Virus record (IMG/VR): IMGVR_UViG_3300006802_000136
Location: 1 to 49,721 of that record
Length of the DNA stretch: 49,721 bases
Origin: a virus
Strand: one strand, 5' to 3'
Shown: piece after piece, positions 1 to 49,721 of the stretch
Numbering within the stretch: the stretch's first letter is position 1
Layout: each line of letters begins with the position of its first letter
The notes under the pieces: model-generated
The model's database searches: none
The model's input: the letters and a program-made list of their open reading frames with translations, nothing else
What the model was told of the DNA's origin: nothing
Translations under genes and position numbers: made by a program

Positions 1-233
1 AGAAATCTGTCTTCTCTAGTAAACGTAGTCCACATAATGGCTACAGTATCGTTTTGATCGATATCATGTTCGGCAATCGCATCTATCAATGTTTTGAAAA
101 TATAGAAATTACCTGCTCCAGCCAAACCATAATTAAAATGCAAATCGAATGATTTACCTAATATATCTGCCCAAGTAGGCCAATGATATTGAGTAAAACT
201 ACATCCAAATGTGAATAGTCTTTTGTCATTCAT
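1..233 (-). CDS. SGNH-like hydrolase paralog, cut by left window edge
   Basis: Only the first 77 or so codons are present; the gene continues past base 1. The N-terminus reads MNDKRLFTFGCSFTQYHWPT, almost the same as the next gene upstream (MTSRLFTFGCSFTKYGWPT). It also shares the later stretch NDTVAIMW..TREDRF with that neighbour's DDTVMIMW..TREDRY. GCSFT is the nucleophile block of SGNH/GDSL-type hydrolases. The ATG at 233-231 overlaps the TAA of the upstream gene (TAATG), so the two are translationally coupled tandem duplicates. The substrate is unknown. Confidence 0.85.
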   Translation of the reverse strand, partial: MNDKRLFTFGCSFTQYHWPTWADILGKSFDLHFNYGLAGAGNFYIFKTLIDAIAEHDIDQNDTVAIMWTTFTREDRF

Positions 234-1057
234 TAAAATGATTCCTTAGGAAAGTTAGTTGATAAATTATGTGTTAACCATAATTGTTCACAATCTTTTT
301 TGAAAAGTTCTCTATCTACCTCTTTGGTGCGGGAATCGCGGCGGTAACTAAACATATTTCTAATATTAGCAAAATATATTAATTTTTTTTCGAAACTATT
401 AAATATTTCAATAGTGTTTTCTTTGAGATGAAATTTTTCTGGCAACACTTTATGCACATATTCAATGTGTTCAGTAGGAAGGGGATGTCCGTCCCATTTG
501 TATTTCTGCCATTGAGGAGTTCTATTACTAAACCAATCATAATTGCACATTTTATGTACACTGGGATACATTATTTTTAGTACATCACCGTAAAGATCGA
601 TTATTTTTCTTGAGTTAGGCTCTACAGTTACAGGAGTATCTATATCTACTATACTCATGAAGTAGAATTCACACCCTATATTTTCTAAAGTATTTTTAAC
701 TAAACTCATAACCGCTAAGTCTCTAATATAGAAACCTGATTCATAACAATAATTTTTTAAAAAATACTCATCATAACCCTCCAAAGCATCAAAAACATCA
801 CCCGGAGTAAACCATCGACCATCTATGTATCTATCTTCTCTAGTAACACTACTCCACATAATCATAACTGTATCATCTTTGGTTATCTTATTTCTTTGAT
901 GACACTCTGCGAAACGCGCGGCTATAAATTGGTTACCTCCCCCAGTCTTACCCCAATTTTCGTAGTTGGTAAAGTGACTGTGGGCTATAGCATCAGCCCA
1001 AGTAGGCCAACCATACTTAGTAAAACTACATCCAAATGTGAATAGTCTGCTAGTCAT
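233..1057 (-). CDS. SGNH-like hydrolase family protein
   Basis: A 274-residue protein that begins with a beta strand and the block FGCSFT (Ser nucleophile). A second block, WDGHPLPTEH, near residue 190 resembles the Asp-x-x-His block of SGNH hydrolases. Such proteins in marine myoviruses are often annotated only as hypothetical; family knowledge suggests esterase or lipase activity on an unknown ester, possibly on surface glycans. It is a tandem duplicate of the gene at the left edge, and more distant relatives sit at 9029-9922 and 21518-22126. It overlaps the upstream gene by 8 nt. The fold assignment is moderately sure; the function is not. Confidence 0.7.
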   Translation of the reverse strand: MTSRLFTFGCSFTKYGWPTWADAIAHSHFTNYENWGKTGGGNQFIAARFAECHQRNKITKDDTVMIMWSSVTREDRYIDGRWFTPGDVFDALEGYDEYFLKNYCYESGFYIRDLAVMSLVKNTLENIGCEFYFMSIVDIDTPVTVEPNSRKIIDLYGDVLKIMYPSVHKMCNYDWFSNRTPQWQKYKWDGHPLPTEHIEYVHKVLPEKFHLKENTIEIFNSFEKKLIYFANIRNMFSYRRDSRTKEVDRELFKKDCEQLWLTHNLSTNFPKESF

Positions 1058-1526
1058 TCTTTTTGGTTTTCTTTTTCTTAGTTACCTTTTTTGCTTTCTT
1101 CTTTGCTTTCTTTTTTGGCTTCTTCTCTTCTTTTTCTTCTACAAGTGTTAGTTTGATGTCGCCCTCATACCAGAGTTCACCATCATCGATAGACCAGCCA
1201 TCATCCATCCAGCCTTCCATATTTTCTTCTTCCCACAAATCTTCTAAACGTTCCTTTTCTTCTTCATCCATATCATCTGGATAGGTGACATCTTCCCAAC
1301 AACTATCGTCAAGCATTTCAGGCTCGTATTCATAATCATAAGCATTAACTAAACCGTTTTCTGCTTCTTGACTTAGTTTTTCTTCTTCTTTTTTATTATT
1401 TACAGTAATAATACCATTACCCCAGCGCCAGCCTATTTCCCGGCGAATTTCCATAGCATCTTTACACCAGATTTCAACTTCGGTTACGCTCTTCTTATCT
1501 TCTGTTGTTATATTAAACTTTTTCAT
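1050..1526 (-). CDS. Acidic protein with lysine-rich C-terminal tail
   Basis: 158 residues, not recognised. The body is rich in Asp, Glu and Trp (for example WEDVTYPDDMDEEEKERLED). The last 30 or so residues are nearly all Lys, with Ala and Thr. Such a split charge pattern suggests a disordered nucleic-acid-binding or protein-binding tail; the protein at 3045-3269 has a similar tail. The ATG at 1526 overlaps the upstream stop as TAATG and is preceded by AAGGAGAG, a strong ribosome binding site. Confidence 0.75.
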   Translation of the reverse strand: MKKFNITTEDKKSVTEVEIWCKDAMEIRREIGWRWGNGIITVNNKKEEEKLSQEAENGLVNAYDYEYEPEMLDDSCWEDVTYPDDMDEEEKERLEDLWEEENMEGWMDDGWSIDDGELWYEGDIKLTLVEEKEEKKPKKKAKKKAKKVTKKKKTKKND

Positions 1527-1807
1527 TACAACTCTCCTTTGAGCATTAAAAATAAATATTGATCTTTATCATACCAACGATGTTCATACAAGGGCTCTCC
1601 CGGGCCAGTCCACATAGCAGTTCTTTTGTATGCTTTAGTTAGCCACATTTTCTTACCTGTTACGCAACATCTTTTAGGAAAGAACAAAAACTTAAACTCT
1701 TTCTTTATACAATGATCATCAAACGTATCAAAAGCATACATGCCGTCAACCTCCTTGAATAATGTCTTTCTATAAGAACCTGTTCTGTCTCTGTAAAAAG
1801 GCATCAT
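1526..1807 (-). CDS. Small hypothetical protein, start corrected to ATG at 1807
   Basis: 93 residues starting MMPFYRDRTGSYRKT. The frame is open up to a TTG at 1816, but the ATG at 1807 overlaps the queE stop as ATGA, the coupling used all through this window, so I choose it. The protein is rich in aromatic residues and Lys and holds CCVTGKKMWL in the middle. No family is recognised. It is the gene directly after queE and may be co-translated with it. Confidence 0.7.
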   Translation of the reverse strand: MMPFYRDRTGSYRKTLFKEVDGMYAFDTFDDHCIKKEFKFLFFPKRCCVTGKKMWLTKAYKRTAMWTGPGEPLYEHRWYDKDQYLFLMLKGEL

Positions 1808-2667
1808 GTACCCCAAGCATTCTTGAACAATGGCACTTGAATCCTATCACTATATCTAAGTCCATATTTCATTGCTAGTTCTGCTACTCTGCGATTATTT
1901 AAACTATAAACACTTTCTACCCCGCCTACCGGCATGACATAAACATTACCAGTAAATCCTGCATTACGATATAAATCTGTAACTTCAAGTACTTCTTGCA
2001 TATCTTCAGTTGTAGCAATAACAAACTTGAGATAAGTATGTCCAAGTTCTTGATATTGAGCGATATAATCAGGGCGTATCGCTTTTTCAAATTTCTCACC
2101 GCTAACGCTGAGTTTTGCGCTAACACTAAATGTTATGCTATCATAGCCGCGACCCAGCGGGAGATTCTTATTTTCACGCCAGCTGACTAGATAATCAAAT
2201 AATTCATCTGATAGTTCTTGTGTACCATTAGTCTCAAAAGTGATCTCTTTTAGATCGTTCATGCAGGGTTGATCAAGTAGTTCAGGATAACTACGCTGCC
2301 AGCCTAGCAGTGGTTCACCACCAGTGATGACTAGATGTTCATCCCGCCACTCATTATTAGGCAGTAAGTTAGTTATCATCTTTGCTAGTTCTTCTACATC
2401 TATCTTGGGACTTAGTTTCTTAAATCTCACATCCCAACTAGCATATGAATCACAACCTGTAGATACTAAGGGTAGTTCTTTATAGTTTTTATAATCTTTA
2501 GGATTAACATTGTGACGCTCTTGTGACTTTTGTCCTTTAGGCATACCAAAGCCATCACAAGTGAAGTTACAACCAAACGTGCGTAAGAACACGCTTGGTA
2601 CGCCCATATATCTACCCTCACCTTGTATGCTATAAAATAGTTCGCTGACCTTGATCGACTTCTTCAT
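1804..2667 (-). CDS. queE: 7-carboxy-7-deazaguanine (CDG) synthase, QueE-like radical SAM
   Basis: A 287-residue radical SAM enzyme that converts 6-carboxytetrahydropterin, the QueD product, to 7-carboxy-7-deazaguanine. The N-terminal FYSIQGEG and the motif TGGEPLL (near 115-121) are typical of QueE. The iron-sulfur cysteines are C33 and C37 (GCNFTC). The third cysteine seems to be C72, in GCDSYASW, which matches the usual WCDTxYA; the normal C-x3-C-x2-C is therefore split by about 34 residues. It overlaps the DNA-glycosylase gene upstream by 38 nt. Together with FolE, QueD and DpdA it points to deazaguanine DNA modification. Confidence 0.93.
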   Translation of the reverse strand: MKKSIKVSELFYSIQGEGRYMGVPSVFLRTFGCNFTCDGFGMPKGQKSQERHNVNPKDYKNYKELPLVSTGCDSYASWDVRFKKLSPKIDVEELAKMITNLLPNNEWRDEHLVITGGEPLLGWQRSYPELLDQPCMNDLKEITFETNGTQELSDELFDYLVSWRENKNLPLGRGYDSITFSVSAKLSVSGEKFEKAIRPDYIAQYQELGHTYLKFVIATTEDMQEVLEVTDLYRNAGFTGNVYVMPVGGVESVYSLNNRRVAELAMKYGLRYSDRIQVPLFKNAWGT

Positions 2668-3064
2668 TCAGATACCTTATCAGTTCTTTGTCATTGGGTT
2701 GTACAGAGAAATTTTGTTTGAAAAATATTTCATAACTATCACTACCGTATTTACCAATTCCATATAGTAGTCTAGCATTTTCTCCGTTCCAACTCAAGTA
2801 ATCTTGGCTCATTCTACGTAAACGTTTTTCCCTGAGAACAACCAAACCCAGTGGTTTGATTATTTCATATACGTCTGAGGGGTCGCTAGTTAAAAAATGG
2901 GGAGCAGTAGACCATAAAGATAAAAATTCGGGTAATACTTTTTTGACAGTTTTTCTATGAGTCTGGTTGAGCATGATCACTCCCACCATGTGTTGCCATG
3001 GTGTCTCTATTTGCTGTTGAACCATCAATTCATCTAGCATGGGGTTATTTTTTATTTTTACCAT
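2630..3064 (-). CDS. MBD4-like HhH-GPD DNA glycosylase
   Basis: 144 residues that align by eye along the whole catalytic domain of vertebrate MBD4. PWQHMVGVIMLNQT matches the N-terminal helix, KPLGLVVLREKRL matches its KPLGL region, and YGIGKYGSDSYEIF is the helix-hairpin-helix. VQPNDKELIRY matches VHPEDHKLNKY, giving D125 as the likely catalytic Asp. There is no Fe-S cluster loop as in endonuclease III. MBD4 removes T or U opposite G. Its place between deazaguanine genes suggests a role in base exchange, mismatch repair or attack on host DNA, which is inference. Confidence 0.8.
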   Translation of the reverse strand: MVKIKNNPMLDELMVQQQIETPWQHMVGVIMLNQTHRKTVKKVLPEFLSLWSTAPHFLTSDPSDVYEIIKPLGLVVLREKRLRRMSQDYLSWNGENARLLYGIGKYGSDSYEIFFKQNFSVQPNDKELIRYLNEEVDQGQRTIL

Positions 3065-3269
3065 TTTTCTTCTTTACTGTTTTCTTTTTTGCAGGTTTCT
3101 TTTCAGGTACGTAATCTGTGTTTGGTCTAGTATGTACTATTCCAAAAGACATAGTGTGTACATTTTTATCAGTCTTCAATGTAGAACCATCAAAGTCTAA
3201 TATCTTTTCTTGGCCTTGCTGAATCAAATGACATTTATATTCATTTAGCGAGTTAAATTTTTTCTTCAT
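3045..3269 (-). CDS. Small protein with lysine-rich tail
   Basis: 74 residues, not recognised. The N-terminal half has a short conserved-looking core (LDFDGSTLKTDKNVHTMSFG). The C-terminal 18 residues are almost only Lys with Pro, Ala and Asn, like the tail of the 1050-1526 product. It overlaps the glycosylase gene by 20 nt and the upstream gene by 4 nt (ATGA). A nucleic-acid-binding tail is possible. Confidence 0.7.
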   Translation of the reverse strand: MKKKFNSLNEYKCHLIQQGQEKILDFDGSTLKTDKNVHTMSFGIVHTRPNTDYVPEKKPAKKKTVKKKNGKNKK

Positions 3270-3454
3270 AATTTTAACATAAAAAGTGTAGCGAACTTGT
3301 CCTCATAAAATGTAAATTTAGCAATGCGTGGGTCTTGTTTGTACATATAGGTAAAACTAAAATCTTTACCCGGTACAAGATTGTTGGTTCTCAGCAAAAG
3401 CAGCTTTTCCATTACATCTCTCGCTGAAGGTGCGTGTATATAAATATCTATCAT
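3266..3454 (-). CDS. Small hypothetical protein
   Basis: 62 residues starting MIDIYIHAPSARDVMEKLL, with beta-alpha-beta-like alternation. No family is recognised. The ATG at 3454 overlaps the stop of the 41-residue membrane peptide upstream (TAATG), and its end overlaps the next gene by 4 nt, so it is a genuine member of the operon. Confidence 0.7.
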   Translation of the reverse strand: MIDIYIHAPSARDVMEKLLLLRTNNLVPGKDFSFTYMYKQDPRIAKFTFYEDKFATLFMLKL

Positions 3455-3579
3455 TACCAGTGATGTACGACATTAGCGATAATAAAACAGCAAGTAGTTA
3501 TCTCTAAAATACGTATTACCCACCATATAACAGGAGAATGTTTCTCTACTACTGTTGAAAATTTAGATAGCCTAAGCAT
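3454..3579 (-). CDS. 41-residue membrane peptide
   Basis: A short frame reading MLRLSKFSTVVEKHSPVIWW, followed by a hydrophobic stretch (VIRILEITTCCFIIANVV), fits one membrane helix. It begins 8 nt inside the end of queD and its TAA overlaps the next ATG (TAATG). That tight coupling on both sides, in a genome that leaves no gaps, is the main reason to call it. The function is unknown. Confidence 0.65.
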   Translation of the reverse strand: MLRLSKFSTVVEKHSPVIWWVIRILEITTCCFIIANVVHHW

Positions 3580-4123
3580 AAAATGTTGATCTAGACTTTG
3601 GTGTCTCCCACCAGTCTATGTGATGCACTTTCACTCCTAGTTTACTCATCTTAGCGTTTACGATCTTAGCCATCCAAGCAGATAGATTTTCAGAAGTAGG
3701 CACGAAATCTACAACTAAGAATCCTTCGTAAAATTCATATTGTGCGGATTGCTTAGACATACCTAAATTATTTACATCAAATTGCTTGCCTGCTACGAAG
3801 TCTGTACCAGGTATAACTACATCGATCAGTGGAAATGTTGTTCCCAGCAACCCGTTGTAGAGGGGATCATTACGATCAATGACAAATCTATGATCGATAT
3901 ATTCGTTGACCCAACGCTTCAACCATTCTAGATGTCTGAAGTCTGTTACCATGCCAGTTACATCTAGATTGTCTGAAGTCAGATATACTTGCAGTTTAGC
4001 CTCATGACCATGTAAGTGTCTACAAGCACACTTTAAGTCATCAGCATATTCACCATTTAGTTTCTGGGTCCATACTCTGTGCCCATAACAAAATTCAAAT
4101 GTTTTATCTATAATCCAGTTCAT
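3572..4123 (-). CDS. queD: 6-carboxy-tetrahydropterin synthase, QueD-like
   Basis: A 183-residue T-fold enzyme acting on dihydroneopterin triphosphate, the FolE product, to give 6-carboxytetrahydropterin for QueE. Visible family marks are the zinc histidines H15 (CYGHRV) and H38/H40 (CRHLHGH), with C34 as the likely catalytic cysteine. VPTSENLS and the C-terminal WWETPKS supply the conserved pterin-binding Glu. The protein is longer than cellular QueD (about 120) because of a mid-chain insertion around residues 90-135, as in other large-phage versions. The 4-nt overlap with the Smr gene fits one operon. Confidence 0.93.
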   Translation of the reverse strand: MNWIIDKTFEFCYGHRVWTQKLNGEYADDLKCACRHLHGHEAKLQVYLTSDNLDVTGMVTDFRHLEWLKRWVNEYIDHRFVIDRNDPLYNGLLGTTFPLIDVVIPGTDFVAGKQFDVNNLGMSKQSAQYEFYEGFLVVDFVPTSENLSAWMAKIVNAKMSKLGVKVHHIDWWETPKSRSTFYA

Positions 4124-4341
4124 AATTCGTACACCATTAATTCTCCATATCTAAAACTTTCTAGTCTGAAGTCAATACTTGCGACTGCTTCTCTGACTAA
4201 TTGTATCATACGTTCACTATTTCCGCAAATTATTTTTAGCGGAATGTTAGCCTGATTAAGCAACACGAAATTCTGAACCTTATCCCTAACTTCTTCATGT
4301 TTGACTCCATGTAAATCAAGGGTAAGGTTTAGATTTCTCAC
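4120..4341 (-). CDS. Smr-domain protein, GTG start
   Basis: 73 residues with the Smr (MutS2-type) signature: LDLHGVKHEEVRDKVQNFV, then IICGNSERMIQLVREAV, where GNS stands for the usual GKG/GxG loop. Smr domains are nucleases or nucleic-acid-binding modules; a phage stand-alone domain could act on RNA or branched DNA. The frame is open to a TTG at 4389, but that would overlap the upstream gene by 52 nt. The GTG at 4341 overlaps the upstream TGA by 4 nt (GTGA) and sits just before the domain, so I choose it. Confidence 0.75.
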   Translation of the reverse strand: MRNLNLTLDLHGVKHEEVRDKVQNFVLLNQANIPLKIICGNSERMIQLVREAVASIDFRLESFRYGELMVYEL

Positions 4342-4559
4342 TCTTTTAGTATTTCCCAGACTTTTGATTTTTCTAGTTCTTCTAACCAATCTCTTTCACC
4401 CGAAAATTCAGGCATCTGCTTTAACTTAAAATCTATCCAATATTTAAGACGCCATATATCTTTCTTACTTTCAAATTGTAAGAACCCATCGTTATATGGA
4501 TTGTTTACAACTGCTGCTAACTTTAGTATAGCATCCTTAATTGTTTCATAATCACTCAT
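4338..4559 (-). CDS. Small hypothetical protein
   Basis: 73 residues, mostly helical, starting MSDYETIKDAILKLAAVVNN and ending WLEELEKSKVWEILKE. No family is recognised. Its ATG follows GAGAG at a good distance. The end overlaps the Smr gene by 4 nt when that gene starts at GTG. Confidence 0.7.
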   Translation of the reverse strand: MSDYETIKDAILKLAAVVNNPYNDGFLQFESKKDIWRLKYWIDFKLKQMPEFSGERDWLEELEKSKVWEILKE

Positions 4560-4571
4560 TATAACTCTCTA

Positions 4572-4787
4572 TCAATCAAATTTCTTTTTCTGCAATGCTA
4601 TAAACTTCTTTTTGTCTATGAACTTGCGGCGAGTCTGACCTTCAGGAGACATATCTCTACGCTCATGGGGATCAGTTTCTAATACTATTTTTTCTGCTAT
4701 GTATATGGCATCTACTTTGTAAGAACCGCTGGTTGAAGTGTAGAGATTTTCTACATTTTTATCTGCGCTTTCTTTTTCTTTGCTCAT
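4572..4787 (-). CDS. Small charged hypothetical protein
   Basis: 71 residues, rich in Lys and Glu, with a central piece YKVDAIYIAEKIVLETDPHERRDMSP and a Lys-rich end. Not recognised. No ribosome binding site is visible before the ATG; instead an ATAAATA late-promoter-like core ends 4 nt before it, so this is one of the candidate leaderless genes. Confidence 0.65.
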   Translation of the reverse strand: MSKEKESADKNVENLYTSTSGSYKVDAIYIAEKIVLETDPHERRDMSPEGQTRRKFIDKKKFIALQKKKFD

Positions 4788-4791
4788 ATGG

Positions 4792-4798
4792 TATTTAT
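4792..4798 (-). promoter_or_regulatory. Late-promoter-like core, close type
   Basis: The minus strand reads ATAAATACC. The core ends 4 nt before the ATG of the 4572-4787 gene and overlaps the folE stop codon. T4-type late cores lie at about -13 to -6, so transcription would start at or near the ATG itself. Confidence 0.4.
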
Positions 4799-5481
4799 TA
4801 TTGTAAATTCTCTATATGGGCTAAACGCATAAATTCTGCCCTAGCAGCAGGATCAGTCTTGAAACCTCCACCTAACCTGCTAGTAATAGTAGTAGATCCC
4901 GTGTCTTCTACACCCCTGCTGCGAACACAATAATGTCTAGCATGTACTAATACCGCTACATCTTCTGTATCTAAGATATAGCACAAAGTATGAAATACTT
5001 GCTCAGTTAGTCGTTCTTGAATCTGGGGACGCTTTGCGAAATATTCTACGATGCGATTGATCTTAGACAGTCCCAGTACTTTTTGTTTGGGAACATATGC
5101 TACTGTAGCAAGCCCGTCTATGACTACCAGATGATGCTCACAGTTGCTTTGCACATTAATATTCCTCTCTATAACCATTTCGTTATAGTGCATCTTGTTG
5201 TCAACAGTTGTACACTTGGGGAATGCTTCCCAGTCAAGACCCCAAAAAATTTCATTTACAGCCATTTTAGCCCAGCGAGTGGGGGTTTCTGCCAGACTGT
5301 CATCTGACAAATCAAGACCTAAAGTCTGCATGATTTTAGCCATGTGACCTTCAATAATTGAAATCTTTTCTTTGCGTTCTAGATTGTTTTCTACTGTGGG
5401 TGTTTCTACACCTACACTCATTAGATATTCGTGAACTTTGCGACCCAACTCTGGGTCTGTTTTTGTTTTATTATACGACAT
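4798..5481 (-). CDS. folE: GTP cyclohydrolase I
   Basis: A 227-residue FolE that opens GTP to 7,8-dihydroneopterin triphosphate, the entry step of 7-deazaguanine and folate synthesis. The zinc site is clear: C114 and H117 in NCEHH, and C185 in HYCVRSRG. SRLGGGFK near residue 201 is part of the conserved C-terminal region. Length matches cellular enzymes (about 220). A strong ribosome binding site (AAGGAGAA) lies before the ATG, in a 67-nt gap after guaC that also holds a late-promoter-like core. In a phage with QueD, QueE and DpdA it most likely feeds the DNA modification pathway. Confidence 0.96.
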   Translation of the reverse strand: MSYNKTKTDPELGRKVHEYLMSVGVETPTVENNLERKEKISIIEGHMAKIMQTLGLDLSDDSLAETPTRWAKMAVNEIFWGLDWEAFPKCTTVDNKMHYNEMVIERNINVQSNCEHHLVVIDGLATVAYVPKQKVLGLSKINRIVEYFAKRPQIQERLTEQVFHTLCYILDTEDVAVLVHARHYCVRSRGVEDTGSTTITSRLGGGFKTDPAARAEFMRLAHIENLQ

Positions 5482-5545
5482 TTTGTTTCTCCTTCCTTAC
5501 ACGGATAAAAATTGTAATAAACTCGCTACCGTTGTGTAGCATATG

Positions 5546-5552
5546 TATTTAT
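5546..5552 (-). promoter_or_regulatory. Late-promoter-like core upstream of folE
   Basis: The minus strand reads CAAATAAATACAT. It overlaps the end of guaC and lies 64 nt before the folE ATG, in one of the few real gaps of this half of the window. It could give the deazaguanine genes from folE onward a separate transcript. Confidence 0.35.
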
Positions 5553-6574
5553 TTGTTTGCGAATACTCCATTAAATTGTTGTGTTACTCTGATAAAAGTA
5601 GTGCATTTACTAAGATGCTTTAGTTGTGAAGCACCTACATATGTACAAGTACTACGGATCCCTCCCAGTATATCTAATATTGTATTACTAACAGGACCAC
5701 GATATGGAATCTTAACTGTCCTACCTTCGCTACTGCGATACTCAGCGACCCCACCATTGTGCTTGTTCATAGCAGTATCACTACTCATACCATAGAAAGT
5801 AACATAACCATCTTCGATGTTACCGCCACCCTCATCATGCCCTGCTAGCATACCGCCCAGCATTACAAAATCCGCGCCAGCTCCAAAAGCCTTTGCAACA
5901 TCTCCAGGACAAGTGCAACCACCGTCGCTAATGATGTGACCACCAAGACCATGAGCAGCGTCAGCGCATTCCATAACAGCACTAAGTTGTGGATAACCCA
6001 CCCCGGTTTGAATGCGAGTAGTACAAACACTACCAGGACCAATACCAACCTTAACAATGTCCGCTCCTCTCAAGATTAACTCTTGTGTCATGTCAGCAGT
6101 AACTACGTTACCTGCTATAATAGTTTTATTAAAATATATTTCTCTTACCTTAGAAACAAACGCACCAAATTTATCACTATATCCATTCGCTACATCAATA
6201 CAAATAAATTTTATGTTGGGAAATTCATACATGATTTTTGATAAAGATTCAAAGTCACTTGTATTGATCCCAGTACTTACCGCTATGTTATCAAACATAT
6301 TAGGCATATCATACCATGATTGATAATCTTGAAGACCATAACTCTTGACCAAACAAGTAAACATGCTGTGATTTTCTAGTACTCTAGCCATGTCCATAGT
6401 ACCAACACCATCCATGTTAGCAGCCATGATAGGTACACCTGACCACGTATGATTACTGTGTTTGAAAGTATATTGTCTAGTTAAACTAACTTCTTTCCTG
6501 CTACTAAGAGTGCTGCGCTTGGGTCTAATCAAAACATCTTTGAAGTCTAATTTAACATCATTTTCTATCTGCAT
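5549..6574 (-). CDS. guaC: GMP reductase (IMPDH/GMPR family)
   Basis: A 341-residue TIM-barrel enzyme, full length against E. coli GuaC (about 347). The active-site loop [19 protein letters not shown] places the catalytic cysteine at C184. [20 protein letters not shown] and GGMLAGHDE follow as in GuaC, and no CBS domains are present, which argues against IMP dehydrogenase. The reaction is GMP + NADPH to IMP + NH3. It sits just upstream of folE. A role in recycling guanine nucleotides from degraded host nucleic acid, or in shifting the guanine pool, is inference. Confidence 0.92.
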
Positions 6575-6743
6575 TTTCTTTCCTTAACTTGTCATTATAT
6601 TCAGTAGCGCATCGTGGACTACAGAATATTATCTTATTATTGTTGACCTTTGTCAAGGGCTTATAGTATTTAGGATTACCATATTCGTCCACGTAATGAG
6701 GATCGAATTGTGTTTGCAGTTTACTACAATTTGAGCAAATCAA
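6558..6743 (-). CDS. Small zinc-binding protein
   Basis: 61 residues with two cysteine pairs, C-x2-C at the start (MICSNCSK) and [10 protein letters not shown] near residues 40-50. The arrangement is like TRASH/MYM-type treble-clef zinc fingers. It overlaps guaC by 17 nt and the glycosyltransferase by 4 nt. The function is unknown; a metal-binding adaptor or DNA-binding role is possible. Confidence 0.7.
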
Positions 6744-7918
6744 TATTTACTTTCCCTAGTGTGCTTTCTGTAATCAACGCTGTCTCTTAGATATTGAGAA
6801 CCATTGCCCTCTAAAATATCACAAATTCTGTCGATAGTTTTATCATTGTAGTCAGAGATTAATCCCATATATGGATGAGGTTCTTGTATCAATAATTCAA
6901 GTTTGTCTATAGCATCATCGATAGACCACGGAATATACAATCTGTACTTACAATTTGCGAATGTTTCTGGGAAACTACGATAAGCAGGAAACAACACATT
7001 ACATCCCAATGCATCTGCTTCGCTTACTGTATTGCTGACCCAATCTTGTAGCGCACAGTTAAACAATACCCTAGTATCATTGAGCATAGAATAGTACTCG
7101 TCTTTGGAAAGATCCTCATAGATTACTAGTTTGTTTTCTGCTTGCATTTGTTCGCAACGTTCCCTATAAGATGAATTATTGCTACGCAACTTAGCACCAG
7201 ACAATACAGTAAACTCTACTTCAGGACCATGCTTCTGATACCAAGCATCGATAAGATCCATATAAAAATCGGGCTGCTTTTCTTGATCCCATCTAGCGGC
7301 AAACGACACTCTCATGGGACGTTCATGGAATGGTTTTATATTTTTGAAACCAACCCTTCCCTGAACTTCTTCTTTACCAAACGCTAGTCCCGAGATATTG
7401 TAGATAGGAGCCTGCCATCCCGCGATCTTCATGTGCATTACCATTTCTTCGTTAGTGGCTAGCACACCATCTACGAAATTGTCAACCATCTTTTCGTAAT
7501 GTCCCATCCATTCACTCATTCCCCACACATGAACGAAATCGTCTGGATCGATACTTTGTGCTAAACATCTGACGAAAACTTTTGGTCTGAATTCAGTGGG
7601 GAGTTGATTCATGATATATGGTAGACTTTCTATACCGGGCTGGAACATATCTTCAAAGTAAATTACATCATGCTGATTTACTTCGCCGGCTTTCATCATC
7701 TTGATGAGATTCATCAATTGACTCATTCCGAAATAAGTACGTCCATGAGCATCAAGTACTTGACCAGTAACTATGGCTTGATCATTACTTAATGTCTCGC
7801 CGGGAACGATAACATAATTTATGTCTCTGCGTTTAAATACACGCTCGTTCCAGTCTTGTAATTGTAATGTATAGCGAGCCTTGTATGGCTCTAACCCCAT
7901 ATAGAAAAGTCTACGCAT
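6740..7918 (-). CDS. GT-B fold glycosyltransferase
   Basis: 392 residues in two Rossmann-like halves. The second half looks like the GT4/GT1 donor site: RPMRVSFAARWDQEKQPDFY begins it, and SEADALGCNVLFPAYRSFPE is the nucleotide-sugar loop with the usual E-x7-E-like spacing. The first half carries HDVIYFEDMFQPGIE. T4-like phages use GT-B enzymes to glucosylate modified bases, and similar genes also decorate virions or lipopolysaccharide. Being in the deazaguanine region makes a sugar on a modified base worth testing, but nothing in the sequence proves it. Confidence 0.8.
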   Translation of the reverse strand: MRRLFYMGLEPYKARYTLQLQDWNERVFKRRDINYVIVPGETLSNDQAIVTGQVLDAHGRTYFGMSQLMNLIKMMKAGEVNQHDVIYFEDMFQPGIESLPYIMNQLPTEFRPKVFVRCLAQSIDPDDFVHVWGMSEWMGHYEKMVDNFVDGVLATNEEMVMHMKIAGWQAPIYNISGLAFGKEEVQGRVGFKNIKPFHERPMRVSFAARWDQEKQPDFYMDLIDAWYQKHGPEVEFTVLSGAKLRSNNSSYRERCEQMQAENKLVIYEDLSKDEYYSMLNDTRVLFNCALQDWVSNTVSEADALGCNVLFPAYRSFPETFANCKYRLYIPWSIDDAIDKLELLIQEPHPYMGLISDYNDKTIDRICDILEGNGSQYLRDSVDYRKHTRESKY

Positions 7919-7920
7919 AA

Positions 7921-8373
7921 TTATGATAACTCAAAGTGAGGAGCATCGATAAATGGACGCTTGCCTTCCAGTCTGCGTTGGTCAATGTAAGAATTCATAG
8001 CCTCTTCCATTGTGCCCTTCCATTTACGAATGTCCTTTACAGTCCATGCCGCGCCCCAACGCAATGATACTCCACTAGTGGTAGCAGCCATCTTCATAGC
8101 ATCAGCAATGTCGTCATAGAGATTCAATTCCCAAGAACCCCTACCCCCGATAAATGCCATGAGGTCAACAGCATTGCCCTCGATGTGCTTGGACTTCAAA
8201 GTCTGGCTAGCACCTTTGGCTACTAGTTCTCTTTGTCGTTCTAGTGAGCGCAATCCTTCCACAACAGCAAAGTCTACCTTGGTGACTATAATAGCCCTAT
8301 GTACAACTTCTACTAGTGCAGGATTTACTCCTTCTAGATTTTTTAGTGAGCGTTTGCTTAATTTAAATGCCAT
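7921..8373 (-). CDS. M15-family peptidase, probable endolysin
   Basis: 150 residues with the zinc-peptidase pattern of the VanY/L-alanyl-D-glutamate peptidase group (as in phage T5 Lys). SKHIEGNAVDL supplies H63 and D70, and the C-terminal DAPHFELS supplies the last zinc His (H146) with D143. EGLRSLERQRELVAKGAS is the usual substrate-side helix. It would cut the peptide stem of host peptidoglycan at lysis. There is no signal peptide, so release needs a holin; the 35905-36309 membrane protein is one candidate. Confidence 0.9.
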   Translation of the reverse strand: MAFKLSKRSLKNLEGVNPALVEVVHRAIIVTKVDFAVVEGLRSLERQRELVAKGASQTLKSKHIEGNAVDLMAFIGGRGSWELNLYDDIADAMKMAATTSGVSLRWGAAWTVKDIRKWKGTMEEAMNSYIDQRRLEGKRPFIDAPHFELS

Positions 8374-8376
8374 AAT

Positions 8377-8592
8377 TTATTCCCTTGATGTATTATCTAG
8401 ATCCCACATATCCTTAAAATTCTTGCCTGATTGAAACTTAGAAAACTGCCTGTAAGCATAACTCCTGTTACTATACAAGTCTGCTTCATTATACTTGTAT
8501 CCATATTCCCTACAGAAATTGAGATAATTCTCAAGATCATCGAAAATCTGGTTAACGCGGGAAGAGTTCTTAGTAGTTTCGTTCTTAGACAT
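8377..8592 (-). CDS. Small hypothetical protein
   Basis: 71 residues, polar, starting MSKNETTKNSSRVNQIFDDL and rich in Tyr and Asn (YGYKYNEADLYSNRSYAYR). Not recognised. GGAG lies before the ATG. It is directly upstream of the endolysin gene. Confidence 0.65.
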   Translation of the reverse strand: MSKNETTKNSSRVNQIFDDLENYLNFCREYGYKYNEADLYSNRSYAYRQFSKFQSGKNFKDMWDLDNTSRE

Positions 8593-8612
8593 CTGTATTC
8601 TCCAATTTAAAG

Positions 8613-9032
8613 TTAAACAACATTATTATAAGTGATTGTGGCACCATTCTCACCATCTTCGCTAACGGTGATAGTGATGTCACGATTGGGATAACGACTA
8701 GCGATTTGCTCATAAAGATCGTCGCTAATCATTTCACAACTCTTGTAATTCAATTCAATAGTGCCTTGGTATAGACTCTCTAACCAACGCTTAAATTGAA
8801 TGAATTCAATATCCCTGTCGTTGTGAAATACTTGGATTGCTACATTAAAATGAAAGATGTGCCTATGCTCGTTTGCCAGAAATGACACATCTGCTAGCCT
8901 AGGATCGTTGGCAGCATCTGGATAACGATGAATACCTTCTTTCTGGAAAGTAACATAAATCATGCGCTTGGCGTGTTCTCGGATCTTATCACGCTTTTCA
9001 GCAAGCGCGGTTTGCCTTTGAATTTCCATCAT
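8613..9032 (-). CDS. T-fold-like protein, possibly QueD-related
   Basis: 139 residues. HRHIFHFNVAIQV recalls the paired zinc histidines and strand of the 6-pyruvoyl-tetrahydropterin/QueD family. ELNYKSCEMISDDLYEQIA followed by ITITVSEDGENGA sits where QueD has PTxENLA and the V-x-ET end. The catalytic cysteine before the His pair is missing, so it may be a non-catalytic or divergent relative. The resemblance is weak and the call tentative; the gene itself is sure (ATGA overlap with its upstream gene). Confidence 0.5.
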   Translation of the reverse strand: MMEIQRQTALAEKRDKIREHAKRMIYVTFQKEGIHRYPDAANDPRLADVSFLANEHRHIFHFNVAIQVFHNDRDIEFIQFKRWLESLYQGTIELNYKSCEMISDDLYEQIASRYPNRDITITVSEDGENGATITYNNVV

Positions 9033-9922
9033 ACTACTCCATCTTTTTTCAATCTAGGAATCAACACTTCGTCAAGCCACTTTCTAGCACCCGTTGGATT
9101 GGGGTGCCATCCATCCGATAGGAAATATTGATCTTTTGATGATCCAAAATGCCAGATTTTATTCCATAAGCTATTATCATGATTTTCAGTATCTATTGGT
9201 CTTAAATGTTCTGTTATTCCCGTAGTTGACACTATAGTATCAAAATCCAATTGCTTATACAAGTAATTTAGGTTTAAGTGATTTTTGTTAATTTCTATAT
9301 CTTCAAACACATAAGACCTATAAAATGTTTGATACAATTTAACATTTTTAAGTTTGCACAAATTTTGTAACATTATGATATTTTCTAGAGTTAGATGAGC
9401 CGGACCTATTAGTGTTTGATAAAGATTAAAATATTGTTTAGCAAATGCATCACAATCATCACCCAATGCTTCAATAGCAGATAAAGCAGAAAAATTCTCT
9501 ATGTACCATCCGCCCCAACTTTTTAATCGGTTATACCTGTCTTTCATATGCCATACTGAATTATTTTTTAAATCCCTCAGTTGGTAGTCCCAATTCCGAC
9601 CATGTCTATCCCAAGAATCAACAAGGTTTTTAATAAAATTTGAAGAATCAACATAAAATGCTTTTCTCTCAGTTCCAGACCACGAAACTATTACAACTAT
9701 TTCTTCTGGTTTGTATTTTTCTAGAGATTCTATCAAAGCCAGGCTAACTTTCTTTTGTATGAGTTCATTGCCCTGACTTCCCAGACCCGTATGTTCAAAT
9801 ATTACATTAGAAGGAAAAAATCTGGTATGTTCTAATACTTCCGGCCAAGTATAACGACCAGGATCCAAACTAAGTTCTGCGAAACTGCAACCGCTGGTTA
9901 TTACCTTTTTAATAGTCATCAA
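9029..9922 (-). CDS. SGNH-like hydrolase family protein
   Basis: 297 residues. The N-terminus, ITSGCSFAELSLDP, carries the Ser block. GLGSQGNELIQKK supplies Gly and Asn of blocks II and III. The C-terminal SDGWHPNPTGARKWLDEV gives the Asp-x-x-His block V, clearest among the four relatives in this window. The function is probably ester hydrolysis on an unknown substrate. It overlaps both neighbours by 4 nt. Confidence 0.75.
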   Translation of the reverse strand: MMTIKKVITSGCSFAELSLDPGRYTWPEVLEHTRFFPSNVIFEHTGLGSQGNELIQKKVSLALIESLEKYKPEEIVVIVSWSGTERKAFYVDSSNFIKNLVDSWDRHGRNWDYQLRDLKNNSVWHMKDRYNRLKSWGGWYIENFSALSAIEALGDDCDAFAKQYFNLYQTLIGPAHLTLENIIMLQNLCKLKNVKLYQTFYRSYVFEDIEINKNHLNLNYLYKQLDFDTIVSTTGITEHLRPIDTENHDNSLWNKIWHFGSSKDQYFLSDGWHPNPTGARKWLDEVLIPRLKKDGVV

Positions 9923-10128
9923 TAATCTCTACTAACATCTACTCGTTCATGTGTATCTTCCCAGACTTTTCTAGTGAGCCTAGTAATCTCTTCATATACT
10001 ACAGTCTTTTCTTTAACAAGACTAGAGATTTGGTCATTATTGTTTTCTGGTTCTCGCTTTAGTTCATCTAGTTCTGAACTAAGATCATTGAACCGTTTCC
10101 TTAAAATAGATAATTCTCTTTCATACAT
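9919..10128 (-). CDS. Small coiled-coil protein
   Basis: 69 residues from the ATG at 10128: MYERELSILRKRFNDLSSEL continues as a charged heptad pattern through LKREPENNNDQISSLVKEK, so it is mostly coiled coil. The frame is open to a TTG at 10143, but AGGA sits 9 nt before the ATG at 10128, so I prefer that start. The function is unknown. It lies between the 2OG oxygenase and an SGNH-like gene. Confidence 0.65.
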   Translation of the reverse strand: MYERELSILRKRFNDLSSELDELKREPENNNDQISSLVKEKTVVYEEITRLTRKVWEDTHERVDVSRDY

Positions 10129-10139
10129 ACAATATATCC

Positions 10140-10682
10140 TCAAAAAAATGGGCCCCAGGCCCAGGTAAATAAACTATAACGTGTTCCAGATGTAATCAAG
10201 TTAACAGAATGTTTAAAGTTACTAGGAAAAATGATAACTGAACCTCTTGCTCTAGTCATTTTGACTCCTGCTATTTCAAAATCGCCTGCACTATAATCTG
10301 TACTGTCTGATAATTGTACAGACATAGAGAGTTTTCTGTCAAGTCTGTTGACTAAACCTAAATAATTATCAATATGTATATCGAAATGATCACCGGTTTT
10401 ATATGTGTTTATGTAATATTCTTCTATAAAATTTATTTTAGATCCGAAAAAATCGATAGCCTCTATCCATAAGTGATTCAAAGTATTGTGTACTTCATGA
10501 TCATTAGATAATCTACAGGTTAAAAAACTGCTTTTCCATTGATAGTTTGGTATTTTTAGTGAATGGTTTAAAGAATAACTTATCAAACTATCACACAACT
10601 CCTTGGATAAAAAATTTTCTCGTACAAAAATCCATTGACGGAAATTAGTTACAAGTGGGGGCCTTTCACGTATTGGTATCAT
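10140..10682 (-). CDS. 2-oxoglutarate/Fe(II)-dependent oxygenase
   Basis: 180 residues with the prolyl-4-hydroxylase-type double-stranded beta helix. H103-x-D105 (HIDNYLG) and H158 (FKHSV) bind iron; R168 (GTRYSLFTW) binds 2-oxoglutarate. SAGDFEIAG and RGSVIIFPS are the usual strands. Such oxygenases are common in cyanophage and other marine T4-like genomes with unknown targets. Here the gene overlaps the 3' end of dpdA by 17 nt, so it is co-translated with it. Oxidation of the inserted deazapurine or of a virion protein are both possible; the first is inference from position only. Confidence 0.88.
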   Translation of the reverse strand: MIPIRERPPLVTNFRQWIFVRENFLSKELCDSLISYSLNHSLKIPNYQWKSSFLTCRLSNDHEVHNTLNHLWIEAIDFFGSKINFIEEYYINTYKTGDHFDIHIDNYLGLVNRLDRKLSMSVQLSDSTDYSAGDFEIAGVKMTRARGSVIIFPSNFKHSVNLITSGTRYSLFTWAWGPFF

Positions 10683-12213
10683 ATAAAACCTTATTCATAG
10701 CGTCGTCACTATCTTCAATTATTTCTTCCAGAATACCTTCTTGCGACTCTTCAACAAATAGTTTATCAAAAAACGTCATAGAATTCACGGTGCGTTTACC
10801 CGAAAAGCCCTGACTACCCGATTTCATTTGCATCCAGAAACTATCATACTCGTCGATCATGGCTAGAGATTTGGTTCTGTCTCGCAAAGAAAAAATCTCA
10901 TCAACTAGTTCCCCAAATCTAATACGCTCAAAAGTCTCGTTCATAGCCATAGCAGGAATAGTACCTTCTTTGTAGCGACGATTGGCTTCTTGTACTGCTG
11001 TAATGTGCATATAAACATTATGGGCTTGAATCAATGTATAACTTAGAGTATCCCAACTTGTTTTAGTTTCTTTACCATGTGCGCCTAAGAAGCCTGGTCC
11101 CCTATAGCACAAGTCTTTCATCATCATTCTGTCAGTAACAGGACTACCCGAAAAACTCTTGTGTATCTTATCTTGTAAAACAGCATCGTTGAATGGTCTA
11201 GTATCATTATGATACTTTTTATTTTCCGCAGTCTTTTCCATACTGTATGACCATTTCTCATCATGATTGATATTAGTCTGGAAATATGCCAGACCTTTTG
11301 CTGCTGAATAAAATGGGCTAGCACAATCGAACGTTATCTGGAATTCTGGGTTGTGGTATTTTCTGATTGCCCTCTGAACGTCAGTAAAGACTACCGCATA
11401 TTCAAGTATGCTAGTACCCAAACAATGTACTAAATTGTGCTGGCCCGGTTCTAAGTACCCATCATGTATGATGTTGACTAACCTTTTCAACATCAAATGA
11501 GTATCAATCTTGTTCTGACCACCAAATGCCCAGCCGTTAAAATAACTATCTGGGTATATTTTGGGGTCACAATACTTTTTCATTTCTTCATACCACTCAT
11601 CACTCTGGGTATGAGTAAGTCCTTGCAAGACATTTAAGAATTTGCAAGAACCATTCCTGTTCCTGATAAAATATTCATTATTGATATGTGTGGCTCTAAC
11701 TGCTTCATCGATAGTAGAGATACCATGCTTGTCTAACAAATGCTTGTTGCGTAATGTTTGAGTTGGAACATCTAAGCACATACCATAATCCATGTACTCA
11801 TCCATCCACTTCAACACTAAATTTCTTTGCTTCATAGCACGGGGGCAATTAGGATCTTTCCAGTCAGCAGGCCATTGACCTTTCATGATCTGGAAACCAC
11901 CTGAGTCTCCTAACATGAAAGTACCTTTTTCTCTTTTTCTGATAATGCTTTCTGCTGGATCATTCACATTGATGTCTAAGTTAGCATGACCTGCTGAATA
12001 TAAACCCCATTTGTACTTGAACAAACCTTGCTTACTGTTCAAGAAATTCAAGCATTCTACATCACCATTGAATCCTGCAGGTATACGTTCTTGTGGGAAG
12101 TAATCTTCTCCTGAACGTTGTTTACCTAGACCAGTAATAAAGAATGAACTAACTGCTGGAAGAAACAATGCCCAATCTGGGTCTTGTTCTTTGTTTAAAT
12201 CAATTTGATCCAT
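10666..12213 (-). CDS. dpdA: DpdA-like DNA 7-deazaguanine transglycosylase
   Basis: 515 residues related to tRNA-guanine transglycosylase. GDSGGFQIMKG (residues 102-111) holds the general-base Asp and the base-binding loop. NVLQG (194-198) matches VQGG, GWAFGGQ (227-233) matches the GYAIGG loop, and ITFDCASP (293-300) holds the likely nucleophile D296. Extra segments and the lack of the TGT zinc site fit the DpdA group, which swaps guanine in DNA for preQ0 or a derivative. Phage DpdA protects DNA from restriction. Sitting between a sulfotransferase and an oxygenase, it may start a multi-step base modification. Confidence 0.88.
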   Translation of the reverse strand: MDQIDLNKEQDPDWALFLPAVSSFFITGLGKQRSGEDYFPQERIPAGFNGDVECLNFLNSKQGLFKYKWGLYSAGHANLDINVNDPAESIIRKREKGTFMLGDSGGFQIMKGQWPADWKDPNCPRAMKQRNLVLKWMDEYMDYGMCLDVPTQTLRNKHLLDKHGISTIDEAVRATHINNEYFIRNRNGSCKFLNVLQGLTHTQSDEWYEEMKKYCDPKIYPDSYFNGWAFGGQNKIDTHLMLKRLVNIIHDGYLEPGQHNLVHCLGTSILEYAVVFTDVQRAIRKYHNPEFQITFDCASPFYSAAKGLAYFQTNINHDEKWSYSMEKTAENKKYHNDTRPFNDAVLQDKIHKSFSGSPVTDRMMMKDLCYRGPGFLGAHGKETKTSWDTLSYTLIQAHNVYMHITAVQEANRRYKEGTIPAMAMNETFERIRFGELVDEIFSLRDRTKSLAMIDEYDSFWMQMKSGSQGFSGKRTVNSMTFFDKLFVEESQEGILEEIIEDSDDAMNKVLYDTNT

Positions 12214-12889
12214 AAAATTTTACATTCTCTATAAGTTTGTAATCATCAGCATAAAGTTTTTTGATTTTGTCAACAACATCTGGTTTAGATTCTAAATAAT
12301 CATATAGTATATCAGCATTCCTTTTTTTATCGGGAATTTCATCGGTAGTATTATAACTTTTTTTTTCTTTATTTCGAAATGTGATATCAACTTTTAATTC
12401 ATTAGCGGCAAACATATACATGTTGTCGCTGAGATTATCATTAACTTTAAAAAAAATCAATCTATTTAGGTCAATGAGTTTTCTGTATATTCCAGTAAGA
12501 TTCATATTCTTTATATTATTTGATGCGTAAATCTCTTCGCTTATGAAATTTACCTGAGGTTCGGTATGTTCATCAAATATCAGGCGTTCAGATATAAATT
12601 TTAAAACTTGTGGATTTTTTATATTAAACGACCTGTGGTATCTATAAAAATATTCACATATTCCAGATACCCATCTACTTATGGGATCGCGTAAACATAC
12701 TATAAATTTTGTATCTGGAAAATTTTCATATCTGTCATATGTCCAGTTACATCCTGTAGTGAAAAAACTTCTACAGTATGAACTAGCATTTTTAGAAATA
12801 AGAATGTATCCATACTCTGAAGAATCCGAAATCAGACATAGATTTTTATGAGGTTTGAATAAGTTATTGTCAATTACTGTTAGATTCAT
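12200..12889 (-). CDS. Sulfotransferase-like protein
   Basis: 229 residues. ILISKNASSYCRSFF (30-43) fits the 5'-phosphosulfate loop of carbohydrate sulfotransferases. KFIVCLRDPISRWVSG (61-76) is the 3'-phosphate-binding motif (RDPxxRxxS). The remainder is divergent and Asn/Lys rich. These enzymes move sulfate from PAPS to a hydroxyl or amine. The gene overlaps dpdA by 14 nt. The target could be a surface glycan or a modified base; nothing in the sequence decides. Motif spacing is convincing, but similarity outside the motifs is not visible. Confidence 0.72.
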   Translation of the reverse strand: MNLTVIDNNLFKPHKNLCLISDSSEYGYILISKNASSYCRSFFTTGCNWTYDRYENFPDTKFIVCLRDPISRWVSGICEYFYRYHRSFNIKNPQVLKFISERLIFDEHTEPQVNFISEEIYASNNIKNMNLTGIYRKLIDLNRLIFFKVNDNLSDNMYMFAANELKVDITFRNKEKKSYNTTDEIPDKKRNADILYDYLESKPDVVDKIKKLYADDYKLIENVKFYGSN

Positions 12890-13211
12890 CCAGCAAACTC
12901 ACTAATAAATCTAACCTTTCCTTAGCATTTTTTACTGCAGGATATTTTTCTGCTAGTTTTTCTAACTTTTCTTCTTCTTTCATCTTGTTACGGACATATT
13001 CAATAACTAGATCGATTTCTTTAGAATTTCTCAATTCTACCTTATTAGGAATTTCTTTCCAGTGAGCGGCCCCCCAGTGATCCTTTCCAGTATTTACCTC
13101 AAAAACCTTTAGATCACCATTCCATCTCACTGGCCCAGTAATACCGGGAGAGTTTTGAGAATGATCTATCTGGTAGACTACTGGATCAGAATAAGTGTAG
13201 ATAGAAATCAT
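12870..13211 (-). CDS. Hypothetical protein, phage conserved type
   Basis: 113 residues. The N-terminal half is beta-rich (VRWNGDLKVFEVNTGKDHW); the C-terminal half is a charged helix (YVRNKMKEEEKLEKLAEKY). Not recognised as a named family. It lies between the clamp gene and the sulfotransferase gene with overlaps at both ends, so it is probably expressed with the replication genes. Confidence 0.7.
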   Translation of the reverse strand: MISIYTYSDPVVYQIDHSQNSPGITGPVRWNGDLKVFEVNTGKDHWGAAHWKEIPNKVELRNSKEIDLVIEYVRNKMKEEEKLEKLAEKYPAVKNAKERLDLLVSLLDESNSN

Positions 13212-13939
13212 TTTGTCTGTGCTGGCAATAGATACCTATAATTCGCTAGACCGCTATCAACTGTGATCTCGGTAGCACCCTGATCAGAGATCCTTACCAT
13301 CTTGTCACCGGGCAAGTCCATGATGCTGATGAAAACCTTTACAGGCCATAGCCAAGATTTGCTTAACTTACCAGTGACACCGGGCTGGAATACGAAATTA
13401 CCTGAGTGAGTAGACGCATTACCAAAATAAATCTTTAGATCACCATGATCAGTTTTAGTAGTAAAAGTCAGTTCTTCGCTGTTGGCTTGTGACTGACGCT
13501 TTAGCCTCTGGATGCCAACTACTGTGGGTTCGAATTCTACGTCCCAGTTCGCTCCCTTGAACGTGACATTCTTGACCTTATCTTCAATTAGATTCTTAGA
13601 CATCAATCGATAATCGTTAATGAAGTCTCCGGACTTAGTTTCGAAGTGAATAGCAGCAGGAACCTTTTCTCCGTCCCTGTCTACCTTAGTCATGCTGATC
13701 TTAGCATTTTCGTCATAGTCTTCAAAACCCAAAATAGTCTTTAGTTTAGACAGATTGGGCATACCAAACACTCCCTCGAAATCTGAGATAGGACTCTTTA
13801 GCGTAGCAGATACTACAACGCTACGATCCTCAGCAATCGCTAGGATGTCTGTTGCTTTCTTAGTACCAGATACCTTGATCAGGTCAATCACACCTAGACC
13901 ATGTGTGTACTGAATAATGTCTTGCAAATTGTCTTTCAT
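13208..13939 (-). CDS. 45: DNA polymerase sliding clamp, gp45-like
   Basis: 243 residues, close to T4 gp45 (228). The protein alternates short strands and helices as in ring clamps, starts with a helix and a hydrophobic strand, and ends in YRYLLPAQ, the family-like C-terminal strand. ISDFEGVFGMPNLSKLKTIL fits the clamp region that links domains. The call also rests on its position directly after the polymerase gene. The clamp would tether gp43 and, in T4, also activates late transcription. A ribosome binding site (AGGGAA) and a late-promoter-like core precede it. Clamp-loader genes 44 and 62 are not in this window. Confidence 0.8.
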   Translation of the reverse strand: MKDNLQDIIQYTHGLGVIDLIKVSGTKKATDILAIAEDRSVVVSATLKSPISDFEGVFGMPNLSKLKTILGFEDYDENAKISMTKVDRDGEKVPAAIHFETKSGDFINDYRLMSKNLIEDKVKNVTFKGANWDVEFEPTVVGIQRLKRQSQANSEELTFTTKTDHGDLKIYFGNASTHSGNFVFQPGVTGKLSKSWLWPVKVFISIMDLPGDKMVRISDQGATEITVDSGLANYRYLLPAQTK

Positions 13940-13958
13940 AGTTGTTTCCCTGTAATGT

Positions 13959-13965
13959 TATTTAG
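13959..13965 (-). promoter_or_regulatory. Late-promoter-like core upstream of clamp gene
   Basis: The minus strand reads CTAAATA, 19 nt before the clamp ATG, in the 77-nt gap after the polymerase gene. A start about 6 nt downstream would leave a short leader holding AGGGAA. The first base departs from the ATAAATA consensus. Confidence 0.35.
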
Positions 13966-14016
13966 GCGATGCATATGTGTAATATATAGGAATTTATAGC
14001 GCGAGTCAACTTGAAT

Positions 14017-16725
14017 CTATCCGAAGTCAAACAAATCATCAAAAGTAGAATTAGTGTTAGTATTCTCTTCTAACTCCCATTCAAGTATTCCCAACAAGTT
14101 GTCGATCTTTTTGTCTACTAGAGTTTGCTCCATTGCTGCATCATCAAAGGGCAAATTGACGAACCATTCGGGAAGTCTGAGTTCGTCAGTTGGGTAGGCT
14201 ATGCTAGTGAAGTTTAATGGATTGGCTCTTAACTTGCATACCACTACTTTCATACCATCTAAGATACGCATAGAATAGTTGTCACCATTTACCTTTCTTA
14301 GATAATTCCAGTTAAGTGCCGCCCTCACATGGCCAGGCATGTTTGCTTTGCCGGTCTTGCTTCGCTTTTCCATATCGTGATATGTAGTTAAATTGTTTAC
14401 AGACTTGGGCGATCCCTTAGTCCAACTATCTACTGTAGAAAGATAGTTCTTGAAGTCTTTGATCTTTTCTATAACTTCTTCCCTAGTCTTACCCGACAAT
14501 ACCATTTCAAGTACTTTCATCAAAAATTCTTGTACATACTTGGGAGTATCTGCTCGTTTGAGATCAAGACCCATTGCTTTAATCTCACCCATTTTACCAT
14601 TAACATCTTTACGCTTACCTTCCTTGTCAAAGATGTTTACAGCATATCTTTTCTTGGTAATGAACAATGCTCTATCACTAACTAGTTCTCTGCCCGCTTT
14701 GATGATTTCACCTTTGTTTCTGGGTACATGAAATGCTCGTTCCATGAAAGCGGGAAAGCCTTTGTTTATCTGCTCTGCGATATTATCGTACAGATTTACT
14801 GCTAAATCTTTACTCCATTGCATAGTACCTTGCTTGACATCTGATTCTATAACGGGCCAAGCAGAAAAATAACAAGAGTCTGTGTCACCATAAACGATAG
14901 CATCACCATAGTAATCATACTTTTCAGTTAATATCTCATTGATATGAGCAGACATATGCTTGACTACTTGCCTACCTGTTAATGTAACACTCTGACCTAT
15001 CCTCTTGTCATAGAATCTACAATGCTCATTGAGTAGCGCACCATACGCAGAGTTAAGCAAAATCTTTCTTACTAACTGACGCTTGTCCCAATATTCTCTG
15101 TCTTGCGCTGTGGTAGAATCACGCAATTTTTTCTGCATATCTTTTCTATCACTATACCATCTAGTAAGCAAACCCGGGATAACACCTTCAGTTTCATAAG
15201 TAAATATAGTACCGTTCGCAGATAAGATATATGGATTACTAGAATCAAATATGAATTTCCATACTTCTGCTCCGCTCATTTCTTTGCTCTCACCGTTTTC
15301 GAAATCTACAGTAAGCATAGTTCCGCGCTCTTGGTTCATCACGGCTTCGTACTCTAGCGAGCCAAACAAACCCTCCCATAACAGAGAACTCATTTCTAGT
15401 TCGTCGCTGCCATCTCTTCTTTTTTTCTTATCTGCTATTCCTTTAGCCTTGTCTAACATATACCTGTCAGTCAATGTTTGCCTGATTTGTCCTATGATAG
15501 TTTCGGGTGCCATATTCAAAGCACGAATAGTGCTAGGATACAGAGAGTTGATGTCTACTGCGCCTACCCATTCATGAATACCTTTCTTAGGTGTCGCTAC
15601 ATATGCTCCCGCAGCAGCCATTTGATCTGATTGCACATCTTTCTTTTTGTCAGGAACTACAAGTCCCCGCTCATGCGCTTCGTTCATAACTGCCATTTCA
15701 ATCATAGCAACTGAACCCATTACAGTTGGCAACAATACTGTGTTCTCATGCGCTAGCGCATTAGCCAGATCAAGGAACTTGAGTTTGTTATGAATCTTTA
15801 CCAAGAGCATAGTATCTTGACGATTGTACTCTAAGAATTTCTTGAAGTCTTTGTTATACAACTGATCAAGAGTACCTTCATACTGCGTTTTGTTTTCACC
15901 TACTTCCATTTCACCGATAGCATCAAGTGAATAACTATGACGCGATTCATAATTATATTTCTTGTATAATTGTAGATAGTCCATATGGATCCTACCTATC
16001 AAATCAAAAGTAGTTTCTTCTTTACCAAATCGCTCGTATGTGCGTGGCTTGGGAAGTTGCCCTAGCAAACAGAATTTGCGTGTATCATCTTTGCTCATTA
16101 CTCTGGTCACGCGATTAACCATATATGGAATATCGTAACCTTCTGAGTTCCAACCTGTCAAAACATCTGCATCTTCAATCACATCAAAGAAAGCATCAAA
16201 CATTTCTTTCTCAGACTTGAACATCAAACAATTTTCGTAGTTGCTTACTATCTCCTTAGCAGTTTCATCAGACATATGCTTTGGGGGAGTACACAAAGTA
16301 ATCAACATATCTTGCCAATCAAGATACAATGATATAGCAGTTACTGGATTGAAAGGATCATTAGTAGGAGAGAACCCTTTTTCAGGATCAAAGTCTACTT
16401 CAATGTCAAAGAAAATCGTATGTAACTCGGGCGGTTCTTGTTTGATATAGTTTTCAGACAAACATCTGAACACTGGATTTATATCGCTTTCGAACAGTTT
16501 TTTACCTGAGTGAATTCTTTTTTCTTTCTCAAACTCTGCTCGTTTCCTAGTAGAGAACCTACTAACAGGATCTCCATAGATAGAACGATACTTGCCTTTT
16601 CTGTCTTGGAAGTAAAAGGTATAATTAGCAGGATATTCATTGTAGATGCGCTTACCCTCAGGTGTGCGTTCTACAACAAATATCCTGTCGCTATCTCTAT
16701 CGTGAATAGCGTCTACATAACTCAT
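14017..16725 (-). CDS. 43: Family B DNA polymerase, T4 gp43-like
   Basis: 902 residues, the same size as T4 gp43 (898). Exonuclease motifs: FFDIEVDFD (D107, E109), LTGWNSEGYDIPY, and YNRQDTMLL. Polymerase motifs: A, GAVDINSLYPSTIRALNM; B, KILLNSAYGALLNE; C, YGDTDSCY. The C-terminus ends in a short acidic/hydrophobic tail (STFDDLFDFG) like the clamp-binding peptide of RB69/T4 polymerases. It both copies and proofreads the phage genome. It abuts the DsbA-like gene (TAATG) and lies upstream of the clamp gene. All catalytic Asp residues are present, so it should be active. Confidence 0.98.
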   Translation of the reverse strand: MSYVDAIHDRDSDRIFVVERTPEGKRIYNEYPANYTFYFQDRKGKYRSIYGDPVSRFSTRKRAEFEKEKRIHSGKKLFESDINPVFRCLSENYIKQEPPELHTIFFDIEVDFDPEKGFSPTNDPFNPVTAISLYLDWQDMLITLCTPPKHMSDETAKEIVSNYENCLMFKSEKEMFDAFFDVIEDADVLTGWNSEGYDIPYMVNRVTRVMSKDDTRKFCLLGQLPKPRTYERFGKEETTFDLIGRIHMDYLQLYKKYNYESRHSYSLDAIGEMEVGENKTQYEGTLDQLYNKDFKKFLEYNRQDTMLLVKIHNKLKFLDLANALAHENTVLLPTVMGSVAMIEMAVMNEAHERGLVVPDKKKDVQSDQMAAAGAYVATPKKGIHEWVGAVDINSLYPSTIRALNMAPETIIGQIRQTLTDRYMLDKAKGIADKKKRRDGSDELEMSSLLWEGLFGSLEYEAVMNQERGTMLTVDFENGESKEMSGAEVWKFIFDSSNPYILSANGTIFTYETEGVIPGLLTRWYSDRKDMQKKLRDSTTAQDREYWDKRQLVRKILLNSAYGALLNEHCRFYDKRIGQSVTLTGRQVVKHMSAHINEILTEKYDYYGDAIVYGDTDSCYFSAWPVIESDVKQGTMQWSKDLAVNLYDNIAEQINKGFPAFMERAFHVPRNKGEIIKAGRELVSDRALFITKKRYAVNIFDKEGKRKDVNGKMGEIKAMGLDLKRADTPKYVQEFLMKVLEMVLSGKTREEVIEKIKDFKNYLSTVDSWTKGSPKSVNNLTTYHDMEKRSKTGKANMPGHVRAALNWNYLRKVNGDNYSMRILDGMKVVVCKLRANPLNFTSIAYPTDELRLPEWFVNLPFDDAAMEQTLVDKKIDNLLGILEWELEENTNTNSTFDDLFDFG

Positions 16726-16982
16726 TAAATAGTTTTACCAACCGTTTGCAAGATAGTGTTTAGTTCTTCGTTTTCTTTGTTAGTCTCACCCAAGCGAGCC
16801 TTGTGAGCGACCTTGATCGCCTTCTTCAAGATAGAGGGCTTGATCTCAAGTTCTTCTGCTACCGCTTTGATAGTATCGTTAAGTCCACCCTGCAAACTTT
16901 CAATTTCATGAGTAACTGAAAGACCCTCGTTAATGAGTTGGGTCAACTTAATCTTTGCTTCGTTATTAAATGTGCGTGACAT
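16725..16982 (-). CDS. DsbA-like dsDNA-binding protein
   Basis: 85 residues, nearly all helical. GLNDTIKAVAEELEIKPSIL followed by KKAIKVAHKA matches in pattern the core of T4 DsbA (NELIKDIRIRAKDELGV, then a short helix and LYHK). DsbA binds double-stranded DNA and helps late transcription. Size agrees (T4 DsbA is 89). GGAG lies before the ATG. The assignment is by eye on a short protein, so moderate. Confidence 0.6.
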   Translation of the reverse strand: MSRTFNNEAKIKLTQLINEGLSVTHEIESLQGGLNDTIKAVAEELEIKPSILKKAIKVAHKARLGETNKENEELNTILQTVGKTI

Positions 16983-17057
16983 ATGATCTCCTATTTAAGT
17001 AGTTAGTATAAAATATATTCGTAAATAAGTCAAACATTTTGCGTTGAAAAGGATAGA

Positions 17058-17645
17058 TCAAGACTCTATCATCTTTTTTACGACTTTGTTAATACCAGGA
17101 TTGATCCGCAGGACATGTGGCATCATTTCTTGTCTGATATAATTCCTAGTAAATCTAGTATCTTTGTTGGTAGTATCTTCACACCAATCTATCCTGCGTG
17201 ACACACACCAATTTACAAACTCTTCTTTTTCAGTAGTTAGAAAGGGTCTGTATACATTGTTCTTTTGTCTAGCAATGGTTTTAGGTGAACCATGTAAAGA
17301 AGACCAGATGTAAGTTTCTACACAATCATTTAAATGATGGGCAGTAACGATATACGAATCTAGGCTATGCAAAAATTTATATCTTTCATGCCGCCAGTGT
17401 TCTTCTAGACTTTTATCTTTGGGCTTTTCGTTGCTGATTTTTCCCACATGTAACAGAAGATTTCTGTCACGGCAAAAATCGATAACAAAATTCATGGCTT
17501 TGTCACTACTCTCAGTACCATGATGAAAGAAAGCACAATTGACTGAATGATTGTTACTAAGGAAATCAACTACTGCTACAGAGTCTACTCCGCCGCTGAT
17601 AGCAACAGTTAGTTTTCTGGGTAAAGGAAACAGCAATTTGATCAT
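17058..17645 (-). CDS. tilS: tRNA(Ile)-lysidine synthase-like, catalytic domain only
   Basis: 195 residues of the N-type PP-loop ATPase class. AISGGVDSVAVVDFL is the ATP pyrophosphatase loop; VTAHHLNDCVETYIWSSLHG is the TilS HHxxDxxET block. WCEDTTNKDTRFTRNYIRQE matches the TilS EDxSNxDxxxxRNxIR block, which separates it from QueC. TilS turns the wobble C of tRNA-Ile(CAU) into lysidine so it reads AUA. The C-terminal tRNA-binding domains of E. coli TilS are absent. In an A+T-rich genome that uses AUA often, added modification capacity would help translation; this is inference. Confidence 0.88.
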   Translation of the reverse strand: MIKLLFPLPRKLTVAISGGVDSVAVVDFLSNNHSVNCAFFHHGTESSDKAMNFVIDFCRDRNLLLHVGKISNEKPKDKSLEEHWRHERYKFLHSLDSYIVTAHHLNDCVETYIWSSLHGSPKTIARQKNNVYRPFLTTEKEEFVNWCVSRRIDWCEDTTNKDTRFTRNYIRQEMMPHVLRINPGINKVVKKMIES

Positions 17646-17682
17646 GCGCTATTGTTGCACAACGAAAGAAAAAAATCAATAG

Positions 17683-18144
17683 TTATTTGCGTTTTTCGGA
17701 AAGAAAGTTTTTCCAATCATCAGCAACAGAATCTTCAAATATAGTAGGATTGGCTTCACCATAAATTTTGATGTATTTACCTGCTAGAACATCAGCCATT
17801 ACTTCTATTGGACTTCCGGGATAACTATCGCCGGGTTTAATCATATCTAACTCATGCTGTCTGACATGGACTAATTCGTGAAAAACAGTACGCATCATAT
17901 CAACTAAATTTCTATTTTTAGCATAGCACCATATATGGTCGCTGCCCGGCATATAACCACCCGTATGATGATTACCTTGTGCTTCTTCTGTGTCTAGGCT
18001 TAATTTAACTACGGGTAAATTCTTAACTTTAAGTATCTTACCTGCCCACTGAGCAAAATTATTGATGCGTTCGGCTCTGGGATCGTCAGACGGTACTTCT
18101 GGATCCTCTTTTAACATGAAACCTTTTAATTCTTTTGCTCTCAT
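17683..18144 (-). CDS. Zinc metallopeptidase-like, probable internal head protein
   Basis: 153 residues. HELVHVRQHELD (near 89-100) is an HExxH zinc site, and SPIEVMADVLAGKY supplies a likely third ligand Glu or Asp. The length and fold class are like small phage or toxin-type metallopeptidases. The N-terminus, MRAKELKGFMLKE, ends in L-x-E, fitting cleavage by a T4-type prohead protease. No ribosome binding site is visible; the ATAAATA core ends 5 nt before the ATG. Packaging in the head is inference. Confidence 0.75.
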   Translation of the reverse strand: MRAKELKGFMLKEDPEVPSDDPRAERINNFAQWAGKILKVKNLPVVKLSLDTEEAQGNHHTGGYMPGSDHIWCYAKNRNLVDMMRTVFHELVHVRQHELDMIKPGDSYPGSPIEVMADVLAGKYIKIYGEANPTIFEDSVADDWKNFLSEKRK

Positions 18145-18148
18145 ACTA

Positions 18149-18334
18149 TTATTTATTATTATCTACTTTTAAAGATTTTCTCTGGGCACAACGTTTGAAG
18201 ATATCTAAACGTTCTTGTTCTTCTTTTTTATGCCAGTCAGTTATTTCATCTAAAGTCCTGTAACATCCAACACATATGTTAGAACTATCTAGCCTGCATA
18301 TCCTAATACAGGGAGAATCATGAAATACGATCAT
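18149..18334 (-). CDS. DUF1289-like cysteine-rich protein
   Basis: 61 residues with the DUF1289 pattern: SPCIRICRLDSSNICVGCYR (C9, C13, C21, C24), then TLDEITDWHKKEEQE. Bacterial members are small, probably metal- or Fe-S-binding, of unknown role. It is inserted between internal-head-type genes but lacks the targeting-like N-terminus. Confidence 0.85.
   Translation of the reverse strand: MIVFHDSPCIRICRLDSSNICVGCYRTLDEITDWHKKEEQERLDIFKRCAQRKSLKVDNNK
18150..18156 (-). promoter_or_regulatory. Late-promoter-like core, close type
   Basis: The minus strand reads ATAATAAATAATAGTATG across this site; the core ends 5 nt before the ATG of the metallopeptidase-like gene. There is no ribosome binding site between them. 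Confidence 0.4.
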
Positions 18335-18523
18335 TTATTTTAATTCTCTGATTGAACCTATTCTAGCAGAATCAACGTTATATAAACGTTTCATTAATTC
18401 TCTAGCCATGAAATGATTTTGAGCAGTAACAGTTAGATCCATATTGCCTGTATAGCCAGGTTGTTTCACGAAAACTGTGGCTATATAAACTTTATGTGGT
18501 TTTACTACGTCTGCTACTTTCAT
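18335..18523 (-). CDS. Small hypothetical protein
   Basis: 62 residues beginning MKVADVVKPHKVYIATVFVK and ending in IGSIRELK. Beta-rich first half, helix, then strand; it looks like a small alpha/beta domain (MDLTVTAQNHFMARELMKR). Not recognised. The ATG at 18523 overlaps the upstream TAA (TAATG). Confidence 0.7.
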   Translation of the reverse strand: MKVADVVKPHKVYIATVFVKQPGYTGNMDLTVTAQNHFMARELMKRLYNVDSARIGSIRELK

Positions 18524-18858
18524 TACGTGTAAATGCTTTTTGGAGCCTTAGGAGCAGAGAATTCTTCTGCTGCTTTAACAAACGCTTCAAAACTCTGACC
18601 GGCTTCATGTTGCATTCTCTCGCGGTCAGCGGGCTTGTACTTAATGTATTTCATTAAGAACTTCTTGATCAGTTCCATTGGAATCTTCTTTTGAGTTCCA
18701 TCTCTGAATTTAACTGGATAGTTTCCTTCTACGTCAATTGACTTGCGTAGTTGAGTAACGATGTGCGGTACGTTATCCTTATCCGGATCTTCTGGTTTTT
18801 CTTCTTCATCGTCCCAGTCGTCGTGCTTGGTCTCAAATAGAATTTCTTGAATTTTCAT
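18523..18858 (-). CDS. Hypothetical protein with targeting-like N-terminus
   Basis: 111 residues. MKIQEILFE ends in L-x-E and is followed by a very acidic stretch (KHDDWDDEEEKPEDPDKD). A basic helical domain follows (FRDGTQKKIPMELIKKFLMK). The N-terminus fits the capsid-targeting pattern seen in nearby genes, so it may be a packaged protein. The function of the helical part is unknown. AAAGG before the ATG and a late core 23 nt upstream suggest its own late promoter. Confidence 0.7.
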   Translation of the reverse strand: MKIQEILFETKHDDWDDEEEKPEDPDKDNVPHIVTQLRKSIDVEGNYPVKFRDGTQKKIPMELIKKFLMKYIKYKPADRERMQHEAGQSFEAFVKAAEEFSAPKAPKSIYT

Positions 18859-18881
18859 GTTAAGTATACCTTTCTATATAG

Positions 18882-18888
18882 TATTTAT
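18882..18888 (-). promoter_or_regulatory. Late promoter core (T4-like)
   Basis: The minus strand reads GTGATAAATACTATA, an ATAAATA core 23 nt before the ATG of the 18523-18858 gene. The predicted leader contains AAAGG. GATAAATACT is the form repeated at 29434, 32064 and 36328. Confidence 0.6.
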
Positions 18889-19703
18889 CACATTTTCTTA
18901 AAGATCGGACCCGATATAAAACTTCTCTCGCCTTCATTCCAGAGTCCATTGTTCCATGACTTTATCCATTCATCAGTTATGTGCCTATTTCTTTTATATC
19001 TAGGAAATAAATGTACTTCAACGGGATCATCTCCTTCTACTCGGCGTATGGCTAGCATACGATTTCTACCTTCGTGACCTGTGACTATCGCTGGTTTTTC
19101 GAAATCGTTATTATCCCATTCTTCTGGGACATTGATATTTAAAAATGGTGAACCTAATGCCCCACCTTTTTTCATGTGATCTACAATGTGATCTACACTG
19201 ATGGGAGATTCCAGTGGTGCTGCTAGTTTTAAAAATACACTGGGCTTCATTAGTACTCTTAAACCAAAATAATCAACCTCGGCGTTGTTAGGCACCTTTC
19301 CTAGACCGTTTTGGTTATCAACATTATATTCGTTAATGCCGGTCTTGGGATAGCGAATCATTGTTTCCATAGTAGTAAAATCTTTATTTCTACCCTTGTT
19401 AGGCACGAACCCAAATCTTTTATAGAATTTAACTAATTTTGTTTTACTACCGCCGAAATCACTTGATGGTGATAGTGCGATTTTTTGACCTGTTTGATCG
19501 GCATAATTAACTAATGCTTTCATTGCTTTAGTGCCAGTGCCCTGTTTTCTGTCAGATTTGGGAACTACGATCTGACTCAAATATATAGTACCATTTCGTT
19601 CATACAATGAATGTTCAATACCCATTGAAGACCACTGATCTTCGATTTCTTCTATAGATTCATTGATGATTTTACGTTCCGTTATAAATTCATGAGATTT
19701 CAT
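18888..19703 (-). CDS. GNAT acetyltransferase fused to a ParB/Srx-like domain, probable internal head protein
   Basis: 271 residues. The N-terminal peptide MKSHEFITE is nearly the T4 IPIII capsid-targeting peptide (MKTYQEFIAE as I recall it). Residues about 40-120 are a GNAT fold: LSQIVVPKSDRKQGTGTKAM is motif A (acetyl-CoA loop) and FYKRFGFVPN is motif B. Residues about 140-271 form a second domain with VTGHEGRNRMLAIRRVEGDD, like the ExRxR block of ParB/sulfiredoxin-type domains. It may modify host targets after injection; packaging and target are inference. No ribosome binding site is visible at the ATG. Confidence 0.78.
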   Translation of the reverse strand: MKSHEFITERKIINESIEEIEDQWSSMGIEHSLYERNGTIYLSQIVVPKSDRKQGTGTKAMKALVNYADQTGQKIALSPSSDFGGSKTKLVKFYKRFGFVPNKGRNKDFTTMETMIRYPKTGINEYNVDNQNGLGKVPNNAEVDYFGLRVLMKPSVFLKLAAPLESPISVDHIVDHMKKGGALGSPFLNINVPEEWDNNDFEKPAIVTGHEGRNRMLAIRRVEGDDPVEVHLFPRYKRNRHITDEWIKSWNNGLWNEGERSFISGPIFKKM

Positions 19704-19709
19704 ATTAAA

Positions 19710-19716
19710 TATTTAT
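19710..19716 (-). promoter_or_regulatory. Late-promoter-like core, close type
   Basis: The minus strand reads CCAGATAAATATTTAATATG; the core ends 6 nt before the ATG of the acetyltransferase gene and there is no ribosome binding site in between. Confidence 0.45.
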
Positions 19717-19728
19717 CTGGATTTCCAA

Positions 19729-20367
19729 TTATACGGACCACGGATCAGTAATAACAAGTTCACCGTTGCTTCGCATCATGACATTTTCAGTATGAAGATC
19801 CCAAGACAAGCCCAATTGTTTGCCCTTATCATATAATTTTAGCATAGTCTTGTACAAAATGCTATAGTAGTTCAATTTGTCTTCACCCACTTTCTTGAGT
19901 TTATCAACTATCTTTTTACCGTTTTCACCTACATAAGAATCAGGATCATGTAGCTTCTTTAGTGTACTAGACCAATCTTTGCCATATTTAACTAGATCAG
20001 AAAGTATCCATACTACATATTCATCAATACTATTCTGTGGAATATGTTTAAGTTTTTCCATATTGAATTGAGCGAAGGGAACATTACCTACACTAAACTC
20101 TAAATAAGGTTCACCATCAACCTCAAAGAATTTAGGTAAAGTAGGAAGATCACTTTTCGTACATATTTTATAAAATGCTATCTGTGCTTTTATGATTTTG
20201 TCTGTGCTGTCTGTATTTGGAAATATTATTTTACTGATCTGTCCCTCATCTTTACTCCACACTTGAGCATCATATCCCTGACCTATAAATTTATAGCCTG
20301 CTTTTTTAAGAGACTTAACTATAAATTGTTGAATCTTGTCATTGTCCGAAACTTCACATATTAGCAT
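19729..20367 (-). CDS. Protein-kinase-fold protein 1
   Basis: 212 residues. GQGYDAQVWSKDEGQISKII is a glycine-rich loop followed by the ATP-binding Lys; SWDLHTENVMM is the catalytic loop (D...N) and VITDPWSV stands for DFG at the C-terminus. It is short for a kinase and lacks a normal C-lobe after DPW, like the three relatives at 22160-24388. The N-terminus MLICE fits the I-x-E cleavage pattern. It could be a phosphotransferase injected with the DNA; substrate unknown. Confidence 0.78.
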   Translation of the reverse strand: MLICEVSDNDKIQQFIVKSLKKAGYKFIGQGYDAQVWSKDEGQISKIIFPNTDSTDKIIKAQIAFYKICTKSDLPTLPKFFEVDGEPYLEFSVGNVPFAQFNMEKLKHIPQNSIDEYVVWILSDLVKYGKDWSSTLKKLHDPDSYVGENGKKIVDKLKKVGEDKLNYYSILYKTMLKLYDKGKQLGLSWDLHTENVMMRSNGELVITDPWSV

Positions 20368-21035
20368 TATTTTACACCTATCTTCATAAATCTGCTATAT
20401 GCAGTTTCAGGATCTTTGAATTTCTTGCAGCCTAAATAATTAGTTTTACGCATGGGAAAAGTATTAGCAAATCTATCTAAATTATCGAATCTAGTTGATG
20501 AATTAGAATTGTCTCTTCCTTGAACTATTATTACGAAATTGTCTGGTACGTTGTCATACCAATCTGTAGACATATCGTTAACACTAGTATTGATAATAAT
20601 ACCCGGTTCATCATATACAACGTCTTTAGCATCTGTATGAATGAATTTTAATTTATCTGAGTCTATGTAAGACTTTAGTAATTTCTCACCACCAAACAAT
20701 ACTTTGTCATCTTTATCAATTAACACTATATCATCAAATACTATACCTGCTTTTTGTAAAAGTATCGCTAAATTACCATACCAACTACCTACTATATAGA
20801 TAGTTCTAGCACAATTATTACCTAATTCTTTTTTTAATTTATTGGCTAGCCAACATTTACTAAGTATTAGGTCGCGAGTAAAACTACCTTCTAATGTATC
20901 AGGACTGGCTTCGTTTACTTTTTTTTTACGGCCTTGGCAATGGGCGCGTTGGCTGAATCCTTTAGGATTGTTACAGTTGATGCTGCGCTTGTATTTCGCA
21001 CTCCATTTTTCTGTTATGAACTCGCTGGCTTTCAT
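20367..21035 (-). CDS. Methyltransferase-like protein with capsid-targeting-like N-terminus
   Basis: 222 residues. MKASEFITE matches the T4-type targeting peptide and cleavage site. It is followed by a basic Cys-containing module, KYKRSINCNNPKGFSQRAHC, then QGRKKK, which I know from other marine phage proteins. The rest looks like a Rossmann methyltransferase: IYIVGSWYGNLAILLQKAGI (SAM loop), DIVLIDKDD (acidic strand end), and IIINTSVNDM in the motif IV position. The substrate is unknown. The ATG gives a TAATG-type junction with the kinase-like gene downstream. Confidence 0.72.
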   Translation of the reverse strand: MKASEFITEKWSAKYKRSINCNNPKGFSQRAHCQGRKKKVNEASPDTLEGSFTRDLILSKCWLANKLKKELGNNCARTIYIVGSWYGNLAILLQKAGIVFDDIVLIDKDDKVLFGGEKLLKSYIDSDKLKFIHTDAKDVVYDEPGIIINTSVNDMSTDWYDNVPDNFVIIVQGRDNSNSSTRFDNLDRFANTFPMRKTNYLGCKKFKDPETAYSRFMKIGVK

Positions 21036-21048
21036 TATTAGAAATTAC

Positions 21049-21489
21049 TTAGGATCGTTCTCTTTTTAATATAGATTTCAGCATCCAAGCATGTTTAGCA
21101 TGAGCATCTAGTCTTTCTGCTATGAAATTTTCTATACCAAACTCTCTTTCTTGTCCTGCTACTTCAAAGCAATTTTTGAGAACTTCAATCAATTTCTGAT
21201 TATCATCTAGTATTTCTTGAAACATCAATTCTGCGCGGGGTATTTTTGTTTGTCCTTGAATAACAGACAGTTCTGCATATCTTTCAAAACTGCCAGGAGT
21301 ATAAGAATCTAGTGTTCTTATATACTCTGCTATTTTGTCTAGAACACCATAAACTTCTGCGTATAAGTCACCAAAGAACTCATGATATTGAGGAAAATCA
21401 GGACCTTCTACGTTCCAGTGAAAATTCTGCGCTTTGATAACAAACGCATACGATGTTGCTAATAATACTTTTAAATTCTCTGATAACAT
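21049..21489 (-). CDS. dps: Dps-like ferritin
   Basis: 146 residues, four-helix bundle. KAQNFHWNVEGPDFPQYHEF carries the ferroxidase His; FFGDLYAEVYGVLDKIAEYI supplies the Asp and Glu ligands in the usual spacing. Dps proteins form 12-mer shells that oxidise and store iron and bind DNA. The N-terminus is short (MLSENLK) and lacks the Lys-rich DNA-binding tail of E. coli Dps; LSE fits the [I/L]-x-E pattern of its neighbours. A strong AGGTGA ribosome binding site and a late core precede it. In a virion it might protect DNA from oxidation; this is inference. Confidence 0.92.
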   Translation of the reverse strand: MLSENLKVLLATSYAFVIKAQNFHWNVEGPDFPQYHEFFGDLYAEVYGVLDKIAEYIRTLDSYTPGSFERYAELSVIQGQTKIPRAELMFQEILDDNQKLIEVLKNCFEVAGQEREFGIENFIAERLDAHAKHAWMLKSILKRERS

Positions 21490-21514
21490 AAATCACCTAT
21501 TAATGTAACTTATG

Positions 21515-21521
21515 TATTTAT
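21515..21521 (-). promoter_or_regulatory. Late promoter core upstream of dps
   Basis: The minus strand reads AAGATAAATACAT, 25 nt before the dps ATG with AGGTGA between. It fits a T4-type late promoter giving dps and the genes after it. Confidence 0.6.
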
Positions 21522-22126
21522 CTTTTAATGTTTAGTTCTTGCTCTATATCTTTTATTAGCCTAGAAGAAAATTCTCTATGAGCTTCATATCCTAAATGTC
21601 CATCTGGTAAGGTAGGAAAAGAAAATTTTAGTCCCGGTCTTAAATCCTTGAAAAATTTTTCACCATACATCGCACAATCTTCATAATAAAGACTATTATA
21701 TAGATTGCAATGTAACTGCAACTTAACTTTGTCTTTTAAATAGTGCTTGATAAATTCTTTGTAAAGATTAGCATTAAATTCTTCATCAAATTTATCGCTA
21801 TAATTTTTATACCAGTTTTTTGTAAATTCATCTTCTGAAGATGGATAAAAACTCATAATATCGTGATAACTGTCTCCCTTTATTATACAAGTTCTGCTTA
21901 TTTCTGGATACATGATAACAACAATATCATCTTTATCGAAAGAAAAATCATATACTTTCTTTGCTATGTACTTAATACTACCGCCCGGCTCTCCTAGATT
22001 GAAACATTCTATACCTAATCTTTTTGCAACTAAAAAAGGCCAAACATATTTAGATCCTACTCGATATTCATAATCAGGAAATCCCTGACCAGCAGTATAA
22101 CTACATCCAAACCCTATTAATCTCAT
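21518..22126 (-). CDS. SGNH-like hydrolase family protein
   Basis: 202 residues. MRLIGFGCSYTAGQGFPD carries the Ser block, NLGEPGGSIKYIAK fits blocks II-III, and LPDGHLGYEAHREF gives the Asp-x-His block near the end. It is the shortest of four relatives in this window. It has no [I/L]-x-E N-terminus although it lies among genes that do. No ribosome binding site is visible before the ATG; the ATAAATA core ends 5 nt upstream. Confidence 0.72.
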   Translation of the reverse strand: MRLIGFGCSYTAGQGFPDYEYRVGSKYVWPFLVAKRLGIECFNLGEPGGSIKYIAKKVYDFSFDKDDIVVIMYPEISRTCIIKGDSYHDIMSFYPSSEDEFTKNWYKNYSDKFDEEFNANLYKEFIKHYLKDKVKLQLHCNLYNSLYYEDCAMYGEKFFKDLRPGLKFSFPTLPDGHLGYEAHREFSSRLIKDIEQELNIKR

Positions 22127-22131
22127 AAATT

Positions 22132-22138
22132 TATTTAT
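22132..22138 (-). promoter_or_regulatory. Late-promoter-like core, close type
   Basis: The minus strand reads ATCATAAATAAATTTATG; the core ends 5 nt before the ATG at 22126. No purine-rich ribosome binding site is present. Confidence 0.45.
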
Positions 22139-22159
22139 GATAAGAATTGTTGACTATTT

Positions 22160-22876
22160 TTAACTAGACCATTCGAATTCTGGCATCCAGGGATCTGATA
22201 TAACGTAAGTTCCGTCACTTCTCTTCATCCAATTGTTACCATCTTCTAAATCTACTTCTAATGATCCGCCGCTCTTTTCAGCAACTTTAATAAGTTTAGC
22301 CATAATGCTAACAAATGGTTCGAAATCTTTTTTGAATTCTGGCCAATTATCGACGTATTTTAGCCAACGTTGATCTCCTATACCTTCTTTACTAGCCAGC
22401 CATTTAAAACTTCTACCATCATTTTCATTATGATCTTCAAAGAAATCTTTTATTGAACCATCACCATGAGCATATTCTAAGAATTCTAATAATACTTCTT
22501 TTTCAATAAAACTAGTGATTTCTTTTAAAGGTTCCATCTCATATAATATTATATCAACTCCGGCTACTTTGTCTTTTTTAGTTTTGAAAAATCGAGGTAG
22601 ATGGGGATTATTTTTATTTTTCTCAATAAATTTTAAAAATTTTCCTGTTACTGCTTCTGACTTATCCATTTCTTTTTTATAGAAGTTGGGATCTTTTTCA
22701 CGTCCATCTGTTTCTGTAGCATGAACCTTGATTACTTTTTGTTTATCAGGACTAATAAAAACCATAGCGTAACCACCCTGCCCGGCTAACTTCCATCCTT
22801 TCTTAGTCATGTGTTCTTTTATTAAAGACCTAAAGTTTTTATTAGTTGGTTTTTGTTGTTTAATTTCATCTAACAT
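22160..22876 (-). CDS. Protein-kinase-fold protein 2
   Basis: 238 residues. GWKLAGQGGYAMVFISPDKQ then KVIKV gives the glycine loop and ATP Lys. VDLEDGNNWMKRSDG keeps the catalytic-loop D and N at the usual spacing but has Glu where the relatives have His. VISDPWMPEF replaces DFG. The N-terminus MLDE fits L-x-E. It is one of three adjacent kinase-like genes, probably from tandem duplication. The His-to-Glu change may weaken or change activity. Confidence 0.75.
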   Translation of the reverse strand: MLDEIKQQKPTNKNFRSLIKEHMTKKGWKLAGQGGYAMVFISPDKQKVIKVHATETDGREKDPNFYKKEMDKSEAVTGKFLKFIEKNKNNPHLPRFFKTKKDKVAGVDIILYEMEPLKEITSFIEKEVLLEFLEYAHGDGSIKDFFEDHNENDGRSFKWLASKEGIGDQRWLKYVDNWPEFKKDFEPFVSIMAKLIKVAEKSGGSLEVDLEDGNNWMKRSDGTYVISDPWMPEFEWSS

Positions 22877-22880
22877 AAAT

Positions 22881-23594
22881 TTATCCCATTGCCGGCATCC
22901 ATGGATCAGTTATAACAAGTGTATCTCCCCTCATCATCATATTAGCCGAATGAAGATCCAGATCACTCATTGCTGGCATCGATTTCACCATCTTAAATAC
23001 AATGTTATAAAAAGGTGTATATTTTTTTATAAATTCCATTTCATTCTTTGGGTGTCCTGGTTTGTCCTTGAGTTTTATACCCCATCGGCGCCACACTTTA
23101 CGCAATTGTTTTTCACGATTTGCTATGGTTGCACCTATATATGGGTTGGCTGCTTCAACTAAGTCTTCAGCCAAATATTCTAATTCCTGAGGTAAACGAG
23201 TCAGTACTTCCATTTCATACATAACTATCTTAACTTTACTTTTTCTATCTGTTACTGTTTCAGTTTTAGTTTTAAAAAATTTAGGTAAATGAGGACTTTT
23301 TTTGTTCTTGTCGATAAATTTTAACCATGCACCTTGTAGCCGCTCTGATTCTTGTTTTTCATATGTATAAGGTTCATCTTGATCAACAGGCCCCGCTGCG
23401 GGTTGAGAACCCCATAAAAATTCAGGATCAGGTGCTATTACTTTGATTACTTTTTTCTTATCGGGACTAGTGAAAACCACAGCGAATGCTCCCTCACCAA
23501 TCAACTTCCATTTCTTGGCTTTCATATGTGCTATGATTTTTTTTCTAAGAGTGTATCTTGTTAATGCTTCTTTTATATTCATATTCATATTCAT
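22881..23594 (-). CDS. Protein-kinase-fold protein 3
   Basis: 237 residues. KWKLIGEGAFAVVFTSPDKK then KVIKVIA is the N-lobe glycine loop and Lys. LDLHSANMMMRGD is the catalytic loop and LVITDPWMP the metal-binding loop. The first residues MNMNMNIKEA contain I-K-E before Ala, a good prohead-protease-type site. The alternating Met-Asn start comes from a short ATTCAT repeat in the DNA. It is closest to the neighbours on both sides. Confidence 0.78.
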   Translation of the reverse strand: MNMNMNIKEALTRYTLRKKIIAHMKAKKWKLIGEGAFAVVFTSPDKKKVIKVIAPDPEFLWGSQPAAGPVDQDEPYTYEKQESERLQGAWLKFIDKNKKSPHLPKFFKTKTETVTDRKSKVKIVMYEMEVLTRLPQELEYLAEDLVEAANPYIGATIANREKQLRKVWRRWGIKLKDKPGHPKNEMEFIKKYTPFYNIVFKMVKSMPAMSDLDLHSANMMMRGDTLVITDPWMPAMG

Positions 23595-24388
23595 GAGAAT
23601 GCCCAGGGATCTATAATTACTATAGTACCGTCTTCTCTCTGCATGAAATTTCCAGAATGAAGATCGTTATAAAAGTTATATTGGTCACCAACTTCAACAA
23701 CCTTTTCTAATGCTTTTATCAGTCCTCCATATTTATTTATAAATTTTTCTTTATCAAGTGGATCCTTTACTACCTTTTGGTATCTCTCCCATATGTTGTC
23801 ATATAAATTTCCTTCTTTTGGCGATTCAAAGTATCTACCTATAATGGTTATCGGAAACGGATCGTCTATGCGTGTAAGTAATTCCATTTCAAATAATTCT
23901 ATTTTTATTTCTATATTTCCTTCTTTTATTATTTCAACTTTAGATTTATAGAATTTAGGATAATGAATATTAGGATTTTTCGCTACAAAAGATTGCCACT
24001 TGTATTGTGCGAACTCTGACTTAGATTTTAATGATTTTGCTAAATCAGTAGCGGGACCTTCAGGTGCTATTATTTTAATTACTTTGTTTTTTTCAGGGTT
24101 GATAAATGCTACTGCAAATGATCCCTGACCAAGGAAAACCCATTTCTTTTTTCGCATGTGAGCTATAACTTTTGCTCTAATGTCGTAATTTGGTCTATTG
24201 TTTTCAGGTTCTTCTTCATTCAAAGAAGGTTGTTCTGGTGGTGCTTGAGCAGCCTTAGCCTGCGATTCCCATTCCTTATTTTGTTGAGAAATTCCCTTGT
24301 CAGTTGGTTGTACTTGCACAGGGGTAACCTGCGCAGGAGTAACTTGTGCTGGAGTAATTTTTGCAGGTTCGAATTCTAAAATGATCAT
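23591..24388 (-). CDS. Protein-kinase-fold protein 4 with proline/threonine linker
   Basis: 265 residues. After MIILE comes a low-complexity linker with four AQVTP-like repeats (residues about 9-30), then a Gln/Glu-rich stretch. The kinase fold begins at KWVFLGQGSFAVAFINPEKN with KVIKIIA. NDLHSGNFMQRED is the catalytic loop and IVIIDPWAFS the end. The repeat linker is unique among the four relatives and may be a flexible tether. It overlaps kinase 3 and the DUF6356-like gene by 4 nt each. Confidence 0.78.
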   Translation of the reverse strand: MIILEFEPAKITPAQVTPAQVTPVQVQPTDKGISQQNKEWESQAKAAQAPPEQPSLNEEEPENNRPNYDIRAKVIAHMRKKKWVFLGQGSFAVAFINPEKNKVIKIIAPEGPATDLAKSLKSKSEFAQYKWQSFVAKNPNIHYPKFYKSKVEIIKEGNIEIKIELFEMELLTRIDDPFPITIIGRYFESPKEGNLYDNIWERYQKVVKDPLDKEKFINKYGGLIKALEKVVEVGDQYNFYNDLHSGNFMQREDGTIVIIDPWAFS

Positions 24389-24537
24389 GACGATTTCTTC
24401 TTATCAGTCATTTCAGAAGTAACTTTATATTCCCATACATTGGGAAATATTCCATGCACAAACAATATCAATGCCCAACGCCAGGCTCTGTATAAATGAG
24501 CGAAATAATTTACATGATTATCGTGTAAATGTTTCAT
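24385..24537 (-). CDS. DUF6356-like 50-residue membrane-associated protein
   Basis: A short gene starting MKHLHDNHVNYFAHLYRAWR, then WALILFVHGIFPNVWEY and a Lys/Ser tail. The HL..N...YF.HL..A pattern followed by a hydrophobic helix with HGIFP matches the small DUF6356 family as I know it. The ATG overlaps the TAA of the gene upstream (TAATG) and its TGA overlaps the next ATG (ATGA), so it is a real gene between two larger ones. The role is unknown. Confidence 0.82.
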   Translation of the reverse strand: MKHLHDNHVNYFAHLYRAWRWALILFVHGIFPNVWEYKVTSEMTDKKKSS

Positions 24538-24587
24538 TAAGCCCTCGTTTTTAGTATTCCACGTAGGATGTTACTCTTTGTACTCTC
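24537..24587. repeat. 51-bp direct repeat, copy 1
   Basis: Encodes the shared C-terminal tag and stop of protein A. It is identical to 25302-25352 except for one base (24543 C versus 25308 T). Sequence outside the repeat differs strongly, which suggests gene conversion or recombination at the 3' ends. Confidence 0.9.
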
Positions 24588-25292
24588 TGAGAACCCCTTA
24601 GTAACCCCCCTAGCCGCACGGTGGCTAGCGTTAGTTAAGTCCCACGCGAGCGGCGCCGCAGACAAGGGGTTACTAAACCGCGGGTCCACTGGACCGTATA
24701 AATCTCGCAGCGGATCCGATTTGGAGAGAAAATCACCTAACTTGCTTGCACCATAAGCAGTCACACCTGTCTTTGTTGAGCTCCATAATGCAGAACGAAT
24801 ATCCTTACCCTGCAATGCCTGATCTACCAACTTAAATAAACCTAAAACTACAGCACCACCTAATCCTGAGCCAGAAATACCTACTGCCGCAATAAGTGTG
24901 GCATATAATATTTCTTGTAAAACAGGATGTTTTTCTGCAAGGTCACGGTACTTCTGAACATACTTCATTGCACCTTGGTCGTCACCAGTTGCTTTTTTTA
25001 ATTTTTCTGCAGCCGAATCATAAGCACTAGCAAAATTGGTCATTGGACCACTATTATAAATTTTGCCCTTTAAATTTTTCCATGCTTTATTTACAGCATT
25101 GGCAGCATCTTTGACTTTACCTTCCATAGTAAGGTTGCTGCCCGCATTAGCAAACAATTCATTGATCTGGTCGGCAGTAAGTTGCGCTTCCATGATCTTA
25201 TGACCGGCATTTTCCCACAACTTGTAGGTTACTTGTTCTATAATCATACGATCATTGTCGGTTTTTGTAATACTGTGTAATATTCTGCTCAT
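24537..25292 (-). CDS. Hydrophobic internal-head-type protein A
   Basis: 251 residues. The N-terminal third is helical and holds KIMEAQLTADQINELF, with I-M-E before Ala. Two hydrophobic segments follow (ILYATLIAAVGISGSGLGGA, then VVLGLFKLVDQAL). The last 15 residues, STKSNILRGILKTRA, are identical to those of the 25302-27080 product. Both proteins share the order motif, hydrophobic pair, Gly-rich region and tag, so they are paralogs. The hydrophobic pair could insert in a membrane during injection; this is inference. Confidence 0.72.
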   Translation of the reverse strand: MSRILHSITKTDNDRMIIEQVTYKLWENAGHKIMEAQLTADQINELFANAGSNLTMEGKVKDAANAVNKAWKNLKGKIYNSGPMTNFASAYDSAAEKLKKATGDDQGAMKYVQKYRDLAEKHPVLQEILYATLIAAVGISGSGLGGAVVLGLFKLVDQALQGKDIRSALWSSTKTGVTAYGASKLGDFLSKSDPLRDLYGPVDPRFSNPLSAAPLAWDLTNASHRAARGVTKGFSESTKSNILRGILKTRA

Positions 25293-25301
25293 TTTTATCT
25301 C

Positions 25302-25352
25302 TTAAGCTCTCGTTTTTAGTATTCCACGTAGGATGTTACTCTTTGTACTCTC
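25302..25352. repeat. 51-bp direct repeat, copy 2
   Basis: Encodes the C-terminal tag and stop of protein B, 765 bp from copy 1 with one mismatch. Confidence 0.9.
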
Positions 25353-27080
25353 ATTTACTAGTTCTAATGGATCTGGTTGTAATTGCATCCAGTCTGGAGC
25401 CTGTGGTGCTTTATTTTTACTTGGTATTGTTCCTGGTTTAGTGCCAGTCTTGCGTAGTCCAGGTGTAGCATAATTACCAGGATTTCTCTTTTTATCTTTT
25501 TGTTTTTTAGATAAAGGTCCCACCATTGGCTGTTCTGGTGCATTTTGTTGTACGCCTGCTAGAGGATTAAATGCGAAAGTACCACCTTGCGTTCTAGTAC
25601 CAGCAACCGGTGCTGCTCCCTGATTTGGTCTTCTCATCTGTCCTGCTACGCTGTTAGTATTTCTGTCAACTTGCGGTCTATTATTTCCGCCGGCTGCTGG
25701 CTGCGCTCCCTGCTGCGCTCCCTGCTGCGCTCCCTGCTGCGCTCCCTGCTGTAAAGGTATATTCATCTGATCGAAAGATTGTTGCATCACATTTTGTGGT
25801 ATTCCATTAGAGGCTAACATAAATGCTATTTGATTACTATCTGTTGGGCTACCTGCTTTCTTCCACATAGACATTAATTTGTCTGCTGTTACTTTCGTAG
25901 TTAGATTTGCAGCCTTTTTCCCAGCCCATTGCCAACCTTTAGCCATACCCGACTTCATTGAATCCCATGCACTTAAAGTACTTTCAAATAGTTCTCTGAC
26001 TTGTGCTTCTGTAAGATTAACAGATTCTTGAACAGGTTGTGCTGTCTGTGAATTTTGTTGTACTGGATTACCGCTTTGGTTCACCGCTTGACCTTTAGAA
26101 TCTATAGCAGTTGCTCCTGCTGCTGCGCCCTGGGCTGCTGCTGCTAATCCTCCGAAAACGTTATTAATGGTTCTAGCATATTTGAAAGCACCGTCTATGT
26201 CCGCAGTTCTTGTGTAATATTCACCTAGTTCTTTCGCCCGATCCCAGAAGTCAAACGCTTTCGTATAATTTCCACTCTCAAAGGCACGAACTCCTTTAGA
26301 GAATATATCTCCTACTTCGTTAACTTGTTCCTGAGTACCTACTACCGTCGCCGACTCCCCGCCGGACAGTTTAAGATTGGTATAATAATAATCACCTTCT
26401 AATGGTTTAGGATTAAAATAATTTTCTAAACCGGATGCAAGTTTTCCTAGTTGTTGTATTGTTTTACCCGCCAACCAACCATAAGCAGCAGTCTTTAGAC
26501 CTTTTCCAATTGCTGTTGACAATTTTTCTCCCTTCATTAACTCAACTGAGCCACGAAGTATTTGACCAGCGACAAAACCTCCCGCTGGACCTCCTGCTAA
26601 AGATGCTAAGGTTGTTAATATACCTATAACTGCTGCTGTTTTACCTGGATTTTCTTTAGCCCAATTACCCAATGCTGTTAGATTGTTGGCTAAGTTTGGA
26701 AATTTTTCACTTGCTTTTCCTTTTAAATCTTCAAACTTTTGATCGAACGCTTTTACGGGAGTAGTATCTTGCAACCATTTACCTACTTTATTAATAGTAC
26801 TGTCTACTACTTTTGCTGTATCTACGCCTTTACCTAATAAAGTACGATTGTCGCCACCAGCAGTAGCATTTTGTTGCACAGTTTGAAATAACTGTTCTAT
26901 TTGTTGAGCAGTTAATGTTGCTTCAATTAATGGACGGAACTCATTATAAATTCCTTCTACTATTCTTTTTTGATTTCTGTCTAATCCTTGGCAAGACTCA
27001 ATCAAAATTCTGTTATTATCTCTTTTCATTCTTTCTAATAACAATAGTGAGTCTGCGACACTTAATCTTGTTGTTTTCAT
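25302..27080 (-). CDS. Hydrophobic internal-head-type protein B
   Basis: 592 residues, not a named family. Residues 50-70 hold LIEATLTAQQIEQLF and the middle holds VNLTEAQVRELFESTLSAW, two more copies of the [I/L]-x-E-A motif found in protein A. A hydrophobic pair lies near 150-185 (TAAVIGILTTLASLAGGPAG). The centre has a TPR-like piece (FESGNYTKAFDFWDRAKELG). A GAQQ repeat and a Pro/Gln-rich linker precede the C-terminal tag STKSNILRGILKTRA. A good ribosome binding site (AAAGGAT) lies upstream. Packaging and injection are inferred. Confidence 0.75.
   Translation of the reverse strand: MKTTRLSVADSLLLLERMKRDNNRILIESCQGLDRNQKRIVEGIYNEFRPLIEATLTAQQIEQLFQTVQQNATAGGDNRTLLGKGVDTAKVVDSTINKVGKWLQDTTPVKAFDQKFEDLKGKASEKFPNLANNLTALGNWAKENPGKTAAVIGILTTLASLAGGPAGGFVAGQILRGSVELMKGEKLSTAIGKGLKTAAYGWLAGKTIQQLGKLASGLENYFNPKPLEGDYYYTNLKLSGGESATVVGTQEQVNEVGDIFSKGVRAFESGNYTKAFDFWDRAKELGEYYTRTADIDGAFKYARTINNVFGGLAAAAQGAAAGATAIDSKGQAVNQSGNPVQQNSQTAQPVQESVNLTEAQVRELFESTLSAWDSMKSGMAKGWQWAGKKAANLTTKVTADKLMSMWKKAGSPTDSNQIAFMLASNGIPQNVMQQSFDQMNIPLQQGAQQGAQQGAQQGAQPAAGGNNRPQVDRNTNSVAGQMRRPNQGAAPVAGTRTQGGTFAFNPLAGVQQNAPEQPMVGPLSKKQKDKKRNPGNYATPGLRKTGTKPGTIPSKNKAPQAPDWMQLQPDPLELVNESTKSNILRGILKTRA
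25692..25752. repeat. 12-bp tandem repeat coding GAQQ
   Basis: Four to five head-to-tail copies of TGCTGCGCTCCC (plus strand) inside protein B, giving repeated Gly-Ala-Gln-Gln. A flexible linker that can change length by slippage. Confidence 0.85.
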
Positions 27081-27086
27081 TTCGTT

Positions 27087-27437
27087 CTATCCTTTAGTTT
27101 TAGTAGCAACGTGTTTTGCTTTACCTTTTCTATTTGGGTTAGGATCTTCTCTGCGCTTTTTAGCGGCAGCACTGGCTCTTTTCTTTTTACCTAGACTATG
27201 TGCTTTCTTTTGTGGTAGACATTTAGGCTTACCTTCGCTACTACTACCCCTAGCACATGCACCCCTGATCTTTCCGTCTGGTCCAAATCTAACCCATTTC
27301 TCTTTAAACCACTTACGTAAATCTTCTTCTAATTCTTGTTCACTAATCTTTTCACAACTACCAGGTGTGTTGGCTTTAGTTCCAGGAACTCTCCTGTATC
27401 CTTTCCAACATGCTTCTAGTATATGACGATATCTCAT
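27087..27437 (-). CDS. Basic Cys/Lys-rich protein (DUF5872-like), probable internal head protein
   Basis: 116 residues. MRYRHILE then ACWKGYRRVPGTKANTPGSC: the start has I-L-E before Ala. The rest holds KWVRFGPDGKIRGACARG, then KPKCLPQKKAHSLGKKKR and RREDPNPNRKGKAKH, very basic with paired cysteines. I know similar sequences from other large marine phages and believe they match DUF5872. High charge suggests binding to DNA in the head. It overlaps the next gene upstream by 4 nt. Confidence 0.75.
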   Translation of the reverse strand: MRYRHILEACWKGYRRVPGTKANTPGSCEKISEQELEEDLRKWFKEKWVRFGPDGKIRGACARGSSSEGKPKCLPQKKAHSLGKKKRASAAAKKRREDPNPNRKGKAKHVATKTKG

Positions 27438-29410
27438 TTCTTTTTACTTTTATTACCCCAGTCGCTTGCGCCTACTTTGCGACACTTCACTAAAGCACCG
27501 CTGGCATAGGCTGAAGGCCACACTTTATAACGGCTCTTGACTTTGCGGTAACAAGCATCTTTAGTCTCGGTTACCTTCTCAGCTAATTTCATACGACCTA
27601 CTACAGTTATTGGCTCACCAGTAATAGAGTCAGTAGAATGCTTCTTAACAGTACCTTTTACTTTAATCTTATCACCTTTGTTTCCTAGAGACTTACCAAA
27701 ATTCAATATCAAGTCTCCATCGTCAGTTCTGATCTTGTTGATATAGTATTCACCAAATTCACCGTACTTAGGACCTGATGAAAGTTCAAGAGTACCTGAA
27801 ACAGAAATTTTTTCTCCAGTAGAACCTATATGCTTACCTTTTGGTTTGCTTTCTTTCTCTTTTGCTTTCTTTTCTCTTTCTTCTTTGTCGCTGGTTTCTT
27901 GATTTCTAAAATCATCAATTTTTGATGTGATAGTGTTATCGTTTCTCTGGAATTCTAGTTGAGTTTTTTCAGGATCAGGTGCTGTGCCTGAACGCAAATC
28001 ACCTTTATATTTTAATTTATATTTCTTTACTACGCCTAGATCATCTAATACAAATACCCAAGAAACAGGACGTTGTCCTTTAATGCCTGCGGCCCAAGAT
28101 GCCATTCCTTTTACTATTACTGCTTTTTGTGTTTGATCGTCATCTAAATCTACGTTGAACCAGTTTTTTAATTGTGCCTTATCTGTTCTAGCCTGGTCTT
28201 TCATTTTTTTCTCTAATACATATCTTTGTTTAGGACTTTTGTATATGCCATCATTATATTTTACTAGTGATGTTAAACTCTTGTACATTTCTCCATCCCA
28301 TTCAGAATCAAAATGAAAACCACGTGCTTGTTCTTTTAAAACAGGAGTACAATCACATTCTCCCGGAGGACATGTACATTCAGTACTTCCACATTGTGGG
28401 CAAGGCTTTTTCTTTTCAGTCATTATACCTTTTATTACAGAACTCTCACCAGTTGGAGACATTTCTTTTTCTGCTTCTACGATTGTATGCAATGTATTCT
28501 TTAGTTGTTTTAGGTGATATAATGCTTGACGGAATTTATCGTCAAACACCATTTCAGTAATTTCTTTAGATTCATTTTTTGCTTTCTTACGTAAAGCACT
28601 CATAGGTAAAGTACCGCCACCACCTTGTATGTTTATCATTGGATCATCATTTTCTACTACTAAGTGATTTGGTATCACATTAGTTATATCTACTACTTTT
28701 ACTTGATTACCGTCTGTTGTTGTTACAATGTCAAGTGATTTGTTTATCTTTTCTATTACTCCTGTAGACACGTGGCCGCGACGTGTTTTTTCGCCCCAGT
28801 CACTGTCTTCTACATAATATGAAATCTTGTCACCTGGATTTATATCTCTAGTAGTATAAGTTTTTCTATTTAGATCGTATTCTCTTATAGGTAATTTGTC
28901 TGAATGTACTTTATGTTCTAGATATTCACGTATAGTGTTTAGATAATCATTGGCTTTTATAATTTTTTCTTGGACCCAGCCTTCTATTCCTTCTTGCTCG
29001 GAAACATTTTTTAAGATGTCATACACTATCTTAGAATTTTTAGCGCACTGGAAAAGATCACTTAGAGCCATTTCTACTTCATGATCTGTTCTGTCTTTTT
29101 CTCGTGGTATGAATCCTGACTTCAATCTTTTACCAGCACTGGGAACTACTATAAGATCGGTTTCGGCAATATCTTCTTCTTTTAGTAAGGCGCGCATTTC
29201 TTCTTTGGTCTTGCCATATTTCTTCTTGAATTGTGCGTCAGATAGTTCCTCCATATCAGTAGCAATGCGCTTCATCTTACCTTCATAAAATTTCTTTTTA
29301 GTCTTTTTACCCTTGAACATAGATCCTGCACGTTTTTGCGTACCGCCTATGGGCATGGATACACTAGCAACTGATCCTGAGGTTGTTTCTTCTATTTGCC
29401 GGACTTTCAT
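27434..29410 (-). CDS. Large multidomain internal-head-type protein
   Basis: 658 residues. MKVRQIEE then TTSGSVASVSMPIGG is a targeting-like start with I-x-E. The middle has KPCPQCGSTECTCPPGECDC, a dense cysteine knuckle that probably binds metal. Near 540-620 is an OB-like beta region (GEKISVSGTLELSSGPKYGE). The end, CYRKVKSRYKVWPSAYASGA then LVKCRKVG, is a basic Cys module I know from other marine phage proteins. Long charged linkers join the parts. AAGGAA precedes the ATG and a late core lies 23 nt upstream. No enzyme activity is visible. Confidence 0.72.
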   Translation of the reverse strand: MKVRQIEETTSGSVASVSMPIGGTQKRAGSMFKGKKTKKKFYEGKMKRIATDMEELSDAQFKKKYGKTKEEMRALLKEEDIAETDLIVVPSAGKRLKSGFIPREKDRTDHEVEMALSDLFQCAKNSKIVYDILKNVSEQEGIEGWVQEKIIKANDYLNTIREYLEHKVHSDKLPIREYDLNRKTYTTRDINPGDKISYYVEDSDWGEKTRRGHVSTGVIEKINKSLDIVTTTDGNQVKVVDITNVIPNHLVVENDDPMINIQGGGGTLPMSALRKKAKNESKEITEMVFDDKFRQALYHLKQLKNTLHTIVEAEKEMSPTGESSVIKGIMTEKKKPCPQCGSTECTCPPGECDCTPVLKEQARGFHFDSEWDGEMYKSLTSLVKYNDGIYKSPKQRYVLEKKMKDQARTDKAQLKNWFNVDLDDDQTQKAVIVKGMASWAAGIKGQRPVSWVFVLDDLGVVKKYKLKYKGDLRSGTAPDPEKTQLEFQRNDNTITSKIDDFRNQETSDKEEREKKAKEKESKPKGKHIGSTGEKISVSGTLELSSGPKYGEFGEYYINKIRTDDGDLILNFGKSLGNKGDKIKVKGTVKKHSTDSITGEPITVVGRMKLAEKVTETKDACYRKVKSRYKVWPSAYASGALVKCRKVGASDWGNKSKKK

Positions 29411-29433
29411 AAATAGATTCCTTAGTTATTAAG

Positions 29434-29440
29434 TATTTAT
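29434..29440 (-). promoter_or_regulatory. Late promoter core (T4-like)
   Basis: The minus strand reads TAAGATAAATACTTAATAAC, 23 nt before the ATG at 29410 with AAGGAA between. It lies just after the terminator hairpin, so it starts a new transcription unit of internal head genes. Confidence 0.65.
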
Positions 29441-29464
29441 CTTAATTCCTATTATCAGGCTACA

Positions 29465-29494
29465 AAGATAAAGCCCCTTTCGGGGCTTTATCTT
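29465..29494 (-). terminator. Hairpin terminator
   Basis: A perfect 13-bp stem (AAGATAAAGCCCC with its complement) and a 4-nt loop lie between 29411 and 29550. The base of the stem ends in T-rich sequence on both strands, so it could stop transcription coming from the glycosyltransferase gene. It is the only strong terminator I see in the window. Confidence 0.85.
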
Positions 29495-29550
29495 AATCAT
29501 TTTTCAAGTTTGTGTGTATTAAAACTTGTTATCTCCTATTTGTTAAATCT

Positions 29551-30429
29551 TTACTTAGTTACTAATTGAACTCTACCTTCGTTCTTTTCTTTTTCTAGAT
29601 ACATAGGACCTATAGAATTGAACAGGTGTTCTTGTGCTTCCATGCAGAATACATAAGTTCCAGTATGACGTAGCAGAACTCTCTTGTCTACCCATACTCT
29701 TCCACCTATGTCACGCCAGTTCTCGCAGAAAGTCCAGTCTTCTGAATAATAGCGATTCTGACGAACAGCAGTATCAAAATAAGTCTTTAAATACTTGTCA
29801 TACTTTGGATCTAAACCTATGTCATTCTTATATGGTTTTACAGCAGGATGAGAATTTAACTTTTCAAAGCAACTCTTCTTCATCAACAAGAAACCTGTAC
29901 CTGCTTTGCTTACTTCTTGTAAGCCATCAGTACCTTCTTCTGCTCCCTCAAATCCATTGACTACCCACTTGATAGGCATAGTCTTCATTGGGTACAAACC
30001 ACCTATAACATCTACATTTCTGTTGAGTAGTACTAACAAATGCCACGGCTCCCAACCTATGTCTGCGTCTACGAAAAATAAGTGCGTAGCCTCTTCCATA
30101 TCTAAGAACTTAGCAGTTAGTGTGTTTCTAGCCCTAGATATTAGTGATTCATTTACCATTGTTTCTAGAGTCCAGTCAATACCTAACTGTCTAGCAGTAT
30201 TAGCCCACTTGATAAAACTCATAAAAGTAGATTCAGTAAGCATACCACCATAGCAGGGCATTGCTATATGTACCCTAGTAGTACGTAAGAAATCAACATT
30301 TACTTGTACTTGCCCTGGTTGCGGAGCAGCGTTATCTGCTTGTACTGGTTGCTGATTTTCTACTATCTCCTGTACTTTTTCTACAGGAATAGTCTTTTGT
30401 GTATTCTTAGTTGCTTTCTTCTTAGCCAT
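29551..30429 (-). CDS. GT-A fold glycosyltransferase
   Basis: 292 residues. A Lys/Gln/Pro-rich N-terminal tail (1-45) precedes a GT-A core: VHIAMPCYGGMLTESTF, SLISRARNTLTAKFLD, and THLFFVDADIGWEPW, where DAD is the metal-binding DxD. WTFCENWRDIGGRVWVDKRV is the C-terminal catalytic part. Such enzymes are frequent in T4-like marine phages, with unknown acceptors such as virion proteins or surface glycans. GAGAGGA precedes the ATG. Confidence 0.85.
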   Translation of the reverse strand: MAKKKATKNTQKTIPVEKVQEIVENQQPVQADNAAPQPGQVQVNVDFLRTTRVHIAMPCYGGMLTESTFMSFIKWANTARQLGIDWTLETMVNESLISRARNTLTAKFLDMEEATHLFFVDADIGWEPWHLLVLLNRNVDVIGGLYPMKTMPIKWVVNGFEGAEEGTDGLQEVSKAGTGFLLMKKSCFEKLNSHPAVKPYKNDIGLDPKYDKYLKTYFDTAVRQNRYYSEDWTFCENWRDIGGRVWVDKRVLLRHTGTYVFCMEAQEHLFNSIGPMYLEKEKNEGRVQLVTK

Positions 30430-30451
30430 GATATCCTCTCAGTTGTACTGT

Positions 30452-30458
30452 TATTTAC
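30452..30458 (-). promoter_or_regulatory. Late-promoter-like core upstream of glycosyltransferase
   Basis: The minus strand reads TTAGTAAATAACAG, a one-base variant (GTAAATA), 22 nt before the ATG at 30429 with GAGAGGA between. Confidence 0.4.
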
Positions 30459-30478
30459 TAACTGAGAACTAGTGCCAA

Positions 30479-31486
30479 TTATTTTTCGTCTAGGTAATCT
30501 TGAATTATTGGAGTAAAACTTTCTTGCACTCCGGCTGCAGCTGCTTTGTATAAATCTAACAGTTTCTGTATTCTGGGCTTGTATATCTCATATTCATCAT
30601 CACGCATGTGTGCTTTCATATGGGGCTGGATGTACTTGATCATATCGTGTATGAATTGAAGTTTTTCACGATCAGTTTTTAATAATTCAAGTACTTTGGC
30701 ACTCTTAATTGCTCGTTGTTGCACTGCTTTTAAGTCTTGTTCTTTCCCTGGTTTAGCCTTGTCAGCAAGTTTAGCAAGATTAAAAGTAGCAAAAAAACCG
30801 TAATCACCGATTAAATCCTGCATAGGTGTCCCTGGTGTAAGTCCTCTAGGTCCTTCAGTTAAGTAATCTACCCGTTCATCTAATTTTTTAGGCGGTTCGG
30901 ACTCTCCACCCATACCAATATCTAGCATTTTAACAACAGTATCGGCTAGTTTTCTATTCTGTTGCGTTACAGGATATAGACTCATAACCATTGCAGTTTT
31001 TTGTCTTTTGTTGAGTTTAGGCCATGCGTTACGTATTTCTGTCGCGCTTTTAATGCCGGGACCAAACTCTACTGTAGGTAGATAATGAATGTAAGCGTGT
31101 TTACCAAAAGGCTCTAAATCTTTTCCAGTATATGCTTGAAAATAAGCAGGACTGCCGTCTTTTTTAGTGCCACCTGGCTTTGGTTGTTCTGTTCTGTCTT
31201 TTTCGCTACGCACAAAAATTACTATATCTTGTTCAGGATCATAGTTCTGAGTAATTTCTTTAGGCATGAATGGACTCTTAACTTGTACGAAACTGCCTGG
31301 TTTTACTCCTGCTAACTTCGCTAACTTCTCTTTGATCTCAAAAGGAAAAGGACGTACTTTCTGATCGTTAGTAGCCGCGACATACATATCGGCATCAGGA
31401 AAGGCTTTTAGTGCGCTCTTATATAATTCATAATGACCTGCGTGAAAAGGATGAAATCCACCCGGCATTATTACTATCTGTTTCAT
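30479..31486 (-). CDS. HxGH nucleotidyltransferase with extra C-terminal domain
   Basis: 335 residues. IMPGGFHPFHAGHYELYKSA is the HxGH nucleotide-binding loop, and FGPGIKSATEIRNAWPKL fits the ISxTxxR block, so it belongs to the cytidylyltransferase/NMN adenylyltransferase superfamily. VIFVRSEKDRTEQPK is an insertion before the second motif. The last 130 residues are helical and not recognised. The substrate cannot be told from sequence: NMN, pantetheine phosphate or a sugar precursor are all possible. Confidence 0.82.
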   Translation of the reverse strand: MKQIVIMPGGFHPFHAGHYELYKSALKAFPDADMYVAATNDQKVRPFPFEIKEKLAKLAGVKPGSFVQVKSPFMPKEITQNYDPEQDIVIFVRSEKDRTEQPKPGGTKKDGSPAYFQAYTGKDLEPFGKHAYIHYLPTVEFGPGIKSATEIRNAWPKLNKRQKTAMVMSLYPVTQQNRKLADTVVKMLDIGMGGESEPPKKLDERVDYLTEGPRGLTPGTPMQDLIGDYGFFATFNLAKLADKAKPGKEQDLKAVQQRAIKSAKVLELLKTDREKLQFIHDMIKYIQPHMKAHMRDDEYEIYKPRIQKLLDLYKAAAAGVQESFTPIIQDYLDEK

Positions 31487-31488
31487 GC

Positions 31489-31875
31489 TTAGTAACTTAC
31501 CTTAACAAAATTAATTATGCCGTGCGCGAAATTTTCTACTCTTGCTCTGATGTAAACAAAATTACCTTCTATGTTAGTATAGGTAGATATATCAGAATTT
31601 AACTTCGGGGTAGTGTTAGCAGGGGCACTATAATTTGCTGTAAGGGAATAAACTTCAAACCAGTCACTGGATGATGGTGAAGTTGCTAGAGAGGCTTCTA
31701 TAACAAGATTGCCTGTTACTTCACTAAATTTAATGTTGACTGTTTGTAAATCTTCATTGCCTAGATAATAACTAGCAGCAGGTTGTGTGTTACCTGTAAC
31801 ATCATAGATGTTGGCTGTGCCACCGCCGTTATAAGCAGTTTCCGGTAACAAGATTAGTGTAGTAGATTGTGACAT
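31489..31875 (-). CDS. Small beta-rich virion protein
   Basis: 128 residues, rich in Ser, Thr, Asn and Tyr (for example ASLATSPSSSDWFEVYSLTA), the usual make-up of phage structural proteins. Probably a single beta sandwich. Not recognised further. The ATG overlaps the upstream TAA (TAATG). Confidence 0.65.
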   Translation of the reverse strand: MSQSTTLILLPETAYNGGGTANIYDVTGNTQPAASYYLGNEDLQTVNIKFSEVTGNLVIEASLATSPSSSDWFEVYSLTANYSAPANTTPKLNSDISTYTNIEGNFVYIRARVENFAHGIINFVKVSY

Positions 31876-32042
31876 TAACTTTTTACCACTTCTACTACTA
31901 TGCCATCACCCACTAACTCTTGTGCTACTTGCTCAAGAGCCTGTTGTACGTCAGAACCAGCAATTTCTGCGGCTTCTTTATCAGAATCTTTTACGATCTT
32001 GCTGAATTTAATTACTATAATATCTTCTACTATCTTAGCCAT
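31875..32042 (-). CDS. 55-residue hypothetical protein
   Basis: A short gene: MAKIVEDIIVIKFSKIVKDS followed by an acidic helix (EAAEIAGSDVQQALEQVAQE) and ending IVVEVVKS. Beta-alpha-beta in outline. GGAG precedes the ATG, a late core lies 21 nt upstream, and its TAA overlaps the next ATG. I am confident it is real, but do not know the function. Confidence 0.85.
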   Translation of the reverse strand: MAKIVEDIIVIKFSKIVKDSDKEAAEIAGSDVQQALEQVAQELVGDGIVVEVVKS

Positions 32043-32063
32043 AAATACTCCAATTTCTTAGAG

Positions 32064-32070
32064 TATTTAT
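32064..32070 (-). promoter_or_regulatory. Late promoter core (T4-like)
   Basis: The minus strand reads AGTGATAAATACTCTAAG, 21 nt before the ATG at 32042 with GGAG between. Confidence 0.65.
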
Positions 32071-32072
32071 CA

Positions 32073-32831
32073 CTAATCTGGGCGTTTCTCTAACTTAAAA
32101 GTTTCTCCCAACACCCCAGAAAAGATCATATGCAGTACAGTTAGATACTGACTGTCATCATAATCTACATAAAAACCCTGAATATAGTAGTTAAAATAGT
32201 ATGGATGAGCAGAACAATCTATCAAGGGTTTACTAAGTCTTATATTAGAATTGTATTTGTTTTTGTCAACATAACTTAAAAGAGTATTCTGAATATTAAC
32301 ATCAGTCCACTTCTTACTACCTTTGAAAAAAGTCCTATATTTAAATTTGGGTTCCTTAGTAAAGTACTTGATACCCTTAGGTAGTATCTTTACTTGATAA
32401 AATATGGAATCTTTGAAGTGACTAGCAAAATCTTTCAATTTGCTGAGGTCGTTTGAAAATACAGAAATAACATTATTTTCTTGTCTTAGATAAATGTCCG
32501 GATTTTCTAGCACAGATTGTTTGAAATCAAAAACATATTTTATATGATTTATGTTCTCATTTACTACTTCCCAATATAATATCCATGGACTACTTACTGA
32601 TTTCCTAGAAGAATTATGTATTATAGAGTAATACTTAGGATAAGTAGCCGCTGGATTTCTATCCAGTATTTGTCTTTTTATTCTTTTTATTTTTGAAAAA
32701 AATTCATCTATGTTATCGCAATACCTGATGAACTCTACACCAGGTACCGCTACAATTACTTTATATTTAAACTTATTAAAAAAAAGTTTGTGTTGTTCTT
32801 TACGATTGAACTTCAATGATGCCATCCTCAT
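32073..32831 (-). CDS. Hypothetical protein after clpA-like gene
   Basis: 252 residues, not recognised. Rich in Lys, Phe, Tyr and Asn (KFNRKEQHKLFFNKFKYKV; TFFKGSKKWTDVNIQNTLLS). It looks like an alpha/beta protein without signal or membrane segment. It overlaps the ClpA-like gene by 32 nt from the first ATG; a second ATG at 32825 is nearly as good. Confidence 0.7.
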   Translation of the reverse strand: MRMASLKFNRKEQHKLFFNKFKYKVIVAVPGVEFIRYCDNIDEFFSKIKRIKRQILDRNPAATYPKYYSIIHNSSRKSVSSPWILYWEVVNENINHIKYVFDFKQSVLENPDIYLRQENNVISVFSNDLSKLKDFASHFKDSIFYQVKILPKGIKYFTKEPKFKYRTFFKGSKKWTDVNIQNTLLSYVDKNKYNSNIRLSKPLIDCSAHPYYFNYYIQGFYVDYDDSQYLTVLHMIFSGVLGETFKLEKRPD

Positions 32832-35067
32832 TAATTTTCGCAGTTAGTTTGTTAGTAACGTTGAATTCAATCTTGTCGTCAACTAGAGTTGCGATAATAT
32901 TAGAATCCTTTACACGCTCAAACAAAATCTTCTTTGATACAGGCACCCTGATCAATTCATCGATCTTTCTTGCTAGGGGTCTAGCACCCATCTTAGGATC
33001 ATATCCTTCCTTAGCCAGATATTCTATTACTGGTTCAGTTAGATTGATAGTGATGTTATGCTTTTCTAACAGAGATCGCTTGATATCTTCCATAAACTTA
33101 ACAACGATCTTCTTGATAGATAGCAAATCCAACTTCTTGAACTTGCAAATCTTGTCTAAACGATTCCTGAATTCAGGCTTGAAAAATTCTTTCATAGCCC
33201 TGTCATCTTCACCGGTCTTTTCTAGCGAACCGAAACCGATGTTGTTCTTTTCTGCGTCTGCTGATCCCAAGTTACTAGTCAATATGATAACAGTATTCTT
33301 ACACGATACTTCCTTACCGTTACTACCTGTTACTCTTCCTTCGTCTAGGATCTGCAAGAATATATTAAAAATATCTGGATGTGCTTTTTCTACCTCATCA
33401 AACAACATCACAGCATGGGGGTTCTTGCTAAGATCACTAATCAACCTACCACCCTGCACTTGGCTATCCCCAAACCCAACGTAACCTGGTGGCGGGCCGA
33501 TTAATGATGAAACACTATGCTTTTCAGAATATTCAGACATATCGTACTTTAGCAACGGCATATCTAGATTCTTGCTCAACAACTTAGCGAGTTCAGTCTT
33601 ACCTGTGCCTGTTGGTCCTAAGAACAAGAAACTAGCGATAGGCTTAGTTTCGTTGTTGATACCCGCGAACGATACATAAACTCGTTCAAGCACACTCTCA
33701 ACTGCTTCGTCCTGTCCATATAACTTGTCTTTGACATTTTGTGCTAGATTTTCGATCTTGACATAGTTATCTCCTGCTAGTTTATCAGCAGGTACTCCTG
33801 TGAATCTTTCTACTTGATCAAAGATCATTTGCTTAGTAATCTTAGCACCCTTGTTTTCTGCTACTCTCTGTTTAGCGCAAGCAGCGTCTAGCAAGTCAAT
33901 GCTCTTGTCTGGGTTCTTTCTATCTGAAATGTATCTTTCAGCAGTTTCTACCGCAGTCAGAATCGCTTCTTCTTGGATCTCTACTTCATGGAAGTCATTT
34001 AGTCTAGGTGCTAGACCATTCAAGATCCTGATAGTGGTATCCTTAGTAGGCTCATCAATAGTTACTTTGTAGAATCTACGCATCAAAGCACGATCCTTCT
34101 CAAATGATTCGTAGAATTCTTCCCAAGTAGTAGAAGCGATTACCTTGAGTGTGCCCTTAGTGATCGCAGGCTTGATCAAGTTGGCGAAGTCTACAGCACC
34201 ATTAGTAGAAGATCCTGCTGTATGCATCGTATGTGCTTCGTCAATAAACAAGATAGAATTCTTCTTGGCATTAAGTGCCTCGATAACTTGCTTTACCTTT
34301 TCTTCAAAGTCACCCCTATATCTACTACCTGCTAACAATCCACCTACTTCAAGTGAATACAAAGAATAACCCTTTAAGAATTCTGGAACAGCATCTTGCA
34401 CTAGCGCGATTGCTAGACCTTCTACGATTGCTGTCTTGCCAACGCCGGGATCACCTACCATTAGCACGTTAGACTTAAATCGCTTGGCTAACACATTAAT
34501 GATACCATCAAGTTCCTCAGTTCTGCCGATACAAGGCTCTAACTTGTCTTGTTTTGCTAGGGCAGTTAAATCAGTAGTGAACTCAGCCAGAACTTCATCA
34601 GCCTGTCCCGGAGTCAATACACTCTCAAACTCATTGCCCTTATAAGTCTTTTGCCAATGTAGGACAAATTCGTTTTTAGAAATTCCATACTTCAACAAGA
34701 AATAATGAGCGTGGCTATTGCCTTCTGCGGCAATGCTTAGATACAAGTCAATAGTTAGTACTTGACGCCTGCCCGTAAATAGTACCTGAGTAACTGTGCG
34801 ATTCATCACTCGCTCAAGAGAATTAGTCTTGCGTGGTTGACAGTTAGCCTCTCTAGATTCGATAGCATGTAATCCTGCGATATAAGCATTGAGTTCGTTG
34901 AGTAGCATTTCCATATCTACTCCATAAGAAACCAATGACTTCTTGAAAGGATTGTACGTGATCAATGATAGCAACAAATGTTCTACAGTCACATATTCAT
35001 GATTGTAGCCTTTAGCGATACTAATCGCTTGTTCGATAATAGTTTCTATTTCGGGTGAATTCATCAT
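32800..35067 (-). CDS. clpA: ClpA-like AAA+ protein unfoldase
   Basis: 755 residues, the size of E. coli ClpA (758). There is an N-domain with YVTVEHLLLSLI and two AAA+ modules: GDPGVGKT (205-212) with ILFIDEAH, and GPTGTGKT (484-491) with VMLFDEVEKAH. Pore loops are SRYRG and GYVG. No ClpB-type coiled middle domain is present. IGF at 610-612, in NNIGFGSLEK, lies where ClpA has IGL, the loop that docks ClpP. No phage ClpP is seen, so it could redirect host ClpP. DnaJ is directly upstream. GAGAGG precedes the ATG. Confidence 0.93.
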   Translation of the reverse strand: MMNSPEIETIIEQAISIAKGYNHEYVTVEHLLLSLITYNPFKKSLVSYGVDMEMLLNELNAYIAGLHAIESREANCQPRKTNSLERVMNRTVTQVLFTGRRQVLTIDLYLSIAAEGNSHAHYFLLKYGISKNEFVLHWQKTYKGNEFESVLTPGQADEVLAEFTTDLTALAKQDKLEPCIGRTEELDGIINVLAKRFKSNVLMVGDPGVGKTAIVEGLAIALVQDAVPEFLKGYSLYSLEVGGLLAGSRYRGDFEEKVKQVIEALNAKKNSILFIDEAHTMHTAGSSTNGAVDFANLIKPAITKGTLKVIASTTWEEFYESFEKDRALMRRFYKVTIDEPTKDTTIRILNGLAPRLNDFHEVEIQEEAILTAVETAERYISDRKNPDKSIDLLDAACAKQRVAENKGAKITKQMIFDQVERFTGVPADKLAGDNYVKIENLAQNVKDKLYGQDEAVESVLERVYVSFAGINNETKPIASFLFLGPTGTGKTELAKLLSKNLDMPLLKYDMSEYSEKHSVSSLIGPPPGYVGFGDSQVQGGRLISDLSKNPHAVMLFDEVEKAHPDIFNIFLQILDEGRVTGSNGKEVSCKNTVIILTSNLGSADAEKNNIGFGSLEKTGEDDRAMKEFFKPEFRNRLDKICKFKKLDLLSIKKIVVKFMEDIKRSLLEKHNITINLTEPVIEYLAKEGYDPKMGARPLARKIDELIRVPVSKKILFERVKDSNIIATLVDDKIEFNVTNKLTAKINEDGIIEVQS

Positions 35068-35084
35068 ATTTTAAACCTCTCAGG

Positions 35085-35091
35085 TATTTAG
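35085..35091 (-). promoter_or_regulatory. Late-promoter-like core upstream of clpA-like gene
   Basis: The minus strand reads AACTAAATACCTGAGAGG, 17 nt before the ATG with GAGAGG between. One-base variant (CTAAATA) that overlaps the end of dnaJ. Confidence 0.4.
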
Positions 35092-35870
35092 TTCTGCTTA
35101 TTGCGTAAAATGCTATCAATTATATCGTTGTGTATATTATCAGGAATAAATGGTTTTAGCAATACTATCTGGTCTCCGAACCTACCTGTATTGCTTATGG
35201 GCATACCATGTCCGGGTATTCTTAGTTGCATATGTGGTTGAGTTTTGGGCTTAATAGTGACTTCTATAGTTTTTCCTGATATAGTCTCAAATTGGAAAGT
35301 ACCACCTACTATTAGATCCAGTACTGATACTTGATGATTACATATCAAGTCGCTGTCTCTACGTTCAAACTTTAAATCTTGTATCTGGGCGAATAGTACA
35401 ACCAGAGTACCATTTTCTATTATGTTCTCATATCTAATTTGATCTCCATGTTGTACACCTTTGGGTACTTCTATGTTGATTACTTTAGTTCCTTTGTTGT
35501 CTTGGATTTTCAATACCTGACTAGAACCTTCGTATGATTCTTTCAACGTGAAGTTGATTTGAGTCCTGAACATATGTCTAGCATTGAAACCGGGCGGCCT
35601 GCCCTGCCCAAACATATGCCCAAAAATATCGTTGAGATCAAATGGGGAACCGCCAAAGCCCGGATTTGCGTTCATCCTTGCTCTTGGGTTATCGTACTCT
35701 TCTCTTTTTTGTGGATTGGATAATGTCTCGTATGCTGCTTGTATTTGCTGAAATTTGGCTGTATCACCACCTTTATCTGGATGATGTTTGCTAGCCAATT
35801 TTCTGTATGCACGTTTTATATCATCGGGAGTCGCATTTTTATCGACTCCCAATACTGAATAATAATCCAT
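35088..35870 (-). CDS. dnaJ: DnaJ/CbpA-type J-domain co-chaperone
   Basis: 260 residues. The J domain fills residues 1-62 ([20 protein letters not shown], with HHPDKGG as the HPD motif that stimulates Hsp70 ATPase). A Gly/Phe linker follows ([20 protein letters not shown]), then two beta domains as in CbpA; the zinc domain of DnaJ is missing. It would recruit host DnaK to phage substrates. It is next to the ClpA-like unfoldase, so both may act on the same proteins. Confidence 0.95.
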
Positions 35871-35904
35871 GTACTATTTTATCTTATAAAAGATTTGTTG
35901 TCAA

Positions 35905-36309
35905 TTATTTTCTAGTTTTTCTTTTCACTGGCTCTTCTGAGACTTCACCTGCGCTTGGGCTATAATCTCTCTCACCCTCGCAGTCTCCAGAATCATGATA
36001 GTGATTGTTATATCCTCCACCATAATATCCATATGGATTATATGGGGGCATTGGAGGCGGTGCATCTTGTTTAGTGTATGCTACCGGAGCGAACTTCTCT
36101 AGTCCAGTAAATCCTAAACCACCTATCACTATATATACCATAGAATCATATATAGCCTGAGTGATAGTTAAACCAAAAAACAAATCTCCTATAAATGCTG
36201 CAACGCACAACAGAAATGCTAGGAAGGTTACTACCCTCTTAGAAGATATAGCATTATCGTCATGGCTGTCTGATAACATTGATTTGAAATTTTTTGATAT
36301 TGTACCCAT
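35905..36309 (-). CDS. Two-helix membrane protein, holin candidate
   Basis: 134 residues. VVTFLAFLLCVAAFIGDLFF and IYDSMVYIVIGGLGFTGLEK are two membrane helices separated by a short loop. The C-terminus is Pro/Tyr/Gly/His rich (PPPMPPYNPYGYYGGGY) then charged. Size and topology fit class II holins, but no sequence family is recognised and it is far from the endolysin gene. GGGAG precedes the ATG and a late core lies 18 nt upstream. Confidence 0.7.
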   Translation of the reverse strand: MGTISKNFKSMLSDSHDDNAISSKRVVTFLAFLLCVAAFIGDLFFGLTITQAIYDSMVYIVIGGLGFTGLEKFAPVAYTKQDAPPPMPPYNPYGYYGGGYNNHYHDSGDCEGERDYSPSAGEVSEEPVKRKTRK

Positions 36310-36327
36310 AAGTTGTTACTCCCAGAG

Positions 36328-36334
36328 TATTTAT
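36328..36334 (-). promoter_or_regulatory. Late promoter core (T4-like)
   Basis: The minus strand reads TTTGATAAATACTCTGGGAG, 18 nt before the ATG at 36309. The GGGAG just after it is the ribosome binding site. Confidence 0.65.
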
Positions 36335-36354
36335 CAAATATGCGTATTTTATTT

Positions 36355-37449
36355 TTAGCCTAACGCTTTTCGGTAATATTCAATGTTGTTCTTTAATCTT
36401 TCATTGCCGGGAGACATCTCTGATGCTTTAGTGCCTTGATCAAATGCTTCTTGATATAAACCTAAATGATAAGCAGAGATAGCGGCTAGATCATGAGGTT
36501 CATCACCCCAAGATGTGCTGTCAGACATATATGAAAATGCTCTATTGGTTATCTCTAAAGATTTCCTAGCAGCATAGAAACATAGATTCCAGTCTTGTAA
36601 AGCATATGCTGATCTTGCTAATTCTAACCACGGCTCTCTAGTTTGATCAAATTCTAAAACACCCTTCATCGCTGCATCTTTACTTTGCGGTAACCTGCCT
36701 AAACTCCTATGGCTTCTTGAAATATATCTATAACTGGCTGCTCGTTCTTCTTTCCAAGTAGCAGTGGGCATGGCTAGATGTCTTTCTAATTCAACTACGC
36801 ACTCATTCCATTTAGCATTAAAAAATAATTCTCTGCCATAATAATGACTCATCCTGTCGTTATTGGGACTTTCATCTACGGCCATTTTCAGTAAATGTAA
36901 ATATTGCCCCCTACTCTTGGTAGGATCTGCCCTGTGATGTAAGAAAATGTCAGGTATAGTAACTTTTACTTCTTGATCGGGTCCATCGTAATACAAAGTT
37001 TCATGACACGGATGTAACCACTTATAATTATGTCTGTGATGTATCTTGTCAGCATAAAATCTGATATCAGGTGAACCATCTTCTTTCCAGTTCCAGATAT
37101 AGTCATATGCTATTCTTGTAATTTTTCCTTCATGTCTCTGCCATTCTCTATTCATAGCATCTGACCAACCAGGCTGCAAAAATTCATCTAAGTCAATAGA
37201 AAGACACATATCAATGTCAGGAGGAACTAGGCTTAGAGCAGTATTTCTAGGTACATCAAATCTCCATGGCTTTTGAATTATGTTATATACTTTCGCTCCG
37301 CGTTCTCTTAGTCTTTCAGCAGTACCATCAGTAGATCCTGTGTCACATACTAATACTAAATCTGCTTCTTGACAATGATCCATGAACTTGTCAACAAATT
37401 TTATTTCGTTTAGCGCGATAGCGTATACGCAAGTTTTAATTTTCTTCAT
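36355..37449 (-). CDS. GT2 glycosyltransferase with TPR domain (copy 1)
   Basis: 364 residues. The N-terminal GT-A domain has VYAIALNEIKFVDKFM, then LVCDTGSTDGTAERLRERG (nucleotide site) and CLSIDLDEFLQPGW (DLD metal site). The C-terminal half is a TPR-like helical repeat (SHYYGRELFFNAKWNECVVE; AISAYHLGLYQEAFDQG). It is a tandem duplicate of the gene upstream, overlapping it by 14 nt. The target may be a virion protein such as the fibre genes that lie next to it. Confidence 0.88.
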   Translation of the reverse strand: MKKIKTCVYAIALNEIKFVDKFMDHCQEADLVLVCDTGSTDGTAERLRERGAKVYNIIQKPWRFDVPRNTALSLVPPDIDMCLSIDLDEFLQPGWSDAMNREWQRHEGKITRIAYDYIWNWKEDGSPDIRFYADKIHHRHNYKWLHPCHETLYYDGPDQEVKVTIPDIFLHHRADPTKSRGQYLHLLKMAVDESPNNDRMSHYYGRELFFNAKWNECVVELERHLAMPTATWKEERAASYRYISRSHRSLGRLPQSKDAAMKGVLEFDQTREPWLELARSAYALQDWNLCFYAARKSLEITNRAFSYMSDSTSWGDEPHDLAAISAYHLGLYQEAFDQGTKASEMSPGNERLKNNIEYYRKALG

Positions 37450-38518
37450 TTTGCTGTACTCTATGTTCGATACCTTCTATATAATATTTTAAATTTTGCT
37501 GTAGCCTTTCATCTTCTGGGTTCATCTTTGCAGCGATTGATCCTAACTCAAATGCTTTGTCTTTTAATCCTAGATTATATGCTGCTATCGCTCCCATGTC
37601 AAAAATCTCGGCACTCCAAGCACGTTCGTCATAAGTGAAACCATTTCTTCTTTCATGAACATTTATGCATTTCTGTGAGTAGATATAACATTTATCCCAC
37701 TCTTTTCTTTTATAATGATGATAGCAATAATAAAACCAAGTTTCTCTTTCATTGCTGTGATCTGTTGCTATGTTGTACCACTTAACTGCGTTTTTGTTAT
37801 CGTTTATTGTAGAATAAAGATTAGCAACAGATTTCGCTACGTGTGATTTAGTTATATCATCATCCTCACATAATTCATAACTTTTTGTTCTCGCTTCTAT
37901 GGCTTTGATAATGTCTCCACCGTATTCGATAGACAAGAAGAAATATGTACGCCAATCTACATGACCTTCTTCAACTTTTTTAAGCAACAAGTCTTTGTAT
38001 GATGATCTTGGTTTAGTAATATCTTGATTCTCGTCTAAGTAAATATTACCTGCCATTATATCTTTCTCGGGCACAAACCAGATCAATTTTTCATGAACTG
38101 CTCCCTGCCATATACAATTGTGTCTAGGATGAATTTTATTGTGCCATTGCCAGGGTCTTCCATTGTGTCTGTATCTATGATTATATTGAGTAATTTCTGG
38201 ATCGTAAACTTGTTCTAAGTTTTCTCGCCAGCCTTCTAGTAATTCTTCATCTAAGTCTTGCCATATACATAGATCAATGTCAGCCGGTAATAGGTTCAGG
38301 GAAGCGTTTCTAGCGAAATCAAATCTCCATGGATTGACTGTAATGGGATAAACGATAACACCGTGATCTCGTAATTTAGATACAGTTTTATCAGTAGAGC
38401 CAGTATCACACACTAAACGATAGTCTGCTTGATGGTTAGACTTAGCCCAGCGATCTACAAATTGCTCTTCATTTTTGCATATAGTATAGATAGCAATTTT
38501 TAACTTTCTTGTTGCCAT
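37436..38518 (-). CDS. GT2 glycosyltransferase with TPR domain (copy 2)
   Basis: 360 residues with the same plan as copy 1: IYTICKNEEQFVDRWAKSNH, LVCDTGSTDKTVSKLRDHG, CIWQDLDEELLEGW (DLD), then a TPR half ending MNPEDERLQQNLKYYIEGIE. The two copies agree best at the nucleotide and metal sites and at the C-terminal repeat. This points to duplication and later change in acceptor choice. It overlaps the methyltransferase gene by 19 nt. Confidence 0.88.
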   Translation of the reverse strand: MATRKLKIAIYTICKNEEQFVDRWAKSNHQADYRLVCDTGSTDKTVSKLRDHGVIVYPITVNPWRFDFARNASLNLLPADIDLCIWQDLDEELLEGWRENLEQVYDPEITQYNHRYRHNGRPWQWHNKIHPRHNCIWQGAVHEKLIWFVPEKDIMAGNIYLDENQDITKPRSSYKDLLLKKVEEGHVDWRTYFFLSIEYGGDIIKAIEARTKSYELCEDDDITKSHVAKSVANLYSTINDNKNAVKWYNIATDHSNERETWFYYCYHHYKRKEWDKCYIYSQKCINVHERRNGFTYDERAWSAEIFDMGAIAAYNLGLKDKAFELGSIAAKMNPEDERLQQNLKYYIEGIEHRVQQNEEN

Positions 38519-39117
38519 AAATCTCCGTCATAAAGTAAATCACCGTATGCCCACTTCGGTTTATTTTCTGTGTCATTCCAGTTTACATATGGTTCTTTAT
38601 TTTTCTTATGAATAACTGTTAAGTTGCTTGACTTGTCATTGCTAGCCCTAGCATTTACTTCTATAGTTTGTACCTCTAGATAAAAATCTTTTATTGATTC
38701 CATAGCAATCGCGTAATCAAAATCTCTTCTAGTATCGTGAAATATCATAACACCATTAACAGATAAACTAGGCCACACACGTACAGCAAAATTTTTTCTA
38801 TGTTCCCACAAACCGTCTACAAATATTAAATCAAACTGTATTTTTAAATTTTCATTAATATAGTCATTAAACACGTAGAACTTTGGGTTGGTGCGTAAAT
38901 CTATTTTATTTAATCTTTTTTGAGTAATATCGATCCAGGCTGCGCTAGTGTCAACACTAATAAGTGTGCTAGGCATACATTGGGCTAGTATATGTGTACT
39001 ACCACCTACACCATATTCTAATATGCTGGTTGATTTTTTTCCGTAATATGATAACAAGTCTGCATCTTCTAGGCTAAGATCACCTATGAATTTAAAATTA
39101 CCTAAATTTTTTAACAT
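38500..39117 (-). CDS. Class I SAM methyltransferase-like protein
   Basis: 205 residues. TSILEYGVGGSTHILAQCMP is the SAM loop, LISVDTSAAWIDI the acidic ribose-binding strand, and DLIFVDGLWEHRKNF with GVMIFHDT the later strands. It is like small methyltransferases that accompany glycosyltransferases, so sugar O-methylation is likely. No ribosome binding site is visible before the ATG; a CTAAATA core ends 5 nt upstream. Confidence 0.82.
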   Translation of the reverse strand: MLKNLGNFKFIGDLSLEDADLLSYYGKKSTSILEYGVGGSTHILAQCMPSTLISVDTSAAWIDITQKRLNKIDLRTNPKFYVFNDYINENLKIQFDLIFVDGLWEHRKNFAVRVWPSLSVNGVMIFHDTRRDFDYAIAMESIKDFYLEVQTIEVNARASNDKSSNLTVIHKKNKEPYVNWNDTENKPKWAYGDLLYDGDLWQQES

Positions 39118-39122
39118 GACGA

Positions 39123-39129
39123 TATTTAG
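39123..39129 (-). promoter_or_regulatory. Late-promoter-like core, close type
   Basis: The minus strand reads TGCTAAATATCGTCATG; the core ends 5 nt before the ATG of the methyltransferase gene and no ribosome binding site lies between. Confidence 0.35.
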
Positions 39130-39153
39130 CAGATAGAAACTATATCCGAAATA

Positions 39154-42100
39154 TTATATAGAACTGCTCTTACCTGCGTATGTGTCAACAGCATCGAATT
39201 CTACGAAGATAGCATCAGTACCTCCATCGAAACTGCCGCCAGCGTAGCCGCCTATTAACAAGAATTCACCATTTTTAGAACAACTACTGCCAAATTCGTT
39301 GTCTGGAGTACCTATCTGATATTTTCTGAAGGTTCCAGATTCTGGTTCCCATATTGCTAATATTACGTCTAGATATCCATAAGTAATGGCGTTATCAGCA
39401 AACAAGCCAGTTGAACTAGCAACAATAGCGATTCTTCCGTTATCTAGTATCGCGCTGGGCTTGCCGTTCTGTACAAATATTTCTGATGTGCTAGAACCTG
39501 TTTGATACGCATTTCCCCAAGTATCTGTAGAATAATTAAATTTGATCAACCCTATGTCTTGCGAACCTAAGTTGGTTTGATCACCCAATCCTCCATATGA
39601 AGCATAAACTACAGCCAATTCGTTATTACCTAGATCATGTACATTCAAACCAACGTCATCTAGACCTGATCCTACGTTATAGTAATCTGCTGTTTCAGTA
39701 GCAGGGTCCCATATACCTAAGAATATGTCATAACCTCCTTGGTTATCTCCTCCTAGATTACCTGTTGTTCTACCTGTAAATGCTATCTTACCATTCTCTA
39801 ATTCACACAGCGCATAAGTTTCTTCGTCCAGAGAAGTACCGTTTTGATAGAATTCTAATTCTTCTGTAACCGGATCAAGTTCTACTAACAGATAATCATA
39901 TGCTCCTGATAAACCCAAGTTTGTCATAGTTACGTCACCTGAAGTTTGCCCGATAGCCCATATTAAGCCATCACTAGCTTCTATGATGTCATATCCGAAC
40001 ATATTACCATCGTCAGCAGTACCGTCACCTACCGTGGCTGCTTGCCACATCTTGCCTATCAATGTCCAATCAGAAAGATAATTGATAGCACTACAGCCAG
40101 CATTAGTTTCTCTAAATGTAGCAGTATTTTGATATGCTTGTAACAATTCTGGATCAATATAGGCCATGAAAAATGTGAACAAACCATTAGGACCGAATCC
40201 GCCATCATATTCTCTACTTGTATAGTCAGAAGTGTCATATGTTGGTGAGTAAGAATCTGCTGCTAAAGATCCTGGATTATCACTGGGTGCAGTTACAGAA
40301 GCAAAAGTATCAACATCACTAGCAGTAGTTAGCGCACTTGCTAAGTAGTAATAAGGTGCTGTACCTGTTTCTGTGAAGTAATATGTACCTGTACCCCAGC
40401 CCTCTTTGTATCCCCTGAATAGTATAGCATCCATACTGTCTGAGTGAGACATGCTCCATCCTGATGTTATGAAGTTTAATCCAGTAGTGTCATTTACTAT
40501 TCCAGTAAACTCTTCATCCATGTCATGTCCGAAAACGTTTTGCCAGTCTTGTGTTCCATCTGAAGATTGATATCTAGCCACATACCCTTCTTGCATTCCC
40601 ATACTAGGTATATCGCTTTTATCTGTGCTACCTGCTACCCATATATATCTCGTAGTATCTGTATATGGCGAAACACACATGGCTGTAAATTTAACGTAGT
40701 ACGTAGCCGCCACAGATACGTTCTTAGACCAATCTTTAGTGACAGTGTATGTACCAGATGATTCATCTACTAAGACTTTTAATAGCATAGCTTTAGAACC
40801 GTTAGATCCGCATATTACATATCCTGCATCTAATCCACCAGTAGCGGCTTCTGTATTTGCTATGTCCAAAGCGTTAATAGAACTAGCACCAGTATAACTT
40901 CCTACCCATTGTACCATTCTACTGATACTAGAGTTGAGTTCACACATGCCAAATCTCGCTTGAGAGGTTCCTCCCCCGTTATTTCCTGCGAATAAAAATC
41001 TACCAGCAGTTGGTGTAGATTGATTAGGTCTTACTTTATTAACAACTAAATTAGTATATGTATTTTGCTCTGATATAACACCAGCAGTAGTTACTGCCAA
41101 GAATGTAGTAGAAGTTCCAGTAACAACTGCCATTACTACTACGTCAGTACCACCGTTGTTTATTACGCAAACACTTTTCGCAGAGTCAGCATTAACAGTT
41201 CCATAAACTTTAGCCCAAGATAATGAACCATCTGAAGTACTTATTTTGCATAGTAAAGCGTCAGTACTGCCTGCGCCTGCTTGATTAGTTTCTCCTGCAA
41301 CGTATATATATTCGTCGTTGCTGTCTACAGTTATGCCATAGCCAACATCATCAGGACTGCCGCCTGCTCCTAAAATCTTTTGCCACTGTATATCATAATT
41401 TTTGTTATATTTCGCTATAACGATGTAACCGTCGTCATGAGCACCTACCATGTAAACATTGCCGAGGCTGTCTATAGTAAGATCACGCCACATTAATGTT
41501 GATCCACCGTCGTTTAAATTACGTACCCAACCGTGAATGCGTATTTCGCCCTTAGGTACTAACTCACTCTTACTATATCCAGTTAACCATATCTTACCAT
41601 CTGCTCCTTGATAGCATCCAGTTATGTAGTCATCGCCGGATCCTCCATAAGCAAAATGTGTACCTGAGTTTAGATCAGGAGTAAAAATACTGAATAACAA
41701 ATCTCCTGAACCCGTTGGTCCGAGGTTGCCGGGATTATTAACTACCTGACCAGCACCGAATTTTCTACCGTTACTTAAAACTATAGAATGAAAATAGAAT
41801 TCGTCAATTCCCGATCCTAAACTCAAAGATTTTCTATTAAAAAAGTTTGTACCGGCATTATCATAATCTAATACTCTTATGTCAGATCCTATCGCTTGTG
41901 GTTCGATAGCATTTATTCTAGATAATTGTGAAGTTGTTGTGGTATATTTTACATAACCCGATGTTAAAGGATCTTTAACTACGAATTGATAATTAGTAGC
42001 ATCAAAATCTAGATGTTTGTATCCAGTAAAAGTACCTGTTAGTTCAAAACTGTACATACCGGGTCCTACATATGTAGAAGCACCGCCTGATGCAGTTCCG

Positions 42101-43344
42101 CTCAATAACGCATAATATTTAAAATCTTCTGAGTTAAATTCAAAACCATGTACTCTGATAGGATCACTAGCATTGTTAGTTAAGAACGCACCTTCATCAG
42201 TCCAAGTAGTTCCATTATAACTATGAAGTCTGCATCCACCATTAGCGACATCAGTTCTTAAAACATATAAAGCAGTAGTACCCACAACTGCACAACATGA
42301 GTCAGGTCTAGATGCTAATCCAGATGCCAACACTTGTCTAGTAAGCGATCCGCTGCTAATAGTATCTAAACTATCAAAACTCCATATCTCAAGATCAAAA
42401 CCACTAACGCTATTGTTAAGTATAACTGGAAAATATATCTTAGTACCAAAAGAAGTACCCATACTAGCTCTAACAGGATAACTGTTCTGTATATTACTAC
42501 TTGGATTAAAATTAGGATCTGCTAAATCATAAGTACCTACAGTTACTTCAGAAGTCCAGCCCGATAAAGCGTCAGTATAAGTTCTACAAAATACATCCCA
42601 CTCAGTACCGTTAGCAGTAATATAAAAAGCATGAAATCTTTCACCTATACCCCTTAATATTCCTCCAGGCATGTAATCTTTATTCGATACACTGGGTAAT
42701 ATCTGGTCGTTGTGAGAGTTGTGCGCTCCACCAACACTTGGTGTGTGTACGCGAGCAAACACGCTAGAATAGTTTACAGATGATACCCTGACTTTAACGT
42801 TAAGCATATAGCCAAATGCTTTATCTGCTGAGTCAATAAATCCCCTAGCACCTATAACTTCTCTACCGTTCTCGTATTCTGTATAAGTAGTAGGTGAGTG
42901 AGCGTGATATTGATAATAATACCAATCAGTTCCTGCGAAAGGTTCATATGCTCTGTCCCAATAAAAAGTTTGGTCGTCTGGGGCAGTAGATAAAGTACCT
43001 AAATGCGCGAAGAAAAATGCATCGTCTTCTTCTTCGTTTGTTATATCGTTTTGTCCTGGACCTATCCATTCGATACAACCACCGTAATATGAAACGTTAG
43101 CACCATCCCATGGGTCTATGATTAAAGGATAACTACCCTCTATAGTCATGTTGGCGTTACCACCTGCTAATGGTAATGCGCTGCCCCATTTATATGGCTT
43201 GATTGCTGCTCCAAGACTCGTATTGTTTGCATTGGCTGGAAGATAAGTATACCAGTAACCATTATGAGATATACCAGCAGTAATAGGTAAATTCAAATAA
43301 CCATTAGTAATTGAGAGTTCTTGTTGCGAATTAGCTATTGCCAT
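39154..43344 (-). CDS. Large beta-propeller-like virion protein
   Basis: 1396 residues. The centre has repeats of the kind WQKILGAGGSPDDVGYGITV, then DEYIYVAGETNQ, and WAKVYGTVNADSAKSVCVIN. They resemble SBBP-type beta-propeller repeats. The C-terminal third has further repeats (SGLDDVGLNVHDLGNNELAV; DEETYALCELENGKIAFTGR). No Cys-rich or enzyme motif is seen. Composition and place before fibre genes argue for a tail or baseplate adhesin. AGGAAA precedes the ATG. Confidence 0.75.
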   Translation of the reverse strand: MAIANSQQELSITNGYLNLPITAGISHNGYWYTYLPANANNTSLGAAIKPYKWGSALPLAGGNANMTIEGSYPLIIDPWDGANVSYYGGCIEWIGPGQNDITNEEEDDAFFFAHLGTLSTAPDDQTFYWDRAYEPFAGTDWYYYQYHAHSPTTYTEYENGREVIGARGFIDSADKAFGYMLNVKVRVSSVNYSSVFARVHTPSVGGAHNSHNDQILPSVSNKDYMPGGILRGIGERFHAFYITANGTEWDVFCRTYTDALSGWTSEVTVGTYDLADPNFNPSSNIQNSYPVRASMGTSFGTKIYFPVILNNSVSGFDLEIWSFDSLDTISSGSLTRQVLASGLASRPDSCCAVVGTTALYVLRTDVANGGCRLHSYNGTTWTDEGAFLTNNASDPIRVHGFEFNSEDFKYYALLSGTASGGASTYVGPGMYSFELTGTFTGYKHLDFDATNYQFVVKDPLTSGYVKYTTTTSQLSRINAIEPQAIGSDIRVLDYDNAGTNFFNRKSLSLGSGIDEFYFHSIVLSNGRKFGAGQVVNNPGNLGPTGSGDLLFSIFTPDLNSGTHFAYGGSGDDYITGCYQGADGKIWLTGYSKSELVPKGEIRIHGWVRNLNDGGSTLMWRDLTIDSLGNVYMVGAHDDGYIVIAKYNKNYDIQWQKILGAGGSPDDVGYGITVDSNDEYIYVAGETNQAGAGSTDALLCKISTSDGSLSWAKVYGTVNADSAKSVCVINNGGTDVVVMAVVTGTSTTFLAVTTAGVISEQNTYTNLVVNKVRPNQSTPTAGRFLFAGNNGGGTSQARFGMCELNSSISRMVQWVGSYTGASSINALDIANTEAATGGLDAGYVICGSNGSKAMLLKVLVDESSGTYTVTKDWSKNVSVAATYYVKFTAMCVSPYTDTTRYIWVAGSTDKSDIPSMGMQEGYVARYQSSDGTQDWQNVFGHDMDEEFTGIVNDTTGLNFITSGWSMSHSDSMDAILFRGYKEGWGTGTYYFTETGTAPYYYLASALTTASDVDTFASVTAPSDNPGSLAADSYSPTYDTSDYTSREYDGGFGPNGLFTFFMAYIDPELLQAYQNTATFRETNAGCSAINYLSDWTLIGKMWQAATVGDGTADDGNMFGYDIIEASDGLIWAIGQTSGDVTMTNLGLSGAYDYLLVELDPVTEELEFYQNGTSLDEETYALCELENGKIAFTGRTTGNLGGDNQGGYDIFLGIWDPATETADYYNVGSGLDDVGLNVHDLGNNELAVVYASYGGLGDQTNLGSQDIGLIKFNYSTDTWGNAYQTGSSTSEIFVQNGKPSAILDNGRIAIVASSTGLFADNAITYGYLDVILAIWEPESGTFRKYQIGTPDNEFGSSCSKNGEFLLIGGYAGGSFDGGTDAIFVEFDAVDTYAGKSSSI

Positions 43345-43398
43345 TTATCTTTTTTCCTATTAAATCTATATAGACTTTGCTAGATGCTATACCCATCA

Positions 43399-43488
43399 TT
43401 AACCACATAAACCACATCCTTTTGGTTTGTAGTGACTTCTTAGATATGCCTGTTCAAATCCTGCTTGGTCCCAATTATATAACTGCAT
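43399..43488 (-). CDS. Possible 29-residue peptide gene
   Basis: A short frame MQLYNWDQAGFEQAYLRSHY, then KPKGCGLCG. AGGA lies 9 nt before the ATG, and its TAA overlaps a following ATG (TAATG) that opens a 22-codon frame running into the next gene's start. The C-x2-C end could bind metal. Coupling is the main support; it may be only a chance frame in a 147-nt gap. Confidence 0.4.
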   Translation of the reverse strand: MQLYNWDQAGFEQAYLRSHYKPKGCGLCG

Positions 43489-43491
43489 TTA

Positions 43492-43863
43492 TTATGATCC
43501 TGAGATAGGTATACCTGGTCTAAAAACTAAGTCAGTTGTATTCACAGCAAATCCGATTAGCAGCACACGAACTGAACTAGTTGGTGTGGGAGGACTGGCT
43601 GTGATATTTCCTGCTGTAGACAAGTAATATGCTGAACCGGGGTTCAATCCTGAAAATCCTGTCAAGTATCCGCTTGAATAATAAACGTCTGATACCTTGA
43701 ACATAACTGTGTTTAACTGCGTTGCTGTATCTGTATTGGCAGCATCGGTTACTTGATTAGTGCCGCTCATTCTTACTACCTTACCATTGGTCCCGCCGGT
43801 AAGATTAGGAACTGTTACTGCAACACTAGTAATTGTGCTTGTTGAAGTAATAAAATCACTCAT
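43492..43863 (-). CDS. Small virion protein
   Basis: 123 residues rich in Ser, Thr, Val and Gly (MSDFITSTSTITSVAVTVPN; LNPGSAYYLSTAGNITASPP). The composition and the SGLNPGSAYYLS turn are typical of phage fibre or decoration proteins. It ends in PGIPISGS. No family is recognised with certainty. Confidence 0.65.
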   Translation of the reverse strand: MSDFITSTSTITSVAVTVPNLTGGTNGKVVRMSGTNQVTDAANTDTATQLNTVMFKVSDVYYSSGYLTGFSGLNPGSAYYLSTAGNITASPPTPTSSVRVLLIGFAVNTTDLVFRPGIPISGS

Positions 43864-43864
43864 A

Positions 43865-44812
43865 TTAATATCCCATCCTTATAATTTCAAAGTGTGTGGC
43901 TGTAGTCAAACTACCAGTTGAATCTGTATCACTAGCAAACAATTCTAAGTAATCATCTGCTGTTAGATAGTATGTTTGTTCATAACTAGCAGATTCGTTT
44001 GCTGACATAGTAGATGATACTAGATCGGTAGAACCATTTTTCTTTAATGTTACTGTATATGTACCGCCAGCAGTTCCTGTTCTGAGGAAAATGTCTACGT
44101 TATAGTATCCTGAAACTTTTACTGTTAGTCTAGCCGGCGTACCAATAGACCAGTATGTTAGACCTAATGCATTGGCGTTCGTATCGTATTCTGTAGCGTT
44201 CCATGCTGTGGCTGTGGGTGTAGAAGAAGTAGAGAAGGGAGCAGTTAGATATACTTTAGCACCTGAGAAAGCAGAATAACTTGATATACCAGTACCTACA
44301 GTCAAACCCATTTGAGTGACTTCTATGAATGAACTAGTAAGTAAAGTTCCAGTACCATCTATTTCACTTACATAAACTTCAATGTAATCGTCTTTGGCTA
44401 ATTCTATAACTTCTTCGTAAGTTGCTGTTTGATTAGCATTGAATATAGAAGTTGCTATATTAGTAGTTCCGTTCTTTTTAACTGCTACAGAGTAACCTGA
44501 TCCTTGACTACCTGCGAAAAGTGTTGTAGTTACTAAATAAAATCCAGAGCCTGGAGCAGTTATTCTTGTAGCATTGCCACTACTAAAATAACCACCTTGA
44601 TCGTAAGATTCTACATCCCAACTCACAGCAGTTGATGTTGTAGTAACCGCTACGTTGGCAGTTACTCCTAACTTAGTACCACTAAAAACTTTTAATGTAG
44701 TTCCAGTAACTACATTCCACACAGTTTTAGTGCTACTATACTGCCACACAACTGAATTATCATCAGTATAAATGTCACCGTCACTAGGGCTTGTTGGAAA
44801 ATTTAGCGGCAT
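43865..44812 (-). CDS. Virion protein with two C1q-like domains
   Basis: 315 residues. A short N-terminal piece (LNFPTSPSDGDIYTDDNSVV) is a common fibre-module start. Two similar jelly-roll-like halves follow: YFSSGNATRITAPGSGFYLV with SVAVKKNGTTNIATSIFNAN, and GTPARLTVKVSGYYNVDIFL with TVTLKKNGSTDLVSSTMSAN. Each ends with a D-D-Y-hydrophobic-E strand and ITQMG/IIRMG. This looks like an internal duplication of a C1q/TNF-like domain, probably a trimeric adhesion tip. No ribosome binding site is close to the ATG. Confidence 0.75.
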   Translation of the reverse strand: MPLNFPTSPSDGDIYTDDNSVVWQYSSTKTVWNVVTGTTLKVFSGTKLGVTANVAVTTTSTAVSWDVESYDQGGYFSSGNATRITAPGSGFYLVTTTLFAGSQGSGYSVAVKKNGTTNIATSIFNANQTATYEEVIELAKDDYIEVYVSEIDGTGTLLTSSFIEVTQMGLTVGTGISSYSAFSGAKVYLTAPFSTSSTPTATAWNATEYDTNANALGLTYWSIGTPARLTVKVSGYYNVDIFLRTGTAGGTYTVTLKKNGSTDLVSSTMSANESASYEQTYYLTADDYLELFASDTDSTGSLTTATHFEIIRMGY

Positions 44813-44816
44813 AAAC

Positions 44817-44823
44817 TATTTAT
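44817..44823 (-). promoter_or_regulatory. Late-promoter-like core, close type
   Basis: The minus strand reads GTGAGATAAATAGTTTATG; the core ends 4 nt before the ATG at 44812. Confidence 0.45.
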
Positions 44824-44824
44824 C

Positions 44825-49721
<4,897 letters not shown>

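Follow-up and report, generated by a model that had tools for sequence, protein, structure and literature searches.

Four small T7 gp0.7-type kinases in one locus of a probable jumbo phage: candidates for late-made, virion-packaged effectors

Why would a single phage locus hold four small kinase-like genes, and when and where would their products act? The window, by which we mean the whole 49,721-nucleotide stretch of viral DNA analysed here, carries all four on the minus strand as intact, co-directional ORFs with no frame damage: K1 (19729..20367, 212 aa), K2 (22160..22876, 238 aa), K3 (22881..23594, 237 aa) and K4 (23591..24388, 265 aa). K4 and K3 overlap by 4 bases and a gap of 4 bases separates K3 from K2; K1 lies about 1.8 kb beyond, with the GCSYT, Dps and ROSS genes as the spacer. 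The first-pass annotation had described four kinase-like ORFs, three of them adjacent, each with a glycine loop and its Lys, a D-L-x-x-x-N loop and a terminal DPW. The alignment bears this out for every copy.

By prediction these are minimal T7 gp0.7-type kinases: an N-lobe is followed by a short catalytic segment that stops at DPW, whose Asp binds the metal, and the usual C-lobe is absent. In profile searches all four match PHROG 15752 (T7 gp0.7 protein kinase), with E-values from 7.5e-6 to 1.2e-11: 9.5e-11 for K1, 7.5e-6 for K2, 1.2e-11 for K3 and 9.2e-8 for K4, which also matches phrog_3809 (E 2.5e-8). In reverse, a profile made from 40 family members finds T7 gp0.7 at E 1.5e-6. No Pfam kinase model scored above its own cut-off for the ORFs of the window, and PADLOC and Pfam searches with the kinases gave nothing useful. 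Across the 40-sequence family alignment G31, E104, L106, D190, N195, V205, D208 and P209 (K1 numbering) are invariant, while conservation is 90% or higher at K46, H192 and other positions. The chains stop 2-8 residues past DPW, with the ends ITDPWSV (K1), ISDPWMPEFEWSS (K2), ITDPWMPAMG (K3) and IIDPWAFS (K4); in K4 the kinase domain follows an N-terminal stretch of about 60 residues rich in Pro, Gln and Thr. T7 gp0.7 (FDMHSGN...ITDPV) likewise lacks a C-lobe, so the DPW ending and the short C-lobe, which the annotation had rightly seen, are family traits and no peculiarity of these four.

The predicted fold agrees. AlphaFold2 models on the family alignment are confident for K1 (pLDDT 92.8, pTM 0.88) and K3 (pLDDT 88.4, pTM 0.86), as the earlier expectation of a kinase fold had it. 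Among viral models, the Foldseek matches of K1 include phage proteins that are uncharacterised (best TM-score 0.78), the T7-like protein kinases of IME278, SK1 and fPS-53, and proteins from two jumbo phages, RaK2 and CBB; among solved structures it finds APH(2'') (E about 3e-5), PERK and PknB. Phage kinases are the closest and APH, PERK and PknB come next. For K3 the best PDB match is PKR (E 9e-4), and GCN2 is also found. TM-scores of both models to solved structures are low (0.3-0.4), as expected with one lobe missing. A comparison with HipA, APH and Fam20-type kinases had been proposed; APH was matched, and HipA and Fam20 are not among the matches listed for K1 and K3.

Could these enzymes phosphorylate small molecules, as APH enzymes do, instead of proteins? 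APH(2'') enzymes are the best solved-structure matches of K1, the N-lobe fold is shared, and the D-L-H-x-x-N catalytic loop resembles the APH pattern. We nevertheless regard this as improbable. The substrate pocket of APH enzymes is built by the C-lobe, and the K1 chain stops at DPW both in its sequence and in its model, so that there is no aminoglycoside pocket. The sequence similarity amounts to an E-value of 0.009 for the best PDB sequence match, an APH. Both sequence and fold are nearer to T7-type kinases with proven protein substrates, and the best matches of K3 are the protein kinases PKR and GCN2.

By analogy, then, K1-K4 probably act as protein kinases. Substrates of the T7 kinase and JSS1_004 include RNase III, RNA polymerase and defence complexes such as DndFGH (PMC4858673; PMC12345140), and it is on these two enzymes that the chemistry and the candidate targets of the window kinases are modelled. 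One copy may differ. The Glu noted earlier in place of the near-invariant catalytic-loop His is that of K2, whose loop reads DLEDGN where the other three have DLHxxN (DLHTEN in K1), and the activity of K2 is probably altered. Duplicated enzymes often diverge into inactive copies, and some of the four, K2 above all, might be pseudo-kinases that bind nucleotide or host proteins and serve as decoys or as regulators of the others. This seems to us rather unlikely, given that the glycine loop, the Lys, the catalytic Asp, the Asn and the metal Asp are kept in all four and that no frame is damaged. The copies share 26-40% identity, and such divergence, with the Asp-Asn-Asp set retained throughout, is compatible with several targets or a divided labour.

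What kind of phage carries them? For the DNA polymerase of the window (14017-16725) the nearest counterparts are in Phosso, Atu_ph07, Vibrio phage 2.275 and GAP32, whose genomes measure 349-490 kb and contain T4-type prohead protease genes; this points to a T4-superfamily jumbo phage as the source. No head genes were identified within the 49.7-kb fragment. Scanned with the four-kinase alignment, viral contigs yielded 48 related loci, and iterative searching, with an HMM whose E-values refer to a small sequence set, yielded 70 candidate kinase ORFs; a handful of these match the tail module of the model only, outside the kinase domain (for example L025 8606-8944, L036 8608-9282 and L043 8469-10781, where L numbers denote related loci), and therefore the true count is somewhat below 70. 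Alignment A2 was restricted to sequences with the catalytic motif, as was the tree except for RHph_I1_18 EVB91_002, a sequence added by hand. With four kinases the window has the highest number per contig among the 35 contigs searched. Pattern scans, which need conserved short words and can miss relatives, found no closer relatives of K2-K4 as a set in viral contigs and, with patterns from A1, no family member in the set of bacterial and archaeal genomes. Profile searches found no kinases in Atu_ph07, Phosso, GAP32 or Vibrio 2.275; the phrog_15752 search was negative in CBB and RaK2 as well, with one marginal place in GAP32 (E 0.04). RaK2 and CBB are nonetheless the phages whose proteins are listed in the K1 fold search. 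The Rhizobium phage RHph_I1_18, which has a named bacterial host, has gp21, gp23 and an adjacent pair of kinase-family genes, EVB91_001 and EVB91_002, in its genome. EVB91_003 follows them, and near the N-termini of EVB91_002 and EVB91_003 stand IAE|S and LNE|S respectively. Elsewhere relatives are fused to Pol-beta NTase, GGACT, ParB, ASCH, deaminase and amidoligase domains.

How did four copies arise? A large subset of the loci shares one gene order: NTase, o292, o658, a basic protein, a large S gene, Dps, variable genes including the kinase, metallopeptidase, PP-loop, polymerase and a clamp-like gene. In the window the Dps/ferritin-like protein (21049..21489, minus strand; PF00210, E 3e-24) and the small metallopeptidase-like protein (17683..18144, minus strand; HELVHVRQHE, a motif seen by eye and marginal in Pfam) are conserved neighbours, in 24 and 27 related loci respectively. 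By its position K1 is the resident kinase of this conserved locus (Dps-ROSS-kinase-...-peptidase-PP-loop-DNA polymerase), which many related uncultured phages share. In the tree K1 groups with L007 and L008 (support 100/99), and K2, K3 and K4 form one separate clade (99/98). A single local expansion of all four kinases, considered as an origin, is rejected on this topology; the term paralogs in the annotation fits K2-K4 as one clade and does not extend to K1 in the same sense. The S gene and Dps are only 130-320 bases apart in L007, L008, L110 and L114, whereas in the window the gap is 3 kb and filled by K4, K3, K2 and the gene of the GCSYT protein (21518..22126, minus strand; SGNH-like by eye), which is absent at that place in those four relatives. 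K2-K4, together with the GCSYT gene, are therefore best read as a lineage-specific insertion and tandem triplication. Separate tandem sets appear in the tree for L052 (three kinases, one clade), L054 (two) and RHph_I1_18 (two). Such repeated tandem duplication, along with the domain shuffling, suggests an arms race over kinase targets.

When would the kinases be made? The T4 late promoter is TATAAATA followed by ACT, and a closely similar motif, GATAAATACT, occurs 4 times in the window against 0.21 expected, a number reached by 0 of 100 shuffles; at a fifth site GATAAATACT is complete but for its last base. The exact T4 core TATAAATA is not enriched in the window (2 found, 6.8 expected), and we take GATAAATACT, on its counts and positions, to be the lineage's own late-promoter form. 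One copy (29432..29441, minus strand) stands 23 nt before o658, which opens the operon leading to K4-K3-K2. A late-promoter-like GATAAATAC (21514..21522, minus strand) lies 25 nt before the Dps gene and heads Dps-ROSS-K1, and another GATAAATACT (18880..18889, minus strand) lies 23 nt before the gene at 18523-18858. Over all loci, 27 of 36 [GT]ATAAATAC sites are found no more than 60 nt before the start of a gene. Given the three window sites, each 23-25 nt from the gene that it precedes, the operons holding all four kinases appear to be late. T7 gp0.7 is an early gene (PMC4858673); the annotation had called the T7 kinase "injected or early", of which the second is right and the first is not. 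The late motifs here, set against early T7 gp0.7 and taken together with the leaders described below, are our main argument for packaging.

In T4, a short leader at the N-terminus takes internal proteins into the prohead and is cut after L/I-x-E (PMC9026906). Capsid-targeting-like starts near the kinases had been remarked upon already, and they can be counted. The pattern M[RK]xx[EDQ][FILV]..E is found in 10 of the 32 ORFs of the kinase set and in 55 of the 371 other genes of the loci (50%-identity representatives; gene sets are mechanical ORF choices), as against 0.2-0.4% of shuffled starts and none of the 199 genes of four control stretches from jumbo phages; these controls guard against chance and not against post-hoc choice of the expression, which was written after the starts of relatives had been viewed, its core L/I-x-E coming from the literature. 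Counted without redundancy reduction, the share with a leader falls from 27% beside kinases to 0 beyond 7.5 kb. Overall a third to a half of the kinase relatives, and neighbour genes too, have a capsid-targeting-like leader, of the MRASEFITE type. The pattern is frequent on non-kinase genes as well. It does not exactly match the starts of T4 ipI-ipIII (MKTYQEFIAE), and ipI has no L/I-x-E.

Within the window the leaders sit on the neighbours. ROSS (20367..21035, minus strand; 1-base overlap with K1) consists of the leader MKASEFITE, a SINCNNPKGFSQRAHCQGRKKK module and a body judged Rossmann-like by eye. The protein at 18888..19703 (minus strand) has the leader MKSHEFITE, a GNAT domain (Pfam, E 1e-4) and a DYFGLR module that is fused to kinases in L015, L016, L031, L032 and L035; the small protein at 18523..18858 (minus strand) has the capsid-targeting-like start MKIQEILFE. 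In L008, L051 and L110 it is the syntenic kinase that begins with MRSxEF..EKW and the SINCNNPKGFSQRAHCQGRKKK module, while the upstream ROSS has its own start, MRIRDLTNEASP. In the window that module is on ROSS, joined at VNEASP, and K1 is without the leader that its orthologues carry. In all, 55 distinct proteins contain the SINCNNPKGFSQRAHCQGRKKK module, be it at the N-terminus, at the C-terminus, in the interior or with almost nothing beside it.

None of the four window kinases has the full leader. A minimal L/I-x-E within residues 2-9 is present in 4 of 4 as against 7 of 44 other window genes, a short match whose position limit was chosen after looking; in K3 the N-terminal NIKE followed by A agrees with the L/I-x-E motif at which T4 gp21 cuts. 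As a packaging sign this is suggestive only. A gp21-type prohead protease occurs in all five related jumbo phages searched and in L116, a syntenic contig of 337 kb (E 2e-57), about 135 kb from the kinase locus. Given that distance, we read the failure to find gp21 or gp23 (PF03420, PF07068, phrog_207, phrog_138) in the kinase-bearing viral contigs tested, all of them fragments, as a matter of fragment length and not of absence.

The location of the kinases behind putative late promoters, beside genes with head-packaging signals, suggests that they are loaded into the virion and injected with the DNA. On this view a T4-superfamily jumbo phage has a modular cassette of late effectors, and the kinases would be part of it. 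Made late, they would enter the prohead as internal proteins, in most relatives by means of an N-terminal capsid-targeting leader, which a gp21-type protease would cut off after L/I-x-E, and would be injected together with the phage DNA. They could then phosphorylate host proteins, such as RNA polymerase, RNases or defence nucleases, ahead of all phage gene expression. K1 would be the resident enzyme, and the triplication of K2-K4 would widen or shift the target range. To this reading as a whole, that of late-made, virion-packaged and injected kinases for host takeover or anti-defence, we give a probability of about 0.58.

The kinases could instead be made late and stay in the producing cell, where they might influence how virions assemble, when the cell lyses or how superinfecting phages fare. 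That late-promoter motifs precede kinases without a full leader, and that K1 lacks the one seen on its orthologues, speaks for this. The strong leaders on orthologues at the same position (L008, L051, L110) and on neighbours in the same operon, and the minimal L/I-x-E still present on each window kinase, speak for packaging, and we hold action in the producing cell to be unlikely, although less so than either alternative on the chemistry. Returning to packaged kinases, a generalisation to which we would grant a little less than even odds is that T4-superfamily jumbo phages keep a swap-shop of late, head-packaged effectors with T7-type kinases as the resident catalytic module. The kinase battery would act at DNA entry, and the triplication here would have given four enzymes with separate targets.

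How do these kinases compare with known systems? With T7 gp0.7 and JSS1_004 they share the PHROG 15752 profile, a truncated kinase domain ending in DP-x, the glycine loop, the Lys and D-[LM]-H-x-x-N (Glu for His in K2). Unlike those two, K1-K4 have no C-terminal basic host-shutoff domain, have late-promoter motifs in place of early expression in T7, come in several copies per locus and belong, by all appearances, to a T4-superfamily jumbo phage rather than to Autographiviridae, to which the JSS1_004-type kinase is reported to be almost entirely confined (PMC12345140). Kinase-PolyVal (PF18762), the kinase family of polyvalent injected proteins, has also lost the C-terminal kinase subdomain, and the relatives found here are fused to polyvalent-protein domains (Pol-beta NTase, GNAT, ParB), an overlap that is partial (PMC5512222). 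It differs in its described insert between the catalytic His and Asp (PMC5512222); its profile has 0 matches in the window at E up to 10 and touches L014 and L017 weakly, below cut-off (E 1e-3 to 5e-4).

T4 Alt and IPI-IPIII offer the model for delivery. T4 packages Alt and its internal proteins and injects them (PMC9026906), and it is from these that we derive the delivery proposed for the window kinases. The enzyme differs, a kinase as against an ADP-ribosyltransferase or a small basic internal protein, and the leader motif is related, not identical. The proposed route is the same: late synthesis, a short N-terminal targeting leader, gp21-type trimming after L/I-x-E, and injection. T7-type kinases have recently been reported to disarm several bacterial defence systems, and T7 must transcribe and translate its kinase first. 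A packaged kinase, if the proposal is true, would act without that delay and would be the phosphorylation counterpart of T4 Alt.

A basic module of about 25 residues, SINCNNPKGFSQRAHCQGRKKK, is found in 55 distinct proteins and is not confined to one position in them: it may be N-terminal, C-terminal or internal, or it may stand nearly alone after a capsid-targeting-like start. Among its carriers are the Rossmann-like gene at window 20367-21035 (residues 1-39) and proteins of the related loci L008, L023, L028, L110, L157, L187 and others. The module may be a general tag for internal virion proteins of these phages. Two neighbouring, unlike proteins of the window (24537-25292 and 25302-27080) end in 16 identical residues, ESTKSNILRGILKTRA, and this shared ending would be another terminal tag, common to both.

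In 24 loci a Dps/ferritin-like gene (window 21049-21489) regularly accompanies the kinase locus. GC content is 31-33% in the kinase-bearing stretch (window 20000-24000), lower than the 36-41% of its flanks. Three window genes (233-1057, 9029-9922 and 21518-22126) have an [FS]GCS[FY] motif close to the start and look SGNH-like by eye; the last arrived together with the kinase genes K2-K4. In the Rhizobium phage RHph_I1_18, the kinases adjoin EVB91_003 (L001 1866-2567), whose start is leader-like. Searches of Pfam and PHROGs gave no meaningful match for it; by eye its sequence looks like an ADP-ribosyltransferase (LYRG...). Elsewhere the kinase domain is part of long multidomain proteins (L042 3114-8375, L044 6459-9056, L047 6735-9080, L114 3057-4841), with nucleotidyltransferase, amidoligase, cytidine deaminase, ParB and P-loop kinase-like domains as partners across the four.

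Sites of GATAAATAC lie at window 18881, 21514, 29433, 32063 and 36327. Unlike TATAAATA itself, which is below chance frequency in the window, GATAAATACT is the form that the late-promoter-like motif takes in this phage lineage.
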